Source: Streptomyces durmitorensis
GTDB taxonomy: Bacteria > Actinomycetota > Actinomycetes > Streptomycetales > Streptomycetaceae
Direction: 5' to 3'
DNA: 64,000 bases
Assembly: GCF_023498005.1 (NCBI RefSeq)
Contig: NZ_CP097289.1
Coordinates: 9,362,001-9,426,000, forward strand
Each line of letters opens with the position of its first letter. Positions within the stretch are counted from its first letter, which is position 1. The translations under genes and the position numbers were made by a program. The notes under the pieces were generated by a model, which saw only the letters and a list, made by a program, of their open reading frames with translations, was not told the origin of the DNA and did no database searches. Shown one piece after another: positions 1-64,000 of the stretch.

Positions 1-1
1 G

Positions 2-1417
2 GTCTACCCGGCGGACGTCGTCACGCCCCTGGACGGCATCAGGGCCCGGCTGCACGGGCGGGCCCAGGTGCGGTACGCCCCGGGCCCGGACCTGGGCGGG
101 CAACCACTGCCGCTGGATCCCGCACGGTGCGCGAACCCCCTGACCGGGGAGCCCGGCGTACTGATGCGGATCCTGGACGCGGCCGGGCGCGAGATGTCCG
201 CCGAACACCGCCTGTCAGGGCGGCAGTTGGAGCCTCCTCTCGCGCCGCGGGCGCACACCGTCGAGATCAGCGCCCTGGTGCGTCCGCCCAGCGACGGAAA
301 GTGGACGTTCGGTGTGGGCGGCTACGGCCGGATGAGTCTCGCGGTGGACGGACAACTGCTGGTGGAAGGGGAGTTCGCGCGCGACACCGAGGATCCGGCC
401 GTCATTCACCTCGACCCTCCACGCCGCCACGCCTCGGTCTGGCTGGCAGGCGGCCAAGCCGCGCACGTCGTGGCACGCCGGGAGTTGGCCCCCGACACCG
501 GCCGCGCCGTCGTCGTGACGGCCGCGGCGCCCGAGCCGGAGCCCGAGCAGGCCCTGGCCGAAGCGGTCGAGGCCGCGCGGGACGCGGACGTGGCCGTCGT
601 CGTGGTCGGCACCACCGACGGCAGTGAGTCCGAGGGGCACGACCGCACCTCGCTCACACTCCCCGGCCGCCAGGACGAACTGGTCGCGGCGGTGGCCGCC
701 GTGAACCCGCGCACCGTGGTCGTCGTCAACTCGGGCGGGCCGGTGGAACTGCCCTGGCGGGAGCAGGCGGGGGCGGTGCTGCTGTCGTGGTTCCCCGGGC
801 AGGAGGCGGGATCGGGGCTCGCCGACGTCCTGTTCGGGCAGGCCGAACCTGGCGGCAGGCTGCCCACCACCTGGGCAGCCGCCCTGGCGGACGTGCCAGT
901 CAGGGACACAACACCGCGTGACGGTGTGCTCGAGTACGCGGAGGGCCTGCACATCGGCTACCGGGCGTGGCTGAGGGCGGGCCTCGAACCCGCCTACTGG
1001 TTCGGCCATGGCCTGGGTTACACGACGTGGAGCTACGACCGCCTACGAGCGGCGAGCGAGGTCGACGTGGGCGATGGGGGTGATGGGGTCGACGGAGGAG
1101 AGGCGCTGGTCGTCGAGGTCCAGTTGCGCAACACGGGCGCGCGTCCGGGGCGTGAGGTGGTGCAGGTCTATCTCGCGCGGCCCGAATCCGCCGTGGAGCG
1201 ACCGGTCCGCTGGCTCGTGGGCTTCACGGCGGTCCGGGCGGAGCCGGGGGAGACGGTGACGGCATCGGTGCGGATACCGGCCAGGATGCTGCGGCACTGG
1301 GACACGCGGGCGGGCCGCTGGCGAAGTGAAGCGGGCGTCTGGCGGGTCCTCGCGGGGCGCAGCGCGGGGGATCTGCCGCTGACAGCGACGGTACGCAGGT
1401 CAAACGACCGCCGGTAG
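2..1417 (+). CDS. GH3 beta-glucosidase, C-terminal part (5' end outside window)
   Basis: The frame is open to the left window edge, so this is the tail of a larger enzyme that removes glucose or xylose from the non-reducing end of oligosaccharides. About 471 residues are visible. A PA14-like sugar-binding insert lies near residues 50-150 (GKWTFGVGGYGRMSL). It is followed by the GH3 alpha/beta sandwich domain (VVVVGTTDGSESEGHDR, LLSWFPGQEAGSGLADVLFG, GGRLPTTW) and a fibronectin-III-like tail (VQVYLARP). This order is normal for the PA14-containing GH3 subgroup. The N-terminal barrel with the nucleophile Asp is not in the window. No secretion signal can be judged. The LacI-type gene 63 bp downstream probably regulates it. 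Confidence 0.9.
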   Translation, partial: VYPADVVTPLDGIRARLHGRAQVRYAPGPDLGGQPLPLDPARCANPLTGEPGVLMRILDAAGREMSAEHRLSGRQLEPPLAPRAHTVEISALVRPPSDGKWTFGVGGYGRMSLAVDGQLLVEGEFARDTEDPAVIHLDPPRRHASVWLAGGQAAHVVARRELAPDTGRAVVVTAAAPEPEPEQALAEAVEAARDADVAVVVVGTTDGSESEGHDRTSLTLPGRQDELVAAVAAVNPRTVVVVNSGGPVELPWREQAGAVLLSWFPGQEAGSGLADVLFGQAEPGGRLPTTWAAALADVPVRDTTPRDGVLEYAEGLHIGYRAWLRAGLEPAYWFGHGLGYTTWSYDRLRAASEVDVGDGGDGVDGGEALVVEVQLRNTGARPGREVVQVYLARPESAVERPVRWLVGFTAVRAEPGETVTASVRIPARMLRHWDTRAGRWRSEAGVWRVLAGRSAGDLPLTATVRRSNDRR

Positions 1418-1434
1418 CCGGCCAGTCAGTGCGG

Positions 1435-1446
1435 GAGAGCGCTCTA
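1435..1446. promoter_or_regulatory. LacI-type operator candidate
   Basis: GAGAGCGCTCTA contains the perfect 10-bp palindrome AGAGCGCTCT (1436-1445), 35 bp before the LacI-family start codon. It resembles the GAGCGCTC core bound by Streptomyces CebR-type regulators. The site probably serves autoregulation. That the neighbouring LacI protein binds it is inference. Confidence 0.45.
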
Positions 1447-1468
1447 TGGCCTCGCGGGGGCGGGGCGT

Positions 1469-1474
1469 TAGGGT
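1469..1474 (+). promoter_or_regulatory. -10 element of a leaderless promoter (TAGGGT)
   Basis: TAGGGT ends 6 nt before the ATG at 1481 and there is no Shine-Dalgarno sequence. This spacing puts the transcription start at or next to the start codon. No convincing -35 is visible. Confidence 0.4.
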
Positions 1475-1480
1475 TCCCGA

Positions 1481-2521
1481 ATGGACAGACAGATGCCGAC
1501 GCTGGAGGACGTGGCGCGCGAAGCGGGGGTTTCGCGCGCCACCGTCTCCCGGGTGGTCAACGGCGTGCGCAATGTCGCCCCCGCCATCCAGGACGTGGTC
1601 CGGGCGGCCATCGAGCGTACGGGCTACGCGCCCAACCGGGCGGCGCGCTCCCTGGTGACCCAGCGCGCGGGCACCATCGCCCTGGTCGTGTCGGGCGCCG
1701 GGGACAACTCCGACACCGCGCAGAACGCGTTCGCCGCCCGGGTGTTCGCCGACCCGTTCTTCGGCAGGGCGGTCAGCGGGGTGGTGGGATTCCTGCGCCC
1801 GCGCGCCATGCACCCGGTGCTGATGTTCGCGGAGACCGAGGAGGCCCGGCAACAGGTCGTGACCTACCTGCGCCAGGGCAACGCGGACGGGGCCCTGGTC
1901 GTCTCGACGCACGCCAAGGACCCGCTGCCGGCCCTGCTCGCCGAAGCGCGGCTGCCCGCGGTGTTCTTCGCGCGCCCGGCACTGCGGGCCCACGCCACGT
2001 TCGTCGACTTCGCACACCGGGACGGGGCGAGGCTGGCCGCCGACCACCTGCTGGCCCGCGGCTGCAGACGGGTGGCGACCATCTCGGGCCCTTTGGACAT
2101 CCCCGCGGGCCGGGAACGCCTCGCCGGTTTCCAGGACGGCATGGAGCGGGGCGGCCAGCCCTACATCCCCGTCGCCGAGGGCGGGTTCACCCTGGAGAGC
2201 GGAGCGAAGGCGATGCGCCGCCTGCTGGCCGAGCATCCCGACGTCGACGGGGTGTTCGCGGCCAACGACCTGATGGCACAAGGCGTCTGCCAGGTCCTGA
2301 GGGAACAGGGCAAGCGGGCGCCGCAGGACGTGGCGGTGGTCGGATTCGACGACTCGAGCGTGGCGGTCACCTGCGTGCCCCCGCTGACGACGGTGCGGCA
2401 GCCGGTCGAGGAGATGGGCGCGGAGATGGCCCGGCTGCTGCAGGAACAGATAGAGGGCGTACGGACCGACCCCACCTCAGTGATCTTCGAGCCGGAGCTT
2501 GTGGTGCGTGAGTCCGCCTAG
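1481..2521 (+). CDS. LacI-family transcriptional regulator
   Basis: A 346-residue repressor, the usual length for the family. The N-terminal helix-turn-helix and hinge are clear: TLEDVAREAGVSRATVSRVV followed by NRAARSLVTQ. A periplasmic-binding-protein-like effector domain follows (VDGVFAANDLMAQGVCQVL and VAVVGFDD). Proteins of this type dimerise and release DNA when a sugar binds. It follows the GH3 gene by 63 bp on the same strand, and a GAGCGCTC-type palindrome lies just before it. It therefore most likely controls itself and the glucosidase operon. The start is the ATG preceded by a leaderless-type -10. Confidence 0.93.
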   Translation: MDRQMPTLEDVAREAGVSRATVSRVVNGVRNVAPAIQDVVRAAIERTGYAPNRAARSLVTQRAGTIALVVSGAGDNSDTAQNAFAARVFADPFFGRAVSGVVGFLRPRAMHPVLMFAETEEARQQVVTYLRQGNADGALVVSTHAKDPLPALLAEARLPAVFFARPALRAHATFVDFAHRDGARLAADHLLARGCRRVATISGPLDIPAGRERLAGFQDGMERGGQPYIPVAEGGFTLESGAKAMRRLLAEHPDVDGVFAANDLMAQGVCQVLREQGKRAPQDVAVVGFDDSSVAVTCVPPLTTVRQPVEEMGAEMARLLQEQIEGVRTDPTSVIFEPELVVRESA

Positions 2522-2538
2522 CGCGACGGCGGCGGCCG

Positions 2539-4104
2539 TCAGCGCCTGTGCATGGTCTGCAACGCCTCGACCAGCACCTTCGGGTCGTGCCCGCCCTTGT
2601 AGACGGGCGGGGGCTGCTTCTCGAGGCCGAGCAGCTGCGCGACGGCCGTCCAGGCGGTGCGCACCGAGTACTCGACCGTGAACACCACGTCGTCGGGGAC
2701 CTCGGCGTACTGCCCGATGAAGGCGAGGTTGGTGGAGCCCTCGGGCACGACCGGAGCCCGGTCACCCGCGCTGCGCACCAGGAACTGGCTGGTGATGTAC
2801 GGCATCAGGGCCGGGAGCACGATCGAGTGGTCGAGGATCTCCGGGCCCTCCTCGAAGCGCAGGTGGTGCAGGACCTCGTCGAGGATCTCGCGGCCGGTGC
2901 ACTCACGCATCGGCTTGCGGACGTAGTCGCCCTCCTCGTCCGGGAACAGGGCGTAGCCCCACCAGACGAAGGTGTCCTCGGGCTGGCCGTGGAAGTGCGG
3001 CTGGTGGTTGAGGACGATGGTCAGGAGCCACTTGGAGTCCTTGAAGGTGATCAGTCCGCCCTTGCCGGCCTCGCTGCCGCTGAACTTCTCCATCAGCTTG
3101 AAGAAGGTGGGGTCCTTGGTCGTGACCGTGAAGGACTCCCAAGTCGACTCAGGGATCGAGGAGTTGAAGACCTCCGGCTTGCCGAGCCCCGGCCGCTTGG
3201 CCGCGAGGGTCTCCCACAGGCGCCAGGCGCCGTCGCGTCCCGAGGTGTCCAGGGCGGGCACCGTGTCGGTGGACCCGAGAGTCGAACCGGCTGTCATCGA
3301 GCCATTGGTGACCATGACGAGGTCGTCGGGGCCGAGGGTGATCTCCTCGGTCCGGTCGCCCCGTGCGCAGCTCAGAGCCTTGACCGTGAGGGCGTCACCG
3401 TCGGCCAGGCTCAATTCGGTGACCTTGGTGCCGAGCTGCACGGTCACGCCCTGCTCGGTGAGCCACTTCAGGAGCGGGCGCACGATCGAGTCGAACTGGT
3501 TGAAGCGGGTCCGGTAGATCCCCGACATGGAGTCGAAGGTCTTGAAGAGGTGGATGAAGCGGTTGAGGTAGCGGCGGAACTCGATCGCGCTGTGCCACGG
3601 CTCGAAGGCGAAGGTGGTGCACCACATCCACCAGAAGTTCGTACGGAAGAACTCCGGGCTGAAGCAGTCGGTGATGCGCTTGCCGTCGAGCAGTTTCTCG
3701 GGGGTGCCCACGCACTTGACCAGTTCGAGCCGGTCACGCTCGGAGAAGCCCATCGAGTGCGAGTCGACCACCTTGCCGTCGGCGTCGACGAGCCGGGCGT
3801 GGTCGTCCCAGGCGAAGTCCTCGTGGAAGGCGAAGGTGTCGTCGGTCACCGACTTCGACGGATCATCGAGAGAGGGGATCGAACCGAGCAGGTCGTAGGT
3901 GCATTCGAAGTGGATCTCGAACATCCGGCCGCCGCGCATCGTGTAGCCGGTCTCGGGCGACCCGGAGGCGTCCAGACTCCCGCCCTCACGGTCCTGCTCC
4001 TCCAGTACGACGATGTCGGATCCCGAGAATCCGCCCTCGCGGATCAGGAACGCGGCTGCCGACAGGGACGCGATTCCGCTGCCCACCAGATACGCCTTCG
4101 CCAT
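2539..4104 (-). CDS. ohyA: Oleate hydratase
   Basis: A 521-residue FAD-dependent enzyme that adds water to the cis-9 double bond of oleate to give 10-hydroxystearate. The N-terminus has a dinucleotide-binding fold (AYLVGSGIASLSAAAFLI) with an acidic strand end (IVVLEEQDREGG). The family segment GGRMFEIHFECTYDLL carries the conserved acidic residues near the active site. MYTM-type later blocks such as FRTNFWWMWCTTFAFEPWHS are also typical. The frame extends to 4233, but the ATG at 4104 matches the family start MAKAYLVG and has GAAGAAGG just upstream. Oleate hydratases are thought to detoxify unsaturated fatty acids. The gene stands alone, convergent with the LacI gene 17 bp away. Confidence 0.92.
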   Translation of the reverse strand: MAKAYLVGSGIASLSAAAFLIREGGFSGSDIVVLEEQDREGGSLDASGSPETGYTMRGGRMFEIHFECTYDLLGSIPSLDDPSKSVTDDTFAFHEDFAWDDHARLVDADGKVVDSHSMGFSERDRLELVKCVGTPEKLLDGKRITDCFSPEFFRTNFWWMWCTTFAFEPWHSAIEFRRYLNRFIHLFKTFDSMSGIYRTRFNQFDSIVRPLLKWLTEQGVTVQLGTKVTELSLADGDALTVKALSCARGDRTEEITLGPDDLVMVTNGSMTAGSTLGSTDTVPALDTSGRDGAWRLWETLAAKRPGLGKPEVFNSSIPESTWESFTVTTKDPTFFKLMEKFSGSEAGKGGLITFKDSKWLLTIVLNHQPHFHGQPEDTFVWWGYALFPDEEGDYVRKPMRECTGREILDEVLHHLRFEEGPEILDHSIVLPALMPYITSQFLVRSAGDRAPVVPEGSTNLAFIGQYAEVPDDVVFTVEYSVRTAWTAVAQLLGLEKQPPPVYKGGHDPKVLVEALQTMHRR

Positions 4105-4298
4105 GAACGCCTTCTTCCGAGTTGGATTCGTACGCAGTGCCCTTCGCGCCCTCAGCTTCAGGGGATGCCCCACCCGGTGCAGCAGGGGGCGCCCGAACGG
4201 GTTAGCGCAGGCAGAGGTGCCGGGGCGGGTCACCGGATGCGCATCGCGCCCCGCAATGTGAGCCTGGTGGTGGGGGCGACACAGAGAGGCGGTTGCCC

Positions 4299-4487
4299 AT
4301 GTCAGTCATGGACAAGCTCAAGCAGATGCTCAAGGGCCACGAGGACCAGGCCGGCAAGGGAGTCGACAAGGCGGGCGACTTCGTGGACGACAAGACACAG
4401 GGCAAGTACTCCAGCCAGGTCGACACCGCCCAGGACAAGCTCAAGGACCAGTTCGGCAGGGACCAGGACCAGCCCCCGCAGTCGTAG
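4299..4487 (+). CDS. Small Rv0909/MT0933-type antitoxin-like protein
   Basis: A 62-residue, highly charged, amphipathic protein rich in Lys, Asp, Gln and Gly (MDKLKQMLKGHEDQAGKG, FVDDKTQGKYSSQVDTAQDK). The pattern matches the small actinobacterial MT0933-like family, annotated as antitoxins from sequence, and is also close to CsbD-like stress proteins. No toxin gene is adjacent, so a toxin-antitoxin role is unsupported here. GAGAGG at 4284-4289 sets the ATG at 4299; a second ATG at 4308 is possible. A strong hairpin follows the stop. Confidence 0.75.
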   Translation: MSVMDKLKQMLKGHEDQAGKGVDKAGDFVDDKTQGKYSSQVDTAQDKLKDQFGRDQDQPPQS

Positions 4488-4496
4488 CTCCGGCCT

Positions 4497-4524
4497 CCCC
4501 GCCCCCGTGATGCAGGGGGCGGGG
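4497..4524. terminator. Bidirectional hairpin terminator
   Basis: A perfect 10-bp GC stem (4497-4506 with 4515-4524) with an 8-nt loop. It sits between the stop codons of two convergent genes. Confidence 0.7.
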
Positions 4525-4534
4525 CACTCGGCTG

Positions 4535-5209
4535 TCAGGAATGCTGGGCGCGGATGTGCGCGAGAAGGGCGTCGAGCGCCTGCTCCGTGGCGGCCGCCAT
4601 GTCCACCGCGGCCGGGTCGAGGAGCCACTGCACCTGGAGGCCGTCCATGACGGCGATGATCACGTTGGCGGTGTTCTCGATGTCCAGGTCGGGCCGCGCC
4701 TCGTCGAGTTCGCAGGCTTCGGCGAGAGCCTCGGTGATAAAGGTGCGCAAGCCTGCGTAGCGCTGCCGGAAATAGGGTTGGGCCGGGTGGTCGTCGGTGA
4801 CGCTCTCGGCGCAGAGGACCGTGTAGAGCCGGACGATGCCCTCGCGTTCGGTGTTGTGGCGGACGGTGTCCACGAGGTGGCGCAGGAAGGCGAGTCCGCG
4901 GGGCCGTTGCGGGCCGAGCGGCGCGATCTCGGCGTTGTCGCGCAGTTCGAGGACCTCGGTGAGGAGGTTCTCCTTGGTGCGGAAGTAGTGCAGGACGCCC
5001 GCTTGGGTCAGGCCCGCGCGATCGGCGATCTCGGCGAGCGAGGCCTTGCCGTAGCCGCGGGCCGCGAAGGTTTCCATGGCGATCTGAAGGATCTCGTCGT
5101 GACGTTCCTGGGCCGCCTGGCTGCGGCCGCGGCGGGTGGGCTCCCCCTGGCGTCGGCGGTCGGTCGAAGTCTTCGCGCCTGCGGTCTTCGCCGCCTTTTG
5201 CGTGCTCAC
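4535..5209 (-). CDS. TetR-family regulator, likely repressor of the GH30 gene
   Basis: A 224-residue protein with a TetR N-terminal helix-turn-helix (ILQIAMETFAARGYGKASLA, then GLTQAGVLHYFRTKENLL). A long ligand-binding domain follows, ending in ALDALLAHIRAQ. The frame continues to a GTG at 5263, but that codon lies inside the palindrome that should be the operator. The internal GTG at 5209 (VSTQKAAK) is therefore preferred, although its ribosome site is weak. It is divergent from the GH30 glycosidase, with the 24-bp palindrome between them. It probably represses both genes; the inducer is unknown. Confidence 0.88.
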   Translation of the reverse strand: MSTQKAAKTAGAKTSTDRRRQGEPTRRGRSQAAQERHDEILQIAMETFAARGYGKASLAEIADRAGLTQAGVLHYFRTKENLLTEVLELRDNAEIAPLGPQRPRGLAFLRHLVDTVRHNTEREGIVRLYTVLCAESVTDDHPAQPYFRQRYAGLRTFITEALAEACELDEARPDLDIENTANVIIAVMDGLQVQWLLDPAAVDMAAATEQALDALLAHIRAQHS

Positions 5210-5260
5210 CGTGCGGAGTCTAGGCGCGAGTTGATCGCCCGGAAAGAACCGCTCCCCGAC

Positions 5261-5284
5261 CACTTACTGAGTACTTAGTAAGTG
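5261..5284. promoter_or_regulatory. 24-bp TetR operator palindrome
   Basis: The dyad runs from CACTTACT to AGTAAGTG around the centre AGTACT. Eleven of twelve base pairs match; the only mismatch is 5269/5276. It lies between a TetR gene and a secreted glycosidase gene, the classic place for a shared operator. Confidence 0.8.
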
Positions 5285-5389
5285 TGCTTCCATGTTGCCC
5301 GTTCACGCCGCCGCAGGCCCTGCCGTCGCCGTACGGCAGGGCCTGCGACGGATCCCTGTTCGCGTCCCACCGCAGACCAGGAGCCGCAC

Positions 5390-6886
5390 ATGAGAACACG
5401 AGCCGGAACGCGCACGGGAAGACACCCCCGCACAAGCCTGAAGACCGCCGGAGCGGCAGCCGCCCTGGCGCTCGCCGGTGCGGCCATCGCCTATGGCCCC
5501 CTCGGCGAGGCACAGGCCCGCCCGGCCCCCGCGACGGCCCACGCCAACTCCGAGCGCGCGGCAGCCGATCCGGCGGCGCAGGTATGGATCACCACGCCGG
5601 ACGGGAGCAAGAGGCTCACGCACGCGGGCGAGGCGCCCTTCACCGGTCAGCCCCAGAGCACGGACATCCGCATCGACCCCGGAGCCACGGGGCAGCGCTT
5701 CACCGGAGCGGGGGCCTCGGTGACGGAGGCGTCCGCCCGCCTCATCCGGCAACTGCCCGCCGACCGACGCAAGGAGCTCCTCACGTCCCTGTTCTCACGC
5801 GAGGGTGAGGGCATCGGCCTGAACTACCTGCGCCAGCCCCTGGGCAGCAGCGACTTCAACACGGACGCGAACTTCACCACGTACGAAGACACCAAGGGCA
5901 CCTTCACCATCGACCGCGACAAGAAGGACACCCTCCCCGTCCTCCAGGAGGCACTCGCCGTCAACCCGCGGATCCGCTTCATGGGATCCCCTTGGTCGGC
6001 GCCTGCCTGGATGAAGACCGGCGGCTCCCTCAAGGGCGGCAGCCTCAACGCCGCGCACTACCAGGACTACGCCGACTACCTGGTCAAGGCCATCAAGGCG
6101 TACCAGGCAGAGGGTGTGAAGCTCACCGACCTCACCGTCCAGAACGAACCGGAGTTCGCCAACTCCACGTACCCGTCGATGTCGATGACCTCAAGTGAGC
6201 AGGCATCCTTCCTCAAGGTCCTCGACAAGACCCTGACCGATGCCGGTCTGAGCACCAACGTCCTTGCCTACGACCACAATTGGGACCATCCGAACTACCC
6301 GCTCGACGTGTTCGGCAAGACGTCGGGGATGAACCGGCTCATCGGCGCCGCGTTCCACTGCTACGGCGGCAGCCCGGAGGCCGAGCAGCAGGTGCGTGAC
6401 GCGGGCAAGCGCGTGTTCTTCACGGAGTGCTCGGGCACCGACTCCTCGGACGCCTCGAAGACGTTCGGCGACACGTTGAAGTGGCACGCCGAGAACCTGG
6501 TCGTACGGAACATGCGCAGCGGCGGCGAGACCGTCGTCAGCTGGAACCTCGCCCTCGACGAGAACGGCGGCCCGCACCAGGGACTGTGCGGCACCCGCTG
6601 CAACGGCGTCGTCGAGACCAGGAGCGACGGCACGGTCACCAGGAACGCCGAGTTCTACATGCTCGGCCATCTGACCAAGTTCGTGGACGAGGGAGCGGCC
6701 CGGATCGGCTCGACCGCCGACTCGACCATCCAGAACGTGGCGTTCCAGAACCCGGACGGATCGCGGGCCGTGTACGCGGTGAACACCGGCTCCGCGGCGA
6801 AGGCGTTCTCGGTCACGGACGCGGGCCGCACCTTCACCTACACGCTGCCCGCAGGGGCGGTGGCCACCTTCACCTGGCGTCCCTGA
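5390..6886 (+). CDS. Secreted GH30 glycosidase (glucosylceramidase / endo-1,6-beta-glucanase type)
   Basis: A 498-residue retaining glycoside hydrolase. An N-terminal signal (twin Arg region, then AAAALALAGAAIAYG) indicates export. The GH30 barrel shows FTGAGASVTEASARLI, the acid/base motif TVQNEPEF and the nucleophile motif FFTECSG. A small beta domain ends the protein (YTLPAGAVATFTWRP). GH30 enzymes of this layout cleave glucosylceramide or beta-1,6-glucan; the sequence alone does not decide which. The start is the ATG at 5390 with CAGGAG upstream; the upstream frame is rejected because the signal peptide begins here. The divergent TetR gene and the palindrome at 5261-5284 suggest substrate induction. 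A hairpin terminator follows. Confidence 0.9.
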   Translation: MRTRAGTRTGRHPRTSLKTAGAAAALALAGAAIAYGPLGEAQARPAPATAHANSERAAADPAAQVWITTPDGSKRLTHAGEAPFTGQPQSTDIRIDPGATGQRFTGAGASVTEASARLIRQLPADRRKELLTSLFSREGEGIGLNYLRQPLGSSDFNTDANFTTYEDTKGTFTIDRDKKDTLPVLQEALAVNPRIRFMGSPWSAPAWMKTGGSLKGGSLNAAHYQDYADYLVKAIKAYQAEGVKLTDLTVQNEPEFANSTYPSMSMTSSEQASFLKVLDKTLTDAGLSTNVLAYDHNWDHPNYPLDVFGKTSGMNRLIGAAFHCYGGSPEAEQQVRDAGKRVFFTECSGTDSSDASKTFGDTLKWHAENLVVRNMRSGGETVVSWNLALDENGGPHQGLCGTRCNGVVETRSDGTVTRNAEFYMLGHLTKFVDEGAARIGSTADSTIQNVAFQNPDGSRAVYAVNTGSAAKAFSVTDAGRTFTYTLPAGAVATFTWRP

Positions 6887-6897
6887 GCGAGCTGTTG

Positions 6898-6926
6898 GGG
6901 GAGAGGTCGTGAGGTGGCCTCTCCCC
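6898..6926. terminator. Bidirectional hairpin terminator
   Basis: GGGGAGAGG (6898-6906) pairs perfectly with CCTCTCCCC (6918-6926) across an 11-nt loop. It lies between the convergent GH30 and phosphoesterase genes. Confidence 0.7.
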
Positions 6927-6933
6927 TCCAGGC

Positions 6934-7677
6934 TTACGGGAGGACGCGGTAATGGGTGGTCAGGCGGTGGTCGTCGTCCAGGATGTGAAAGGCGAGGCCG
7001 GGCGGCTGCTCGCGGTCGGCGGGCTGGTCGCCTTCCCAGGGCAGGCGAAGCGTCCAGGTGATGGCGGGTCCGACGATCAGCGGGCGTGCGGCGAAGGTCG
7101 TGGCGGCCGCGGTGTGCGCGTGGCCGGTGAGGACGGCGGCGATGCGCGGGTGTGCCGCGAGGAGCGCGGCGAGCTGTTCGGGGTGCTGGAGGCCGTGGGC
7201 GTCGGGCAGCGGGTGGTGGAGCGCGACGGGCGGCTGGTGGAAGGCGATCAGCGCGGGGGTGCCGTGGGGCAGCGCGGCAAGGGTGGAGTCGATCCAGGCG
7301 AGTGTCGCCGCGTCCAGGCGCCCCTCGTCGCGGCCGGGAATGGTGGAGTCGCACATCAGGACGGCGGTGCCGGCGATGTGGTGCACCTGGTTGATGGGGC
7401 TGTCGTCGGGGGTCTGGCCGAGCAGGGCCTTGCGATAGGCGGGGCGCGCGTCGTGGTTGCCGGGGCAGGTGAGGACGGGGAAGGGGGCGGTCAGGATCCG
7501 GGCCGCCTCCTCGTACTCGGCCTCGTCGCCGTGGTCGGCGATGTCCCCGGTGACCAGGAGGGCGTCGACCGGGCGGGGCAGGGCGCGCAGGTAGTCCATG
7601 ACGTGCGTGGCGCGCCGGGTCGCCCTTTCGCTGCCGTCCAGGTGCAGGTCGCTGATGTGGGCAAGCAACGCTGTCAT
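6934..7677 (-). CDS. Calcineurin-like metallophosphoesterase (CpdA-like)
   Basis: A 247-residue dimetal phosphodiesterase. All the metal-binding blocks are present in order: ISDLHLDG, TGDIADHG, PGNHD, AFHQPP and LTGHAHTA. This set is typical of the class III cyclic nucleotide phosphodiesterases related to CpdA, but 2',3'-cyclic or other phosphodiester substrates are possible. It has no signal peptide, so it is cytosolic. The ATG at 7677 has GAGGAGA just upstream. It is divergent from the CGNR regulator, and an 11-bp inverted repeat lies between them; co-regulation is inferred. Confidence 0.88.
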   Translation of the reverse strand: MTALLAHISDLHLDGSERATRRATHVMDYLRALPRPVDALLVTGDIADHGDEAEYEEAARILTAPFPVLTCPGNHDARPAYRKALLGQTPDDSPINQVHHIAGTAVLMCDSTIPGRDEGRLDAATLAWIDSTLAALPHGTPALIAFHQPPVALHHPLPDAHGLQHPEQLAALLAAHPRIAAVLTGHAHTAAATTFAARPLIVGPAITWTLRLPWEGDQPADREQPPGLAFHILDDDHRLTTHYRVLP

Positions 7678-7728
7678 CGCTCGGTCTCCTCAAGGTGGCG
7701 GGGTCGGGTGGCGGGATCCCCGCCTCGG

Positions 7729-7765
7729 GTCCCTAACGGAAGTCCACGGGTTTACCGTTAGGGAC
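7729..7765. promoter_or_regulatory. Operator-like inverted repeat upstream of CGNR regulator
   Basis: GTCCCTAACGG (7729-7739) and CCGTTAGGGAC (7755-7765) are perfect 11-bp arms separated by 15 bp. The repeat lies in the divergent gap between the phosphoesterase and the CGNR gene. Confidence 0.7.
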
Positions 7766-7841
7766 AGTAGAGTGTGCGGGGGATGTGATCAAGTGGTTGA
7801 GAGCAGGGCCCGGCACGGGCTGCGGGAGAAGGGGACGGATC

Positions 7842-8456
7842 GTGGAGCGTTGGCCGGCACTGGAGTTGGCGAGCACGATCCGGCATGACGGGGACGGCGG
7901 TGTTGCCGATGACCTGGCCACGGCCGAGGACGTCACCCGCTGGATCCGCGCGCAGGACGACCTGCTGCCCGCCCACATCCGGGCGGGGGAACTCACGGCG
8001 GACGACACCCTCAGACAGGGGATCATCGAACTGCGGGGAGCGGTACGGGCGTTGTTCGCGCGGGCGGTGAGCCCGGCGCCGCCCAGCCCGGCGGACGCCC
8101 GTCACCTGATGCCCGCGGACAAGGCGCTGGCCCACCTCAACGCGGCCGCCGCCCGGGAACTGGTCGCCCCGCAGCTGGACTGGCCCCGGGACGGGACCCC
8201 CGCCGCACGGTTTCTGACGGCGCAGAGCGACCCGCACATCGGCGTCCTGGCGACCCTGGCCCGCGCAGCGGTCGACTTTCTGAGCGGCCCGCAGCGCGAG
8301 CAGCTGCGCGCCTGTACGGCGCCTCGATGCGTGCGTTATTTCGTCAAGAGCCACGGCAGGCAGGAGTGGTGCAAGGCCTCCTGCGGCAACCGGGCCCGCG
8401 CGGCTCGCCACTACAAGCGCCATCGCGTGACACCCGGGCTTCCAGGAGCCGACTAG
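7842..8456 (+). CDS. ABATE/CGNR zinc-finger transcriptional regulator
   Basis: A 204-residue protein with two parts. The first is an ABATE domain (LELASTIRHDGDGGVADDLA, then LRGAVRALFARA). The second is a C-terminal CGNR zinc finger with ligands in RACTAPRCVRYF and WCKASCGNRARAARHYKRHR. CGNR proteins are DNA-binding regulators; the ABATE part probably senses a stress or ligand. The frame opens at 7785, but GTG 7842 has GGAGAAGGGG at the right distance and fits the family start. The stop overlaps that of the next, convergent gene by 4 bp. A perfect 11-bp inverted repeat precedes the gene. Confidence 0.88.
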   Translation: MERWPALELASTIRHDGDGGVADDLATAEDVTRWIRAQDDLLPAHIRAGELTADDTLRQGIIELRGAVRALFARAVSPAPPSPADARHLMPADKALAHLNAAAARELVAPQLDWPRDGTPAARFLTAQSDPHIGVLATLARAAVDFLSGPQREQLRACTAPRCVRYFVKSHGRQEWCKASCGNRARAARHYKRHRVTPGLPGAD

Positions 8457-9031
8457 GCCTCGAAGTCCCAGGCGCCGACATCGCGGTAGTGGATGGGTCC
8501 AGGTCCGCGGCCGATGTTGCTGGCGACCAGGTGCAGCCGCGCGGCCTGCCAGGTGCGGCCGCTGAACTCGGCGAGCCCGGCGGCGGCTTCCACCGCGCAC
8601 GACGGAGTGTCCCGGCGGGCGCGGGCCAGCGTCAGATGCGGCCGGAACGGCCGGTTCGCGCGAGCGATGCCACAGTCGTCGACCACGGCACGCACCTCGG
8701 TGGCGAGCAGATGCAACGCGTCGAGGTCGCCGTCGATCCCGCTCCACAGCACACGCTCGTCGAAGTGCCCGCCACCGCGCAGCGCCAGGGTGAGGGGGCT
8801 GCGGGCGGCCGCGATGCGCGCGAGCGGCGTACGCAGGAGGGGAACCGCCGATGCGGGGACCTCACCGAGGAACGCCAGGGTGATGTGCCAGTCCTCGATG
8901 CGGTTCCACCGCATCCTTGGATGCGTGCGGTAGGCGGGTTCGAGTACCCGGGCCAGTTCCTGCTTCGCGTCGTCGGGCGGGGCGAGAGCGATGAAGACAC
9001 GAACGGTCGCGGGCTGAATCTGTTCGTTCAC
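8453..9031 (-). CDS. thpR: RNA 2',3'-cyclic phosphodiesterase (2H family, ThpR/LigT)
   Basis: A 192-residue 2H phosphoesterase with the two tandem signature motifs: HITLAFLG near residue 50 and HLTLAR near residue 135. The opening RVFIALAPPDD is also standard. The enzyme opens 2',3'-cyclic phosphate ends of RNA to 2'-phosphates, and LigT-type members can also join tRNA halves with a 2'-5' bond. The open frame reaches 9253, but GTG 9031 gives the family length and N-terminus. It is convergent with the CGNR gene, sharing a 4-bp overlap. Confidence 0.9.
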   Translation of the reverse strand: MNEQIQPATVRVFIALAPPDDAKQELARVLEPAYRTHPRMRWNRIEDWHITLAFLGEVPASAVPLLRTPLARIAAARSPLTLALRGGGHFDERVLWSGIDGDLDALHLLATEVRAVVDDCGIARANRPFRPHLTLARARRDTPSCAVEAAAGLAEFSGRTWQAARLHLVASNIGRGPGPIHYRDVGAWDFEA

Positions 9032-9102
9032 AGAACACTTCGTACCGCATGCGAGTGGTGGAACAGCCGCCACCCCTGTCCCGCCCGGGACGGCGTGCGT
9101 CG

Positions 9103-9567
9103 TCAACCCCGGTTGGGGCTGGGGTGTCGGGTCAGTGCGGTGGCGGCGGCGTCGAGGATGCTGTGGAAGCTGCGGGTGATCATCGGGCGTACGAGGTGCC
9201 GGGTGAGGAAGGCGCCGACGAGCGGGGCGCGCATTTCGGCGCGGGTGGTCCACTCGACCAGGGTGCCGCCGTCGGTCTCGGTGAACGTCATGCGGCCGAG
9301 TTCGTGCCGGGACGGTGGCACGCTGCGGTCGACGACGTACTCGGTGGCGTGGGGCGGGTCGTAGCGGGTGATGCGTTCGCTGAGCCAGCCGATCATCCAG
9401 AGGTGGCTGCGGACCGCGCCCACGCCGTAGGGGGCGCCGTCGCCGTGGCGGGTCAGACGGCAGCGCAGCACCAGGGGCGAGCGCGTGTAGTTGGTGGTCG
9501 TGGTGAGCCAGGCGAACACGTCGTCGATCGGGGCGTCGATGGTGCGCCGGGCGGTCATGGTTTCCAT
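9103..9567 (-). CDS. SRPBCC (START-like) family protein
   Basis: A 154-residue single-domain protein of the polyketide-cyclase/AHSA1-like fold. It shows TARRTIDAPIDDVFAWLTTT, a middle TFTETDGGTLVEWTT and a C-terminal helix. Such proteins bind hydrophobic ligands; no catalytic residue can be assigned. Its start lies 13 bp inside the end of the upstream sigma-factor gene, so the two are almost certainly co-transcribed and translationally coupled. Unlike the usual partners of ECF41 sigma factors, it is neither an oxidoreductase nor an epimerase. Confidence 0.85.
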   Translation of the reverse strand: METMTARRTIDAPIDDVFAWLTTTTNYTRSPLVLRCRLTRHGDGAPYGVGAVRSHLWMIGWLSERITRYDPPHATEYVVDRSVPPSRHELGRMTFTETDGGTLVEWTTRAEMRAPLVGAFLTRHLVRPMITRSFHSILDAAATALTRHPSPNRG

Positions 9568-10457
9568 GGCTGGAGATCTCCTCGGTCGAGTGGGCGCACC
9601 GTTCGGGCGCGGTGCAGCTTGTCCGGGTTGCGCACGGCGTAGAGGCCGGTGATCCGGCCGTGGTGGATCTCGAAGGCGAGCAGCCAGTCGAGTCGGCCGT
9701 CGGTGAGGCAGAGAGCCGCGGGCATGCCGTTGTGAACGGCGTGCTCGATGCGGGTCGTGGCGGTGATGCCGGTGCGGGCCACGCCGAGGGCGAAGCGGGC
9801 GACGTCGTCGCGGCCGGTGATCGGCCGGCGGGCGGCGGTCGCCTTCCCGCCGCCGTCGGAGATCTCCACGACGTCGGGCGCGAGGAGGTCCATCAGCGCC
9901 TGGATCTCACCGGTCGTGGCCGCGAGCAGGAATCGCCGGACGATGGCCCGGGTGGCATCGGAGTCGGGTTCGAAGCGGCGGCGCCGTGCGTGGACGTGCC
10001 CGCGTGCGCGGTGGGCGATCTGACGCACGGTCACTTCGGTCTTGCCGACCGAGGTGGCGATCTCGCCGTGGGTGTAGCCGAACACGTCGTGCAGCACGAA
10101 CACCGCGCGCTCGGTCGGGTTGAGCGTTTCGAGGACGAGCATCATGGCCATCGACACCGACTCGGCCAGGATCGCGTCCTCGGTCACCTCGGGCGCGGTG
10201 CGGATCGGTTCGGGCAGCCACGGACCGACGTAGTCCTCGCGCCGTGCCTTGACCGCGCGCAGGTGGTTGAGGGACTGGCGGGTCACCACGCGGACCAGGT
10301 AGGCCCGCGGATGCTCGATGGCCGCCCGGTCGACGGCGCTCCATCGCAGGTAGCTCTCCTGCAGCACGTCCTCGGCATCGGCGACGCTGCCCAGCATCTC
10401 GTAGGCGATGGTGAACAGCAGCGGCCGGTGCTCGGTGAAGGCGTCGTCCTCAGTCAT
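9555..10457 (-). CDS. sigJ: ECF41-group (SigJ-type) RNA polymerase sigma factor
   Basis: A 300-residue sigma factor. Sigma-2 is at residues 5-75 (YEMLGSVADAEDVLQESYLRW) and sigma-4 at about 115-170 (LNPTERAVFVLHDVFGYTHG). A C-terminal SnoaL-like extension replaces a separate anti-sigma factor. The three ECF41 signature motifs are all visible: WLPEP after sigma-2, DGGGK in the extension and NPDKL near the end. In studied ECF41 proteins this extension tunes activity. It overlaps the SRPBCC gene downstream, which is therefore the likely target. Confidence 0.92.
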   Translation of the reverse strand: MTEDDAFTEHRPLLFTIAYEMLGSVADAEDVLQESYLRWSAVDRAAIEHPRAYLVRVVTRQSLNHLRAVKARREDYVGPWLPEPIRTAPEVTEDAILAESVSMAMMLVLETLNPTERAVFVLHDVFGYTHGEIATSVGKTEVTVRQIAHRARGHVHARRRRFEPDSDATRAIVRRFLLAATTGEIQALMDLLAPDVVEISDGGGKATAARRPITGRDDVARFALGVARTGITATTRIEHAVHNGMPAALCLTDGRLDWLLAFEIHHGRITGLYAVRNPDKLHRARTVRPLDRGDLQPWKP

Positions 10458-10737
10458 GAGCGACCCCGTCCCGCCCGGTCATTGTGGACCGGTACTCCGT
10501 CAGCACACCCTGCTCCTCTCGTCGCACGCCCATCGAGACACCCCGCGACGGCGAAGCGTGACAGTTCACCACTGTGATCCACCCCACACCGCCGCCCGAT
10601 GGTGCGAGAAGCCCGGCGGCACCGAATTCTGCGTATCTCTCGTCCGCGACGTGCCGCCCGCGGGCAGGCTCTGCTACGCAGGAACAGGCCCCGCGCGAGG
10701 GCGCAGCCGGTGCCCCGCGGTGTGCCAGGGGGGAATC

Positions 10738-12294
10738 ATGGCCGGTTCCGTACGTCGTCAAGGTCCACGGGTGCCCGAGGCCGATCCCAAGGTGGGGGTC
10801 GACGTCAGTACGAACCGGGCGGGCAATCCGCGGCACCGGCTGGTCGCGGTGGGAGATTCCCTGACGCAGGGTTTCCAGAGCGCGGCGATCTTCAACACCC
10901 CTCTGTCGTACCCGGCGATCGTCGCCCACGAGCTGGGATGCCTGCCGGACTTCCGCTATCCCCTCTACGGAGGCTTCGGCGGGATGCCCTTCAACCTCGA
11001 GCTGTTCCTGCGTGACCTGGAGTCCCGCTACGGGCGGACCGTGGACTGGTGGGAGGCGCCGCTGGCCTTGTTCCGGGCCCGCAGTGTGATGGACCGCGTG
11101 GAGGACTACTGGGAGCGCGGGCCGGGCCGAACGGTGCCCTCGACCACGGCGATCATGCACAACCTCGCCGTGTTCGGTTGGGACCTGCGCGATGCGCTGT
11201 CGAAGTCGGCGGACGAGTGCCGCAAGCGGATCGACGTGCCCAAGGACAACTTGGTGAATCAGGTGGTGCAGAACGCCGGCGAGCGCGCGGCGCTGCGGGT
11301 GCTGCCCACCCGGCCTCAGGCGGCGGGGGCCCTGACGCAGTTGAGCGCGGCGGCCGAGCTGGGCAAGGACACCGAGGGCACAGGGGCGAAGCACGGCATC
11401 GAGACGCTCATCGTATTCCTGGGCGCGAACAACGCGCTGCGGGCGGTGACCGAACTGAGCGTGGTGTGGAGTGAGGACTCAGGCTTCGACAGCCTGGACG
11501 ACAAGGGGCGCTTCACGGTCTGGCAGCCGAAGCACTTCACGTCCGAACTGCGCAAAGTGGCCGCGGAAGTCGCCGCCATCAAGGCGCGCCACGTCATCTG
11601 GTGCACGGTCCCGCACGTGACGATCGCGCCGATAGCACGCGGGGTGGCGGGCAAGGTCAAGCCCGGCTCGCGGTACTACCCCTACTACACCCGTCCGTGG
11701 ATCAAGGACAGGGACTTCGACGCCGGCCGGGACCCGAAGATCACCGCGGACGAGGCGCGGCAGGTGGACGAGGCGATCGACGAGTACAACGACGCGATCA
11801 CCGCGACGGTCCGCGCTGCCCGGAAGAACGGGAAGGACTGGTACCTGCTGGAGACCTGCGGCCTGATGGACCGCCTGGCATCGCGCCGCTACGCCGAGGA
11901 CCCGCAGGCGCGTCCGGCCTGGTGGCAGCCGTATCCGCTGCCTTCGGCGCTGCAGGCGCTCTCGCCGCCGCCGAACTCCCACTTCCTCGCGGGCGACGGT
12001 GAACGGCGCACCGACGGCGGCCTGTTCTCCCTCGACGGTGTCCACCCGACGACCGTCGGGTACGGGATTCTCGCCCAGGAGGTGATCAATGTGATGCGGC
12101 TGGCGGGAGTCCGGTTCTTCCGCCCGGACGGCGACACGCTCCGCCAGGACCCGGTGCTCGTCGACTTCGACCGGCTCATCCGCCACGACACACTGGTCAT
12201 CCGCCCGCCGGGGAACCTGGGTTCGTCCCTGAAGGCCCTTGGCTGGGCCGATGAGGCCTTGGACCTGTTCCGGCGGGTCTTCTCCCTTCTCTGA
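10738..12294 (+). CDS. SGNH/GDSL-type hydrolase
   Basis: A 518-residue protein with the SGNH block I (VAVGDSLTQGF, Ser nucleophile), a block-III-like GANNA and a block-V-like DGVHPTTVGYG (Asp/His). It is long for the family, with large insertions between the blocks. Members hydrolyse esters or lipids; the substrate cannot be told. No signal peptide or membrane segment is visible. An open frame extends upstream to 10408, but ATG 10738 carries AGGGGGG at 10727-10733 and starts the recognisable protein. It stands alone between the sigma-factor gene and the MFS gene. Confidence 0.82.
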   Translation: MAGSVRRQGPRVPEADPKVGVDVSTNRAGNPRHRLVAVGDSLTQGFQSAAIFNTPLSYPAIVAHELGCLPDFRYPLYGGFGGMPFNLELFLRDLESRYGRTVDWWEAPLALFRARSVMDRVEDYWERGPGRTVPSTTAIMHNLAVFGWDLRDALSKSADECRKRIDVPKDNLVNQVVQNAGERAALRVLPTRPQAAGALTQLSAAAELGKDTEGTGAKHGIETLIVFLGANNALRAVTELSVVWSEDSGFDSLDDKGRFTVWQPKHFTSELRKVAAEVAAIKARHVIWCTVPHVTIAPIARGVAGKVKPGSRYYPYYTRPWIKDRDFDAGRDPKITADEARQVDEAIDEYNDAITATVRAARKNGKDWYLLETCGLMDRLASRRYAEDPQARPAWWQPYPLPSALQALSPPPNSHFLAGDGERRTDGGLFSLDGVHPTTVGYGILAQEVINVMRLAGVRFFRPDGDTLRQDPVLVDFDRLIRHDTLVIRPPGNLGSSLKALGWADEALDLFRRVFSLL

Positions 12295-12299
12295 CGGCG

Positions 12300-12557
12300 A
12301 TCGCTCCTCGCACCGGGCCGTACTCAGGCTCGGAGACGCGGCTGGGCGATGAGGCGATCGCCGCGGCCGAGACCGGTTCGGCCGTGAAGCTCTCCGGCAC
12401 CGAAGCCGCCGTCCTGGCCGCCACGGACCAACTGCTCGACCGGCACACCCTCGATGACGCCGCACGCTTCTACCAACGCATCTGCGACTTCCTCAACACC
12501 TTCGAGGTGGCGGTGGAGGAGGAGCCCGGGGGAGTCGGACGGCAGTCCGGATCGTGA
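12300..12557 (+). pseudogene. Remnant resembling the C-terminus of a carboxymuconolactone-decarboxylase-family protein
   Basis: An in-frame stretch of about 85 codons ends at TGA 12557 but has no usable start codon. It reads LSGTEAAVLAATDQLLDRHT and later DFLNTFEVAVEEE, which look like the final helices of CMD/AhpD-like proteins. The central redox motif is absent. CMD genes often accompany ECF41 sigma genes, so this may be a scrap of such a partner. Assignment is by eye and weak. Confidence 0.35.
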
Positions 12558-12593
12558 GCACGCCGCGCCGGCCGTCGCACCGCGCGCGACACG

Positions 12594-14228
12594 TCAGTCC
12601 CCGCGCTTGCGGCCCCGCGTGGAATCGTTGCGGCTCCCACGGGGATGCCACAACCGCAGCCACACGTCGCGTGCGTGACGCCCCGCCTCCGTGCGGCTGC
12701 GCGCCACCATCTCGCGGGCCTCGTCGTGCGTCTCGACCATGGGGCCTGAGCCACGCAGCGGTCGGCCCGCGGTCTCGTGCAGGAAGAACGTCGAGACCAG
12801 CCCGATCACCCCGGCCACCATCAAGTAGAAGGCGGGCACCAGGGTGTTGCCGGTCTTGTCGACCAGGAAGGAAGCGAGCAGCGGGGTGGTACCGCCGAAG
12901 AGGGAGACGGAGATGTTGTACGCGATCGACAGCGCGCCGTAGCGCAGACGGGTGGGGAACAGGGCCGGAAGGGTCGCCGCGGCCGTGCCGGCGAAGCAGA
13001 CGAGCAGCAGACCGAGGATGGCGCAGCCGAACGCGGGCAGGAGGATGCCGCCCTCCCGGATCAGCAGGAACGCCGGGATGGCGAGTGCGATCAGCGCGAT
13101 GCTGCCGCCCATGAACATCGGGCGTCTGCCCCACCGGTCGGAGCTGCGGCCCACGGTGGTGATGGCGAGAGCGACGAGCAGCATGGTGCCGAGCACCAGC
13201 AACTGGGCGGTCGTGTCGCTCTCGCCCAGGGTCACGGTCATGAAGGTGGGCAGATACGACGTCACCATGTAGTTCGTGACGTTGTAGAGCAGCACAAGCC
13301 CCATGCAGATCAGCACCGCCTGCCAGTGGCGGGTGAAGATCTCCTTGAGGCGCCCCTTGCCGGACTGGCGAGCCTGCTCGACGGGGTCGTCCTCGCCGCC
13401 CTCGGGACCCGCCTCTCGCTCCGCGGCGGCGGTGGCGGCTTCCTGCTGGAAGGCGGGCGTCTCCTCCAGCTTCAGCCGCATGTACAGGCCGATGAGCCCG
13501 AGCGGCCCCGCGATGAAGAAGGGGATGCGCCAGCCCCAGCTCTCCAGGCCGTCCGATCCGAGAGTGAGCGTAAGGACCGTCACCAGGCCCGAGCCCAGGG
13601 AGTAGCCCACGAAGGTCCCGAAGTCGAGCCAGCTGCCCAGGAAGCCGCGCCGCTGGTCGGGGGCGTACTCGGCGATGTAGGTGGTGGCACCGGCGTACTC
13701 GCCGCCCGTGGAGAAGCCCTGGACCAGTCGGCACAGGAGCAGCAGCAGCGGGGCCGCGAAGCCGATCGAGGCGTAGGAGGGCAGCAGGCCGACGGCGAAC
13801 GTGCTCGCGGCCATCATGATCATCGTGGCTGCGAGCACCTTCTGCCGGCCGATGCGGTCACCCAGCGGCCCGAATACGAGACCGCCCAAAGGGCGAACGA
13901 GAAAGGCCGCGGCGAACGTGGCGAAGGTGGCGACGACCTGGGCCCCGGGCGAACTCGACGGAAAGAAGACTTTGCCGATCGTGCCCGCCAAATAGGCGTA
14001 GACGCCGAAGTCGAACCACTCCATGGTGTTGCCGAGTGCGGCAGCCGTCACCGCGCGCCGCACTTTCGGGCGATCCGAGACCATGACGTCCTCGGCACTG
14101 AGCGCCTTCTTCCGGCGACGCAGCAGCGTACGCGCCATGCGGTCGGTCGCCGACCGTGATGTGCGCGTCCATTCCGTCTCGGGCCCCCGGGATCGCGGGG
14201 GCTTCCTGTGCGGAAGGCCTTTCACCAT
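12594..14228 (-). CDS. MFS transporter, metabolite:proton symporter (ProP-like) family
   Basis: A 544-residue protein with about twelve hydrophobic segments. It has the sugar/metabolite symporter signatures GNTMEWFDFGVYAYLAGTIG, GPLGDRIGRQ and GFSTGGEYAGATTYIAEY, and a central loop rich in Glu and Lys. This family imports carboxylates, betaines and similar solutes with protons. The ATG at 14228 has AGAGGAGAA directly upstream, which excludes the longer frame to 14300. It is read in the same direction as the monooxygenase gene upstream, 99 bp away. It could import a substrate or export a product of that cluster; this is inference. Confidence 0.88.
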   Translation of the reverse strand: MVKGLPHRKPPRSRGPETEWTRTSRSATDRMARTLLRRRKKALSAEDVMVSDRPKVRRAVTAAALGNTMEWFDFGVYAYLAGTIGKVFFPSSSPGAQVVATFATFAAAFLVRPLGGLVFGPLGDRIGRQKVLAATMIMMAASTFAVGLLPSYASIGFAAPLLLLLCRLVQGFSTGGEYAGATTYIAEYAPDQRRGFLGSWLDFGTFVGYSLGSGLVTVLTLTLGSDGLESWGWRIPFFIAGPLGLIGLYMRLKLEETPAFQQEAATAAAEREAGPEGGEDDPVEQARQSGKGRLKEIFTRHWQAVLICMGLVLLYNVTNYMVTSYLPTFMTVTLGESDTTAQLLVLGTMLLVALAITTVGRSSDRWGRRPMFMGGSIALIALAIPAFLLIREGGILLPAFGCAILGLLLVCFAGTAAATLPALFPTRLRYGALSIAYNISVSLFGGTTPLLASFLVDKTGNTLVPAFYLMVAGVIGLVSTFFLHETAGRPLRGSGPMVETHDEAREMVARSRTEAGRHARDVWLRLWHPRGSRNDSTRGRKRGD

Positions 14229-14327
14229 GAAGCTTTTCTCCTCTTGACCGAGAAAAAGCCGTGTCGCCGCAAAATTAGGCTGATCAAGAGAGACCGGCAA
14301 ATTGTCCGCCTGCCGGTTCGGCGGGAA

Positions 14328-16142
14328 TCAGGCCGAGGCGGCGGCCTTGGCCTGGAGAGCCTCGCCCATGTTCTCCTCGCGCCAGCGGCGCAGGAGTTCG
14401 TGGAAGGCGACGGCGCCGTGCGGATAGGCCGTCGGACCGTTCGGGCGGCCGCGGCCCTCGCCGTTGTAGTAGCCGGGGGTGCATTCGGCGTGGAACCACG
14501 CGTGGTCGGGGGCGCCCTGCCCGCAGACGTCGACCCAGGCGTCCTCGGCCTCCGGGGTGGGCTCCACGACGGCGCCCTTCTCCTGCGCGGCGGCCACCAG
14601 GGCGGCGGCGTGCACGGCCTGCTCGTCCAGGATGTGCGTGAAGTTCACGCTGCTGGCGTTCTGCAGTGAGCCCATCCGGATCAGATTCGGGAATCCGTTG
14701 CTGGTGAAGCCGTGCAGGGTGCGCGGGCCCCGTTGCCTCAGCGTGTCAAGGAGCTGGATGCCGTCGCGGCCGGTCACGGGCAGCTTCCCGGAGGTGATGC
14801 CGGAGAGCCCCACGGAGAACCCGGTGGCGAACACCAGGCAGTCGACCTCGTACTCCACCCCGCCCACGACGACGCCGCGCTCGGTCATGCGCTCGATACC
14901 GTGGGTGTCGGCCGTGTCCACCAGGGTGACGTTGTCGCGGTTGAACGCGGGCAGGTACTTGTCGGAGAACGTGGGGCGCTTGCACGCGTACCGGTACCAG
15001 GGCCTGAGGGCGGCGGCGGTGGCCCGGTCGGTGACCTCGGCGGCCACGCGGGCGCGGATCGTGTTCATCGTCGCGTGGTCGGCGACCTCGTAGGCGGCCT
15101 CGAAGTCCGGCTCACCCCGTCGGCGGAAGCTGGGCAGGAGCTTCTCGAGTAGACCGGCCGACTCAGTCCAGCGATCCGCGACCAGATCCTGCTCGGCGTA
15201 CTCACCGGAGCAGATCCGCAGGAAGTTCTCGCGGCGCTCGGCGGCCCACCCCGGCCGGTCCGCCCCGACCTGGTGCGGCGTCATGCGCTGCTGGCCCCGC
15301 ACGTCCACGGCCGAGGGCGTGCGCTGGAAGACGTACAGATGACCGGCGTCCTCGGCCAGCATCGGGATGACCTGCACACCGGTGGCGCCGGTGCCGACGA
15401 CGCCGACCCGCTGGCCCGTAAGGCCCTTCATGCCGCCCTCGGGGCTGCCGCCGGTGTAGCCGTAGTCCCAGCGCGAGGTGTGGAAGGTGTGGCCACGGTA
15501 GTCCTCGATGCCGGGGATGCCGGGCAGTTTGGGCTCGGAGAGCGTGCCGGTGGCGGTGATGACGTAGGTGGCCCGGAACTCGTCGCCCCGGTCGGTCCTG
15601 ACCAGCCACTGCTCGGCCTTCTGGTCCCAGGTCAGGGAGGTGACGGCGGTGGAGAACAGGGCGTGCTCGTACAGGCCGAACTGCTCGGCGATACGCACCG
15701 CGTGCCTGCGGATCTCCTCGCCCGGGGCATACTTCCACTCGGGTACGTATCCGGTCTCGTCGAGCAGCGGCAGATAGACGTGCGACTCGATGTCGCAGTG
15801 GATGCCGGGGTAGCGGTTCCAGTACCACGTGCCGCCGAAGTCACCGCCCTTCTCGATGACACGCACCTTCGCCACTCCCTGACCGCGCAGACGTGCGCCC
15901 GCCAGGATCCCGCCGAACCCGCCGCCGACGATCGCGACGTCCACCACGTCGTGCAGCGGCTCGCGCTCCGCCGTCCCGCCGGAGTACGGGTCGTCGGCGA
16001 AGTAGCCGAACTCCGCCTCGGTGGACCGGTACTGGCCCGCGCCTTCGGGTCGCACACGGCGTTCCCGCTCGAGGCGGTAGCGCTCGCGCAGGGCGACGAT
16101 CTCCTGCGGGGTCGGCTGGGTGGCGTACTGCGGCAGGTGCAT
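14328..16142 (-). CDS. Flavin-containing monooxygenase, Baeyer-Villiger type
   Basis: A 604-residue two-dinucleotide enzyme. The FAD site is VAIVGGGFGGILAG, followed by GGTWYWNRYPGIHCDIES as in type I Baeyer-Villiger monooxygenases. The fingerprint YRGHTFHTSRWD matches FxGxxxHxxxW(P/D). The NADPH site is VGVVGTGATGVQVIP. Such enzymes insert oxygen next to a ketone to give an ester or lactone. An N-terminal extension of about 65 residues is normal for the cyclopentadecanone-type subgroup. The gene is divergent from an SDR gene across a 22-bp palindrome. Confidence 0.92.
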   Translation of the reverse strand: MHLPQYATQPTPQEIVALRERYRLERERRVRPEGAGQYRSTEAEFGYFADDPYSGGTAEREPLHDVVDVAIVGGGFGGILAGARLRGQGVAKVRVIEKGGDFGGTWYWNRYPGIHCDIESHVYLPLLDETGYVPEWKYAPGEEIRRHAVRIAEQFGLYEHALFSTAVTSLTWDQKAEQWLVRTDRGDEFRATYVITATGTLSEPKLPGIPGIEDYRGHTFHTSRWDYGYTGGSPEGGMKGLTGQRVGVVGTGATGVQVIPMLAEDAGHLYVFQRTPSAVDVRGQQRMTPHQVGADRPGWAAERRENFLRICSGEYAEQDLVADRWTESAGLLEKLLPSFRRRGEPDFEAAYEVADHATMNTIRARVAAEVTDRATAAALRPWYRYACKRPTFSDKYLPAFNRDNVTLVDTADTHGIERMTERGVVVGGVEYEVDCLVFATGFSVGLSGITSGKLPVTGRDGIQLLDTLRQRGPRTLHGFTSNGFPNLIRMGSLQNASSVNFTHILDEQAVHAAALVAAAQEKGAVVEPTPEAEDAWVDVCGQGAPDHAWFHAECTPGYYNGEGRGRPNGPTAYPHGAVAFHELLRRWREENMGEALQAKAAASA

Positions 16143-16265
16143 GGTGCGAGGCCTCTCGTGGGGGAGGGGGGTCGGGCTCGTGGGGGAGGTGCGCCGGGTC
16201 CCGAACAGGCGTGATCAGTGCCCTCGTTGGAGCGTCCCGTGCGGCCACAGGTACCGTAACCCAGG

Positions 16266-16287
16266 AACCGGACAGTGTTGTCCGGTT
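16266..16287. promoter_or_regulatory. 22-bp operator palindrome between monooxygenase and SDR genes
   Basis: AACCGGACA (16266-16274) and TGTCCGGTT (16279-16287) are perfect 9-bp arms around GTGT. The size and place fit a TetR-type operator controlling both divergent units. The TetR gene at 18533-19186 is the nearest candidate regulator. Confidence 0.7.
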
Positions 16288-16339
16288 GGGGTCGGTCACC
16301 TCGCGCCCCGCCCGAGCGCCACGACATGAAAGGCCTGCG

Positions 16340-17416
16340 ATGCCGAACGTCACCCCCGCCTCCCCACTGCGCGACTGGCTGGCGGAGCCCACCGCCGGAC
16401 AGGTGCTGCGCGGCCTGCTGGCCTCCCAGGGACAGAGCGAGGAGGCCCTGGCCCCCGCCCTCGGCCTGCCGCTGGAGCAGCTCGTGAAGATGTCCGCGGG
16501 GAAGTTCCCGCCGGAGCTCGTGGACGTGCTGGTCACCGCGGCCGAGACCGGGCAGATCCCCGAGGGCGTGCCGACGGCGGCACCGGCCCCGTCACCGACC
16601 GGTGCCGCCGTCCCTGCCGTGGAGCCCGACCTGGGCGTCGAGATCGGCGCCCCCGAGCCGTGGACCGAGCAGGTCACGCCCGGCCGCTTCGGTGGCCGGA
16701 GCGTCGTCGTCACCGGCGCCGCCTCCGGCATCGGCAAGGCCGTCGCCTCCCGCATCGTGCGCGAGGGCGGCCGCGTCATCGCCGTCGACATCTCCGCCGA
16801 CGGCCTCGCGGCCCTGGCCGCCGACCTGGGCGAGCAACTCGTGCCCGTCACAGCGGACATCACCGCTCCCGCTTCCGCCGACGCCGTCCTGGCCGCCGCG
16901 GGCGGGCGCGTGGACGCCCTGGCCAACGTCGCGGGCGTGATGGACGACGACGCCGCCGTGCACGAAGTCGACGACACGACCTGGGAACGCGTCATGCGCA
17001 TCAACGTCGACGGCCCGATGCGGCTGATGCGCGCCGTCGTGCCCGGCATGCTCGCCGCGGGCGGCGGCCGGATCGTCAATGTCGTCTCCGAGGCGGCCCT
17101 GCGCGGCTCGGCGGCCGGCGCCGCCTACACGACCTCCAAGCACGCCCTGGTCGGCCTGACGATGTCGTCGGCCTATCAGTACGCGGGAACAGGCGTGCAG
17201 ATCAACGCCGTTGCCCCCGGCGCGGTCGCCACCGGCATCCCGATGCCCGCCGCCGCCCCCTACGGCTCGTCCCGCACGGCGAAGATGCGCGTGGCGATCC
17301 CGCGCCTGGCCATGGCCGATGAACTGGCCGCCTCGATCACGTTCCTGCTCAGCAGGGACGCGGTGAACATCAACGGCGCGATCCTGCCCTCCGACGGCGG
17401 CTGGTCGGCCGCCTGA
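16340..17416 (+). CDS. Short-chain dehydrogenase/reductase with N-terminal extension
   Basis: A 358-residue protein. Residues about 115-358 are a classical SDR: the cofactor motif VVTGAASGIGKAVA, NVAG, and the catalytic YTTSK with an upstream Ser in VVSEAALRGSAAG. The first 110 residues are an Ala/Pro-rich helical extension (LRDWLAEPTAGQVLRGLLAS) found on SDRs linked to ketone monooxygenases. The likely reaction is oxidation of an alcohol to the ketone used by the monooxygenase. The ATG at 16340 has GAAAGG 6 nt upstream. The lipoprotein gene follows by 66 bp, probably in the same operon. Confidence 0.88.
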   Translation: MPNVTPASPLRDWLAEPTAGQVLRGLLASQGQSEEALAPALGLPLEQLVKMSAGKFPPELVDVLVTAAETGQIPEGVPTAAPAPSPTGAAVPAVEPDLGVEIGAPEPWTEQVTPGRFGGRSVVVTGAASGIGKAVASRIVREGGRVIAVDISADGLAALAADLGEQLVPVTADITAPASADAVLAAAGGRVDALANVAGVMDDDAAVHEVDDTTWERVMRINVDGPMRLMRAVVPGMLAAGGGRIVNVVSEAALRGSAAGAAYTTSKHALVGLTMSSAYQYAGTGVQINAVAPGAVATGIPMPAAAPYGSSRTAKMRVAIPRLAMADELAASITFLLSRDAVNINGAILPSDGGWSAA

Positions 17417-17482
17417 CACCCGTCTCCCGCACACCAGCAGGTCCGGCCCCTCCCGGACGCGCGGAAGGAGCACCTCCACCCC

Positions 17483-18529
17483 ATGACAGCCCACCGCACA
17501 CCCCACCCCGGCCCCGCCCTGGCGATCCTGGCCCTCGGCGGCCTGCTGGCCCTGACCGGATGCGGCACCCAGGCCGCCGCCACCACCGCCGCATCGGCCT
17601 CGCGCCCCGAGCCGTCCGGCGAAGGCCGCACGATTCGCGCCACCCAGATCGCGCACGTGACCGACCCTCACGAGGCCACCGGCAGGACCCTGCTGGAGGG
17701 CCCGGTCCTGGCCGAGGACGGCGACCTGTACGTCGTGGACGTCACCGCACCCGCAGGTGAGCCCAAGGTCCTCTCCGTCGACCTGGCCACCGGGAAGAGC
17801 GAGGGCGTCTACACCGACAGGACGGGCGCCTACACCTCCGCGCAGATCAGCCCGTACGACGGCCGCCTCTACCTCACCGACTACACCGGATCGATCGTCA
17901 GCATCGAGCCGGACGGCTCGGACCCGCGTACGTTCTTCTCCGGCGAGGTGGACGGCTCCGCCACGAACCTCGACGACATCGCCTTCGACGACGAGGGCAA
18001 TCTGTACGTCAGTGACCTGCACGGCATGAAGCCCGGCGAGGCCAAGGGCCGCATCGTGCGCATCGACCGCGACGGCGAGAAGTCCACCGTCCTTGCCGAC
18101 GGGCTCGCCCACCCCAACGGCGTGATGTTCGACCCGAAGCTGCACGGCTTGTGGATCAGTGAACTCGCCGAGAACACCGTCTCCTACCTCCTGCTCGACG
18201 CCGACAAGACCGCCGTGACCTCCCAGCACGAGGCCATCCACGTCGACGCCGGGGTGGCCCAGACCGACTCCATCGCCGTGGACGCCGACGGCAACCTCTA
18301 CCAGGCGCTGCACGGCCGACCGGCCATGGCGGTCTACAGCCCGAACGGAGAGCGGCTCGCCACCGTCGAGATTCCGGCCAACGCCGCCAAGGGGCTGGAA
18401 TCGGCCACCAATGTCGCGATCACCCCGGGCGGCAAGAAGGCGTACATGACCGTCAGCGGCCCCGACGGCGGGTACGTCTTCCGGTTCACCGCGCTCGCCG
18501 AGGGCATCCGCCAGTCCAACGGCGGCTGA
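17483..18529 (+). CDS. SMP-30/gluconolactonase-like beta-propeller lipoprotein
   Basis: A 348-residue protein. It begins with a lipoprotein signal (ILALGGLLALTGC, Cys at about residue 27), so it should be anchored outside the membrane. The rest is a repeated beta-propeller with SMP-30-type blades (LDDIAFDDEGNLYVSDLHG, GLAHPNGVMFDPK, DSIAVDADGNLYQALHG). Family members hydrolyse lactones using a bound metal. In this context it may open the lactone made by the monooxygenase, but its surface location and the missing full metal set make this inference. GGAAGGAGC precedes the ATG. Confidence 0.8.
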   Translation: MTAHRTPHPGPALAILALGGLLALTGCGTQAAATTAASASRPEPSGEGRTIRATQIAHVTDPHEATGRTLLEGPVLAEDGDLYVVDVTAPAGEPKVLSVDLATGKSEGVYTDRTGAYTSAQISPYDGRLYLTDYTGSIVSIEPDGSDPRTFFSGEVDGSATNLDDIAFDDEGNLYVSDLHGMKPGEAKGRIVRIDRDGEKSTVLADGLAHPNGVMFDPKLHGLWISELAENTVSYLLLDADKTAVTSQHEAIHVDAGVAQTDSIAVDADGNLYQALHGRPAMAVYSPNGERLATVEIPANAAKGLESATNVAITPGGKKAYMTVSGPDGGYVFRFTALAEGIRQSNGG

Positions 18530-18532
18530 CGG

Positions 18533-19186
18533 TCACACGTCGACGTCGGTCTCGACGGGCCGCAACGGCCCCACCTCGATGCCGAGCAGACTCCAGGCCG
18601 CCAGAGCGCGACGTTCCCGTTCCTCAGGGGTGGGGCCCGTGACGGCTCCGGAGACCATCGCTACGGCGAGCATGACGTCGTCGGCGGACAGCCGGTGGCC
18701 TGCGGGCAGGCACCGTGACAGGACGCCGTGGACGCGCCCGGCCAGCGCCCTGGCCTGCTCGCCGTCGCCCCGCGCGCCCCGTATGCGCAGCAGGTCGACG
18801 AACGCCGTCGAGCGGGTCAGGTGCCAGGTGACCACGCCCAGGACGCTCGCGAGGTCGGCTTCGGGCTCGTCGGCGGCCAGCTCGATCTGCTGGACGTTCT
18901 CGTCCAGGACGGCGGAGGCCAGCGCGATCCGGTCGGCGAAGTGCCGGTAGAGACTGCCCTGTCCCACCCCAGCGCGGCGGGCGACGGCCGAAAGGGGCGC
19001 GTCAAGACCCTGCTCGGCGAAGACCTCGCGGGCGGCCGCGATGAGCGCGGCACGATTGCGGGCCGCAACGCGCCGCCCCTGGTTGGCCGGACGGCCAGCG
19101 CCCTTCATGCTGCCGGGGCTGCCCCGCACGGCGGCCGAGTCCTGGGCGTCCGGCGGCGGGCCCTGGGGCGCGGTGGGTTCTTTCAC
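18533..19186 (-). CDS. TetR-family regulator
   Basis: A 217-residue protein with the TetR helix-turn-helix (ALIAAAREVFAEQGLDAPLS, GVGQGSLYRHFADRIAL) and a compact ligand domain. The GTG at 19186 overlaps the TGA of the upstream acetyltransferase gene (GTGA), which fixes the start and shows translational coupling. It ends 4 bp from the SMP-30-like gene on the opposite strand. It is the closest regulator to the monooxygenase/SDR palindrome and so a candidate for binding it. Confidence 0.88.
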   Translation of the reverse strand: MKEPTAPQGPPPDAQDSAAVRGSPGSMKGAGRPANQGRRVAARNRAALIAAAREVFAEQGLDAPLSAVARRAGVGQGSLYRHFADRIALASAVLDENVQQIELAADEPEADLASVLGVVTWHLTRSTAFVDLLRIRGARGDGEQARALAGRVHGVLSRCLPAGHRLSADDVMLAVAMVSGAVTGPTPEERERRALAAWSLLGIEVGPLRPVETDVDV

Positions 19187-19737
19187 GCTGGAAGGGTAGT
19201 ACGCCCGCTCTGTGCGGTGATCGCCCAGCGCTCGTGGTCCCTCCACTCGCCGTTGATGAACTGGAAGGCGGTGGAGAATCCCTCGCGGTGGAACCCCAGG
19301 CGTTCGACGAGGTTGAGTGAGGCGGTGTTGTCCGGCTGGATGTTCGCTTCCAACCGGTGGAGTTCCAGCCGTTCGAAGGCGAACTCGACCACGAGCCCCA
19401 GACCTTCCGTCATGTAGCCGCGGCCGGTGGTGGAGGCGTAGGAGGTGTAGCCGAGGGATCCGCTCTGGAGGCTGCCCCCGACGATGTTGTTGATGTTGAC
19501 GCCTCCCACGATCGCGCCGGTGTCGTGGCGGCAGATCACGAAGCCCTCGTGGGTGGGCTGCTCGAACCGCTCAAGGGACAGTTCGAAGGCCTCCGCCGTC
19601 AGCTCGCCGGCGCCCAGCCAGCGGTGGAGCATCTCGGCGCTCTCCCGGCGCAGCGCGGAGAGCTCCTCGTAGTCCTGACGGCGGAGGCGGCGTATGGCCA
19701 CGCGTGGGCCCTGCCGGAGGTATCTGGTGGCTGCCAT
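19183..19737 (-). CDS. GNAT N-acetyltransferase (RimJ/RimL type)
   Basis: A 184-residue acetyl-CoA-dependent transferase. Typical features are RVAIRRLRRQDYEEL at the start, the acetyl-CoA-binding GRGYMTEGLGLVVEFAF and the family end HRLEANIQPDNTASLNLVER. Substrates may be ribosomal protein N-termini, antibiotics or amino acids; none can be chosen. The ATG at 19737 gives the family length, although the frame extends to 20013. It is coupled by a GTGA overlap to the TetR gene downstream. Confidence 0.88.
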   Translation of the reverse strand: MAATRYLRQGPRVAIRRLRRQDYEELSALRRESAEMLHRWLGAGELTAEAFELSLERFEQPTHEGFVICRHDTGAIVGGVNINNIVGGSLQSGSLGYTSYASTTGRGYMTEGLGLVVEFAFERLELHRLEANIQPDNTASLNLVERLGFHREGFSTAFQFINGEWRDHERWAITAQSGRTTLPA

Positions 19738-19785
19738 CCGACGAGGGTAGAACCGGGTGTCCGGATCAGCCGACACACGGCCGTA

Positions 19786-19859
19786 GTCCCCCTGTCGTAA
19801 TCCGCCTGCATGGTTGATCGTTGGGCCGTCGGAATCAGCCGTACGCCGAACAGGGGGAC
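19786..19859 (+). promoter_or_regulatory. Possible RBS-sequestering stem before the ABC cassette
   Basis: GTCCCCCTG (19786-19794) is perfectly complementary to CAGGGGGAC (19851-19859), which contains the ribosome site of the solute-binding protein gene. If both lie in the transcript they could pair. The transcript start is unknown. Confidence 0.3.
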
Positions 19860-19864
19860 GATCA

Positions 19865-21118
19865 ATGACCATCAGCCGCAGAGGACTGCTCGGGGCGAGC
19901 GCGGCGTTGGGGCTGCTGAGCGCGTGTGGTTCCAACACGGGCCGGGACGACGGCGGTTCAGGGGACGGGCCGAAGCTGTCGCAGTGGTACCACCAGTACG
20001 GCGAGCAGGGCACCGAGCAGGCCGTGAAGAAGTATGCCGCCGCCTACAAGAAGGCGAACGTCACCGTCCAGTGGCGGCCCGGCAACTACGACGAACAGAC
20101 CGCGGCGGCGCTCCTCACCGATTCCGGCCCCGATGTCTTCGAGGCCAACGGACCCTCCCTCGACCAGATCCAGGGCAAGCAGGTGGCCGACCTCACCGAG
20201 CTGTTCGACGGCGTCAAGGACGACTTCAACCCTGCTGTCCTCGCCCCGAAGACGTACGACGGCAGGATCTGGGGCATCCCGCAGGTCATCGACATGCAGA
20301 TGCTCTACTACCGAAAGAGCCTGCTCGCCGACGCCGGTGTCCAGCCGCCCAAGACGCTGGACGAGCTCGTGGACGCCGCGAAGAAACTCACCACGAAGAA
20401 GACGAAGGGCCTGTTCCTGGGCAACGACGGCGGCGCCGGCGTCCTGGGCGGCACGCCCCTGCACGCGGCCGGCCTCGAACTCGTCACCGCCGACGGAAAG
20501 GTCGGCTTCGACGACCCGGCTGCCGCCCGCGCCCTCGGCAAGATCCACCAGCTGTACGCCGACAAGTCGCTGCTCCTGGGGGCGCCCGCCGACTGGTCGG
20601 ACCCGTCGGCGTTCGTCCAGGGGCTGACCGCCATGCAGTGGTCGGGCCTGTGGGCGCTGCCGACCGTGCAGAAGGAACTGGGCGACGACTTCGGTGTCCT
20701 GCCGTTCCCGAAGGACGGAGCCGCGGGCAAGCCGTCGGTGCCGGTCGGGGCGTACGCCGCCGCGGTCAGCACCCGCAGCAAGCATCAGCAGGCCGGCAAG
20801 GACTTCCTCAAGTGGCTGTGGATCGACAGCACCGAACGCCAGGAGGACTTCGCCCTCGCGTACGGATTCCACATCCCGGCCCGCATCTCCCTGGCGAAGA
20901 AGGCCGAGAAGCTCAGGAAGGGCGCGGCTGCCGACGCCGTCCGCTACACCACGGAATACGGACATGCCGAACCCCTCCTGTGGACCCCGGCCAGCAGGAG
21001 CGCCTACCAGGACGCCCTGAGCCGCATCATCAAGGACGGCGCGAACCCGGACGACGAGCTCAAGAAGGTCGTGCGCAAGGTGTCCGCCGAGCTCGGCCGG
21101 GTGAAGAAGACGTCGTGA
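19865..21118 (+). CDS. ABC transporter solute-binding lipoprotein (sugar type)
   Basis: A 417-residue family 1 binding protein. The signal begins with a twin-Arg-like SRRGLLGASAALG and ends in the lipobox LLSAC, so it is anchored on the outer face of the membrane. The mature part has the usual sugar-binding blocks (TDSGPDVFEANGPS, WGIPQVIDMQMLYYRKSLL, GVLPFPKDG). It delivers a carbohydrate to the two permeases that follow. The ATG at 19865 has AGGGGGAC upstream. Its stop overlaps the next start (GTGA). No ATPase gene is nearby; the shared Streptomyces ATPase MsiK would be expected to power it. Confidence 0.92.
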   Translation: MTISRRGLLGASAALGLLSACGSNTGRDDGGSGDGPKLSQWYHQYGEQGTEQAVKKYAAAYKKANVTVQWRPGNYDEQTAAALLTDSGPDVFEANGPSLDQIQGKQVADLTELFDGVKDDFNPAVLAPKTYDGRIWGIPQVIDMQMLYYRKSLLADAGVQPPKTLDELVDAAKKLTTKKTKGLFLGNDGGAGVLGGTPLHAAGLELVTADGKVGFDDPAAARALGKIHQLYADKSLLLGAPADWSDPSAFVQGLTAMQWSGLWALPTVQKELGDDFGVLPFPKDGAAGKPSVPVGAYAAAVSTRSKHQQAGKDFLKWLWIDSTERQEDFALAYGFHIPARISLAKKAEKLRKGAAADAVRYTTEYGHAEPLLWTPASRSAYQDALSRIIKDGANPDDELKKVVRKVSAELGRVKKTS

Positions 21119-22068
21119 CCACAGCAGCCCGTGACGACCGACAGGCAACCGGGCGACGGAAGTTGTGGGGACACCAGAACCGCACCCTCTGGTTCTGGGT
21201 GTTCGTCGGGCCCTTCGTGCTCGGCCTGGGCATCTTCACGTACATCCCGCTCGGGTGGAGCGTCTACCTCAGCTTCTTCGACGCCCACAACACCGTCACC
21301 CCGAGCGACTTCGTCGGCTTCGGCAACTACACGGCGATGCTGCAGAACGAGGCGTTCACCGACAGCCTGTGGACCTTCCTCGTCTTCTCGCTGTTCATCG
21401 TGCCAGCGACCTACGCGCTCTCCCTCGCGCTCGCCCTCATGGTCCACCGCCAACGCCGCGCCCAGGCGTTCTTCCGCTCGGTCTTCTTCCTGCCCGCGGC
21501 CTGCTCCTACGTGGTGGCCGCGCTGATCTGGAAGATGTCCATCTTCAACGGGGTGCGGTTCGGGCTCGCCAACACCGTCCTCGGCTGGTTCGGCGGCGAC
21601 CAGATCGCCTGGCTGTCGACGACCGACCCGCCCTGGTACTGGGCGGTCATCGTCACCGTCCGGCTCTGGCTCCAGGCGGGCTTTTACATGGTGCTCTTCC
21701 TCGCCGGACTCCAGCGCATCAGCCCCACCCTCTACGAGGCGGCGGCCGTGGACGGGGCACGGCCCGGCTGGCAGGTCTTCCGGCACATCACCTTCCCCCA
21801 GCTGAAAGCCACATCCGTGGCGGTGGTGCTGCTCCTGGTCATCAACGCGTTCCAGGCGTTCGACGAGTTCTACAACCTGCTCTCGGACTCCCGCGGCTAC
21901 CCGCCCTACGCCAGACCCCCACTCGTCTACCTCTACTACACGGCGCTCGGCCAGGGACAGAACCTCGGCCTCGGCAGCGCGGGCGCCGTCCTGCTCGCCC
22001 TGATCATCGCGGTGGTGACGGTGGGACAGGCGAAGTGGTTCGGGCTCGGCAAGAAGGAGGCGGAGTGA
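21115..22068 (+). CDS. Sugar ABC transporter permease (MalF type)
   Basis: A 317-residue inner-membrane protein with six hydrophobic helices. The cytoplasmic EAA loop that contacts the ATPase reads EAAAVDGARPGWQVFRHITF. The start is the GTG overlapping the TGA of the binding-protein gene, so translation is coupled. Its own stop overlaps the next permease in the same way. Confidence 0.92.
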   Translation: MTTAARDDRQATGRRKLWGHQNRTLWFWVFVGPFVLGLGIFTYIPLGWSVYLSFFDAHNTVTPSDFVGFGNYTAMLQNEAFTDSLWTFLVFSLFIVPATYALSLALALMVHRQRRAQAFFRSVFFLPAACSYVVAALIWKMSIFNGVRFGLANTVLGWFGGDQIAWLSTTDPPWYWAVIVTVRLWLQAGFYMVLFLAGLQRISPTLYEAAAVDGARPGWQVFRHITFPQLKATSVAVVLLLVINAFQAFDEFYNLLSDSRGYPPYARPPLVYLYYTALGQGQNLGLGSAGAVLLALIIAVVTVGQAKWFGLGKKEAE

Positions 22069-22904
22069 GAGACGACTCAAGGGTCAGGGCGGGCCGCGCG
22101 CTGCGGCTTTCCCTGCTCATCGCGCTCGCGTTCCTGTTCCTGATCCCCTTCTACCTCCTCGTGCGCAACGGACTCTCGGCCGAGAGCGACATCACCTCGC
22201 CCGAGTGGACCTTCTTCCCGTCCTCGCTGCGCTGGGGGAACGTCAAGGAGCTCTTCGACGACACCTCTGTGCCGTTCGCGCGCTCCCTGCTCAACTCCTC
22301 CCTGATCGCGGTCGCGACGACGCTCGGCACGCTGCTGCTCGCCTCACTCGCCGGATACGGCCTGGCCCGCATCCCCTACCGCCACGCGAACAAGGTGTTC
22401 TACGCGATCCTCGGCACGCTGATGGTCCCGGCCTCCGTCACCTTCGTACCGTCCTTCGTCCTGGTCTCGTCGCTCGGCTGGGTGTCGACGCTGCGCGGCC
22501 TGATCGTCCCGACCCTGTTCTCCGCCTTCGCGTGCTTCGTCTTCCGGCAGTACTTCCTCGGATTTCCAAGGGAGTTGGAGGACGCGGCGCGCGTCGACGG
22601 GCTCGGATACTGGCGCACGTACTGGCGGGTGGTCGTGCCCAACTCCCGGCCGGTCTTCGCGGCGGTGGGCACGATCGTCTTCATCGGTGCGTGGAACTCG
22701 TTCCTGTGGCCGCTGGTCATCGGCCAGGACAGAAACGCGTGGACGGTACAGGTGGCGCTGTCGTCGTTCACCACGTCACAGGTGATCAGGCTGCACGAAC
22801 TCTTCATCGCGGCCGCCGTGTCGATCGTGCCGCTGCTCGTGGTGTTCCTGTTCTTCCAGCGGTGGATCGTGGCGGGGGTGGAGCGCTCGGGCATCGACGA
22901 CTGA
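22065..22904 (+). CDS. Sugar ABC transporter permease (MalG type)
   Basis: A 279-residue partner permease with about six membrane helices and the EAA-like loop ELEDAARVDGLGYWRTYWRV. It starts with a GTG that overlaps the previous stop (GTGA). It is the last gene of the three-gene cassette. No hydrolase or ATPase follows, so the sugar cannot be inferred. Confidence 0.92.
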   Translation: MRDDSRVRAGRALRLSLLIALAFLFLIPFYLLVRNGLSAESDITSPEWTFFPSSLRWGNVKELFDDTSVPFARSLLNSSLIAVATTLGTLLLASLAGYGLARIPYRHANKVFYAILGTLMVPASVTFVPSFVLVSSLGWVSTLRGLIVPTLFSAFACFVFRQYFLGFPRELEDAARVDGLGYWRTYWRVVVPNSRPVFAAVGTIVFIGAWNSFLWPLVIGQDRNAWTVQVALSSFTTSQVIRLHELFIAAAVSIVPLLVVFLFFQRWIVAGVERSGIDD

Positions 22905-22943
22905 CGGCGCCGCGTGTACGCCGGGCGTTGTCCTCCCGAGGGG

Positions 22944-23483
22944 CTATGGGGCGGTGTGCTTGCGGGCTCGGTAGGCGGCGGCCTTGACGCGGTTGCCGCA
23001 GGCCTGCATGCCGCACCAGGTGCGGCGCGTGCCGCGGGAGCGGTCGAGGTAGAGGCGGGTGCAGGTGGGGCGGCCGCATTCCTTCAGGCAGGTGTGGGGG
23101 TCGGCGAGCAGGGTGATCGCGCGGCGGGCGATGTGGGTGAGCGCGGAGCGGAGATCTCCCGACAGGTGGGTGCCTGCGTCGCTGAGGCGCAGGGCGGGGA
23201 GCGGCCCTGCGGCGGCGTCGTTGAGGATGTCCAGGCTGCCCGGCGTGTAGGGGCGGCTCTGCATGAGGTCGAGGGCGAGTTGGTGGATGGCCTCGCGGAG
23301 CTGAAGGGCGCAGGTGAGGGCTGCGGGGTCGGCAGGCACCTGGTCGGGGAGTTCGTCGCAGGCCATGACCCACTGTTCGAGGTCGGCGGGGGTGGCAAGG
23401 AGGTCGCGGGGCTGGTCGCGGCGGGATTCCACGGTGGCGACCAGGTCCAGGGCGGGGTTTCCGCTGACGAAGGCGAAGTGCAC
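22944..23483 (-). CDS. ABATE/CGNR zinc-finger transcriptional regulator (second copy)
   Basis: A protein of about 179 residues. The ABATE part opens with FAFVSGNPALDLVATVESRR, and the C-terminal CGNR finger is CLKECGRPTCTRLYLDRSRG then WCGMQACGNRVKAAAYRARK. It differs clearly from the CGNR gene at 7.8 kb. The frame is open to 23699; the GTG at 23483 fits the domain start, while GTG 23528 is an alternative. Both lie in or near inverted repeats, so the protein probably represses itself. It is divergent from the HAD hydrolase gene. Confidence 0.82.
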   Translation of the reverse strand: MHFAFVSGNPALDLVATVESRRDQPRDLLATPADLEQWVMACDELPDQVPADPAALTCALQLREAIHQLALDLMQSRPYTPGSLDILNDAAAGPLPALRLSDAGTHLSGDLRSALTHIARRAITLLADPHTCLKECGRPTCTRLYLDRSRGTRRTWCGMQACGNRVKAAAYRARKHTAP

Positions 23484-23544
23484 GTCACCATCTTGACCGG
23501 TGACGTGCGGTCGGGCAACACTTGTCACCTGTTCAACCGGTGAC
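23480..23544. promoter_or_regulatory. Two GTCACC-N9-GGTGAC dyads 40 bp apart
   Basis: Dyad 1 has GCACGTCACC (23480-23489) and GGTGACGTGC (23499-23508) as perfect 10-bp arms. Dyad 2 has GTCACC (23524-23529) and GGTGAC (23539-23544). Both cores span 21 bp and are offset by exactly 40 bp. They lie between the second CGNR gene and the HAD gene. Confidence 0.75.
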
Positions 23545-23569
23545 GTAGTGGTGGGAGCTGGGATCACGG

Positions 23570-24274
23570 ATGCCCGAGGCACGCGATATCGAGGTCGTCG
23601 TCCTCGACGTCCTGGGAACGATGGTGGACGAGGCCGGTGGGCTCGGTGCGGCCATCGGCGAGGCGGTCGCCGAGTCGGGCGATGCCTCATCAGAGGCATC
23701 GGTAGAGCACCTGCTCGCGGTGTGGCACGAGCATGTCGAGCGTGAGCAGCGGCGCATCGGAGAGGGGGACCGCTCGTACGCCAACAGCGAGGTCATCGAC
23801 GGCGAGGCGGCCGAGCGGGTGGCTGAGCGCGCCGGGCTCACCGACCCCGTGGTCATCGGGCGGCTGGCTGCCGCATCGCAGCGGCTCGGCCCCTGGGAGG
23901 ACTCCGTCGCCGGACTCGCACGCCTTTCGCGGCGCTTTCCGGTGCTGGGACTCTCGAATGCCACTCCCGGCGCTCTGCTCCGTCTGAACGCGCATGCGGG
24001 GCTGCGCTGGCATCAGGTGTTGTCGGCCGACGACGCCCGCGCCTACAAGCCCGCTCCGGAGGTCTACAAGCTCGCGGTTGAGGCGGCGGGATGTCCGCCC
24101 GAGCGTGTGCTGATGGTTGCCGCGCACGCCTGGGACCTACGAGGAGCTCAGGCACTGGGCATGCGAACCGCCTACGTCCGGCGGCCGGTTGGGGATCCAC
24201 CCAGGACGACCGACTCCTTCGACTGGTGGGCGCAGAGCCTGGATGAGCTGGTCGCCGCCCTGACGGAGGCGTAG
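23570..24274 (+). CDS. HAD-family hydrolase (haloacid dehalogenase type II-like)
   Basis: A 234-residue HAD-fold enzyme. Motif I is VVVLDVLGTMVDEAG (nucleophile Asp), motif II is LGLSNA, the Lys of motif III is in ARAYKPAPEVY, and motif IV is AHAWDLRGAQALG. The DxLGT form is typical of L-2-haloacid dehalogenases, though phosphatase activity is equally possible. GGGAG lies 12 nt upstream of the ATG. It is divergent from the CGNR regulator across two dyads, suggesting CGNR control. Confidence 0.87.
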   Translation: MPEARDIEVVVLDVLGTMVDEAGGLGAAIGEAVAESGDASSEASVEHLLAVWHEHVEREQRRIGEGDRSYANSEVIDGEAAERVAERAGLTDPVVIGRLAAASQRLGPWEDSVAGLARLSRRFPVLGLSNATPGALLRLNAHAGLRWHQVLSADDARAYKPAPEVYKLAVEAAGCPPERVLMVAAHAWDLRGAQALGMRTAYVRRPVGDPPRTTDSFDWWAQSLDELVAALTEA

Positions 24275-24286
24275 CAGCACAGCAGA

Positions 24287-24318
24287 AAGCCCCGGATGCC
24301 GAAAAGCGTCCGGGGCTT
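24287..24318 (-). terminator. Terminator of the tRNA-like gene
   Basis: A perfect 10-bp stem (24287-24296 with 24309-24318) with a 12-nt loop. On the minus strand it is followed by TTTCTG. GC-rich hairpins of the AAGCCCCGGA type commonly follow Streptomyces tRNA genes. It may also stop transcription from the HAD gene. Confidence 0.7.
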
Positions 24319-24325
24319 CGCCATG

Positions 24326-24395
24326 AGCGCTGGGCAGGCCTTGCACCTGCATTTCCCCGCAGGAAGCGGGGCGTCTTTCCTTGGACGACCAACGC
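24326..24395 (-). tRNA. Unusual tRNA-Gly(UCC)-like gene with variant T-loop
   Basis: The minus strand folds into a full cloverleaf. The acceptor is GCGTTGG with CCAGCGC (one G-U pair), then T8. The D arm is GTCC-AAGGAA-AGAC with A14, G18, G19 and A21 and one C-A mismatch. The anticodon arm is CCCCG-CTTCCTG-CGGGG (T33, anticodon TCC), then a 4-nt variable loop and the T arm GCAGG-TGCAAGG-CCTGC. The discriminator is T. The first three pairs, C35, C36 and U73 match bacterial glycine identity. The oddity is G at position 55, where nearly all elongator tRNAs have pseudouridine. CCA is not encoded. A terminator follows 8 nt later. Confidence 0.6.
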
Positions 24396-24669
24396 CGGGC
24401 CCGTTGCCGGGGTTTCACCGGCTGCGGGCTCAAGATCAACCATAACGTACGGGGCCGGCGCCTCGCGCCACGCCCACGACGTCACGGCGGCACGCGCCGG
24501 TCCTGGGCCGCAAGGCGCCCCCGCGGCCGGGCCGCCACCCGGCGACAAATCATCCTCTGTTACACACCTGTGTCGATTTGCCCTACAACGAACTCCGGGG
24601 CCGCGTCGTCTAGCAGGTGGGATCCGACCCGTGGACGAATGACGAATGACGAACGAGGAGTGGTCAGCA

Positions 24670-25365
24670 GTGGGGGACATACGCAGACGAGGAGCCGTGG
24701 CTCTGGGGATCACCGTGCTGGTGGCCCCGCTCACGGTGGCGCTCGGTACGGGCAGTGCTCAGGCCGCGTCGTGCTCGACACAGACCGGGCCGTACCAGAA
24801 GCAGGTCGAGAAGTTCCTCGGCCGCCCGGTGGACGGCAAGCAGTCGGCAGCCGACTGCAAGGTCATCAAGGCCTTCCAGACCAAGCACAAGATCACCCCG
24901 AACGCCGGGTACGCGGGGAGCGTCACCTGGGGCGTCATGAACCTCATGAACAAGCAGAAAGCGGTGGGCAACACCCCCAACAAGGCGGGTAAGTGCCCGA
25001 CCAACAAGGGGCGCATCGCCTGCGTCGACCTGACGCTCCAGCTCAGCTGGATCCAGGACGGCCGGAACCTCAAGTACGGCCCGGTACCGGTGCGCACCGG
25101 CCGCAACGGCCACGAGACCCGCACGGGCCTGAAGAAGGTCTACTGGCGCAACATCGACCACGTGTCGAGCATCTACCACGTGCCGATGCCGTACAGCCAG
25201 TTCTTCGACGGCGGCCAGGCGTTCCACTCCGTCGGCATCAGCGTCTGGTCCCCTCCGGGCTCCCACGGCTGCGTCAACATGACGAAGAAGGACGCCGTGC
25301 AGTACTGGAACATGCTGCGCAAGGGCGACGACGTCTTCGTCTACGGCCGCAAGCCGGGCACCTGA
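24670..25365 (+). CDS. Secreted L,D-transpeptidase (YkuD domain)
   Basis: A 231-residue exported protein. A signal peptide (GAVALGITVLVAPLTVALG) is followed by a small peptidoglycan-binding-like region (YQKQVEKFLGRPVDG, VIKAFQTKHKI). The C-terminal YkuD domain has AFHSVGIS and the catalytic SHGCVNM (Cys nucleophile, His in the same motif). Such enzymes make 3-3 cross-links in peptidoglycan or hydrolyse it. GTG 24670 is chosen because GAGGAG (24655-24660) is 9 nt upstream; ATG 24646 is the alternative. The tRNA-Gly-like gene is divergent, about 275 bp away. Confidence 0.9.
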   Translation: MGDIRRRGAVALGITVLVAPLTVALGTGSAQAASCSTQTGPYQKQVEKFLGRPVDGKQSAADCKVIKAFQTKHKITPNAGYAGSVTWGVMNLMNKQKAVGNTPNKAGKCPTNKGRIACVDLTLQLSWIQDGRNLKYGPVPVRTGRNGHETRTGLKKVYWRNIDHVSSIYHVPMPYSQFFDGGQAFHSVGISVWSPPGSHGCVNMTKKDAVQYWNMLRKGDDVFVYGRKPGT

Positions 25366-25558
25366 TCCGTAGCTTTCACGGATCCGACCGGCCTGGCCCC
25401 CGCCTCCTGGTCGAGCGCCCGCGCCAGGCCGTGGGCGCTGCCCTGGCTCGCTGTTGGGGCACTTCGGTCCGCACCACCGTCACCTGCACCCCGGCGCACA
25501 AGGCGGGCGTACCGCTGACGCCTGAAGTGGTGGGTCTATGCGGTCTATACGGCAGAAG

Positions 25559-26032
25559 TCAGATACGGCCATGTGTCAGCCGAGTCAGCGGTCCGCCCTG
25601 GATCTTCGCTGACCGGCGCCCGGCGGTGAAAGAAGCTCCGACCACGGTGACCAGACCAGCGGCAGCCCCTGCGGCGATGGCCTTGCGGTTCTTCACCAGG
25701 GTCCAGCCGGTGACTGCCGTGGAAGCGACCTTGCCGGTGGCCGATACCACTGTCTTGCCGCCGCTCTCGATACCGGCGGCTGCCGCCTGCTTTGCGCGCT
25801 GCGTCGCGAGACCGAACGAATGGGCACCAGAAGCGGCGGCGTCGGTCGCCTCGCCAGCGGAATCCTTCGCCTTCTCGGCAGCCTGAGCCGATTCCTGCTT
25901 GGCCTTCTGTGCAGTGGTGTTCACCTTGTGCGCTCCTGTGCTTGGAGTCGACCGCCCCTTGGCGGCTGTTGCCTTCGTGCTGTGCCGGCCGTTTCCGGCG
26001 CTGTCATCAGAGGTTCTTCTCTCGTCAGCCAT
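25559..26032 (-). CDS. Ala/Lys-rich LEA- or apolipoprotein-like protein, function unknown
   Basis: A 157-residue, highly charged protein that I do not recognise as a defined family. The middle is a long amphipathic helix (QKAKQESAQAAEKAKDSAGE) like LEA or phasin-type proteins. One hydrophobic segment near the C-terminus (AIAAGAAAGLVTVVGASFTA) could insert into a membrane. The ATG at 26032 lacks an obvious ribosome site; a TTG at 26053 in frame is possible. It stands alone. Confidence 0.6.
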   Translation of the reverse strand: MADERRTSDDSAGNGRHSTKATAAKGRSTPSTGAHKVNTTAQKAKQESAQAAEKAKDSAGEATDAAASGAHSFGLATQRAKQAAAAGIESGGKTVVSATGKVASTAVTGWTLVKNRKAIAAGAAAGLVTVVGASFTAGRRSAKIQGGPLTRLTHGRI

Positions 26033-26473
26033 GCAGTCCGTGTTGCCAGTCAACGCCCTGTGAAACTCGGTGCGTCTGACTGCTCCTTGCCGACAGGCGG
26101 CAAGGAACCCAGAGGCCCGGGGCTCAGATGCAGGTCACGGGCGCGGATAGCCGTCGAGACTGTCGACCGGGACGGGCCGAAGTCTCGTGCCGTCCTCATG
26201 CATGGCTGGGGTGCGAGGAGAGGCAGCTTCAACGCGGATGCCGGGCCAGTCGAGCGCTACCTCCGCGACGTCCTGCATTGCCGCAGGGGCGGTCGAGGCA
26301 GCCGGGCAGGGTGGTGGTGTCGCTGCCCATCCGTAACCGACCCTCGGCCCCCACCATCGGCTTGCCGGTGCCGCGTTCGGCGGTCCCGGCCCTGCTGGCG
26401 AGGTGGCCCTTGTCGTACGCCAGCGCCCCCGGCCGACGGGGGTACCAGCCCCCACTCGCGAGGGTCAGAGCTG
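26033..26473. other. Gene-free stretch, nothing recognised
   Basis: About 440 bp between the LEA-like gene and the MBL gene. Open frames here are short and overlap on both strands, and none gives a recognisable protein. A faint resemblance to decayed transposase was seen but not supported. Confidence 0.4.
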
Positions 26474-27361
26474 TTACCAGCGCATCGCGGTGAAGTCGAC
26501 GGGGCGGGGCCGGAGTTCTTGGGTACGCGTCGTCAGCTGCCGCAGCCGCTGTGTCATGTCGTCGCCGGGGAGGCGTTGGCGGTCGCCGTGGCCCGGTAGC
26601 AGCCACTCGAAGCGCAACTGGTGGGCGGTGCGGGCCAGGGAGGCGGCCAGCTCCTCGATGGAGTACCAGGTGACACTGTCGGCCACCTCGATGTCCGCTG
26701 TCGTGCGCGACCAGTAGAAGCTGTCGCCGCTGAAGCAGTACCGCTGGTCGGCGAGATAGAGCACGCTGCCCTGCGTGTGTCCAGGAAGGGGGAAGGCGAC
26801 GACCCCTTCGGCGATCTCCGCCGGTTCGGTGCCACGGAGCACACGGTCGGCGTCCGGGGCGGCATCGAGGTCACCCTCGTGGATCCACAGCTTGGCCCCG
26901 AAGCGATCGGCGTAGCGACGGCCGTGCGCGGCGTGGTCGCGGTGGGTGAGCAGGACGTCGGTGACGGGCCCCAGCGCCTCGTGGCGCGCGGCCAGCGAAG
27001 TGCTCCAGCGTGGCGTGTCCACCATCATCACGGTGCCGTCGGCGCGGCGTAACAGGTAGGAGTTGGCCCCTGCGTTGTGCGGGGAGTTGTGCCCGCACAG
27101 GTACACGGAGTCGTCCAGAGCCAGTGGGAAGGGATCCAGCGCCGCGTCCAGCCGCCCGGTCGGGGGACGAACCGAGCGGGTGGGACAGGCGTGCGCGGCG
27201 GCGTGGAACTGCCGGATCTCGTCCTGGCCGTGAGGCTGGCGCAAGACGACCGCGCGGCCGTCGGCCTCCCCGATCAGGCCGGGGGCGAGCTGCCGGGCAA
27301 CGTCGCAATTCATGCAGCGCTCGTCCACGTGCCAGCCGCCCTCGAACCGTTCATCGCGCAT
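26474..27361 (-). CDS. MBL-fold metallo-hydrolase with ferredoxin-like N-terminus
   Basis: A 295-residue protein in two parts. Residues 1-65 look like a reduced 4Fe-4S ferredoxin (ERCMNCDVARQLAPGLI, then ACPTRSV), with too few Cys for a normal cluster. Residues 90-295 are a metallo-beta-lactamase fold: LTHRDHAAHGRRYAD, FPLPGHTQGSVLYL, CFSGDSFYW and LLPGHGD. Family members are hydrolases or oxygen-consuming enzymes. A TTA leucine codon, rare in Streptomyces, sits at 27050-27052, so translation may depend on the bldA tRNA. It stands alone. Confidence 0.83.
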   Translation of the reverse strand: MRDERFEGGWHVDERCMNCDVARQLAPGLIGEADGRAVVLRQPHGQDEIRQFHAAAHACPTRSVRPPTGRLDAALDPFPLALDDSVYLCGHNSPHNAGANSYLLRRADGTVMMVDTPRWSTSLAARHEALGPVTDVLLTHRDHAAHGRRYADRFGAKLWIHEGDLDAAPDADRVLRGTEPAEIAEGVVAFPLPGHTQGSVLYLADQRYCFSGDSFYWSRTTADIEVADSVTWYSIEELAASLARTAHQLRFEWLLPGHGDRQRLPGDDMTQRLRQLTTRTQELRPRPVDFTAMRW

Positions 27362-27613
27362 GGTCCACTCCCTTGTCCACGGCGCCCGCTGACCGGCCGC
27401 TCGTTCTCAGGGGTATCGCTCGTCGTGCGCGGAGAGGAAGGGGGCATGGATCTTGTACTTGCGCCTCCGCCCTGTTCTGAGGGTGGTTTTAGGTGCGTTT
27501 ATCCATATTTTCCAGCCTCTCTATACGAAGCATCCGGCCACGGAGACTCCGCAAAAACCGATAGGCGGACGAGGGCGGCCACTGCTACGTTTCCGGAGGC
27601 CGTGCGAGAGATC

Positions 27614-27682
27614 GAGGAGGTGGTACCCGTGAACGCAGTATCGACATGGGTGCTCCCCTCCGGGGCCACGGTCGGGCGATAG
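27614..27682 (+). other. Possible 17-residue leader peptide
   Basis: GTG 27629 opens a 17-codon frame (VNAVSTWVLPSGATVGR) ending in TAG 27682. GAGGAGG (27614-27620) is ideally spaced. It precedes the alpha/beta hydrolase gene by 49 bp. It could be a leader or a chance frame. The rest of 27362-27731 holds no gene; 27483-27535 is strikingly AT-rich for this window. Confidence 0.3.
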
Positions 27683-27731
27683 ACAGGTCGTCCGGGAGCG
27701 CCGTTCCAGTGCACTCCCGAAAGGCACGACC

Positions 27732-28478
27732 ATGCGTTTCACTTCCGAGCAACGCCTCGACGACGGCGTCCTCGAACGCGAATTCACCCTCGGTGAGATC
27801 CCCGGCATCCTGTGGACAACGGCATCAGCGTCAGCACCCGCCTCCGCACCGGCGCCTCTGATCCTGCTCGGCCATCCTCCCCTGGGGCTGCGCAAGATGT
27901 ACCCCCGACTGGTGGCCCGAGCCCAGCAAGCTGCGGCGGATGGCTTCGCCACGGCCACCATCGAGCTCCCCGGAAGCGGCGACCGGCCCCGCCTGCCCGC
28001 CGCCGAGCAGGCCCGGGCCGACCTGCGGCGGGCGATGGAGGCCGGTGAACCGGTCAGCGACGGGATCGTCGACGCCCTCATCCTCCCGCTGGTCGAAGAG
28101 GCCGTCCCGGAATGGCAGGCCGCCCTGGACGCCCTCCTTGTGCTGCCCGAGATCGGTGGCCCGGTCGGGTACTCGGGGGGAGTGATCTCCATCGGCATCC
28201 GGCTGGCGGTGGTCGAGCCGCGTATCTCGGCCGGCGTTCTGTTCGCCGGAAGTTTCGTGCCGCGCGCCATGTTCGAGGAGGCCCGGCAGGTCACCATTCC
28301 ACTGCACGTCCTGCTGCAATGGGACGACGAAGGCAACGACCGGCAGGCGGCCCTGGACCTGTTCGACGCCTTCAGCTCCAAGGAGAAGTCCCTGCACGCC
28401 CATCTCGGCGGGCACACCGGCGTCCCGCAGTTCGCGGGGGACGCTGCGGCCCAGTTCTTCACCCGACACCTGAAGTGA
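27732..28478 (+). CDS. Dienelactone-hydrolase-like alpha/beta hydrolase
   Basis: A 248-residue protein of the alpha/beta-hydrolase fold. The nucleophile elbow is VGYSGGV (Ser), the acid is probably in LLQWDDEGND and the catalytic His in LGGHTGVPQF. The opening LILLGHPPLGLRKMYPRL gives an oxyanion strand. The substrate is unknown; esters or lactones are likely. The stop codon lies inside a 21-bp tandem duplication. It is convergent with the glutamate dehydrogenase gene, with a strong hairpin between. Confidence 0.78.
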   Translation: MRFTSEQRLDDGVLEREFTLGEIPGILWTTASASAPASAPAPLILLGHPPLGLRKMYPRLVARAQQAAADGFATATIELPGSGDRPRLPAAEQARADLRRAMEAGEPVSDGIVDALILPLVEEAVPEWQAALDALLVLPEIGGPVGYSGGVISIGIRLAVVEPRISAGVLFAGSFVPRAMFEEARQVTIPLHVLLQWDDEGNDRQAALDLFDAFSSKEKSLHAHLGGHTGVPQFAGDAAAQFFTRHLK

Positions 28479-28505
28479 GGCCGGCGACACCTGAAGTGAG
28501 GCCGG
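28464..28505. repeat. 21-bp perfect tandem duplication
   Basis: The unit at 28464-28484 is repeated exactly at 28485-28505. The first copy contains the last codons and the stop of the hydrolase gene, and the second lies after it. This looks like a recent slippage event with no effect on the protein. Confidence 0.85.
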
Positions 28506-28599
28506 GCCGTCCGGCCGCCAGCAGCCGGTAGCTGACGTCGGCCGGAATGCCGCTCATCGAGGGCAGGTACCGGCTCCCGGCCCTCGGCGGCTCTTCACA

Positions 28600-28637
28600 C
28601 CGTGGGCTCCTGCCGAACTCTCGGCAGGGGCCCACGG
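28600..28637. terminator. Strong bidirectional hairpin terminator
   Basis: A 17-bp stem (28600-28616 with 28621-28637, one T-G wobble) with loop ACTC. It lies between the convergent hydrolase and glutamate dehydrogenase genes. Confidence 0.8.
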
Positions 28638-28659
28638 GCAGGCATCTGGCGCCTGGGGT

Positions 28660-30398
<1,739 letters not shown>

Positions 30399-31184
30399 AT
30401 GACGGCACCCTCCCCCCGCCCCCGCATCGAGACCGGACAGGCACACCCCGCACGGGTCTACGACTGGCTGCTCGGGGGCAAGGACAACTACCCCGTCGAC
30501 GAGGCAGTGGGCGAGAAGCTGCCGCCCGAGGTGCGCATCGGCGCCCTGCACAACCGCGCGTTCATGAAGCGGGCCGCCGCCCATCTCGCGGGACTGGGCG
30601 TCGACCAGTTCCTCGACATAGGCGCCGGGATTCCCACCGCTCCGAATCTGCACCAGATCGTGCAGCGCATCGCGCCGTCCGCGAAGGTCGTCTACACCGA
30701 CAACGACCCCATCGTGCTGCGTCACGCGGAGGCCCTGCTGGTCAGCAGCCCGCAAGGCGCCACCGACTACATCCAGGCCGATGTGCGCGAGCCGGAGGTG
30801 ATCCTCGAACACGCCCGTACCGTCCTGGACTTCGGCCGTCCGATCGGTCTGTCGCTGATCGCGCTGATGCACTTCGTCGCGGACGAGCAGGACCCGTACG
30901 GCATCGTCGCCAGGCTGGTCTCGGCCCTGCCGTCCGGCAGCCACCTGGTGCTCTCCCACGCCTCCAACGACATCTTCCCTGAGGTGGCGGAGCAGGTGAC
31001 CGAGCAGTACGCGAGGAGCGGCATGACGCTCGCGCTCCGCTCCCGCGAGGAGACAGTCCGCTTCATCGAGGGTCTGGAGCCCGTCGAGCCCGGCCTGGTG
31101 ACGGCCCCCGAGTGGTTCCGCGAGGAGCCCGCGCCGCAGCCCGAACCGAGCGGGATGTACGCGGTGGTGGCACGGGTGCCTTGA
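30399..31184 (+). CDS. DUF574 S-adenosylmethionine-dependent methyltransferase
   Basis: A 261-residue protein of the actinobacterial DUF574 family, which is greatly expanded in Streptomyces. Recognisable blocks are PARVYDWLLGGKDNYPVDE, FLDIGAGIPTAPNLHQIVQ (cofactor-binding motif I), VVYTDNDPIVLRHAEALL and the final SGMYAVVARVP. The methyl acceptor is unknown for the family. It stands alone. Confidence 0.9.
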   Translation: MTAPSPRPRIETGQAHPARVYDWLLGGKDNYPVDEAVGEKLPPEVRIGALHNRAFMKRAAAHLAGLGVDQFLDIGAGIPTAPNLHQIVQRIAPSAKVVYTDNDPIVLRHAEALLVSSPQGATDYIQADVREPEVILEHARTVLDFGRPIGLSLIALMHFVADEQDPYGIVARLVSALPSGSHLVLSHASNDIFPEVAEQVTEQYARSGMTLALRSREETVRFIEGLEPVEPGLVTAPEWFREEPAPQPEPSGMYAVVARVP

Positions 31185-31278
31185 TCTCCCTGCGCATTTC
31201 GGGGGCCTCGGCCCGAGTGCCAACGCCCACCAGGGATATGAACCAGGGAGGCTGTCCGTTCACTCACGAGGGAGATGC

Positions 31279-31848
31279 ATGAGCCTCGCCAGTCAAGTAC
31301 TGCCGCTTGTCGGCGTTGCTACGGGAGCGGTGCTGTCCCTTGTTGTCTCTGCCGTGAACGAACGCACGCAGTGGCGACGCCAGCAGTCCGTCCGATGGGA
31401 CGAACGGCGCCTCAACGCCTACGCGGAGTACGCCCACACCGTCAAGGAACTCAGCAACCGGTACAGGGGGCTGGCCATAGCCCGTGGACTCACCACGGGG
31501 TCGACGCCGCTGGAGCCGACGGCTGCCACGCTTGAGGAACTCGCAGCGGCCGAGGCCCATCGGTCGGCGCTCGCGGAAGCCCTCTGGCTGCTCGGTGACG
31601 TGGACAGCAATACCGCTGCCGTCCAACTGAACCGCGCGCTCTGGCATCTCGAGTGGTTGGCTCGCGGCAGACCGACTGCCGGCACCGCCACGTGGCCCGA
31701 GGCGTACCTTGAGTTCCGGAAGACGCGTGAGGATTTCCTGCGGGCTGCGCGCCGCGACCTTGGCGTCAGCGGTGGCCAGATCACCCGCGACGTTCCCTGG
31801 CCTCCGCAGTGGCACCCGTCGAGTGACACAGGAGTCGGCAACCCCTGA
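31279..31848 (+). CDS. Membrane-anchored protein, function unknown
   Basis: A 189-residue protein with one N-terminal membrane helix (LPLVGVATGAVLSLVVSAV) followed by a charged, helical cytosolic part (QWRRQQSVRWDERRLNAYAE). Similar small proteins with this RWDERRLxAYAEY pattern are common in actinobacteria without known role. GAGGGAG precedes the ATG. No operon partner is visible. Confidence 0.75.
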   Translation: MSLASQVLPLVGVATGAVLSLVVSAVNERTQWRRQQSVRWDERRLNAYAEYAHTVKELSNRYRGLAIARGLTTGSTPLEPTAATLEELAAAEAHRSALAEALWLLGDVDSNTAAVQLNRALWHLEWLARGRPTAGTATWPEAYLEFRKTREDFLRAARRDLGVSGGQITRDVPWPPQWHPSSDTGVGNP

Positions 31849-31899
31849 TTTCTGCCCTCACCAGCCGAAACTCGCCATTGAGCACCGGGTTGGCGCAAC

Positions 31900-32170
31900 G
31901 GCGACGCTCACCGCCAACTGAAGTGCTCCCGCCGTGGGTCGGTCAGTGGCTGTCGGGTTCGTCGGGGTGAGGCTGGGGGAGCAGAAGCCGCCGTTGCGGC
32001 CGCTGGCCGCGTGAGCGCAGGTGGCCTGCTCGATGACCAGCACATCGAGGTCGGGACGGCGGTGCTTGGCGAGGAGCGAGGTCCGCAGTCCCGTGGAGCC
32101 GCCTCCGGCGACGGCCAGGTCGCAGCGGGTGTCCTGGGTGAGCCGGTGGGTCCTGGTCGTCGCCCTGGCC
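31900..32170 (-). pseudogene. Truncated FAD-dependent oxidoreductase (N-terminal remnant)
   Basis: The minus strand encodes only the nucleotide-binding start of a DAO/PuuB-type oxidoreductase: CDLAVAGGGSTGLRTSLLAK, then DVLVIEQATCAHAASGRNGG. The sequence then loses family resemblance after about 60 residues. A full protein would have about 450 residues. The remainder is absent, so this is a decayed gene. Confidence 0.7.
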
Positions 32171-32260
32171 GTCCTCGGTCTCTCTGTCGTCCTGTGGCTG
32201 TATCGCACCAAGGTCCAGGACCGCAGGGCGGGCGAGAGCGGCGCTTCCGTCCCTCGGTGA
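32129..32260 (+). other. Possible small membrane protein or truncated gene end
   Basis: A 43-codon frame opening at GTG 32129 has one strong membrane helix (WVLVVALAVLGLSVVLWLYR) and a basic tail. It overlaps the oxidoreductase remnant on the other strand. It may be the C-terminal scrap of another decayed gene. No ribosome site is evident. Confidence 0.25.
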
Positions 32261-32314
32261 TCCACGGCGGGTCTCATGGCACGCAGATTCCCGCGCCGAC
32301 CCGGCCGGGCCCCG

Positions 32315-32920
32315 TCAGGGTTCGGCCGGAGGGCGAGCGGCCCGCGGGGTCCGCAGTTCCGCCAAGTGGTCGACGACGACGGCGTACATGGACTCGGGGG
32401 TCTCGACGTCCGGCCGCATCGCCGCGTGCACGGCGAGCCCGTCCACCAGGGCGTGCAGCCGGGCGGTCTCCTGTTCCGGGTCGCGGCCGGGGCTGACGAG
32501 GCCCGCCACGAGACCGCGGCAGCCCGCGCGGAGCGCTTCGTACCCCTCGTCGCGCAGCGTTCGCAGCTCGGGGTCGGTCATGGCGCGAGCCGTGAAAGCA
32601 AGCCACACCTCGTTCTCCGCCCGCCGCTGGTCGTCCAGCGGCAGCAGTTCGGCGAGGGTGCGTGCGGCGTGCCGCAGGGGATCGTCGTCCGGAGGCAGCG
32701 CCGCGATCCGCTGCTCGATCCGGTCGATGACCATGCGCAGGGCGAAGGCCATCAGTTCGGACTGGCTCACGAAGTAGTGCCGCAACGACCCCATCGAAAG
32801 GCCCGCCTCCCGGGCCACGTTGCGAACCGAGGCGTGGTCCAGGCCGTCGCGCCGGACAACGCGCCATACGGCCTCGGCCAGCTCTCTTCGGCGGAGCTGA
32901 GGGTCGACCACTTTGGGCAT
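32315..32920 (-). CDS. TetR-family regulator
   Basis: A 201-residue protein with the TetR DNA-binding head (LAEAVWRVVRRDGLDHASVR, GLSMGSLRHYFVSQSELM) and a BetI/PfmR-like C-terminal domain. It is divergent from the membrane-protein gene at 32992. The 71-bp gap holds a 26-bp near-palindrome and a further half-site. It most likely represses both. Confidence 0.9.
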   Translation of the reverse strand: MPKVVDPQLRRRELAEAVWRVVRRDGLDHASVRNVAREAGLSMGSLRHYFVSQSELMAFALRMVIDRIEQRIAALPPDDDPLRHAARTLAELLPLDDQRRAENEVWLAFTARAMTDPELRTLRDEGYEALRAGCRGLVAGLVSPGRDPEQETARLHALVDGLAVHAAMRPDVETPESMYAVVVDHLAELRTPRAARPPAEP

Positions 32921-32950
32921 GAGTCTTTTATAGCACGCCTGTGTTACTTT

Positions 32951-32976
32951 CTATGTGGCACGGTCGTGCTACATAG
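32951..32976. promoter_or_regulatory. 26-bp TetR operator near-palindrome
   Basis: CTATGTGGCACG (32951-32962) pairs with CGTGCTACATAG (32965-32976). Eleven of thirteen positions match. A related half-site TATAGCACG lies near 32929-32937. Confidence 0.7.
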
Positions 32977-32991
32977 ATCGCGGAGGCTCCC

Positions 32992-34020
32992 ATGCAGCTC
33001 ACCCGCTCCACCGACCCGAAGTCGCGCCGCGCCCGCCGTATCCCCTTGCCACGCTCACGAGCCGTATGGGCCGCTGTCCTCGGCTGGTCGGCCCTCAACG
33101 CGCTGGTCCTCGCCGCCGCCGGGGACCGGCTGCCCTTCAACTGGCCGTCGAGCACCGGGCGAACAACCACCGACCATTTACTGGAAGCCAACATCGGACT
33201 CGTCGAGGTTCTGCTTCTGATGGCCCTCGTCCGGCTGCTCACCCGCCACCGCCGGCGCCCGGACATCGCCGCCCGAGCCCCCGAGCGCACCCAGGCCCTG
33301 CGCGAGACTCTCCTGCTGCTGGCCTACGGAGCCGCCGGGCTCGCCCTCGGACACATCCTCGCCCGCTCACTCGGCTGGCACCCCTTCGGTTTCCACCTCG
33401 CGGGCACGCTCTACGGAACCCACGAGCAGGTCACCGCGGCGGAGGCTGTCACCTGGGCGCTCTACAACGTGGTCGTGTACGCCCTCCTGCCCCTGCTGTA
33501 CTTCCGCCGCTACACGGCCGAACGGCTCTGTCTGCGCTCCTGTGACCGCGCGGCCGACGCCGTCCTGATCACCACCGTCCTCCTGGTCGAGTCGGCGGTG
33601 CAGTTCCTGGTGCTCAAACCCGAGATCCTCGACCTCGGCGGCCGCCAACTCCTCCTGGGCGTGCCGCTGACCTTCACGCTCTACCTCGTGGGGGCGGTGC
33701 TCCCGGCCATGATCTTCATCTACGCGATCCTGCTGCCCCGCATACTCCGTCTCACCGGCTCGACCCCGGCGACCGTGATCCTGTGCGGCCTGGCCTATGC
33801 CGTCTTCCACCTCTGGGATGCCTGGACACGGTTCGGCTCACCCGGCGACGCAGTGCTGTCGGCGGCCTTCCTGCTCCTGACCTACTTCGCCCCCGGCATG
33901 ATGAAGGCGGTGCTCACCCTGCGCACCGGCAATGCCTGGGTCCACGTGTGGGCGTACCACGCCCTGGCCCCGCACACCCTGGCCGACGCCCGGCACGTGG
34001 TGCACATCTTCCGCGTCTGA
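32992..34020 (+). CDS. Polytopic membrane protein (CPBP-like), TetR-controlled
   Basis: A 342-residue protein with about eight hydrophobic helices. AYAVFHLWDAW and AWVHVWAYHALAPHT place His residues in helices in a way that recalls CPBP/CAAX-type intramembrane proteases. The defining EExxxR motif is not seen, so the assignment is tentative. A TTA codon at 33178-33180 (residue 63) could make expression bldA-dependent. It is divergent from a TetR gene across a 26-bp dyad. It may be an efflux or resistance function induced by the TetR ligand. Confidence 0.75.
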   Translation: MQLTRSTDPKSRRARRIPLPRSRAVWAAVLGWSALNALVLAAAGDRLPFNWPSSTGRTTTDHLLEANIGLVEVLLLMALVRLLTRHRRRPDIAARAPERTQALRETLLLLAYGAAGLALGHILARSLGWHPFGFHLAGTLYGTHEQVTAAEAVTWALYNVVVYALLPLLYFRRYTAERLCLRSCDRAADAVLITTVLLVESAVQFLVLKPEILDLGGRQLLLGVPLTFTLYLVGAVLPAMIFIYAILLPRILRLTGSTPATVILCGLAYAVFHLWDAWTRFGSPGDAVLSAAFLLLTYFAPGMMKAVLTLRTGNAWVHVWAYHALAPHTLADARHVVHIFRV

Positions 34021-34093
34021 GCTCGAAGGACGAGTCGGACCAGCCGTCCGGGGGATGTGCTGTGCGCATGTCGCGCGGCCCGCGGGCATCCTG

Positions 34094-34124
34094 TTGAACA
34101 GCTCTTTCAACTCTCCGGTAGCGT
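34094..34124 (+). promoter_or_regulatory. Leaderless promoter of the RNase J gene
   Basis: TTGAAC (34094-34099) and TAGCGT (34119-34124) are 19 bp apart. The -10 ends 6 nt before ATG 34131. There is no ribosome-binding site, so the mRNA should start at or next to the start codon. Confidence 0.6.
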
Positions 34125-34130
34125 CACCCC

Positions 34131-35816
34131 ATGAGCCATCCGCACCCCGAGCTGAAGCCTGCCCCGCCGCTGCCCAAGGGAGGCCTGCGGGTTGTCGCCC
34201 TGGGCGGCCTGGGCGAGATCGGCCGCAACATGACCGTCTTCGAGCACGCCGGCAAGCTGCTCATCGTCGACTGCGGCGTGCTGTTCCCCGAGGAGAACCA
34301 GCCCGGCGTCGACGTCATTCTTCCCGACTTCACCTCGATCCGGGACCGCCTTGACGACGTCGTGGCCGTGGTCCTCACACACGGCCACGAAGACCACATC
34401 GGCGGCGTGCCCTACCTGCTGCGCGAACGGTCCGACATCCCCGTCGTCGGGTCGAAGCTGACACTTGCCTTCCTTGAGGCCAAGCTCAAGGAACACAACA
34501 TCCGGCCGCGCACGGTGCGGGTGCGGGAGGGGGACCGGCGCGGATTCGGGCCCTTCGACTGCGAATTCGTGGCGGTCAACCACTCCATCCCCGACGGGCT
34601 CGCCGTCGCCATCCGCACGGGTGCCGGGATGGTGCTCCACACCGGTGACTTCAAGATGGACCAGTTCCCGCTCGACGACCGCATCACCGACCTGCGCGCC
34701 TTCGCGCGGCTCGGCGAGGAGGGCGTAGACCTCTTCCTCACCGACTCCACCAATGCCGAGGTGCCGGGCTTCACCACATCCGAGCGCGAGCTCAACCCCG
34801 CGATCGAGCAGGTCCTGCGCACCGCGCCGCGGCGGGTCATCGTCTCCAGCTTCGCCAGCCATGTGCACCGTATCCAGCAGGTGCTCGACGCCGCCCACCA
34901 GCACGGCCGCAAGGTCGCCTTCGTGGGCCGCTCGATGGTCCGCAACATGGGCATCGCCCGCGACCTGGGCTATCTGAACGTTCCCTCGGGCCTGGTCGTC
35001 AGCATGAAGGAGTTGGAGAAGCTCCCCGACCACCGGATCACCCTGGTGTGCACCGGATCCCAGGGCGAGCCGATGGCCGCGCTGTCGCGGATGGCCAATC
35101 GCGACCATGTGATCCGCATCGGAAAGGGAGACACCGTTCTCCTCGCAAGCTCCCTGATTCCCGGCAACGAGACGGCGATCTACCGAGTGATCAACGGGCT
35201 GACCCGTTGGGGCGCGAACGTCGTCCACAAGGGCAACGCCAAGGTGCACGTCTCGGGGCACGCCAGCGCGGGTGAGCTCGTCTACTGCTACAACATCGTC
35301 AAGCCCCGCAACGTCATGCCCGTCCATGGCGAGTGGAAGCACCTGAAGGCCAACGCCGACCTCGCCATCCGTACCGGCGTCGACCCCGACCGTGTCGTCA
35401 TCGCCGAGGACGGCGTCGTCGTCGACCTCGTCGACGGCCGCGCCTCCATCACCGGCAAGGTGCCCGCGGGCTACGTCTACGTGGACGGGATGACCGTCGG
35501 CGGTGTCAACGAAGCCTCGCTGAAGGACCGGCTCACGCTGGCCGAGGAGGGCGTCGTCACCGTGGTCGCCATCGTCGATGCCGACACGGGCGCGCTCGCC
35601 GAGGCCCCCGATTTCCTGGCCCGCGGCTTCGTCCACGACGAGACCACCTTCGAGTCCGTCATCCCGGTGATCGAGAAGACTCTGGCAACCGCCGCCGAGG
35701 AAGGGGTCGGCGACGCCCACCAGCTGGAGCAGCTCATCGCTCGGGCCGTGGCGAACTGGGCGTACCGCACACACCGCCGCAGGCCCCTGATCATCCCGGT
35801 CATCATCGACGCCTGA
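34131..35816 (+). CDS. rnj: Ribonuclease J
   Basis: A 561-residue beta-CASP ribonuclease with 5'-exonuclease and endonuclease activity in RNA processing. Zinc ligands are in VVLTHGHEDHIGGVPYLL and VLHTGDFKMD. The family blocks ALGGLGEIGRNMTVFE, IVSSFASHVHRIQQVLDAA and VHVSGHASAGEL are all present, with a C-terminal oligomerisation domain. The length matches functional RNase J. In Streptomyces the known rnj gene sits beside dapA; here neither neighbour belongs to lysine synthesis, so this is likely a second copy or a relocated gene. Confidence 0.92.
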   Translation: MSHPHPELKPAPPLPKGGLRVVALGGLGEIGRNMTVFEHAGKLLIVDCGVLFPEENQPGVDVILPDFTSIRDRLDDVVAVVLTHGHEDHIGGVPYLLRERSDIPVVGSKLTLAFLEAKLKEHNIRPRTVRVREGDRRGFGPFDCEFVAVNHSIPDGLAVAIRTGAGMVLHTGDFKMDQFPLDDRITDLRAFARLGEEGVDLFLTDSTNAEVPGFTTSERELNPAIEQVLRTAPRRVIVSSFASHVHRIQQVLDAAHQHGRKVAFVGRSMVRNMGIARDLGYLNVPSGLVVSMKELEKLPDHRITLVCTGSQGEPMAALSRMANRDHVIRIGKGDTVLLASSLIPGNETAIYRVINGLTRWGANVVHKGNAKVHVSGHASAGELVYCYNIVKPRNVMPVHGEWKHLKANADLAIRTGVDPDRVVIAEDGVVVDLVDGRASITGKVPAGYVYVDGMTVGGVNEASLKDRLTLAEEGVVTVVAIVDADTGALAEAPDFLARGFVHDETTFESVIPVIEKTLATAAEEGVGDAHQLEQLIARAVANWAYRTHRRRPLIIPVIIDA

Positions 35817-35876
35817 GCGAGCCATACTCTTGGCCGTCGTCGTCGGCCGTACGAGCGTCATGAGCGGGGGAGTTCA

Positions 35877-36863
35877 ATGAGCGGGGAGAAGGGCGGGGGT
35901 CTCACGGGCCGGGCCGCCGTGGAAGAGCGGTTCCGGCAGGACTGGGGGCTCGAACTGCCGGAATCGATCTTCCAGTTCTGGGAGTTCCTGGGATCTCTCG
36001 GCCCGGACGGGGAGCGGGCGCTCCAGGACCTGGACGTGAGCCCGGTCGGCATCCTGGACCTGTTCGCGGACCCGGGTCTGCGGCCGAGGGACGGCATCGA
36101 CGTCCGGGTGCACGGTCGCTACTACCGCGATCCGCCGGAGTTCGTGACCTTCCTGCACGGCGGCTCCGACGGTCTGCACCACGGCCTGTGGTTCGACGAC
36201 GGCCGCACCTGCAGTGGTGTCGCCTCCTACTACAACAACGACGGCGGCGGCATCGACACGCGTGCCAAGACCCCGCTCGAAGCGGTGCGGGCGATCCTCG
36301 AACGCTGCTGGCGCGACCTCGACGACGACGTGCAGGACGACGACGAGGTGTCGGCCCGGCGCTCGCGCCTGGGCCTGCTGCGCGATGCGCTGACCGCCGT
36401 CGAGACGGGTGAGCGCACCGAGACGGGCCTCGCCTACTCCAGGGCGTACGACACGGCCGTCCCGCCCGTGGACCCCGACCGGATCACCACGCTCGACGGC
36501 GCGGGCGCACTCGCGTCGGGCGATTCCGCGCTGGGCCGCCCTGCCCACAACGGGGCCGACGAGTACAAGTTCGCGACGTACATGTACGGCATGTTCGACG
36601 ACGCCGAGGCTCTGGGGGAGTCCCTGGACGAAGCCCGCCGCCGCTGCTCGGCGGGCGACCCGACGGAGGCCCTTCTGCTGGGCCGCGACCTGCACTGGGC
36701 CTCCGCGGGCGACCCGGAGCGCGAGGCGCTGGCGAACGAACTCCTCGTCACGGCCTATCGCGCGCTGGGCCGCCCCGGGCTCGCGCAGACGGCGGACGCC
36801 CACCATCGGCACCGTTCTCTGCCGCAGGTGGACGTCCTGGAGACGAACAGGGATCAGGTCTAG
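35877..36863 (+). CDS. HPF1-like (DUF2228) protein, predicted ADP-ribosylation factor
   Basis: A 328-residue protein that resembles eukaryotic histone PARylation factor 1. Matching places are YYRDPPEFVTFLHGG, HHGLWFDDG, the block LLLGRDLHWAS and the tail AYRALGRPGLAQTADAHHR. HPF1 completes the PARP active site so that serine is modified. The acidic residue corresponding to human Glu284 is not clearly conserved by eye, so catalytic help is uncertain. GGGGAG-type sequence precedes the ATG. No PARP gene is nearby. Its stop overlaps the convergent LysM gene by 4 bp. Confidence 0.7.
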   Translation: MSGEKGGGLTGRAAVEERFRQDWGLELPESIFQFWEFLGSLGPDGERALQDLDVSPVGILDLFADPGLRPRDGIDVRVHGRYYRDPPEFVTFLHGGSDGLHHGLWFDDGRTCSGVASYYNNDGGGIDTRAKTPLEAVRAILERCWRDLDDDVQDDDEVSARRSRLGLLRDALTAVETGERTETGLAYSRAYDTAVPPVDPDRITTLDGAGALASGDSALGRPAHNGADEYKFATYMYGMFDDAEALGESLDEARRRCSAGDPTEALLLGRDLHWASAGDPEREALANELLVTAYRALGRPGLAQTADAHHRHRSLPQVDVLETNRDQV

Positions 36864-37600
36864 TACGGGCCGTTCACGTTGTCGATCGAGCCGTACCGGT
36901 CGGCCGCGTAGTTGCAGGCGGCGGTGATGTTGGCGACCGGGTCGAAGCTGTCCAGCGACGTCCCGGGCACGTGGTACGCGGAGAACGTGGGGGCGATGAC
37001 CTGCAGGAGCCCCTTGGAGGGAGTTCCGGCGGTGGCGTTGGAGTCCCAGTTGTTGATGGCCAGCGGGTTGCCGGAGGACTCGCGCATGACGTTGCGGTGG
37101 ATGCCCTCGTAGGAGCCGGGGATGCCGCGCTCGGCCATGATGTCGAGCGACTCCTTGATCCAGCCGTCGAGGTTGTTGGCGTAGGACTTCTTCGCCGGGG
37201 CGGCTGCGGGCTCGACCGCGTCCTTGCGCTCGGAGCGGTCCGCCCGCTCGCCGGATGCCTTGGAGGGCTTGCCCGAGTCCTCCTTGTCGAGGGTGAGCCG
37301 GACACCGGGGCGAATCAGCTTCGGGTCGTCGCCGAGGGCGCTGCGGTTGTCCTCGTACAGCTTCTTCCAGCTGCCGCTCACGGAGTGCTCTCGGGCGATC
37401 TTGGAGAGGGTGTCGCCCGCGACGACGACGTAGGTCTTCGGGGCCGCGGCGGGCTTGGCGGCCGCGGCCGCCTCCGCCGCGCCGGCGGTGGTCGCGCCGA
37501 GCACCGGGAGAACGAGCACGGCCCCGCCCGTCCCTGCGGCGGCGATACCCCGGGTGAGCGAGCTGGACTTGGGACGGCGGTGCTTTCCCTTTGCAGGCAT
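36860..37600 (-). CDS. LysM / SLT-type peptidoglycan hydrolase
   Basis: A 246-residue secreted protein. A signal (RGIAAAGTGGAVLVLPVLGA) precedes one LysM domain (YVVVAGDTLSKIAREHSVSG, then KLIRPGVRLTL). A charged linker leads to a lytic transglycosylase-like domain (IHRNVMRESSGNPLAINNWD, GLLQVIAPTFSAYHVPG); the Glu in MRESSG is the expected catalytic acid. It should bind and cleave cell-wall glycan strands. A c-di-AMP riboswitch leader lies directly upstream, as for related wall hydrolases in Streptomyces. The stop overlaps the HPF1-like gene. Confidence 0.88.
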   Translation of the reverse strand: MPAKGKHRRPKSSSLTRGIAAAGTGGAVLVLPVLGATTAGAAEAAAAAKPAAAPKTYVVVAGDTLSKIAREHSVSGSWKKLYEDNRSALGDDPKLIRPGVRLTLDKEDSGKPSKASGERADRSERKDAVEPAAAPAKKSYANNLDGWIKESLDIMAERGIPGSYEGIHRNVMRESSGNPLAINNWDSNATAGTPSKGLLQVIAPTFSAYHVPGTSLDSFDPVANITAACNYAADRYGSIDNVNGPY

Positions 37601-37615
37601 GACGAATTTCCTCTC

Positions 37616-37790
37616 CGTCGCCTACGAGGTGAGCTGTCGGGTTCGGACGGGAGGTGTCCGGTCGCACTGCAAAGGCGACTTCACCCCGAGCCGTTCCGGA
37701 ATCCGGATCGGCGGCTTACCTGGGTCCCCCGCTCCTGCCGGGCGTATGTGAGTGGGTGGAGGGTTTCCGGACAGCGGCAGGATTCGGCGT
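37616..37790 (-). ncRNA. c-di-AMP riboswitch (ydaO-yuaA class)
   Basis: The minus strand just before the LysM gene shows the conserved core of this class: GGCTCGGGGTGAAG, later CGTCCGAACCCGACAGCTCA followed by CCTCGTAGGCG, and an upstream AAGCCGCCG strand. In actinobacteria these leaders switch off cell-wall hydrolase genes when c-di-AMP is high. The boundaries are estimated, and the 5' side is less certain. Confidence 0.8.
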
Positions 37791-38191
37791 TCCATCCGGA
37801 TTGACGGTGACGTTAGGCGAGAAAGACCGGACAGAACAAGGCCAGAATTCAAATAGAAATGTGCGAGGCTCCGGCCGCCGGTGACCGGAGCCTGTTGCCC
37901 TCTTTGATCGAAAACCCCAACTTTCTTTGCGTGGAACGGAAATGTGCTCACCGGCTCCCGCTGGCGCGGCCGCCGGTGTGACCCGTTTCACTGAATTGGG
38001 GACACCTGCATATACTCCGTCAATGGCATAAAGGAGTGGCTTTCTAACTCAAAGATGGACATATTGCGGATGCTGCTCTTCGTGCCAAAAGCGGGCGTAT
38101 CGCCATCAATGACATCCTGATCGCCCCAGGTGGGGGCCGACGGCGGTTCATGGGCGGGTGGTGATCGGCCGTCGCTTCCGTGGTCTATTTC
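37791..38191. other. Gene-free, relatively AT-rich stretch
   Basis: Between the riboswitch and the CsbD-gene terminator, 400 bp show lower GC content (for example 37843-37862 and 38000-38070) and no credible reading frame. It should contain the riboswitch promoter on the minus strand. It could be a scar of past insertion, but no repeat ends are visible. Confidence 0.4.
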
Positions 38192-38244
38192 CGTTTGGCC
38201 AAACGCCGTTGGGGCGGCCCCAAGGAGGGGCCGCCCCAACGGCG
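38192..38244 (-). terminator. 18-bp hairpin terminator of the CsbD-like gene plus adjacent palindrome
   Basis: 38204-38221 pairs perfectly over 18 bp with 38227-38244 around a 5-nt loop. On the minus strand it is followed by TTTGG. The next bases form a separate perfect 14-bp palindrome, CGTTTGGCCAAACG (38192-38205). Confidence 0.85.
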
Positions 38245-38260
38245 TGCAGTGGCACAGGTG

Positions 38261-38434
38261 TTAATGCTTGCCGATGTCCTTGGTCTTTTCCTTGGCCTCG
38301 CGCGCGTCGCCCTTCATCTGCAGGGCGTGACCCTTGGCGGTGAGGCTTTCATTGCCCACCGCGCGTCCGATGGCCTGCGCGGCTGCGCCGCCGGCCTGTT
38401 CGGTCTTCGCCTTGGCCTTCTCGTTGGCGGTCAT
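38261..38434 (-). CDS. CsbD-family small stress protein
   Basis: A 57-residue, Lys/Ala/Gly-rich protein (EKAKAKTEQAGGAAAQAIGR, VGNESLTAKGHALQMKGDA) with the usual CsbD/YjbJ pattern of glycines in amphipathic helices. Such proteins are induced by general stress; their molecular role is unknown. The ATG at 38434 fits the family; an in-frame ATG at 38458 adds eight residues. An 18-bp terminator follows the stop. Confidence 0.85.
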   Translation of the reverse strand: MTANEKAKAKTEQAGGAAAQAIGRAVGNESLTAKGHALQMKGDAREAKEKTKDIGKH

Positions 38435-38616
38435 GGTCCGCTCACGCTCCCTTGGCATCGACGTCATGTGCTGTCGGTACGTCTGGCCGCTCAGCTGTCC
38501 GCCAAACATCGTGACCGCGATCGGGATCGGATCCCTTCAACCAATGCGGGAAACAGGCATCTTGTGTGTTTGCGTGGCGGGGATGGGAGCACACGGTCGT
38601 CTGGAGGTTGATAACA

Positions 38617-38787
38617 ATGGTTCCCCTTATCGTGGTACTTCTTCTGGCCCTGCTCCTCTTCGGTGCGGGATTCGCGCTGAAGGCGTTGTGGTGGGTCGCG
38701 GTCATCCTGCTGGTGGTGTGGCTGCTCGGCTTCGTGATCAGGCCCGCTGCAAGCGGCGGCCGCAAGGGCCGCTGGTACAGATGGTGA
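38617..38787 (+). CDS. Small hydrophobic membrane protein
   Basis: A 56-residue protein made of two membrane helices (PLIVVLLLALLLFGAGFALK and WWVAVILLVVWLLGFVI) with a basic tail. It resembles small stress-linked hydrophobic proteins of the lmo0937/DUF5670 kind. GGAGG (38603-38607) sets the ATG. It is divergent from the CsbD gene, often a fellow stress gene. Three hairpin repeats start at its stop codon. Confidence 0.8.
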   Translation: MVPLIVVLLLALLLFGAGFALKALWWVAVILLVVWLLGFVIRPAASGGRKGRWYRW

Positions 38788-38866
38788 CGCGCACCTGAAT
38801 GCGACAACACGGTGACGCGCACCTGAGTGCGACAACGCGGTGACGCGCATCTGAGTGCGCCAACCC
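38783..38866. repeat. Three tandem 28-bp repeats, each a hairpin
   Basis: Units start at 38783, 38811 and 38839 with a shared GGTGACGCGCACCTGAGTGC pattern. Each can form a CGCAC/GTGCG stem with loop CTGA; copies 1 and 3 carry single changes in the stem. The first unit overlaps the membrane-protein stop codon. They may act as a terminator array. Confidence 0.8.
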
Positions 38867-38968
38867 AGAGCGGCGCGGCGCCACGGGCGGTGGCGTGCGT
38901 GCCTGAGGGTGGGCCCGGCCTGGGACGGCCGGGCCCACCCCTTCGCCGTTTTCCGGCACGCTCCCTCG

Positions 38969-39607
38969 CTACGCCGAAGACCGTGCTCCCAGCCGTCCGT
39001 TGGCCCGGGGCGACGCGGTGCGTGGCCTGGGGGTCAGGGCCGCGCGCAGCGCCGGGGCGAGGACATGGCGGGCCTCGGACGGGGTGAGGCTGGCGGGAGT
39101 GGGGAGCGGGTTGAGGTAGCGGGTGTAGATCAGGCCGCCGAGGATCGTCGTCACGGCGGTGGCGCGGGCGGTCGCGTCCTGGCCGCCGAGAAATTCAACA
39201 AGCCGGGCCAGCAACTCGCGTTCCAGGTATTCACGGATCACCTCGGCGGCCTCGTCGCCCTGGGCGGTGAGCGTCAGGAAATCGGCGTCCTCCCACAGCC
39301 CCGTCACCGCGTCGATCAGACGCTCGGGAAGGGTGGTCGGGTCGCCGCCGAGGACATGGTCCACCGTCAGCGCGTTGGCGCACTGGAACTGCATCACATC
39401 CGCGAACAGCCCCTTCTTCGAGCCGAAGTGGTAGGAGATCAGCGCCGGATCGACTCCGGCGGCTCCTGCCACCGCGCGCAGAGTGGTGCGCCGGTAGCCG
39501 CGCTCCAAGAACAGCGCACGGGCGGCCGAGACGATCGACTCACGGGTCGGCGGATTGCCGCGGGGACGGCCTCGCGTGCGGGCTGGAGCAGAGGCTTCGT
39601 TATTCAT
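38969..39607 (-). CDS. TetR-family regulator
   Basis: A 212-residue protein with a strong TetR head (IVSAARALFLERGYRRTTLR, GVDPALISYHFGSKKGLFA) and a TetR_C-type domain. The ATG at 39607 is the first start in keeping with the family; seven further codons are open upstream. It is divergent from the NAD(P)-binding oxidoreductase gene 75 bp away. CGGGACA (39633-39639) and TGTCCCG (39671-39677) in the gap are possible operator halves. Confidence 0.88.
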   Translation of the reverse strand: MNNEASAPARTRGRPRGNPPTRESIVSAARALFLERGYRRTTLRAVAGAAGVDPALISYHFGSKKGLFADVMQFQCANALTVDHVLGGDPTTLPERLIDAVTGLWEDADFLTLTAQGDEAAEVIREYLERELLARLVEFLGGQDATARATAVTTILGGLIYTRYLNPLPTPASLTPSEARHVLAPALRAALTPRPRTASPRANGRLGARSSA

Positions 39608-39682
39608 CAGCGTTGAGCCTGCGCACACGGATCGGGACAGTCAAGGGCATTCCAGGAACCCACGAAGGGATGTCCCGACACC

Positions 39683-40375
39683 ATGCGCATCGCAGTCGTC
39701 GGCGCCAACGGACCGACCGGCCGCCACCTCACCGACCAAGCCATCGCCGCCGGCCACGAGGTCGTCGCCGTGACCCGCCGCCCCGGCTCACTCACCCCGC
39801 GACCCGCCCTCACCGTGGCCGTCGCCGACGCCACCGACCCGGCAGCCGTCGACGCCGCGATCGGCGGGACGGATGCCGTCCTCTCCGCGCTGGGCGCACG
39901 ATTCAGCAAGGAGGCCGTCACCACGTACTCGGCGAGCGCCAAGGCCATCACCGAGGCCATGGCGGGCCACGGCATCAAGCGCCTGCTCGCCGTCAGCTCC
40001 AGCATCGCCGACCCGAACTGGCGCCCCGCCGGCGCGCACTTCTTCAACCACGTGCTCGACCCACTGGTGAACCGACGGCTCGGCCGCACCCTCCACGAGG
40101 ACATGCGCCGCATGGAAGCCGTGATCCGGGAGACCGACCTCGACTGGACCCTCGTCCGGCCGTCGGGCCTCTTCGAGCACTCCGTCGTCACGGATTACCA
40201 CACGGCCGACACCAGCGCGGACGGCGTCTTCACCGCACGCACCGACCTCGCGGCGAGCATGCTGCGCGAGCTGGAGGAGCGGGAGTACGTCCACCGGGCC
40301 ATGGGTGTGATCACCACGGCCGTGAAGCCGAACATCGCCAAGCTGATCTGGAACGAAGGCGTGAAGAAGAAGTGA
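39683..40375 (+). CDS. NAD(P)-binding oxidoreductase (atypical SDR)
   Basis: A 230-residue Rossmann protein of the NmrA/SDR-a5 kind. The cofactor motif is IAVVGANGPTGRHLTDQA. Later blocks are GIKRLLAVSSSIADP and DWTLVRPSGLF. Members reduce quinones or flavins or sense NADPH; no catalytic Tyr-Lys pair is evident. The stop overlaps the next start (GTGA), so both proteins are made together. The divergent TetR gene is the likely regulator. Confidence 0.85.
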   Translation: MRIAVVGANGPTGRHLTDQAIAAGHEVVAVTRRPGSLTPRPALTVAVADATDPAAVDAAIGGTDAVLSALGARFSKEAVTTYSASAKAITEAMAGHGIKRLLAVSSSIADPNWRPAGAHFFNHVLDPLVNRRLGRTLHEDMRRMEAVIRETDLDWTLVRPSGLFEHSVVTDYHTADTSADGVFTARTDLAASMLRELEEREYVHRAMGVITTAVKPNIAKLIWNEGVKKK

Positions 40376-40773
40376 GCCGGGCAGCCGAACTCCCGGCCAC
40401 CGCACGGGCGTTCCTCGCTCGCCCCCACGCGGCCACCCTCACCACCCTGCGCCCCGACGGCACACCGCACGTCACCCCCGTTCGCTTCACCTTCGACGCT
40501 GCCGCAGGCCTGGCCCGGGTGACCACGCGGGCGGGGGCCCGCAAGGCCCGCAACGTGACGGCGGGTGGCCCGATGGCCCGTGTCGCGCTCTGCCAGGCGG
40601 ACGGTTTCCGGTGGCTCACCCTCGAAGGCCGGGCCGCCGTGACCGACGATCCCGTGTGCCTGGCCGAAGCGGTTCGCCGCTACACCGTCCGCTACCGCGC
40701 GGCCCCGCCCGCCCCGCCGGACCTGGCCGTCATCGAGATCACCGTCGAACGCGCCCTGAGCCTCAACCTCTGA
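40372..40773 (+). CDS. Pyridoxamine 5'-phosphate oxidase / F420-binding family protein
   Basis: A 133-residue split-barrel protein (FLARPHAATLTTLRPDGTPH, VRFTFDAAAGLARVTTR, ARVALCQADGFRWLTLEGRA). Small actinobacterial members of this fold bind F420, FMN or heme and act as oxidoreductases. It starts at the GTG overlapping the previous TGA, so it belongs to a two-gene operon with the NAD(P)-binding protein. A 14-bp tandem repeat array begins at its stop codon. Confidence 0.82.
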   Translation: MSRAAELPATARAFLARPHAATLTTLRPDGTPHVTPVRFTFDAAAGLARVTTRAGARKARNVTAGGPMARVALCQADGFRWLTLEGRAAVTDDPVCLAEAVRRYTVRYRAAPPAPPDLAVIEITVERALSLNL

Positions 40774-40853
40774 CTCCTGCGCCGGACTCCCTGCGCCGGA
40801 CTCCCTGCGCCTGACTCCCCGCGCCGGACTCCCTGCGCCTGACTCCCCGTGTC
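40771..40853. repeat. Array of six 14-bp tandem repeats
   Basis: One 13-bp unit is followed by five 14-bp units of the form (G/T)GACTCC(C)(T/C)G(C/T)G(C/T)C. Two versions alternate (GGACTCCCTGCGCC and TGACTCCCCGCGCC). The first unit contains the stop codon of the PPOX-like gene. It fills most of the gap before the dehalogenase gene. Confidence 0.8.
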
Positions 40854-40900
40854 TGACCCCCTCCCTCCGACCCCTGCCCTGAAAGCGAAGTGACCCCGCG

Positions 40901-41773
40901 ATGCCCACCCTCCCCGTCCTTGGATCCACCCTCCACTACCGGGAGTCCGGCGACCCCGACGGGCTGCCGTTCGTCTTCCTCCACGGCAACCCCACCTCCT
41001 CCCACCTGTGGCGGAACGTCCTGCCAGGTGTGGCCGCGCCCGGCCGCCGCCTCCTGGCTCCCGACCTCATCGGCATGGGCGAATCCGGTAAGCCCGACCT
41101 CGCCTACTCCTTCGACGACCACGCCCGCCATCTCGACGCCTGGTTCGACGCCCTCGGCCTTGCCGAGGCCGTCCTCGTCGGCCACGACTGGGGCGGCGCG
41201 CTCGCCTTCGACCGCGCCGCACGCCTCCCGGGTCGCGTCCGTGGCATCGCGTTCACCGAGACGATCGTCAAACCGCTGGTCGGTGACGAATTCCCTTCGG
41301 CCGGAAGGGAGTTGTTCACGCTTCTGCGCACCCCCGGCGTGGGCGAGGAGATGATCCTGGAGAATTCGCTGTTCATCGAGGGCTTGCCGGACACGCTCGC
41401 CACCCCGCTCGACCCCGCGGACCTGGATGTCTACCGCCGCCCCTTCCCGACCCCGCACAGCCGCCGCCCGGTACTGGCGTGGACCCGCATGATGCCGCTG
41501 GACGCCGAACCCGCCGACGTCGTGGCCCGCATCGAACGCTACGACGCCTGGCTGGCCGCCAGCCCCGAAGTCCCCAAGCTGCTGGCCGCATTCGAACCGG
41601 GACCGGGCGCGATGACCGACCAGGGAGCCGTCGCCTGGTGCGAGGGACACATCGCGGGCCTGGAGGTCTCCCGCCACGGCCTCGCCGGCCACCACTCCCC
41701 GGAGGACCGCCCCGAAGAGCTGGCCTCGGCGATCAACGGCTGGGCCGCCCGCCACGGCCTGGAGCGCACATAG
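40901..41773 (+). CDS. Haloalkane dehalogenase-like alpha/beta hydrolase
   Basis: A 290-residue protein with the haloalkane dehalogenase hallmarks. FVFLHGNPTSSHLWRNVLPG supplies the halide-binding Asn, GHDWGGALAFD has the nucleophile Asp next to a halide-binding Trp, and GHHSPEDRPEEL has the catalytic His. These enzymes split carbon-halogen bonds with water and need no cofactor. The length is typical of the DhaA/LinB group. The gene lies after the 14-bp repeat array and is probably separately transcribed. Confidence 0.88.
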   Translation: MPTLPVLGSTLHYRESGDPDGLPFVFLHGNPTSSHLWRNVLPGVAAPGRRLLAPDLIGMGESGKPDLAYSFDDHARHLDAWFDALGLAEAVLVGHDWGGALAFDRAARLPGRVRGIAFTETIVKPLVGDEFPSAGRELFTLLRTPGVGEEMILENSLFIEGLPDTLATPLDPADLDVYRRPFPTPHSRRPVLAWTRMMPLDAEPADVVARIERYDAWLAASPEVPKLLAAFEPGPGAMTDQGAVAWCEGHIAGLEVSRHGLAGHHSPEDRPEELASAINGWAARHGLERT

Positions 41774-41863
41774 GGACACGCCGGCACGCCACCCCAGCTC
41801 AACCGCCTGATCACCCCCCTCGGCAAGATCACCACTACCTGGGATGGGAGCAAGGCCCCGCTG

Positions 41864-41869
41864 TACGCT
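41864..41869 (+). promoter_or_regulatory. -10 element of a leaderless promoter (TACGCT)
   Basis: TACGCT ends 6 nt before ATG 41876 of the GntR gene, and no ribosome site is seen. Confidence 0.4.
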
Positions 41870-41875
41870 GCGACC

Positions 41876-42700
41876 ATGCAGCCGTCCGCATCCTCCTCGT
41901 CACCGGGTTCCACGCAGCCGGGCCGTCTCCCCGAAACGGCTGAGCGCGGCCTGCTGACCGAGCGGATCGCGCGCCAGCTGGAACATGAGATCCGCTCCGG
42001 TGAGATCGAGGTCGGGGCCAAGCTGCCCTCCGAGCGTGAGCTGGCCACGCAGTTCGGCTCAAGCCGCAATGTCGTGCGGGAGGTGCTGCGGAGGCTGGAA
42101 GCGCAGCACCTCATCGAGGTCGCTCCGGGGCGCGGTTCCTTCGTGCGTGAGCAGACCTCGGGCCAGGCCCGGGGGTACGACGCGCTGTATCGTGCGGGCC
42201 GGCCCACGGTCCGTCAGCTCATCGAGGCGCGGCTTCCGCTGGAGGTCGAGATGGTGCGGCTGGCGACCCGGCTGGCCACGGACGAGGACATCGCGGTGAT
42301 GCGGGGCGCGTGCGATGCCCTGGAGTCGGCCACCGACGTCGTCGTCAAGGCGCAGGCGGACATGGAGTTCCATGACGCGATCGCGGTGGCGAGCAAGAAT
42401 CCCGTACTGCGGATCATGCTGTCGTCGATCAGCGGGATGATGTTCGAGATGATGCTCCGCTCGAACTCGGACCCCTCGATCGGCGAGCCCGGAGTGCCGC
42501 ATCACCCGGAGATCTTCGAGGCGATCGAGGCGCGTGACGAGGAGCTCGCGGCTTCGCGCATGCGGGAGCACCTCATGCTCGGACTGCGCACTTACGGCGC
42601 TGATCTCGATGTGCAGGTGGACATCATGGCGCGCAACCACATCGAGACGCTCCTGGGGCAGGCGGAGGTCCGACGGGCGGGCGGCAGGGCGGGGGAGTAG
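41876..42700 (+). CDS. FadR-type GntR regulator of the sugar-acid operon
   Basis: A 274-residue regulator. The winged helix is LTERIARQLEHEIRSGEIEV, then LPSERELATQFGSSRNVVRE. The C-terminal FCD domain is all-helical, with probable metal/ligand residues in MEFHDAIAVAS, PHHPEIFEAIEA and REHLMLGLRTY. FadR-subfamily proteins of this kind commonly sense uronates or other sugar acids. A TGGT-N3-ACCA palindrome, the family's consensus site, lies 150 bp downstream at the head of the ABC operon. It therefore probably represses that operon. Confidence 0.92.
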   Translation: MQPSASSSSPGSTQPGRLPETAERGLLTERIARQLEHEIRSGEIEVGAKLPSERELATQFGSSRNVVREVLRRLEAQHLIEVAPGRGSFVREQTSGQARGYDALYRAGRPTVRQLIEARLPLEVEMVRLATRLATDEDIAVMRGACDALESATDVVVKAQADMEFHDAIAVASKNPVLRIMLSSISGMMFEMMLRSNSDPSIGEPGVPHHPEIFEAIEARDEELAASRMREHLMLGLRTYGADLDVQVDIMARNHIETLLGQAEVRRAGGRAGE

Positions 42701-42850
42701 CCGCCAAGTGCCATCGGGTAGGCCCTGACCTGCAGTTGAGGGCTGCGCGAGGCGAGGCTCGTGGCGGTGGGCGTGACCGCTTCGTTGTGTGGATCTTTCT
42801 CTCAGGGGCTGTTGGCGAGCCTCCGCATCCTGCTACGGTCCCGTCAGATT

Positions 42851-42871
42851 CCAACTGGTCCTACCAGTTGG
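42851..42871. promoter_or_regulatory. GntR/FadR operator at the head of the ABC operon
   Basis: CCAACTGGT (42851-42859) and ACCAGTTGG (42863-42871) are perfect 9-bp arms around CCT. The core TGGTCCTACCA fits the NyGTxxxACrN FadR-family consensus. Confidence 0.85.
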
Positions 42872-42961
42872 ACCACCCTTGGACCACTCCTGGACCGCGG
42901 TGGGAACCACTGCTGGAACCACGGGTCCGGGAACACTCCCAGGACAGAGACGAGGACAACG

Positions 42962-44287
42962 ATGTCCACGAGCAGCCAGCCCTTGAGTCGGCGCTCTTTC
43001 GGCAGGTTGGCCGCAGGCGCGGCGGGCGCCATCGGCATGGGCGCATCGGGCGCCTGTGCACCACAGGGCACCAGGCCCTCGGCCCGCAGCCCGCTGCGGA
43101 TCATGGCGATCAACCATGTGTGGTCGCAGGCGATCAAGCGCCGGACCAAGGAGTTCGAGGAGCGGATCGGGCGCCGGGTCTCGATGACCCTGCTCACCTC
43201 CGACCAGCTGTCGAGCAGCTACAACGTCAAGCTCAACGCATCGGGTACCGACGTGGACGTCATGATGGTGCGCGCGCTCCAGGAGCAACTGGTCTTCGCG
43301 CACAACGACTGGCTGACCGACCTGACCGACCTGGTCGAGGGCGACAAGGAGTTCGCCTGGGCGGACTTCCAGAAGGCGCCGCGCGATGCGTCCCTGGCGG
43401 CGGGCAAGATCCTGAGCGTCCCCGTGGTGACCGAACGCCCCACGCTGTACTACCGCAAGGATCTCGTCGAGGGGCTCGGCGGCCCGCCACGCACCCTGGA
43501 CGCGCTGATGTCGGCCGCACTCGAACTCACCGAGAAGAAGAAGGGGTTCTACGGATACGTTGGCCGCGGGCAGCGCAGCGGCGCCGTGTCCCAGTGGTCG
43601 AGTTTCCTGTACTCGCACGGCGGCGACTTCCTCGTCGACGGCAAGTCCGCCATCGGGAGCCGTCAGGCGCTGGCCGCCTACGATTACTACGGCAAGCTCC
43701 TCGGCACAGCGGGACCGCCGGGCGCGACCAACATGAGCCTCGAACAGGCCATGCCGATCTTCGCGCAGGGCAAAGCCGCGTTCTACATAGACGCCGACGC
43801 CATCTACAGCAACTTCCTCGACCCGAAGATCGCGACCCCGGCCGTGCGCGAGTCCGTCGGTTTCGCGCCCTTCCCCGCGGGCCCGGCCGGAGCCAAGCCG
43901 CACAACATCCCGTCCTGGAGCCTGGGCATCAACAAGTTCTCCCTCCTGCGCGACGACGCCTGGGAGTTCATCAGGTGGGCCGCGGGGCCGAAGATGTCCG
44001 CCGCCCTCCAGTCGGACGGCATCCCTGGCGCCCGCCGCTCCGTGTGGTCCGACCGCCGGACCCTCGCCGCCTTCCCGCCGGACCTCGCCGAGGCGATGCG
44101 GCTCAACGCCGAACGCGGTCTGGGCTATGACCGGCCGCGGGTCCTCCAGGTCGGCCGGGCCAGGGACATCGTCGGCCGGCCGCTGGTCGCAGCCATCCTC
44201 GGCGAGTCCGTACGGCCCGTCGTACGTGACGCCGACGCGGAGTTCGCCGAGTTCCTCGTCCGCGACAACCGCCACAAGGAGTCCTGA
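42962..44287 (+). CDS. ABC transporter solute-binding lipoprotein (sugar-acid type, predicted)
   Basis: A 441-residue family 1 binding protein. The signal starts with the twin-arginine LSRRSFGRLAAGAAG and ends near GASGAC, so it is exported by Tat and lipid-anchored. The mature part has TLYYRKDLVEGLGGPP and PAGPAGAKPHNIPSWSLGIN. The permease start overlaps its stop (TGATG). The mannonate dehydratase at the operon end suggests a uronate, mannonate or related sugar as cargo. No ATPase is encoded locally; MsiK is the likely engine. Confidence 0.9.
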   Translation: MSTSSQPLSRRSFGRLAAGAAGAIGMGASGACAPQGTRPSARSPLRIMAINHVWSQAIKRRTKEFEERIGRRVSMTLLTSDQLSSSYNVKLNASGTDVDVMMVRALQEQLVFAHNDWLTDLTDLVEGDKEFAWADFQKAPRDASLAAGKILSVPVVTERPTLYYRKDLVEGLGGPPRTLDALMSAALELTEKKKGFYGYVGRGQRSGAVSQWSSFLYSHGGDFLVDGKSAIGSRQALAAYDYYGKLLGTAGPPGATNMSLEQAMPIFAQGKAAFYIDADAIYSNFLDPKIATPAVRESVGFAPFPAGPAGAKPHNIPSWSLGINKFSLLRDDAWEFIRWAAGPKMSAALQSDGIPGARRSVWSDRRTLAAFPPDLAEAMRLNAERGLGYDRPRVLQVGRARDIVGRPLVAAILGESVRPVVRDADAEFAEFLVRDNRHKES

Positions 44288-45255
44288 TGGCCGCCACCGA
44301 GGTCTCCGCGCCCCAGGCCGGCACGCGATCGTCGACGCCCCGTCCGGGCGCGCGCCGTACCCGCACCCCCCGCACCTTCGAACAGGCCAACCGGCGGCTG
44401 AAGTGGGCGATGCTCGCCCCGGCGCTGCTCTTCGTCGGCCTGATGATCGTCTTCCCGCTGGCCTTCACGCTCGACCTCAGCCTGACCGACGCGTTCGGCG
44501 CGGTGAACGCCGACAAGCGCCACATCGGCCTGCGGAACTTCACCGACGCACTGGGCGACACGCGCCGGTTCTGGCCCGCCGCACGCCGCACCCTGGTCTT
44601 CACGGTCGGTGCCGTGATCCTGGAGACGGTTCTGGGACTCGCGCTCGCGATGCTCATGCGCAAACCGTTCCGCGGCATGCGCCTGGTCCGCACCGTCCTG
44701 ATCATTCCGCTGCTCGCCACCCCCGTCGCGATCGGCATCCTGTGGCTGCTGATCCTCGACCCCACCAACGGCATCGCGAACCACCTCCTCGAAGGCCTCG
44801 GGCTGCCCCGCCAGGAGTTCCTCGGCTCGGTGAGCCAGTCACTGCCGATGCTGATGCTCATCGACGTATGGCAGTGGACGCCGATGATGACGCTGCTCCT
44901 GCTCGCGGGCCTGAGCACGCTCCCCGAGGAGCCCGAGGAAGCGGCACTCGTCGACGGTGCCAACGCCTGGCAGCGCTTCCGCTACGTCGTCCTGCCGATG
45001 CTGGGCCCCACGCTCGCCACGGCCTTGGTCCTGCGCGCCGTCGACGCGCTCAAGACCTTCGACATCCTCTACGCGACCAAGGGTGCGGGCGGCGGCTCCG
45101 ACTTCGAGGTGGAGACGCTCAACGTCTACGCCTACGGCCTCACCTTCGACTACCAGGAGTACGGCCTGGCCGCGGCCGTCCTGGTCCTGTTCACGCTGTT
45201 CATCATCGGTGTCGTGGTCGTGCTGCGCCGCCGCGGAGGAGGGAAGAACGCATGA
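44287..45255 (+). CDS. ABC transporter permease (MalF type)
   Basis: A 322-residue inner-membrane protein with six helices after an Arg/Pro-rich cytoplasmic start. The EAA loop is [20 protein letters not shown]. Start and stop overlap both neighbours (TGATG, ATGA), indicating tight translational coupling in the operon. Confidence 0.93.
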
Positions 45256-46136
45256 GTACCACCGCCACCCCCGCGCCCCGGCCCCCCGTCGCACGGCAGC
45301 CCCGCGGCCGCACGACGCAGCCCCGCGGTCGCCGGAAGTGGACGTGGCTGCGCGGGATAGCCATCACGCTCGTCACGCTGGTCTTCGCGCTGCCGCTCGT
45401 GTGGATGTTCGCCGCCGCGTTCAAGACCAACGTGCAGGTGACCGACCCCGGCGTGGGCCTGTGGTTCAAGCCGACCCTCGACAACTTCCGCAGCATCGTG
45501 GAGGCCGGACAGATCGTCCGCTCCATGGGCAACTCCCTGCTGGTGGGGGTGGTTTCCACGGTGCTCTCCGCCGTCATCGCCGTGCCCGCGGCGTGGGCCG
45601 TCGGCCGGTTCGCCATGCACCGCACCGGCTCCCTCATCCTGGTCGCACGCATCGTTCCCGCGATCTCGCTGCTCGTGCCCTGGTACTACCTGTTCGCGCA
45701 GATGGGGCTCGTCGGCTCCTACACCGTCCTCGTGCTCAGCCACATGTTCGTCTCCGTGCCGCTGATCATGTGGATCATGATCAGCTTCTTCGCCGGGCTG
45801 CCGGTCGAACTCGAAGAGGCGGCACGCACCGACGGCTTGAGCGCGTTCGGCGCCTTCTGGCGCGTCTCGCTGCCGCTCGCCGCACCCGGCACCGCGACCG
45901 CCTCGCTCCTGGCGTTCGTCTTCAGCTGGAACAACTTCATGTTCGCGCTGGTCTTCGCCGACGACCGCACACAGACGGTGCCGGTGACCCTCTTCAACTT
46001 CATCTCGTACGCGAGCACCGACTGGGGCGGCCTCATGGCCGCCGCCACCCTCATCACCGTCCCCGTCGTCATCGCCGCTGTCGTCGGACAGAAGTACCTG
46101 GTGGCCGGCCTGACTTCGGGCGCCACCAAGGGCTGA
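45252..46136 (+). CDS. ABC transporter permease (MalG type)
   Basis: A 294-residue partner permease with six helices and the EAA loop [20 protein letters not shown]. It begins with the ATG that overlaps the previous TGA. The dehydratase gene follows after 50 bp with its own ribosome site. Confidence 0.93.
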
Positions 46137-46186
46137 GCAAGCCCCACCGCCAGCACCGCCCCACACCGCACCGGAAAGAGCACAGC

Positions 46187-47401
46187 ATGAAGATCGTCGA
46201 CGCGAAGGTCGTCGTCACCAGCCCCGGCCGCAACTTCGTCACCCTGAAGCTGACGACCGACGACGGCCTCACCGGCCTGGGCGACGCCACCCTCAACGGC
46301 CGGGAACTCTCCGTCGTCAGCTACCTCACCGACCACGTCGTACCGCTGCTCACCGGCCGTGACCCGCACCGCATCGAGGACACCTGGCAGTACCTGTACC
46401 GAGGCGCCTACTGGCGGCGCGGCCCCGTCACCATGGCCGCGATCGCCGCAGTTGACGTCGCCCTGTGGGACATCAAGGCCAAGGCCGCGGGCCTGCCGCT
46501 CTACCAACTCCTCGGCGGCGCGAGCCGCGAACGCATCCGTACCTACGGGCACGCGAACGGCCGTGACATCCCCGAACTCCTCGAATCGGTACGGGCCAGG
46601 ATCGCCGAGGGCTACCCCGCGGTGCGCATCCAGTCGGGCATCCCCGGCCTGAAGGCCGTGTACGGCGTGCACAGCACCGAGGACGACGGCTCACCCGTCC
46701 TGCACCAGCAGGCCCGCCCCCTCGTGGAGGACTGGGACACCGACGCCTACCTGCGCCACACACCCACGGTCTTCGAGGCGGTCCGCGCGGAGTTCGGCAC
46801 CCAGCTCCCGCTGCTCCACGACGCACACCACCGCCTCACCCCGATCCAGGCCGCCCGGCTCGGCAAGGACCTGGAACCGTACCGGCCGTTCTGGCTGGAG
46901 GACTGCACCCCGGCCGAGAACCAGGAGGCACTGCGCCTGGTGCGCAGCCACACCTCGACCCCACTGGCCATCGGGGAGGTCTTCAACACCGTCCACGACT
47001 ACCAGGCCCTGATCACCGAGCAGTTGATCGACTACGTACGCTCCGCGGTGACCCACTTCGGAGGCGTGACCCCGCTGCGCAAGCTCTTCGACTTCGCCGC
47101 GCAGTACCAGATCAAGAGCGCGGTGCACGGCCCCGAGGACATCTCCCCGGTGGGCATGGCGGCGGCCCTGCACCTGGACCTCGCGGTGCACAACTTCGGA
47201 ATTCAGGAGTACTCGGGCCACACGTCGCTCACCCACGAGGTGTTCCGGCACGCCTACACGTTCAGGGACGGTCACCTGCATCCGGGGGAGGCCCCGGGCA
47301 TCGGCGTGGAACTGGACGAAGACCTGGCTGCGGCCCACCCCTACGAAGCGGCGTATCTGCCGGTCAACCGACTCCAGGACGGAACCGTCCACGACTGGTG
47401 A
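46187..47401 (+). CDS. manD: Mannonate dehydratase-like enolase-superfamily enzyme
   Basis: A 404-residue enzyme of the ManD/RspA group. The N-terminal capping domain opens [20 protein letters not shown]. The barrel carries metal ligands in [31 protein letters not shown] and [12 protein letters not shown], and a catalytic His region in [20 protein letters not shown]. ManD proteins dehydrate D-mannonate or D-gluconate to 2-keto-3-deoxygluconate; some members have low activity. It is the last gene of the GntR-controlled import operon, which makes sugar-acid catabolism the likely purpose. GGAAAGAG precedes the ATG. Confidence 0.9.
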
Positions 47402-47439
47402 GCCGAGGCGCGGGGCGGCCACACGGAGGGACGGCGTGG

Positions 47440-48171
47440 TCAGGCGGGCACGGGGGGAGTGGTGGTGGCCTGGGTGACATCGCCTATCAGCTCGACGACC
47501 TCCGGCCCGTAGGCCTGCGAGTCGACGACCCGGAGGAGCTGGCAGAAGGAGGCACCCTTGTACGTGCTCGCCAGCCGCGCGTGGTGACGCGCGAGATAGC
47601 GTGCCGCGGCGTGGTTGGCGTTGGAGTGCTGGCCACAGATGAGGAAGATCGGCCGGGCCTCCTGCCCCTCGGTGCGATCCACCACCCGTGCCAGGAGCAC
47701 GTGTTCGGCCCTGCCCCGCTCCATCCGGTAGACATCACCGCCGATGGCGAAGGCTCCGCAGTCCGGCCCCGACGAGGCAACCGTGTCCATCGTGAAGCCC
47801 GGCAGCAGGTTCCGCAGGTGTGCCTCCATCCGGCTGTTCGACACAGGGCCACCCACACAGAACTCGGTCGTCTCGCCCAAGCCCCGCCCCGCCGTGTCGT
47901 GCGCGACGATCTGGACGTTCGCCCTGCACTCCTTGATGAGCATGGACAGTTCGAGGAGCGCGAACACATCGTGCCGGGCGACGGCCCAACGAGCGTCCCC
48001 AGCCTTGCCGTTGACGACCAGAAGGCACTCGGAGTCCGGAGCGAGGCCGAAGAACCGCTGTTTGCGCACGCGGGCGCGGCGCCACAGGTAGGTGCGGGTG
48101 AACCACCCGAGGCCTGCGCTGATCCCGGAAGCCGCTATGCCCAGAAGGATGTTGCGCACGTCGTCGTTCAT
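47440..48171 (-). CDS. Membrane-anchored protein, function unknown
   Basis: A 243-residue protein with one N-terminal membrane helix (ILLGIAASGISAGLGWF) followed by a basic stretch and a globular part. Blocks such as APDSECLLVVNGKAG, GGPVSNSRMEAHLRNLLPG and FLICGQHSNANHAAARYLA suggest a Rossmann-like sensing domain. I recall similar proteins in actinobacteria but no known role. It follows the next gene upstream (48174-48776) by 2 bp, so they form an operon. Confidence 0.72.
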   Translation of the reverse strand: MNDDVRNILLGIAASGISAGLGWFTRTYLWRRARVRKQRFFGLAPDSECLLVVNGKAGDARWAVARHDVFALLELSMLIKECRANVQIVAHDTAGRGLGETTEFCVGGPVSNSRMEAHLRNLLPGFTMDTVASSGPDCGAFAIGGDVYRMERGRAEHVLLARVVDRTEGQEARPIFLICGQHSNANHAAARYLARHHARLASTYKGASFCQLLRVVDSQAYGPEVVELIGDVTQATTTPPVPA

Positions 48172-48173
48172 GT

Positions 48174-48776
48174 TCAGCAGTCTCCCGCGCGACTGGTCAC
48201 CGTGAACTCGTAGCTCGGTACGGTCACCGTCCCGGAGCCGCCCGCCACGCCTGGGGGCTCGTAGTCGTCGCCCTTCGACCTGGTGCGCTCAACGTGCACG
48301 CACACGGTCGCCTTCGCTCCGGAAGCAGCGACTGTGTAGAGGGCGTCGGATGCCTCATTGGCGGCTGCCGGGGCGGCGTCCACCCCGTGCTGCGGGGCGT
48401 CGCCGCCGCCGTGCTCGACGACCTCGTCCTCGATCATCGTCGCGTACTCGTCGTCGAATCCGCTGTCGTCACCGAAGATGTCGCCGAAGCGGGAACTGCC
48501 GTCCAATGCCGTCACGGCCTGGCCTGCCGCACCGGTCAGTTCGTCATCGCTCCACTCGACGCTGTCCGAGGCGCCCATCAACTGGACGGTGGTGAACACT
48601 CCCAGCCCTGCCATGCCGAGGAGCACGACGCGGCCGACGGTGAAGGCGGCGTCGGGGAGTTCGGGCGCCGACGGATTCAGGGCCTGCCGCACCGCGCGTA
48701 CGCGGGCCTTCGTGACGCACGCCATGCCGACCAATACCGCAGCCAGCACAAAGCCGAACACAATCATCCCCGTCAC
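48174..48776 (-). CDS. Membrane protein with C-terminal extracellular domain, function unknown
   Basis: A 200-residue protein with two hydrophobic segments (IVFGFVLAAVLVGMACV and VGRVVLLGMAGLGVFTTVQL). An acidic region rich in Asp and Glu (FGDIFGDDSGFDDEYATM) and a beta-rich tail (GTVTVPSYEFTVTSRAGDC) follow. The frame is open to 48992, but GTG 48776 has GGGAG in place. It is not recognised as a known family. It is the first gene of a pair with the membrane-anchored protein downstream. Confidence 0.68.
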   Translation of the reverse strand: MTGMIVFGFVLAAVLVGMACVTKARVRAVRQALNPSAPELPDAAFTVGRVVLLGMAGLGVFTTVQLMGASDSVEWSDDELTGAAGQAVTALDGSSRFGDIFGDDSGFDDEYATMIEDEVVEHGGGDAPQHGVDAAPAAANEASDALYTVAASGAKATVCVHVERTRSKGDDYEPPGVAGGSGTVTVPSYEFTVTSRAGDC

Positions 48777-48891
48777 CCATGAACTCCCGCCCCCGTGCGC
48801 GCCTGTCGACGCGGATCCAAGCAGCCGCGCAATCCGACAGCGCAGCACACTACCCCGGTACGTCCACCGCCGAGCCCGAGCCCGACCCCGA

Positions 48892-49293
48892 TCAATGAGC
48901 CGAGGCCCCCAGCGCGATCGCCAGACACAGGCCGACGACCAGTGAATACGCCGCCAAATTGCCCACGTACGCGGATCGGAGGCCGGGAGCACACGTCGGC
49001 AGCCGGTAGTAGGAAAGGGTCACGGTAAGGAGGGTTACCCCGATGTACGTGGCGAACCACTGCCAGGAACCTTGCGCGAGCACGGGTCTGGGCCAGCCAT
49101 CAGCATTGCAGGCGGGGGACCTGGGCTGGTTCTGGCGGTTCGGTGCGCGGGCGACGGCCGCGGCGGTCCGGACGAGGAGCCGGCCCGGCAACTCCCCGAG
49201 GCCCGGGACCGATTCCGGGACGCCCAGGGTCTGCCGACGGCGGTCGGCGCTGTCAGCGGACCCTGCGAGCCGCTTCGTACCTGTCACCCGCAC
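48892..49293 (-). CDS. Small membrane protein, function unknown
   Basis: A frame of up to 133 residues. Its C-terminal half has two membrane helices (WFATYIGVTLLTVTLSYY and LAAYSLVVGLCLAIALGA). The N-terminal half is low-complexity and may not be translated; the real start is unclear. It lies 115 bp before the two-gene membrane operon and may belong with it. Confidence 0.5.
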   Translation of the reverse strand: MRVTGTKRLAGSADSADRRRQTLGVPESVPGLGELPGRLLVRTAAAVARAPNRQNQPRSPACNADGWPRPVLAQGSWQWFATYIGVTLLTVTLSYYRLPTCAPGLRSAYVGNLAAYSLVVGLCLAIALGASAH

Positions 49294-49391
49294 CGCACCT
49301 GAGTTGCCTCAACGTCCTTACACAGCTGTGTCGTTCGTCGGGATGCGTCGAATGCTGAGGGTGGGGGAGCGGGGGGAGTACGTCGTCCCGC

Positions 49392-49397
49392 TACTCT
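49392..49397 (+). promoter_or_regulatory. -10 element of a leaderless promoter (TACTCT)
   Basis: TACTCT ends 7 nt before GTG 49405, with no ribosome site between. Confidence 0.4.
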
Positions 49398-49404
49398 GCA
49401 TGCC

Positions 49405-50202
49405 GTGATCAACTCAATTGCGGGCCTTGACGATGCTGATGTGGCGACAGCTGCGGCGCGGGCCGGCGCTGAGGCCGTGCACGCCAGGTACGGGCAGCGG
49501 CTCACCCGTATCGACAAGGGCGCCGGGGACTTCGCCACCGATGCCGATGTGGCGGCTGAAGAGGCGATCCTTGGCGTCATCCGTGCCGCGCGGCCCGACG
49601 ATGCGGTGCACGGCGAGGAGGGAGGGCAGCAGGGGGCGGCCGACGCGGTGCGCCAGTGGTTCGTGGACCCTCTGTGCGGCACGCTCAACTACGCCGTCGG
49701 CAACATGCTGGTCGCCGTCAACGTGGCCCTGCGCGACGGTCCGGCCGCGGTGGCCGACCCGTTCAGCGGCGAGGTCTTCTGGACCGACGGTGCGACCGCC
49801 TGGGTTCGGCGCGACGGGAGCGACACGCGGCTGGCGCCGACGGCTGCCACCCAGTTGGTGGACGTGAACCTGGACCCGCCCTTTCCGAGCGCGCCCGGGT
49901 TTCGGGCTGTGGACCTGCTCGCCCACCCCGGGTTCGTCGAGCGGTTCCGGCCACGGGTCGTGTCCACGACGCTGGCCCTGGCATGGGTCGCGGCCGGCAA
50001 GCGCGCCGCGTATGTCACCGACGGCGGTGACCTGGCCGAGAGCGTGCACTTCGCCGCCGGCATCACCCTGTGCCGGGCCGCCGGCTGCGTCGTCACCGGA
50101 GTCGACGGGGCACCGGTCGAGCACGCGGGCCGTGGGCTCCTGGTGGCCGCGGACGCCGAGACTCACGGGCTGCTGTTGTCGATGATCCGCGGTCGAGGAT
50201 GA
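49405..50202 (+). CDS. Inositol-monophosphatase-family protein with altered metal motif
   Basis: A 265-residue protein of the IMPase fold. The metal-binding Glu pair is in AVHGEEGG. The second signature, normally WxxDPxDGTxN, reads WFVDPLCGTLNYA, so the second Asp is Cys. The C-terminal WDxA motif is replaced by GGDLAESVHFAAG. These changes should weaken magnesium binding, so activity on inositol phosphate is doubtful. Other phosphates or a regulatory role are possible. Its end overlaps the convergent alpha/beta hydrolase gene by 40 bp. Confidence 0.82.
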   Translation: MINSIAGLDDADVATAAARAGAEAVHARYGQRLTRIDKGAGDFATDADVAAEEAILGVIRAARPDDAVHGEEGGQQGAADAVRQWFVDPLCGTLNYAVGNMLVAVNVALRDGPAAVADPFSGEVFWTDGATAWVRRDGSDTRLAPTAATQLVDVNLDPPFPSAPGFRAVDLLAHPGFVERFRPRVVSTTLALAWVAAGKRAAYVTDGGDLAESVHFAAGITLCRAAGCVVTGVDGAPVEHAGRGLLVAADAETHGLLLSMIRGRG

Positions 50203-51032
50203 CAGAAGCGGATGAGCGCACGGGCGATCTGTCCGGGCGCGTTCTCCGTGGGAATGTGATCCGCGTCCGGGATGCGCACGAGCGTGGTCCGCGGGATCTC
50301 CGAGGCGAACCGCTCGGCGTACTCCACCTTCTCGAAGGCGTCGTCCTCGCCCCAGATCAGCAGTTTCGGCGTCGTCGACCGCTTCAGCGCGGGAACGAGA
50401 TCAAGGGTGTAGCGGCTGTCGGCCGCGCCGGCCAGGGCCATCCAGGAGCGGCGGACCCGCGGGTCGGTCCACGGATCCAGATAGTCCGCGATCCGCTGCT
50501 CGGTGGCGGCACCGGCCAGCGCCGCCGTCACCGCCTGTCGTCGGGCGGCGAGAACGTCGTCGGAGGTGGTCCCCGCGGTGATCCCCGTACCCCGGAACCT
50601 GGCCACGTGGGGCGCGGGCCAGGAGTCGTAGGTGACCGAGTTGACCAAGGCCAACCCGGACACCTCCAGCCCGTCCTGGACGAGGAGACGCTGCGCGATG
50701 GCGCCGCCGATGTCGTGCCCCGCGACGGCGATCGGCCCGGAGATCTTCAGCGCGGACACGAATCGCGCGACCCAGTCCGCCAGGGCAGGGACCGTGGCCG
50801 TTTCCAGGGTGAGCTCGCCTCCCGAGCGCCCCAGGCCGGGGAGATCGACCGCGACGGGCCGCAGCCCGGCCTCGGCGAGGCGGTCAAGGACGGGGAGCCA
50901 GACCCGGCTCCAGTACGTGCCGTGCAGCAGCAGGACGACCGGGCCGTCCTGCTCCACGGTCAGATAGCTGGCAGCCTCGCCGTCGACCTGGACGTCGGTC
51001 CTCAGCACTTTCGTTCCGGTGGATCCACTCAT
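50163..51032 (-). CDS. Alpha/beta hydrolase with Asp nucleophile (epoxide-hydrolase-like)
   Basis: A 289-residue protein. VLLLHGTYWSRVWLPVL forms the oxyanion loop and VAGHDIGGAIAQRLL the nucleophile elbow with Asp, as in epoxide hydrolases and dehalogenases. LLIWGEDDAFEKVEYAERFA gives the acid region and IPDADHIPTENAPGQIAR the His. The ATG at 51032 fits the family start. It is divergent from a GlxA-type regulator; the 10-bp direct repeat CACTCATGGG (51027-51036 and 51081-51090) in the gap may be a binding site. Confidence 0.85.
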   Translation of the reverse strand: MSGSTGTKVLRTDVQVDGEAASYLTVEQDGPVVLLLHGTYWSRVWLPVLDRLAEAGLRPVAVDLPGLGRSGGELTLETATVPALADWVARFVSALKISGPIAVAGHDIGGAIAQRLLVQDGLEVSGLALVNSVTYDSWPAPHVARFRGTGITAGTTSDDVLAARRQAVTAALAGAATEQRIADYLDPWTDPRVRRSWMALAGAADSRYTLDLVPALKRSTTPKLLIWGEDDAFEKVEYAERFASEIPRTTLVRIPDADHIPTENAPGQIARALIRFCHPRPRIIDNSSP

Positions 51033-51090
51033 GGGACCACTGTGACCCGGGCCTGCCTCCCGGCCGAGAGTCCAGAAAGACACTCATGGG

Positions 51091-51096
51091 TACATT
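51091..51096 (+). promoter_or_regulatory. -10 element of a leaderless promoter (TACATT)
   Basis: TACATT ends 6 nt before ATG 51103 of the GlxA gene, with no ribosome site. Confidence 0.4.
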
Positions 51097-51102
51097 CCTG
51101 CC

Positions 51103-52062
51103 ATGACCCTCCATCGGCTTCATCGGGTGGCGGCCCTGCTCAACCCGCCCCAGTCGCCCTTCGAACTCGCCTGCGCCGCCGAGGTCTTCGGCGGCGCCCC
51201 GCAGGACGTCCCGGCCCGCTACAGCTTTCGGATCTGCGCCGGGCGCCCCGGCCCCCTGCGGACCACCGTCGGCTTCGCGATGCTCGTCGACGGGGGGCTG
51301 GAGGCCTTGCAGGAGGCGGACACCGTGGTCGTCCCGGGCTGGCAGCCGCCCGGCGCGCCGGTGCCGCCGGCCGTCACCGAGGCGCTGCGGGCCGCCCACC
51401 GGCGAGGGGCGAGGATCGTCGCCATCTGTACGGGGGCGTTCGTCCTCGCTCAGGCCGGGCTGCTCGACGGCCGCCGCGCCACCACGCACTGGCGCAGCAC
51501 CGCCCAGCTCGCCGCCGCCTTCCCCGAGGTGCAGGTGGACCCGGACGTGCTCTTCGTGGACCACGGCGACGTGGCGACCAGCGCCGGAACCGGTGCGGGC
51601 ATCGACCTGTGCCTGCATCTGGTGCGTGCCGACCACGGCGCGGCATACGCAGCTCAGATCGCCCGGAACATGGTCCTGCCGCCCCACCGGGAGGGCAGCC
51701 AGCTCCAGTACGCCGCACAGCCCGCACCGGCCAGGGCGGACGAATCGTTGGCGCCCCTGCTGGAGTGGGCCACCGCCCGGCTCGACGCCCACCTGACCCT
51801 AGATCGCCTCGCCGAACGCGCCGGGCTCTCCAGCCGGACCCTCGCCCGACGGTTCACCGACCAGCTCGGCATCAGTCCGGGACAGTGGCTGCTCGGCAGG
51901 CGCCTCGACGCGGCACGGGTTCTGCTGGAGCAGACCGACCTGCCGGTCGAGACCATCGCCACCCGGGTCGGACTGGCCTCGGCGGTCAATCTGCGCCGCC
52001 GTTTCCGGTCGCATCTCGGCACCACGCCTGGTGCCTACCGGCGTACGTTCAGTGAAACGTGA
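51103..52062 (+). CDS. GlxA-family (DJ-1/PfpI + AraC) transcriptional regulator
   Basis: A 319-residue regulator. Residues 1-190 are a DJ-1/PfpI-like sensor (VAALLNPPQSPFELACAAEV, AICTGAFVLAQAGLLDGRRA, THWRST). Residues 215-319 are an AraC domain with two helix-turn-helix units (LDRLAERAGLSSRTLARRFT, IATRVGLASAVNLRRRFRSH, TTPGAYRRTF). Such proteins are usually activators. The dehydrogenase gene begins at its stop codon, so it probably regulates that gene and the divergent hydrolase. Confidence 0.92.
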   Translation: MTLHRLHRVAALLNPPQSPFELACAAEVFGGAPQDVPARYSFRICAGRPGPLRTTVGFAMLVDGGLEALQEADTVVVPGWQPPGAPVPPAVTEALRAAHRRGARIVAICTGAFVLAQAGLLDGRRATTHWRSTAQLAAAFPEVQVDPDVLFVDHGDVATSAGTGAGIDLCLHLVRADHGAAYAAQIARNMVLPPHREGSQLQYAAQPAPARADESLAPLLEWATARLDAHLTLDRLAERAGLSSRTLARRFTDQLGISPGQWLLGRRLDAARVLLEQTDLPVETIATRVGLASAVNLRRRFRSHLGTTPGAYRRTFSET

Positions 52063-52975
52063 GGGTGGTGGCGGACGAGTCGGGGGCCCGGAGGTACTGG
52101 AGATCGTGGATCTCCCCGACCCGCATCCGGGTCCCGACCCGCATCCGGGTCCCGGACAGGTCCGGATCGCTGTGCGCGCGGCCGGCATCAACCCGAGCGA
52201 CTGGAAGAAGCGCGAGGGCCTGATGGACAGTGAGCTCCCGCAGACCATGGGCCACGAGGCGTCGGGCGTCGTCGACGAGCTCGGTGAGGGTGTGGCGGAC
52301 GTAGCTGTTGGTGATCGCGTGTTCGGCTTCTCCGTCGAGGGGGCGGCCCAGGCCGAGTTGGCGGTGCTGTCCTACTATGCGCCGATCCCGCCGTCGCTCG
52401 ACTTCCGCGGCGCCGCCGTGCTGCCTGCCGCCATCGAGACGGCCACACGTGCGCTTGACCAGCGCGGCGTCGGAAGCGGCAACACTCTGCTCATCCACGG
52501 CGCCTCAGGAGCCGTCGGCAGCGCCGCTGTTCAGCTGGCCGTGGTGCGCGGTGCGCGCGTGATCGGCACCGGCAGTCCGGCAAACCACGATCACCTGCGC
52601 TCGCTGGGCGCCGAGCCCGTCGCCTACGGCGAGGGCCTCATCGGCCGCGTCCGCGCGCTCGCGCCCGATGGCGTCGACATGGCGCTCGATGTCGCCGGGA
52701 GCGGGGTGCTGCCCGAGCTCATCGAGCTCGCGGGCAGCCCGGAGCACGTCGTCACGATCGCCGACTTCGGCGGCGCGCAAGAGCATGAGGTGACGTTCAG
52801 CCGCGGGGATTCCGGGCGTGCGGTCCACGTGCTCGGCGAGATCGGGGAGTTGATCGAGTCCGGGCACTTCTCGCTCCCGGTCGCGCGGGGCTTCCCGCTC
52901 GCCGAGATCGCGGAGGCCCACCGCGTCGGCGAGGCCGGTCACGTGCGCGGGAAGCTGGTGCTGCTGGTCGGCTGA
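52052..52975 (+). CDS. Zinc-type/quinone-oxidoreductase MDR dehydrogenase, N-terminus probably frameshifted
   Basis: A 307-residue frame of the NADPH:quinone reductase family: VRAAGINPSDWKKREGLM, MGHEASGVVDELGEGV, LLIHGASGAVGSAAVQLAVV. The sequence before GGPEVLEIVDLPD is Gly/Arg-rich and unlike the family. In the next frame GTG 52059, overlapping the GlxA stop, reads V-R-V-V-A-D-E, the expected family start; one extra base near 52080 would join the two. An 18-bp tandem duplication adds DPHPGP at 52118-52153. Either a frameshift or an unusual start at GTG 52052 must be true. Confidence 0.75.
   Translation: MKREGGGGRVGGPEVLEIVDLPDPHPGPDPHPGPGQVRIAVRAAGINPSDWKKREGLMDSELPQTMGHEASGVVDELGEGVADVAVGDRVFGFSVEGAAQAELAVLSYYAPIPPSLDFRGAAVLPAAIETATRALDQRGVGSGNTLLIHGASGAVGSAAVQLAVVRGARVIGTGSPANHDHLRSLGAEPVAYGEGLIGRVRALAPDGVDMALDVAGSGVLPELIELAGSPEHVVTIADFGGAQEHEVTFSRGDSGRAVHVLGEIGELIESGHFSLPVARGFPLAEIAEAHRVGEAGHVRGKLVLLVG
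52118..52153. repeat. 18-bp in-frame tandem duplication
   Basis: Two identical copies (52118-52135 and 52136-52153) duplicate the peptide DPHPGP in the dehydrogenase. Confidence 0.85.
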
Positions 52976-53042
52976 TGCGGCTCGCTGCTCCTTGCCGCAG
53001 GTTGTCTCCGTCTACTCGCTCGCGGCCGAATTCCCCCTCTGC

Positions 53043-53064
53043 CAAGTGCAAGTGCAAGTGCAAG
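53043..53064. repeat. CAAGTG hexamer microsatellite
   Basis: CAAGTG occurs three times plus a partial copy in the gap before the PTS genes. It is a likely slippage-prone site. The rest of 52976-53188 shows nothing recognisable. Confidence 0.7.
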
Positions 53065-53188
53065 ACCTTCAATGTCCAGTGTGCTGTGGCTGGTGAGATC
53101 CGACGGGGCGGCGTCGGTCCGTACGACTCAGGTCTTTTGTCCCGTATCGCGGTTACCTTCGCGACCACGTCGACCCACCGTCGTGATC

Positions 53189-53194
53189 TAGGTT
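53189..53194 (+). promoter_or_regulatory. -10 element of a leaderless promoter (TAGGTT)
   Basis: TAGGTT ends 7 nt before ATG 53202 of the PTS operon, with no ribosome site. Confidence 0.4.
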
Positions 53195-53201
53195 TGTCGG
53201 T

Positions 53202-53984
53202 ATGGTGCAGCTCAGCGAATTCCTTCCCGTAGAGGCGATCCGGCTCGATGTCTCGGCTCCTGACTGGCAGGGGGCGATGCGGGCGGCCGGTGACCTGTTG
53301 GTCGCGAACGGCGTCAGTACCGATGCGTACACCCAGGAGATGCTTCGTACGGTAGAGGAGAACGGGCCGTACATCGTCGTCGCGCCGGGTTTCGCGTTCG
53401 CACATGCCCGCCCGTCACCTGCTGTACGGCGCACCGGCATGTCATGGGTGCGCCTTGCCGGGCCGGTGCCCTTCCACCACGAGAGCAACGACCCCGTCGG
53501 TCTGGTGGTCGCGCTCGCCGCCACCGACGCGACGGCGCACACCGAGGCGATGGGCGCCCTCGCGCGGCTGTTGGCCGACCCTGAGACGGTCCAGGCCCTC
53601 GACCGGGCGACTTCCCCCGAGTCGGTACGGCAGATCCTCATGAAGGCCGAGGGGCAGGAGCAGTCGGCCCCGAGCGGCGGAGGCCGGGGCGCCGCGGGGG
53701 CGCAGAAGATCCTCACCGTGTGCGGCAACGGCGTGGGGACCAGCCTGTTCCTGAAGTCCACTCTCGACAACGTTCTCGATCGGTGGAAGTGGTCGCGTCA
53801 TGTGACGACGGAGGCCACCGACACCATCTCCGCCAAGGGCAAGGCCTCCGAGGCGGTTGCCATCCTCACCTCGCGGGAGATAGCCAGGACGCTCGGCGAC
53901 CTGGGCGTCCCGGTGCGCGTCGTCGAGGACTTCACGAGTGCGAGAGAGGTCGACGCGATACTCCGCGATCTCTACGACATCTGA
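53202..53984 (+). CDS. PTS ascorbate-family fused EIIA-EIIB
   Basis: A 260-residue cytosolic phosphocarrier. Residues 1-150 are an EIIA of the mannitol/ascorbate class with the phosphorylated His in GFAFAHARPSP. After a Gly/Ala linker, residues 168-260 form EIIB with the phosphocysteine in LTVCGNGVGTSLF. Phosphate passes from HPr to His, then Cys, then the sugar bound to EIIC. The EIIC gene follows by 32 bp. In enteric bacteria UlaB and UlaC are separate proteins; here they are fused in the order A-B. Confidence 0.9.
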   Translation: MVQLSEFLPVEAIRLDVSAPDWQGAMRAAGDLLVANGVSTDAYTQEMLRTVEENGPYIVVAPGFAFAHARPSPAVRRTGMSWVRLAGPVPFHHESNDPVGLVVALAATDATAHTEAMGALARLLADPETVQALDRATSPESVRQILMKAEGQEQSAPSGGGRGAAGAQKILTVCGNGVGTSLFLKSTLDNVLDRWKWSRHVTTEATDTISAKGKASEAVAILTSREIARTLGDLGVPVRVVEDFTSAREVDAILRDLYDI

Positions 53985-54016
53985 CCGACGCCCGCTGACT
54001 GTCCCTGGAAGCACTC

Positions 54017-55579
54017 ATGAACGTACTCGTCGACATAGCCAAGTTCGTCGTCAACGAAATCCTCAGCGTCCCTGCCTACCTCATCGGCATCATCACGGCC
54101 GTGGGCCTCATCGCCCTCAAGAAGTCGGTCGGACAGATCGTCGGAGGCGCCATCAAGGCGACACTCGGCTTCCTGCTGATCGGAGCAGGTGCGTCGCTCG
54201 TGAGCGCGGCGCTCGCCCCCTTGGGCAAAATGATCACTGGTGCGACCGGGTCGCACGGCGTCATTCCCACCAACGAGGCCATCGTCGGCATCGCGCAGAC
54301 CGAGTACGGCTCGCGCGTCGCGTGGCTGATGATCCTCGGCTTCTTCGTGAGCCTGCTGCTGGCCCGCTTCACGCCGTTGTCGTACGTGTTCCTGACGGGG
54401 CACCACATGCTCTTCATGGCGACCATGCTGACCATGGTCCTCGCCACGGCGGGAGTCACCTCGTGGATCGTGGTGGTCGTCGGCGGCGTCCTGCTCGGCA
54501 TCCTGCTGGTTGCCATGCCTGCCTTCGCCCACCCCTGGACGAAACGCGTCACCGGCAACAACACCGTCGCCGTCGGCCACTTCGGCACTGCCGGCTACAT
54601 CGTCGCCGCGGTGACCGGCCAGGCCGTCGGCAAGAAGAGCCGCTCCACGGAGGAGATGAAACTCCCCGAGGGGCTGCGGTTCCTGCGTGACTCCATGGTG
54701 GCCACGGCCCTGTCCATGGGCCTGATCTATGTGGTGATGGCCCTCGTCTTCCTGGCCAAGGTGGGCAAGGAAGAGGCGTTCAAGGCCTTCGGCGGTACGG
54801 GGGCGACCGGGGTCGGCAACTATCTGATGTCCTCCCTCAGTCAGGGCCTGCAGTTCGGCATCGCGGTCGCGGTGATCCTGTTCGGCGTCCGGACGATCCT
54901 GGGCGAACTCGTCCCCGCTTTCCAGGGCATCGCCAAGAAGGTCGTCCCCGGAGCCATTCCGGCCCTGGACGCGCCAATCGTCTTCCCCTACGCGCAGAAC
55001 GCGGTCCTGGTCGGCTTCATCTGCTCGTTCGCAGGCGGCCTTGTCAGCCTCGGCCTGCTCGCCGGGGTGTTCAACCCGGCGTTCGGCACCGCCCTGGTCC
55101 TGCCCGGTCTGGTCCCGCACTTCTTCACCGGAGGCGCCGCGGGGGTCTTCGGCAACGCCACCGGCGGACGCCGCGGAGCCGCGCTCGGAGCCTTCCTCAA
55201 CGGCGTCCTCATCACGTTCCTGCCCGCGCTCCTGCTCGGCGTCCTGGGGTCCTTCGGCTCGGCCAACACCACGTTCGGCGACTCGGACTTCGGCTGGTTC
55301 GGCCTGCTGATGGGCAACGCGGCCAAGGCCGGATCGGTGGGCGGAATCATCCTCATCCTGCTGCTCGGCGCGTTCGTTCTGGTCGCGGCCATCACCTGGC
55401 AGAAGAAGGTGGTGGACACGGGGTGGGACCCGGGCGCTGCCCGCGACGTGTTCCTGCCGGCACAGGCCCGCACCGGCGGCGACGATGACGAGACGTCATC
55501 TCCCGCAGCCGGGCGCACCTATGCCAAGATCCCGGTCCCGTCCGGCGCGCCGACACCGCCGCCCCCTCCGACCGACTGA
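54017..55579 (+). CDS. PTS ascorbate-family EIIC permease (UlaA-like)
   Basis: A 520-residue membrane protein with about eleven helices. It matches the UlaA/SgaT type: KATLGFLLIGAGASLVSAAL, FTGGAAGVFGNATGGRRGA and GAIPALDAPIVFPYAQNAV. It carries the substrate across the membrane during phosphorylation by the fused EIIA-EIIB encoded upstream. The C-terminal 55 residues are a Pro/Ser-rich cytosolic tail. No ulaD, ulaE, ulaF or ulaG gene is adjacent, so L-ascorbate itself is not assured as substrate. Confidence 0.9.
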   Translation: MNVLVDIAKFVVNEILSVPAYLIGIITAVGLIALKKSVGQIVGGAIKATLGFLLIGAGASLVSAALAPLGKMITGATGSHGVIPTNEAIVGIAQTEYGSRVAWLMILGFFVSLLLARFTPLSYVFLTGHHMLFMATMLTMVLATAGVTSWIVVVVGGVLLGILLVAMPAFAHPWTKRVTGNNTVAVGHFGTAGYIVAAVTGQAVGKKSRSTEEMKLPEGLRFLRDSMVATALSMGLIYVVMALVFLAKVGKEEAFKAFGGTGATGVGNYLMSSLSQGLQFGIAVAVILFGVRTILGELVPAFQGIAKKVVPGAIPALDAPIVFPYAQNAVLVGFICSFAGGLVSLGLLAGVFNPAFGTALVLPGLVPHFFTGGAAGVFGNATGGRRGAALGAFLNGVLITFLPALLLGVLGSFGSANTTFGDSDFGWFGLLMGNAAKAGSVGGIILILLLGAFVLVAAITWQKKVVDTGWDPGAARDVFLPAQARTGGDDDETSSPAAGRTYAKIPVPSGAPTPPPPPTD

Positions 55580-55713
55580 GAACCCGCCATGTGCCCCCTG
55601 TTCAGGGCGGTACGGCTGTGACAGAACGAAGACGTGGCGGGGGACTGGCTGTAACTCGGTGCGCGATACAAATACTTCAGACCGCACGCACCGCGCTACC
55701 CCTGGGGAACACC

Positions 55714-56385
55714 GTGAAGAACACCCGCCTCACCGCCCTGGCCGCCATCGGCGTCGCCGCCACCCTCTCCCTCACCGCCTGCGGCGGCAGCGACTCCGGC
55801 AAGAACTCGTCCTCCAAGGGCTCGTCCTCTTCGTCATCCGACGGCGGCTCGACGTCCTCGGAGGACGGCTCGAAGTCCTCGGACGGCGGCTCGGAGGCCG
55901 GCAACGCGCAGTCCGACTCCGGCCAGGACACCAAGACCGACACCGGCGCCGCGAACGGCGCGGCGAAGACCGGCAGCAAGGTCACCTTCTGCAAGACCGA
56001 GGACCTGGCCATCAACGCCCAGGACGCCGCGCCTGACGAGACCGCCGGCCGGATCAACATCACCATGATCAACCGCGGCTCGGCCACCTGCTCCGCAACC
56101 GGCTTCGCAGGCGTCGACATCAAGGACGCCGACAACACCTCCAACCCCATCGAACGCGGCCAGGCCCAGCCCCGCATCACCACCCTCAAGCCCGGCGACG
56201 CCGCCGTCTTCAACCTCGCCTACGACATCGACAACACCGGCAACAGCCTCACTCACCCCACCCACATCCAGGTCACACCCCCCAACGAGACCCACACCGT
56301 CGACCTCGAATGGCCCGCAAGCGCAGGCGACATCAAGGGCGCCTACACCGACGTCCAGGTCTACCCCACCCACACCACCAAGTAG
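55714..56385 (+). CDS. DUF4232 lipoprotein
   Basis: A 223-residue secreted lipoprotein. The signal ends in LSLTAC. A long Ser/Gly/Asp-rich linker (residues 27-85) precedes a DUF4232 beta-sandwich (VTFCKTEDLAINAQDAAPDE, INITMINRGSATCSATGFAG, ending DVQVYPTHTTK). DUF4232 proteins are common surface proteins of Streptomyces with no known activity. The GTG at 55714 has GGGGAA upstream. It is convergent with the GntR gene, 10 bp away. Confidence 0.88.
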   Translation: MKNTRLTALAAIGVAATLSLTACGGSDSGKNSSSKGSSSSSSDGGSTSSEDGSKSSDGGSEAGNAQSDSGQDTKTDTGAANGAAKTGSKVTFCKTEDLAINAQDAAPDETAGRINITMINRGSATCSATGFAGVDIKDADNTSNPIERGQAQPRITTLKPGDAAVFNLAYDIDNTGNSLTHPTHIQVTPPNETHTVDLEWPASAGDIKGAYTDVQVYPTHTTK

Positions 56386-56395
56386 ACCCAAGCAG

Positions 56396-57085
56396 TCACA
56401 GCCCGCGCCGGTGCCCCAGATCAGTGACCGCCATCAGTCGGCCGTGCTGGTCGTGCACCAGGGTGCGCTGCCACGCCCAGTCGCTGTCCTGGTCCGTTAC
56501 CTCGGCACGAGTCTCCCGTGCCGAGGACCGGACGGCTGTCGGACGGGCGGGACGCACCTGGGCGTCGAGCAGCCAGGCGTGGACGTCGCGCAGCGTGGTC
56601 GGCTCTGGTGGACGGCCGGGCCGCGCGCGGTCCCTCAGCTGCGGCACGGAGGTCAACAGCGCCGACGAGAAGTACGACGTCGAGGTGCGGACCAGGACGG
56701 ACGTGCCGCGGTAGGCGCGATGACGCAGTACCAAGGTCTGAAGGCCCTCGCCGAGCGCGAGCACCTTGGCGACGTCCGGCGGGACCCGCTCATAGGTGAG
56801 CCGGGCCGTCGTGGCCACATCGGGCTTCTGACCGGCGCCGCTCTCGGGGGCGGCGCGCAGTGAGTAGGCGAACGTGCCGCGTTTGCCGGTGTAGATGCGC
56901 CGCTGCTCCCGCAGCCTGCGCAGGGCACGCCGCACGGTGTCGCGATGGGCGCCGTACATCTCGCTGAGTTCCCGCTCGGAGGGGAGCCTGATGTCGGCGG
57001 GGCCCTGCGCCTCGGTGATCAGGTTCGTGATTCGGTCGGCTATTTCGAGGTACCGCGGCGTGGTGCGGGACTTCCGTTCGTCCAT
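56396..57085 (-). CDS. GntR-family regulator (HutC/UTRA-like)
   Basis: A 229-residue protein with the GntR winged helix (RYLEIADRITNLITEAQGPA, LPSERELSEMYGAHRDTVRR). A C-terminal domain of the UTRA kind follows (LALGEGLQTLVLRHRAYRGT, VLVRTSTSYFSSALL). UTRA regulators sense sugars or amino acids. It faces the PTS and DUF4232 genes from the other side and is the nearest regulator to the PTS operon, but no shared operator was found. Confidence 0.85.
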   Translation of the reverse strand: MDERKSRTTPRYLEIADRITNLITEAQGPADIRLPSERELSEMYGAHRDTVRRALRRLREQRRIYTGKRGTFAYSLRAAPESGAGQKPDVATTARLTYERVPPDVAKVLALGEGLQTLVLRHRAYRGTSVLVRTSTSYFSSALLTSVPQLRDRARPGRPPEPTTLRDVHAWLLDAQVRPARPTAVRSSARETRAEVTDQDSDWAWQRTLVHDQHGRLMAVTDLGHRRGL

Positions 57086-57324
57086 ATTTCGAGCTTCGTT
57101 GTTTTCCCGGGTCCGAAAGCATGCCGAAAGTCATGGGGATACCCGCCGAAAGTCAGGAATTTCGATCTGAGGGCGTTTGCGTCAGCGCTGCACGTGCGTC
57201 CGCTTCATGCGGACCACGCCTCAGTGACCTGCGTCATTCGTGCCCGTCGCTCTGATGTTCAGGGCAGATCCGGGGCCGATCCGTGCGTTCGCGCGACGGG
57301 CGGAGAGCCGCGCCACGCGCGCCC

Positions 57325-57565
57325 CTCCCGGAAAGCGCTGGAGCTCGCCTTGGCCGACGCCTCGGTGTCCGGACTGGTCGCCTGGTACTCACTGATCCAC
57401 ATTCCCGACGACGAGATCAGCTCGGTTCTTGCGCACTTCCGCCGAGTGCTTCGGCCGGGCGGGCCGCTGCTGCTCAGCTTCCACGTCGGCGACGAGTCTC
57501 AGTTGAAGACCGCGGGGTACGGCGGGCACCCGATGAAGGTCCCGGCAGCTCTCGCCGCGCGCTGA
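57325..57565 (+). pseudogene. Remnant of a class I SAM-dependent methyltransferase
   Basis: About 80 codons match the middle of a methyltransferase: VSGLVAWYSLIHIPDDEISS, HFRRVLRPGGPLLLSFHVGD, KTAGYGGHPMKV. The N-terminal cofactor motif and the C-terminal third are missing, and the frame stops at TGA 57565. The frame extends upstream without resemblance. The rest of 57086-57660 holds only promoter sequence. Confidence 0.7.
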
Positions 57566-57647
57566 CCCTGGGGATTTCCGGCCTGACCACGCCTCATCGC
57601 CGGGTTGTTCAGCCCCACCCCCCTTCCCGTTCACTTGCCCCACCAGG

Positions 57648-57653
57648 TATCTT
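57648..57653 (+). promoter_or_regulatory. -10 element of a leaderless promoter (TATCTT)
   Basis: TATCTT ends 7 nt before ATG 57661 of the PadR gene, with no ribosome site. Confidence 0.4.
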
Positions 57654-57660
57654 GCATCGC

Positions 57661-58035
57661 ATGGAACCAGGTGATTCGACCAAGCAGGCCCGGGCAGCCG
57701 CCCAGCTGCGCAAGGGCGTCCTGGAGTACTGCGTACTCGCCCTGATGCGGGACCGCCCCCGCTACGGCGTGGAACTCCTCCACGCCCTCGAGGACTCCGG
57801 CGCCCTGGCCACCAGCCAGGGCACGGTCTACCCGCTGCTCTCCCGGCTGCGCCGCGACGACCTGGTCACCACCACCTGGCAGGAGTCCGCCTCCGGCCCA
57901 CCCCGTCGCTACTACGCGCTCACCGGCAGCGGCCGGGCCGCACTCGACGAGTTCACCCGCGTCTGGCCCGGCTTCCGCAACGCCGTCGACGCCTTCCTGA
58001 CCACCCCGCAACCCCCCACCGGAGACCCCGCATGA
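57661..58035 (+). CDS. PadR-family transcriptional regulator
   Basis: A 124-residue winged-helix protein (LRKGVLEYCVLALMRDRPRY, GTVYPLLSRLRRDDLVTTTW, GPPRRYYALTGSGRAALDEF). PadR proteins repress membrane-stress or efflux genes. Its TGA overlaps the ATG of the HAAS-domain membrane protein (ATGA), a pairing found widely in actinobacteria, so both form one coupled unit. Confidence 0.93.
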   Translation: MEPGDSTKQARAAAQLRKGVLEYCVLALMRDRPRYGVELLHALEDSGALATSQGTVYPLLSRLRRDDLVTTTWQESASGPPRRYYALTGSGRAALDEFTRVWPGFRNAVDAFLTTPQPPTGDPA

Positions 58036-58631
58036 AGACCTCTGCCGACCCCGTTCGCGACTATCTCTCCGCCGTCGAGCGCGAGGCCTCCGCACTCCCC
58101 GCCGACCGTCGCCAGGAACTCCTCGCCGACCTCGCCGAACACATAGAGGTGACGCGCGCCGAACGCCCCGATGCCCCGATCGGCGAGGTCCTGGCGGCGC
58201 TGGGGGACCCTCGTACGATCGCGGCGACGGCGCTGACCGAGGCGGGGAACGGGTTCACTGCCGGGGCTCCGGCCCGGGGTGATGCCGGTGCACCCGCCCG
58301 GCAAGGCAAGGTGCACCCCCTGGTCCCGCTCCTGATGCTCACCCTCTCGATGGCCTTCCTGATGGTCTTCCCCGACAACCCCGGGCCGCTGATCGGTGTC
58401 CTGTTCCGCATCATCGGCGCGGTGCTCCTCTGTACCTCGGTGCACTGGACCGCCGTACAGAAGACCAGCGGCGTGCTGCTTGCCGCCGTTCTGCCGAGTG
58501 CCATCATCGCGACCTGGAACCTGTCCAGCGGCGGCCCGGATGCCGGTACCCCGGCCCTCCTGGCCAATCTGACGATGCTCGCCCTGATGGTCGGCACGGC
58601 AGTATGGCTCTGGCGGGTCCGCCGCGCCTGA
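58032..58631 (+). CDS. HAAS-domain membrane protein paired with PadR
   Basis: A 199-residue protein. The N-terminal 65 residues are a HAAS (DUF1700-like) helical domain: VRDYLSAVEREASALPADRR, LAEHIEVT. Four membrane helices follow (PLVPLLMLTLSMAFLMVF, VLFRIIGAVLLCTSVHW and two more). It is translated by ATGA overlap with the PadR gene. Such PadR/HAAS pairs are thought to sense envelope state; the mechanism is unknown. Confidence 0.85.
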   Translation: MKTSADPVRDYLSAVEREASALPADRRQELLADLAEHIEVTRAERPDAPIGEVLAALGDPRTIAATALTEAGNGFTAGAPARGDAGAPARQGKVHPLVPLLMLTLSMAFLMVFPDNPGPLIGVLFRIIGAVLLCTSVHWTAVQKTSGVLLAAVLPSAIIATWNLSSGGPDAGTPALLANLTMLALMVGTAVWLWRVRRA

Positions 58632-58660
58632 GCAGGGTTTCGCTGAGCAGCGCGCGCCCC

Positions 58661-58666
58661 TACGGT
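58661..58666 (+). promoter_or_regulatory. -10 element of a leaderless promoter (TACGGT)
   Basis: TACGGT ends 6 nt before ATG 58673 of the VOC gene, with no ribosome site. Confidence 0.4.
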
Positions 58667-58672
58667 GACCTG

Positions 58673-59101
58673 ATGATGTCGATCAAGAAGTTCCAAGTCA
58701 CCTTCGACTGCGCCGAACCGGAGCGCCTCGCTCGTTTCTGGTGCGAGGTGTTGGGGTACGTCGTGCCGCCGCCACCGGAGGGGTTCGCTACTTGGGACGA
58801 CTTCAAGAGCTCGCAGCCACTTGACCAGCAGGACGCGTGGTTTGCGTGCGTCGACCCGTCAGGCGTGGGCCCGCGACTGTACTTTCAGCGCGTCCCCGAG
58901 GGGAAGGCCGCCAAGAACCGGCTGCATCTTGACGTGCGCGTCGGCACCGGCCTCGTGGGTGAAGAGCGCCTGGCCGCACTTGAGGCCGAGTGCGCACGCC
59001 TGGTCCCGCTCGGGGCGGTACACGTGCAAACGCTGTATGACGGCGACGATTCGTGCATCCCGATGCAGGACATCGAGGGGAACGAGTTCTGTATCGACTG
59101 A
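58673..59101 (+). CDS. VOC-family (glyoxalase/bleomycin-resistance-like) protein
   Basis: A 142-residue protein with the VOC fold: QVTFDCAEPERLARFWCEVL, GPRLYFQRVPEGKAAKNRLH and MQDIEGNEFCID. The Glu in EGNEF and the His in NRLHLD are positions that bind metal in active members. The activity could be lyase, dioxygenase or antibiotic binding. ATG 58673 follows the -10; ATG 58676 is equally possible. Confidence 0.88.
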   Translation: MMSIKKFQVTFDCAEPERLARFWCEVLGYVVPPPPEGFATWDDFKSSQPLDQQDAWFACVDPSGVGPRLYFQRVPEGKAAKNRLHLDVRVGTGLVGEERLAALEAECARLVPLGAVHVQTLYDGDDSCIPMQDIEGNEFCID

Positions 59102-59177
59102 CGCCCAGCTGAGATCCCATCCGAGCCCGATGCCGATCGACGCGCTCCAGGTCTTGATCGACGTTTCGAGCACCGCA

Positions 59178-59183
59178 TAGCGT
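59178..59183 (+). promoter_or_regulatory. -10 element of a leaderless promoter (TAGCGT)
   Basis: TAGCGT ends 7 nt before GTG 59191 of the NUDIX gene, with no ribosome site. The same hexamer serves the RNase J gene. Confidence 0.4.
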
Positions 59184-59190
59184 CAGTGCG

Positions 59191-59673
59191 GTGGAAACCA
59201 CGCAACGGTCCGCCTCTCGGGTCATCTGTCTGGACGCTGCCCATCGCGTGCTTCTTATGCACTGGCGTGATCCGTTCGACGGGGCATTCCTCTGGGAGCC
59301 ACCCGGTGGCGGGATCGAGCCGGGCGAGACGCCGCTGGTGGCAGCGCGGCGCGAACTGGTCGAGGAAACCGGACTCGACCCGGGCGCGGTGCTCGATCGG
59401 TATGTGGCCGTCGACCGTGATGTGCAGTGGAACGGTCGGCGTTACATCGGGACGGAGCACTTCTTCGTCGCGCGGTTCACCGACGAGCAACCATCGCTCG
59501 TGCGGACCGGCCTGCTCCCCGACGAGCAGGCCAGCCTCGACACGCACGTCTGGATCGCGTGGTCTGACCTGGGCTCGCTGTCAGACCCGGTCGAGCCGCC
59601 ACAGTTGCTGGCGGTGCTCGGCGCCCTGCTGCCAGACGGCCCGTGGCGCGATCGTGATCGTGATCGTGCATGA
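59191..59673 (+). CDS. NUDIX hydrolase
   Basis: A 160-residue nucleotide-diphosphate hydrolase. The Nudix box GGGIEPGETPLVAARRELVE followed by ETGL is complete, with the metal-binding Glu residues. RVLLMHWRDPFDGAFLWEPP precedes it. The tail is an Asp/Arg dipeptide run (WRDRDRDRA). Substrates could be NDP-sugars, oxidised nucleotides or coenzymes. Confidence 0.9.
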   Translation: METTQRSASRVICLDAAHRVLLMHWRDPFDGAFLWEPPGGGIEPGETPLVAARRELVEETGLDPGAVLDRYVAVDRDVQWNGRRYIGTEHFFVARFTDEQPSLVRTGLLPDEQASLDTHVWIAWSDLGSLSDPVEPPQLLAVLGALLPDGPWRDRDRDRA

Positions 59674-59808
59674 CGGGCGGGCACAGCGCCTGTCGTACGA
59701 GGGCGAGTTGGACGGCGGCCTTCTGGCGATGCCGGGAGCCCCGACCTCCGTACTGCCCCTGGTGATGTGGACCACTCACCGGGTGCTTCGCGCCGGGTAT
59801 GCGCGATC

Positions 59809-60519
59809 ATGATCCGAATGGACTCTCGTTTCCTTGGCATCACTGAGCTGGCCGAAGCCCCGTCCGTGGCGGTCGTGGTCGACGTCATGCGTGCCTTCAC
59901 CGTGGCGGCCTGGGCCTTTGCCCAGGGAGCGGAGAAGATCGTCCTTGCTGAGTCGCTGGACGAAGCCCTCGTGCTCAAGGCCCGCCACCCGGATTGGGTG
60001 ACGCTCAAGGACGGTCCGCCCGCGCCCGGGTTCGACGCCGTCAACTCGCCGGGCCTGCTGAGGTCTGTTGACCTTGCCGGACGGACCGTTGTGCAGAAGA
60101 CCACGGCAGGCACGGTCGGCGCCCTCGCGGTCAAGGACGCGGCGCTGGTGCTGTGCGCGAGCTTCGTGGTGGCGGAGGCAACGGCTCGGCTCCTGCGGAC
60201 GCGCAAGAGCGACAGCGTCACGTTCGTGGTCACCGGCGAGGACGGGCGAGCCGATGAGGACCTGGCGTGCGCTCAGTACATCGCTCGGAGGGCCACGGAG
60301 GCCGAAACGGATGCTGCCGAGTTCGTCCGCCGGGCTGCCGAGTCGCGCGCCGCCGCCGAGTTGGCAGAGGGTGTGCGTCAAGGCGTCCATCCTGATGACG
60401 TCGAACTCTGTCTTGAGCTCGACCGCTTCCCCTTTGCCATGGTGGCGACCTTGGAGGACTCACTCATGGTCCTCCGCCCGTGCGCCGTGCCTTCGTCGAC
60501 CGACGGTGCCGGGATCTGA
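59809..60519 (+). CDS. 2-phosphosulfolactate phosphatase-like (ComB family) protein
   Basis: A 236-residue protein of the ComB fold: [34 protein letters not shown] and [17 protein letters not shown]. ComB removes phosphate from 2-phosphosulfolactate in coenzyme M synthesis. Streptomyces does not make coenzyme M, so the natural substrate is probably another phospho-acid. The frame extends to 59767; ATG 59809 fits the family start. It stands alone. Confidence 0.85.
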
Positions 60520-60567
60520 TCCCTGGTGCCTCGCGGCCGCCGTGTCAGCCGGGCAGTCGGCCAGCGG

Positions 60568-61167
60568 TCAGCCCGCCTGCAGGCTGAAGGGCGGATAGCT
60601 GTCGGTGAGCAGACCGACGTAGGCCTGCACCCGCAGGTTGTAGCGGTAGACGCCTACGACGAAGTCGCGTATCCCCAGCGGATATTCGCCGGTGATGAGC
60701 ACGGCGAAGAAGCCCACGATCACGGAAGCCATGGCTGCGATGCTCAGCAGGAACAGCACCAGATAGTGCGGGACGGCGAGCAGCCACTTGATCAGGGGCT
60801 GCCACCGCGACATCCGCTCCGGGTAGGTGAAGGTGACGACGGTGTGTGGATCGAGACCGTCGTCGCCGGAGGCGGACTGGAAGTCGAAGGGCGGATAGTC
60901 CTCACGCAGGAACAGCGCGTAGCTCGCCACGCGCCACTCGTAGCGGAAGGTCATGGCGATCGCGTCGAAGAGCGGACGCGGGATGCGCCGTGTGAACAGC
61001 ACGGTGAAGAAGGCGATGAAGGTCAGCACCCCGCGCAACAGGCTGAGCACGTAGGCGATCAGCAGTTGCGGAACCGCGAGAAGCCACTGCACGAGTGGCC
61101 GCCAGCGAGCTATGTGACGTGTGCCCTTGAGGCCGAGTTGAGTGGGATACGGAGTGGCCAGTGTCAT
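60568..61167 (-). CDS. DUF4389 membrane protein with internal duplication
   Basis: A 199-residue protein made of two similar halves. Each has W(R/Q)PL(V/I)(Q/K)WLLAVP, two membrane helices and a tail ending in (D/S)YPPF: RWRPLVQWLLAVPQLLIAYV with REDYPPFDF, then RWQPLIKWLLAVPHYLVLFL with TDSYPPFSL. DUF4389 proteins have no known role. AAGGAGG directly before ATG 61167 is an ideal ribosome site. It is divergent from a TetR gene across three CTTAC-N3-GTAAG sites. Confidence 0.9.
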   Translation of the reverse strand: MTLATPYPTQLGLKGTRHIARWRPLVQWLLAVPQLLIAYVLSLLRGVLTFIAFFTVLFTRRIPRPLFDAIAMTFRYEWRVASYALFLREDYPPFDFQSASGDDGLDPHTVVTFTYPERMSRWQPLIKWLLAVPHYLVLFLLSIAAMASVIVGFFAVLITGEYPLGIRDFVVGVYRYNLRVQAYVGLLTDSYPPFSLQAG

Positions 61168-61297
61168 GGTGCCCTCCTTGGACGGCACTGCATGGATGAG
61201 CGCGGCGACTGCGCGCCGCCGCATGCGTGACCCGCAGGCGACCTGCCGCCCGGGACGGGCCCTTCGGTCTGCGCCGCTCGGACACCATGATCGGCCC

Positions 61298-61343
61298 CTT
61301 ACAACGTAAGCTTACCTCGTAAGTCGTACGCTTACGCCGTAAG
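61298..61343. promoter_or_regulatory. Three CTTAC-N3-GTAAG TetR sites
   Basis: Perfect 13-bp dyads lie at 61298-61310, 61311-61323 and 61331-61343. The first two abut, and the third is offset by 20 bp from the second. They fill the region between the DUF4389 gene and the TetR gene. Confidence 0.85.
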
Positions 61344-61374
61344 CATGTCAAGGCACAGGACGGGAAGGACGCGG

Positions 61375-61944
61375 ATGACCCACCCGGAGCCTGCCCCCCG
61401 GCCCCCGCTGACCCGGGATCGGGTACTGCGGACCGCCATCGCCCTCGCCGACGCGAGCGGGATCGATTCGCTCACCATGCGCAAGCTCGGCGTGGAACTC
61501 GGCGTCGAGGCAATGTCGTTGTACCGCCACGTGGCGAACAAGGTCGACCTGCTCGACGGCATGATCGACGCCGTTTTCGCCGAGATCGACCTTCCGGCCG
61601 ACGAGGCGGACTGGCGGACGGCGATGCGCCGCCGGGCCATCTCGGCCCGCACGGTCATGTCCCGCCACCCCTGGGCGACGGGCCTCATGGAGTCGCGGGC
61701 CACCCCCGGGCCCGCCACCTTGCGCCACCACGACGGCGTGATCGGAACGCTCCGAGGGGCGGGCTTCTCGACCGAGCTGACCGCCCACGTGGTGTCCGTC
61801 CTGGACAGCTACATCTACGGGTTCTCGCTCCAGGAGGCGACTGCCGAGCACCTCCTTCAGCCGGGCTACGACCGCGGCAACGAGTTCCTGTTCGGGCTCG
61901 ACCTGATCCTCGACGGCCTCGAGCGGTCCCGCCACGGAGCCTGA
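61375..61944 (+). CDS. TetR/AcrR-type regulator of the DUF4389 gene
   Basis: A 189-residue protein with the classical TetR head ([40 protein letters not shown]) and a tetracycline-repressor-like C-terminal domain ([30 protein letters not shown]). ATG 61375 has GGAAGGA upstream, so it is preferred over ATG 61345, which lies close to the third operator site. It should repress itself and the divergent DUF4389 gene. Confidence 0.92.
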
Positions 61945-61954
61945 TCCCGCCCCA

Positions 61955-62002
61955 TGCCGGGTAAGGCCGTGCCATGCCGCCTGATCACGGCGGCACCCGG
62001 CA
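61955..62002. terminator. Branched hairpin terminator after the TetR gene
   Basis: Outer arms TGCCGGGT (61955-61962) and ACCCGGCA (61995-62002) enclose an inner stem TGCCGCC/GGCGGCA (61975-61981 with 61989-61995). It lies just after the TetR stop codon. Confidence 0.6.
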
Positions 62003-62153
62003 CGGTCGGGCGAGGTACGCCAGGTTGCCCGGAGCGGGTGGCAGGTGGTGCGTATTGACCGTTCGCGGGTGCAGGAGAAGCGTGACGCTCAGACCACGCA
62101 CGGGGACGTCCTGTTCTGGCGTCTTCGGCGTCGGCGTGGAACGGAGGCACGAG

Positions 62154-64000
62154 ATGGCCGGAGTTCTCCAAGTCACCGAGCGTGCCGTACTGGACGGGGC
62201 GGGACACACGCTGCACCGGTACGGGCGGCTCCACGTCGTCGCCGTGCCCGAGGACGACTCCGCGGTCGGTCAGCCGGGCCCCGAGCCTGACGAGAAGGAC
62301 GGTCTCACCGAGGCAGAGGCGCTGGGCCTCGCGGCGTTGCGGCTGCGGGAGTCGGACACCTACCGCACGGCCAAGGAGCGGCGGCCACGCGCGGGCGAGA
62401 CCTGGGACATGCCGGGCTGCGCCACCTCGGAGGGTGCGCTGTCGAGCTCCCGTGGCGTGACCGAGGGTGTCCAGCCTCACTCGACGAACAGTGAGTACCT
62501 GGAGGGGAGCGTCGCGGTCGGCATCGTCATCGTGCAGGGGCCGACGGCCGACCTGCAGTTCACCGACGACGAAGTGGTCAAGATCGTGGCCGAGGTACAG
62601 GAAGGCCTGGGCTTCTTCGCCGTCACGGCCAACCCGGTCGCGGGCATCAGCTTCGCCTACGACGTCCAGAACGTGGCACTGACCGTCCCCGCGGATCCGG
62701 CGGCCGAAGACCTCGAGGCCCTCTGGCGGGATCCGACCATGAAGGCGATCGGCCACAAGGCCGGTGCGGGCGGGGTTCGCACCTACATCGAGGGCCTTCG
62801 CGAACGCTTCAGCACCCGCTGGACGTACTGCGGATTCTTCGTCAAGTACCCGATCATCAAAATCGCGTACGCCGCCGTCGCCCGCACGCACGTGGTGATG
62901 AACCCCAGCATCGGCTACGGACCGGACAACACCGACACCGTCTTCGCCCACGAGACCGGGCATGTCTTCGGCTGCCCCGACGAGTACGCGGCGGGCCCCT
63001 GCGACTGCGGTGGCTCCCACGGGCGGTACGGCCTCGTCAACGGCAACTGCGAGACCTGCGCGGCCGACGGTGGCATCGCATGCCTCATGAAGTCCAACAC
63101 GTTCGCCCTGTGCCAGTACACCCCCGGCCACTTCGGCTGGGCCCCGAGCCTGTTGCTGCGCAACTACGGCTACAACGCCGGGAGTTACCGGACCGAACGG
63201 CACCTGCGATTCCTGGCGCGCGCCACGAGTGACAGGCGGCTCGACATCGTCGGCTTCGCCGAGGACGGCGTGTATCTGTCACCGGGCCAGCCCGGCGGCA
63301 GGTTCGAGACGCCTCGACGCGTCGTGACCGACTTCGGCTACGGATCGGGGTGGCGGGTGGAGAAGCACGTCCGCCTCCTGGCCGACGTCACCAACAGGGA
63401 CGGCGAGGACGTCGTCGGCTTCGGCGACCAGGGCGTCTGGGTGGCACTGTCCAACGGTGACGGGACGTTCCAGGAGGCGAAGTTCGTGCTCGCCGAGCTG
63501 GGTTACGGGTCCGGCTGGCGGGTGGAGAAGCACCCTCGCTTCCTGGGCGACATCACCGGTGACGGCTGCGCGGACCTCGTCGGCTTCGGCGATCAAGGGG
63601 TATGGACCGCGCGTTCCAACGGCGACGGGACGTTCCAGGAGGCGAAGTTCGTGCTCGCCGAGCTGGGCTACGAGACCGGCTGGCGGGTGGAGAAGCACCC
63701 TCGCTTCCTGGCCGACATCACCGGCGACGGCCGCGCGGACCTCGTCGGCTTCGGTGACCAAGGGGTATGGACCGCACTCTCCAACGGTGACGGGACGTTC
63801 CAGGAGGCGAAGTTCGTGCTCGCCGACCTCGGCTTCATGTCCGGCTGGCGGGTCGAAAGGCACCCGCGCTTCCTGGCGGACCTCACCCGTGACTCCAAGG
63901 CGGACATTGTCGGCTTTGGCGAACACGGAGTGTGGACGGCGATCTCCAACGGCGACGGGAGCTTCCAGAGCCCCAAGTTTGTGATCAACGAGTTCGGCTA
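62154..64000 (+). CDS. Zincin-type metalloprotease domain with tandem FG-GAP-like repeats (3' end outside window)
   Basis: About 615 residues are visible and the frame is still open at the window edge. Residues 1-110 are charged and have no signal peptide. A globular part follows, with the zinc-protease motif HETGHVFGCPDEY (HExxHxxGxxDE) near residue 270 and a Cys-rich loop (CDCGGSHGRYG, GNCETC, ACLMKS). From about residue 350, near-identical repeats of 55 residues begin: GWRVEKHPRFL, D(I/V)TGDG.AD(L/I)VGFGDQGVW, SNGDGTFQEAKFVLAELGY. The Asp-rich loops resemble calcium-binding FG-GAP/VCBS propeller blades. GGAGG (62143-62147) sets the ATG. The target is unknown. Confidence 0.8.
   Translation, partial: MAGVLQVTERAVLDGAGHTLHRYGRLHVVAVPEDDSAVGQPGPEPDEKDGLTEAEALGLAALRLRESDTYRTAKERRPRAGETWDMPGCATSEGALSSSRGVTEGVQPHSTNSEYLEGSVAVGIVIVQGPTADLQFTDDEVVKIVAEVQEGLGFFAVTANPVAGISFAYDVQNVALTVPADPAAEDLEALWRDPTMKAIGHKAGAGGVRTYIEGLRERFSTRWTYCGFFVKYPIIKIAYAAVARTHVVMNPSIGYGPDNTDTVFAHETGHVFGCPDEYAAGPCDCGGSHGRYGLVNGNCETCAADGGIACLMKSNTFALCQYTPGHFGWAPSLLLRNYGYNAGSYRTERHLRFLARATSDRRLDIVGFAEDGVYLSPGQPGGRFETPRRVVTDFGYGSGWRVEKHVRLLADVTNRDGEDVVGFGDQGVWVALSNGDGTFQEAKFVLAELGYGSGWRVEKHPRFLGDITGDGCADLVGFGDQGVWTARSNGDGTFQEAKFVLAELGYETGWRVEKHPRFLADITGDGRADLVGFGDQGVWTALSNGDGTFQEAKFVLADLGFMSGWRVERHPRFLADLTRDSKADIVGFGEHGVWTAISNGDGSFQSPKFVINEFG

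Follow-up and report, generated by a model that had tools for sequence, protein, structure and literature searches.

A dispersed family of tRNA-Gly-like genes in Streptomyces with invariant glycine identity and a non-canonical T loop

In Staphylococcus aureus, glycine for the pentaglycine bridge of the cell wall is carried by non-proteinogenic tRNA-Gly molecules, described as extra tRNAs with a UCC-type anticodon and altered D and T loops that are charged by GlyRS (PMC4052509, PMC8007984, PMC9976931). According to PMC4052509, the pairs G49-U65 and G51-C63, which are strong for EF-Tu, are replaced in three S. aureus tRNA-Gly by A49-U65 and A51-U63, the latter being described as weak for EF-Tu, and the same three have UU or CU instead of GG at positions 18-19. 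That paper also states that FemX and VanK of S. coelicolor make use of aminoacyl-tRNA, and that the means by which aminoacyl-tRNA destined for wall and peptide ligases escapes EF-Tu are unclear in most cases. Another described system is tRNA-Other of Bacillus cereus, a pseudo-tRNA whose effect lies outside translation (PMC3399842).

Here, we describe a tRNA-Gly-like gene in the window, a stretch of 64,000 nucleotides from Streptomyces durmitorensis. A preliminary description had placed a complete minus-strand cloverleaf at 24326-24395. The fold is present as placed: in a scan of 101 bases, the match to the tRNA model RF00005 has exactly these ends and scores 38.4 bits, above the curated gathering score of 29, which speaks against a random fold. 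The features of the locus are listed below, where counts out of 26 refer to an alignment of 26 family members.

24439..24444, minus strand: -10 box TATGGT of a predicted promoter of its own (a TAnnnT box is common among copies)
24396..24432, minus strand: structured 5' leader of ~37 nt, with an inferred transcription start (RNAfold)
24326..24395, minus strand: tRNA-Gly-like gene (positions 1-73) with anticodon UCC (RF00005, 38.4 bits; gathering score 29)
24373..24386, minus strand: D arm with a 3-bp stem, a C13-A22 mismatch and GG in the loop
24362..24364, minus strand: anticodon U34-C35-C36, within the loop CUUCCUG (24360-24366)
24334..24350, minus strand: T arm with an A51-U63 pair (among the 26, A-U in 24, U-A in one, unpaired in one)
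24339..24345, minus strand: T loop UGCAAGG, with G55 instead of U55 (U54, G55, C56 and A58 invariant in 26/26)
24325, minus strand: conserved C74 after the discriminator (C in 26/26 aligned members); CCA is not encoded
24286..24318, minus strand: intrinsic-terminator hairpin, facing the convergent HAD gene (RNAfold)
23570..24274, plus strand: HAD-family hydrolase gene, convergent neighbour outside the unit (PF00702, 52.2 bits)
24646..25365, plus strand: L,D-transpeptidase (YkuD) gene, divergent neighbour outside the unit (PF03734, 57.3 bits)

In the window copy, the acceptor stem pairs 24395-24389 with 24333-24327 over 7 bp, including one U-G, and the discriminator is U73. The anticodon stem has 5 bp and is extended by a C32-G38 pair, and the T stem has 5 bp. 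The minimum free energy fold of 24285-24440 computed by RNAfold comprises a leader hairpin, the cloverleaf and the terminator hairpin (z = -3.8; none of 200 shuffles is as good). Relatives scanned as 101-base stretches score similarly against RF00005 (L019, 41.2 bits; L016, 39.4; L191, which has a 6-nt anticodon loop, 34.8), so that all four members in the short scans lie above the cut-off. In longer scans, RF00005 reported no match on the window copy and was reported for only 5 of 32 element-bearing loci, which we take to be loss in the filters of Infernal. ARAGORN called no tRNA in the window and called tRNA-Gly(tcc) in three of the five consensus-type copies submitted. Since the program misses part of the family, the family is probably unannotated in many genomes.

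Two ribozyme and RNA motif models gave sub-threshold matches. The Twister-sister ribozyme (RF02681) reached 19.1 bits at window positions 24314-24376 (minus strand), with a cut-off of 34. It has GGUGCAAG and GCGCUCAU in common with the window copy; other copies do not conserve the A that follows GCGCUC, and three loop bases in the 5' strand of the model have no counterpart. The match is explained by shared letters of the T loop and acceptor end. RAGATH-21 scored 16.9 bits against a cut-off of 70.3. Both assignments were rejected.

The element is widespread in Streptomyces. A blastn search with a 201-nt query matched 111 of 199 Streptomyces genomes, and many of the matches cover precisely the 71-nt block 24325-24395. 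A strong covariance-model match is present in 108 of the 111 (108/199), the exceptions being G126, G174 and G178. In a larger set, 219 of 392 Streptomyces genomes contain a strong match to the 71-nt core, counted by hand as matches stronger than 1e-12, with G112 at 4e-12 left out. A model built from 30 cores (R1) matched in 79 of 150 genomes, two weak matches (G035 and G057) not resembling members. A further model (R2) matched in 381 of 392 genomes, where the matches near 1e-8 are of another kind; its second match in S. durmitorensis, which holds one copy of the element, is the type D tRNA described below. Copies per genome reach at least eight among the matches listed (G357). In an order-wide sample, no genome of another family had a match stronger than 3.4e-6. 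Its sequence places the element in a family of tRNA-Gly-like genes that occurs in Streptomyces and close relatives.

Our literature searches, judged by titles and abstract openings, gave no description of such a family. A paper on S. clavuligerus sRNAs (PMC11678152), without its supplement, does not report the one plasmid copy of known place that was sought there, and the conserved Streptomyces sRNA scr5239 is described as having 159 nt. Some loci depart from the family pattern. L202:168-235 and L203:132-232 are broken-looking copies whose ends are altered or which contain an insertion; their genomes have further copies. At L201 (G014, C101:153953-154025), there is a tRNA-Gly(tcc)-like gene with C33 for U33 and an ordinary UUCGAGU T loop.

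We assessed the fold in 26 distinct, diverse members that we selected, aligned to R1 and fitted to the structure (alignment A4). Near-duplicates, type D tRNAs and six low or odd matches were left out: L201 with its ordinary T loop, L202 and L203, which look broken, L207 and L208, which look like chance, and L206. In this alignment, both sides have changed in 10 of 21 pairs and 99.1% of cells are paired, as is to be read with the fitting to the structure in mind; structures slid along the alignment pair 34.6-49.1% of cells. None of 500 shuffles reached any of five covariation measures. When 30 near-identical cores, 10 of them distinct, are aligned without fitting to the structure, 100% of cells pair, but covariation is thin, with two pairs changing on both sides, a number reached by 127 of 500 shuffles. 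Since the 71-nt block is conserved with sharp edges in more than half of the sampled Streptomyces genomes, the fold is not due to chance, which conservation and covariation together rule out. We are all but certain that this is a genuine tRNA-Gly-like gene family.

The pattern of conservation is informative. In the 26 members, 26 of 76 columns are invariant, including G1, C2, G3, U8, C35, C36, U54, G55, C56, A58, C70, G71, C72, U73 and C74. All nine positions of the bacterial GlyRS identity set (G1-C72, C2-G71, G3-C70, C35, C36 and U73; Table 1 in PMC9976931) are among them in 26/26, which bears out the glycine identity proposed from the single copy. The same holds for the altered T loop: the canonical TTCRA with U55 is replaced in every member, and position 57 is A or G. 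The pair 49-65 is G-C in 22 members, C-G in three and another combination in one. The C-A mismatch in the D stem, also pointed out earlier, is common to nearly all 71-nt members seen and is therefore not a sign of decay. G18-G19 is kept in the window copy as first described, but not in all relatives, three members of type C lacking it. The decayed-looking copy L202 (53 bits), which is outside the 26, has lost C2 and C36. Larger sets of copies (the 233 copies and the flank clusters used below) were found with a pattern that demands several conserved bases, and were therefore not used to judge conservation of the core.

Downstream and upstream sequences indicate that a larger unit is repeated, consisting of the -10 box, the leader, the tRNA and the terminator. 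The preliminary description had included the tRNA and its own terminator; C74, the predicted -10 box and the leader have to be added. A TAnnnT box lies 42-55 nt upstream in 210 of 218 71-nt copies with flanks, at -47 in 103 of them. The box letters were used for finding it, while the T at -5 (80%) and the G at -2 (90%) were not. The 38-nt leaders of the 218 copies fold better than shuffled sequences (mean -15.3 vs -10.4 kcal/mol). The terminator is likewise a general feature: the folding energy of the 50 nt downstream lies below -18 kcal/mol in 218/218 copies vs 37% of shuffles, with means of -34.2 and -16.8 kcal/mol. The element is best read as a putative independent transcription unit of ~150 nt.

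The divergent L,D-transpeptidase gene had been pointed out together with a possible role in wall synthesis. A link with this gene was not supported: tblastn searches with it and with the HAD gene gave no match at E <= 1e-10 in fetched loci outside this genome, some of these loci being only 0.1-0.4 kb long, and the flanks of the 212 copies examined, which sit at many unrelated places, form 114 clusters of homologous sequence. The L,D-transpeptidase gene appears to be an incidental neighbour. For 126 elements (L001, L064-L183), a simple gene caller revealed no common neighbour gene, the largest recurring neighbour family, the start of which presumably resembles TsaD, lying beside 15 of them. In the window, a gene for an ABATE and CGNR zinc-finger regulator is situated upstream of the HAD gene (22944-23699, minus strand).

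Copies are also found close to one another. The copies at L177:4602-4672 and 5753-5823 have the same orientation and different genes between them; the pair shares a segment from about -70 to +45, and the outer flanks are not shared. L112 has three close copies in the same orientation, and L064, L079 and L180 have two each, again with different genes between. A phage origin was rejected: 50,697 phage records gave no match, and viral contigs searched for one exact pattern gave none either. The element is patchily distributed, and the genomes that carry it are larger (9.06 vs 7.97 Mb, p = 5e-9, for the 111 blastn carriers).

The S. durmitorensis genome contains 67 RF00005 matches above cut-off. 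The T loop is TTCRA in 66 of these tRNAs, and the sole exception, which we call type D, is a second tRNA-Gly(UCC) at C1:5008195-5008267 (minus strand; L250:1652-1724), directly upstream of a tRNA-Gly(GCC). Type D is missed by ARAGORN in this genome. Ordinary tRNA-Gly genes with CCC, GCC and UCC anticodons are present as well; in the ARAGORN counts of tRNA-Gly, overlapping loci are counted twice. In fixed structural columns, type D is the nearest of the 67 tRNAs to the element (identity 0.69 vs 0.60 for the next). Its T loop is UGCAAUU, a U is bulged out of the T stem, the D stem comprises 4 bp and the D loop is without GG. It resembles the element in the UGCAA of the T loop, A51-U63, C32-G38, the UCC anticodon and the acceptor identity, and differs in the bulged U, the longer D stem, the missing GG and its place upstream of a tRNA-Gly(GCC). 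The D loop of the TAA-anticodon tRNA at C1:5594845-5594927 (plus strand), which we take to be bldA, also lacks GG in a simple scan.

Some of the shared features are less specific than others. The normal tRNA-Gly genes of the genome have G51-C63 or C51-G63, but A51-U63 is weak evidence by itself, because 21 of 66 ordinary tRNAs have A-U or U-A there. C32-G38 occurs in only 3 of the 67 tRNAs, one of which is type D. The 4-nt variable loop, which had been listed as a peculiarity of the element, has the length given but is not unusual, as it is shared by the normal tRNA-Gly(UCC).

In a family sample, type D is present in 38/38 Streptomyces, 107 of 150 genomes and 15 of 17 genera. In a class sample, a type D model matched 22/22 Streptomyces at >= 94.8 bits and 0 of 224 genomes of other families, where the best match reached 72.8 bits. 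At 1e-15, no type D match was seen in the shown genomes of g11 and g14, nor in one of g16.

What does the product do? The determinants for GlyRS are invariant while the decoding positions vary, and some members of the family have a shortened anticodon loop; a role outside translation, as the preliminary description had proposed, would therefore be the best reading. Positions 33, 34 and 37 vary among the 26 members (T33 in 18, T34 in 19), and in 8 of 26 the anticodon loop is of 6 nt, with CC retained (CNGCCG, CAACCG, CUCCAA). We lean slightly towards a product that would be a glycine tRNA, charged and kept out of translation.

The best-surviving alternative is that the gene encodes an accessory tRNA-Gly(UCC) active in translation and reading GGA and GGG; like the tRNAs of phages or plasmids, which suit a foreign codon usage, it would be borne on plasmids and chromosome arms. 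Decoding may still take place, since U33 and UCC persist in a loop of 7 nt in the majority of copies: 18 of the 26 diverse members have a loop of this length, and CUUCC is present in 217 of 233 copies. The location fits as well, with copies at 135 places in 69 plasmid records, four of them in the S. clavuligerus megaplasmid record NZ_CP027859.1, where pCLA1 has a copy at 1165871-1165941. In ten hand-picked genomes, with terminal-repeat copies counted twice, 16 of the 27 copies listed are no farther than 10% from an end of the chromosome. However, the 6-nt loops, the freedom of positions 33, 34 and 37, the rarity of C32-G38 among the cell's own tRNAs and the G55 T loop are not easily reconciled with it, two other UCC tRNAs are already in the genome, and the phage records contain no match. 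We consider this explanation unlikely.

Less likely still is a role of the kind proposed for other pseudo-tRNAs, that of a tRNA-shaped regulatory RNA, a charged or uncharged decoy. Its partner would be GlyRS, a nuclease, an enzyme of tRNA modification or some other tRNA-binding molecule. A strict T loop and acceptor end, together with an anticodon loop that is free except for CC, would fit a ligand of GlyRS too, and the B. cereus tRNA-Other provides a precedent (PMC3399842). U73-C74 and the full acceptor identity, however, fit charging better than plain binding. Two more specific regulatory pairings were rejected. An anti-Shine-Dalgarno sRNA acting through the CUUCCU loop is incompatible with the loops CNGCCG, CAACCG, CUCCAA and CUCCCCG of relatives, the loop sequence not being conserved. 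Pairing of AGGAA in the D loop with UUCCU in the anticodon loop is contradicted by relatives in which the loop changes and the D loop stays. Finally, a mainly selfish dispersed cassette, conserved through spread and not through benefit to the cell, would suit the 114 flank clusters of the 212 copies and the narrow segment shared by the L177 pair, but is very improbable given that the downstream sequence diverges (a sample of 60 copies has 37% ungapped identity over 40 nt) while the 30 best loci share 97% identity in the core, that the stems change by compensation and that no gene family lies beside more than 15 of 126 copies with the simple gene caller.

For a glycine tRNA that is charged and kept out of translation, the following course can be proposed. 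RNase P would cut the leader off at G1, CCA would be completed after U73-C74, and GlyRS would load glycine onto the tRNA. The altered elbow and loop, namely the G55 T loop, A51-U63, the short D stem and C32-G38, may keep the Gly-tRNA from EF-Tu and from decoding, and the glycine would then be passed to a tRNA-dependent transferase. Type D could represent the housekeeping version of such a tRNA and the element an extra, mobile dose.

The likeliest user of the glycine would be a FemX-type wall ligase or a natural-product ligase. Several Streptomyces natural products also need aminoacyl-tRNA. Because three of the 111 blastn-positive genomes had no strong covariance-model match, the counts for both candidate users were redone with 108 carriers. 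FemAB is present in 199/199 Streptomyces genomes tested, and the number of matches is the same in carriers and non-carriers (means 3.60 vs 3.56, p = 0.81; 199 genomes, 108 carriers), which gives no backing to the link with wall synthesis suggested earlier. At most two FemAB stretches, read as one gene, occur in 45 of the 108 carriers. PEARL (PF04738) is found in 69 of 108 carriers vs 68 of 91 non-carriers and is thus rarer with the element, a difference that is not significant (p = 0.12); no PEARL gene was found in the S. durmitorensis genome. Use of the product in wall synthesis in particular seems to us possible but less likely than not.

Taken together, Streptomyces and near relatives may possess a second glycine-tRNA system beside translation, made up of type D and of mobile, partly plasmid-borne cassettes that would have kept recognition by GlyRS, given up decoding and come to feed wall or natural-product ligases. 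We put this forward tentatively, with doubt and belief nearly in balance and doubt slightly ahead. If true, this would be a donor dedicated to supplying an amino acid and spreading in the way of accessory genes. Natural variation in the family separates recognition by GlyRS from decoding ability, which makes the question of EF-Tu avoidance directly testable.

The B. cereus tRNA-Other is likewise a tRNA-like gene with no function in translation, but it has a Trp anticodon, is poorly charged in vitro and lies beside one genomic island (PMC3399842). The S. aureus non-proteinogenic tRNA-Gly are closer. Judged from sequence, the window element agrees with them in its GlyRS set, its altered T loop and its A51-U63 pair, and to this extent the likeness drawn in the preliminary description stands. 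Unlike the S. aureus molecules, it has G49-C65 and not A49-U65, and keeps G18-G19; since these two S. aureus features were looked for and are absent from the window copy, we do not file the element as a member of the S. aureus kind. Further differences are the 6-nt anticodon loop of some members and the dispersed, multicopy genes on chromosomes and plasmids. Type D shares A51-U63 with the S. aureus tRNA-Gly, and the GG of its D loop is likewise missing. On paper, the element would work like the S. aureus wall tRNA-Gly.
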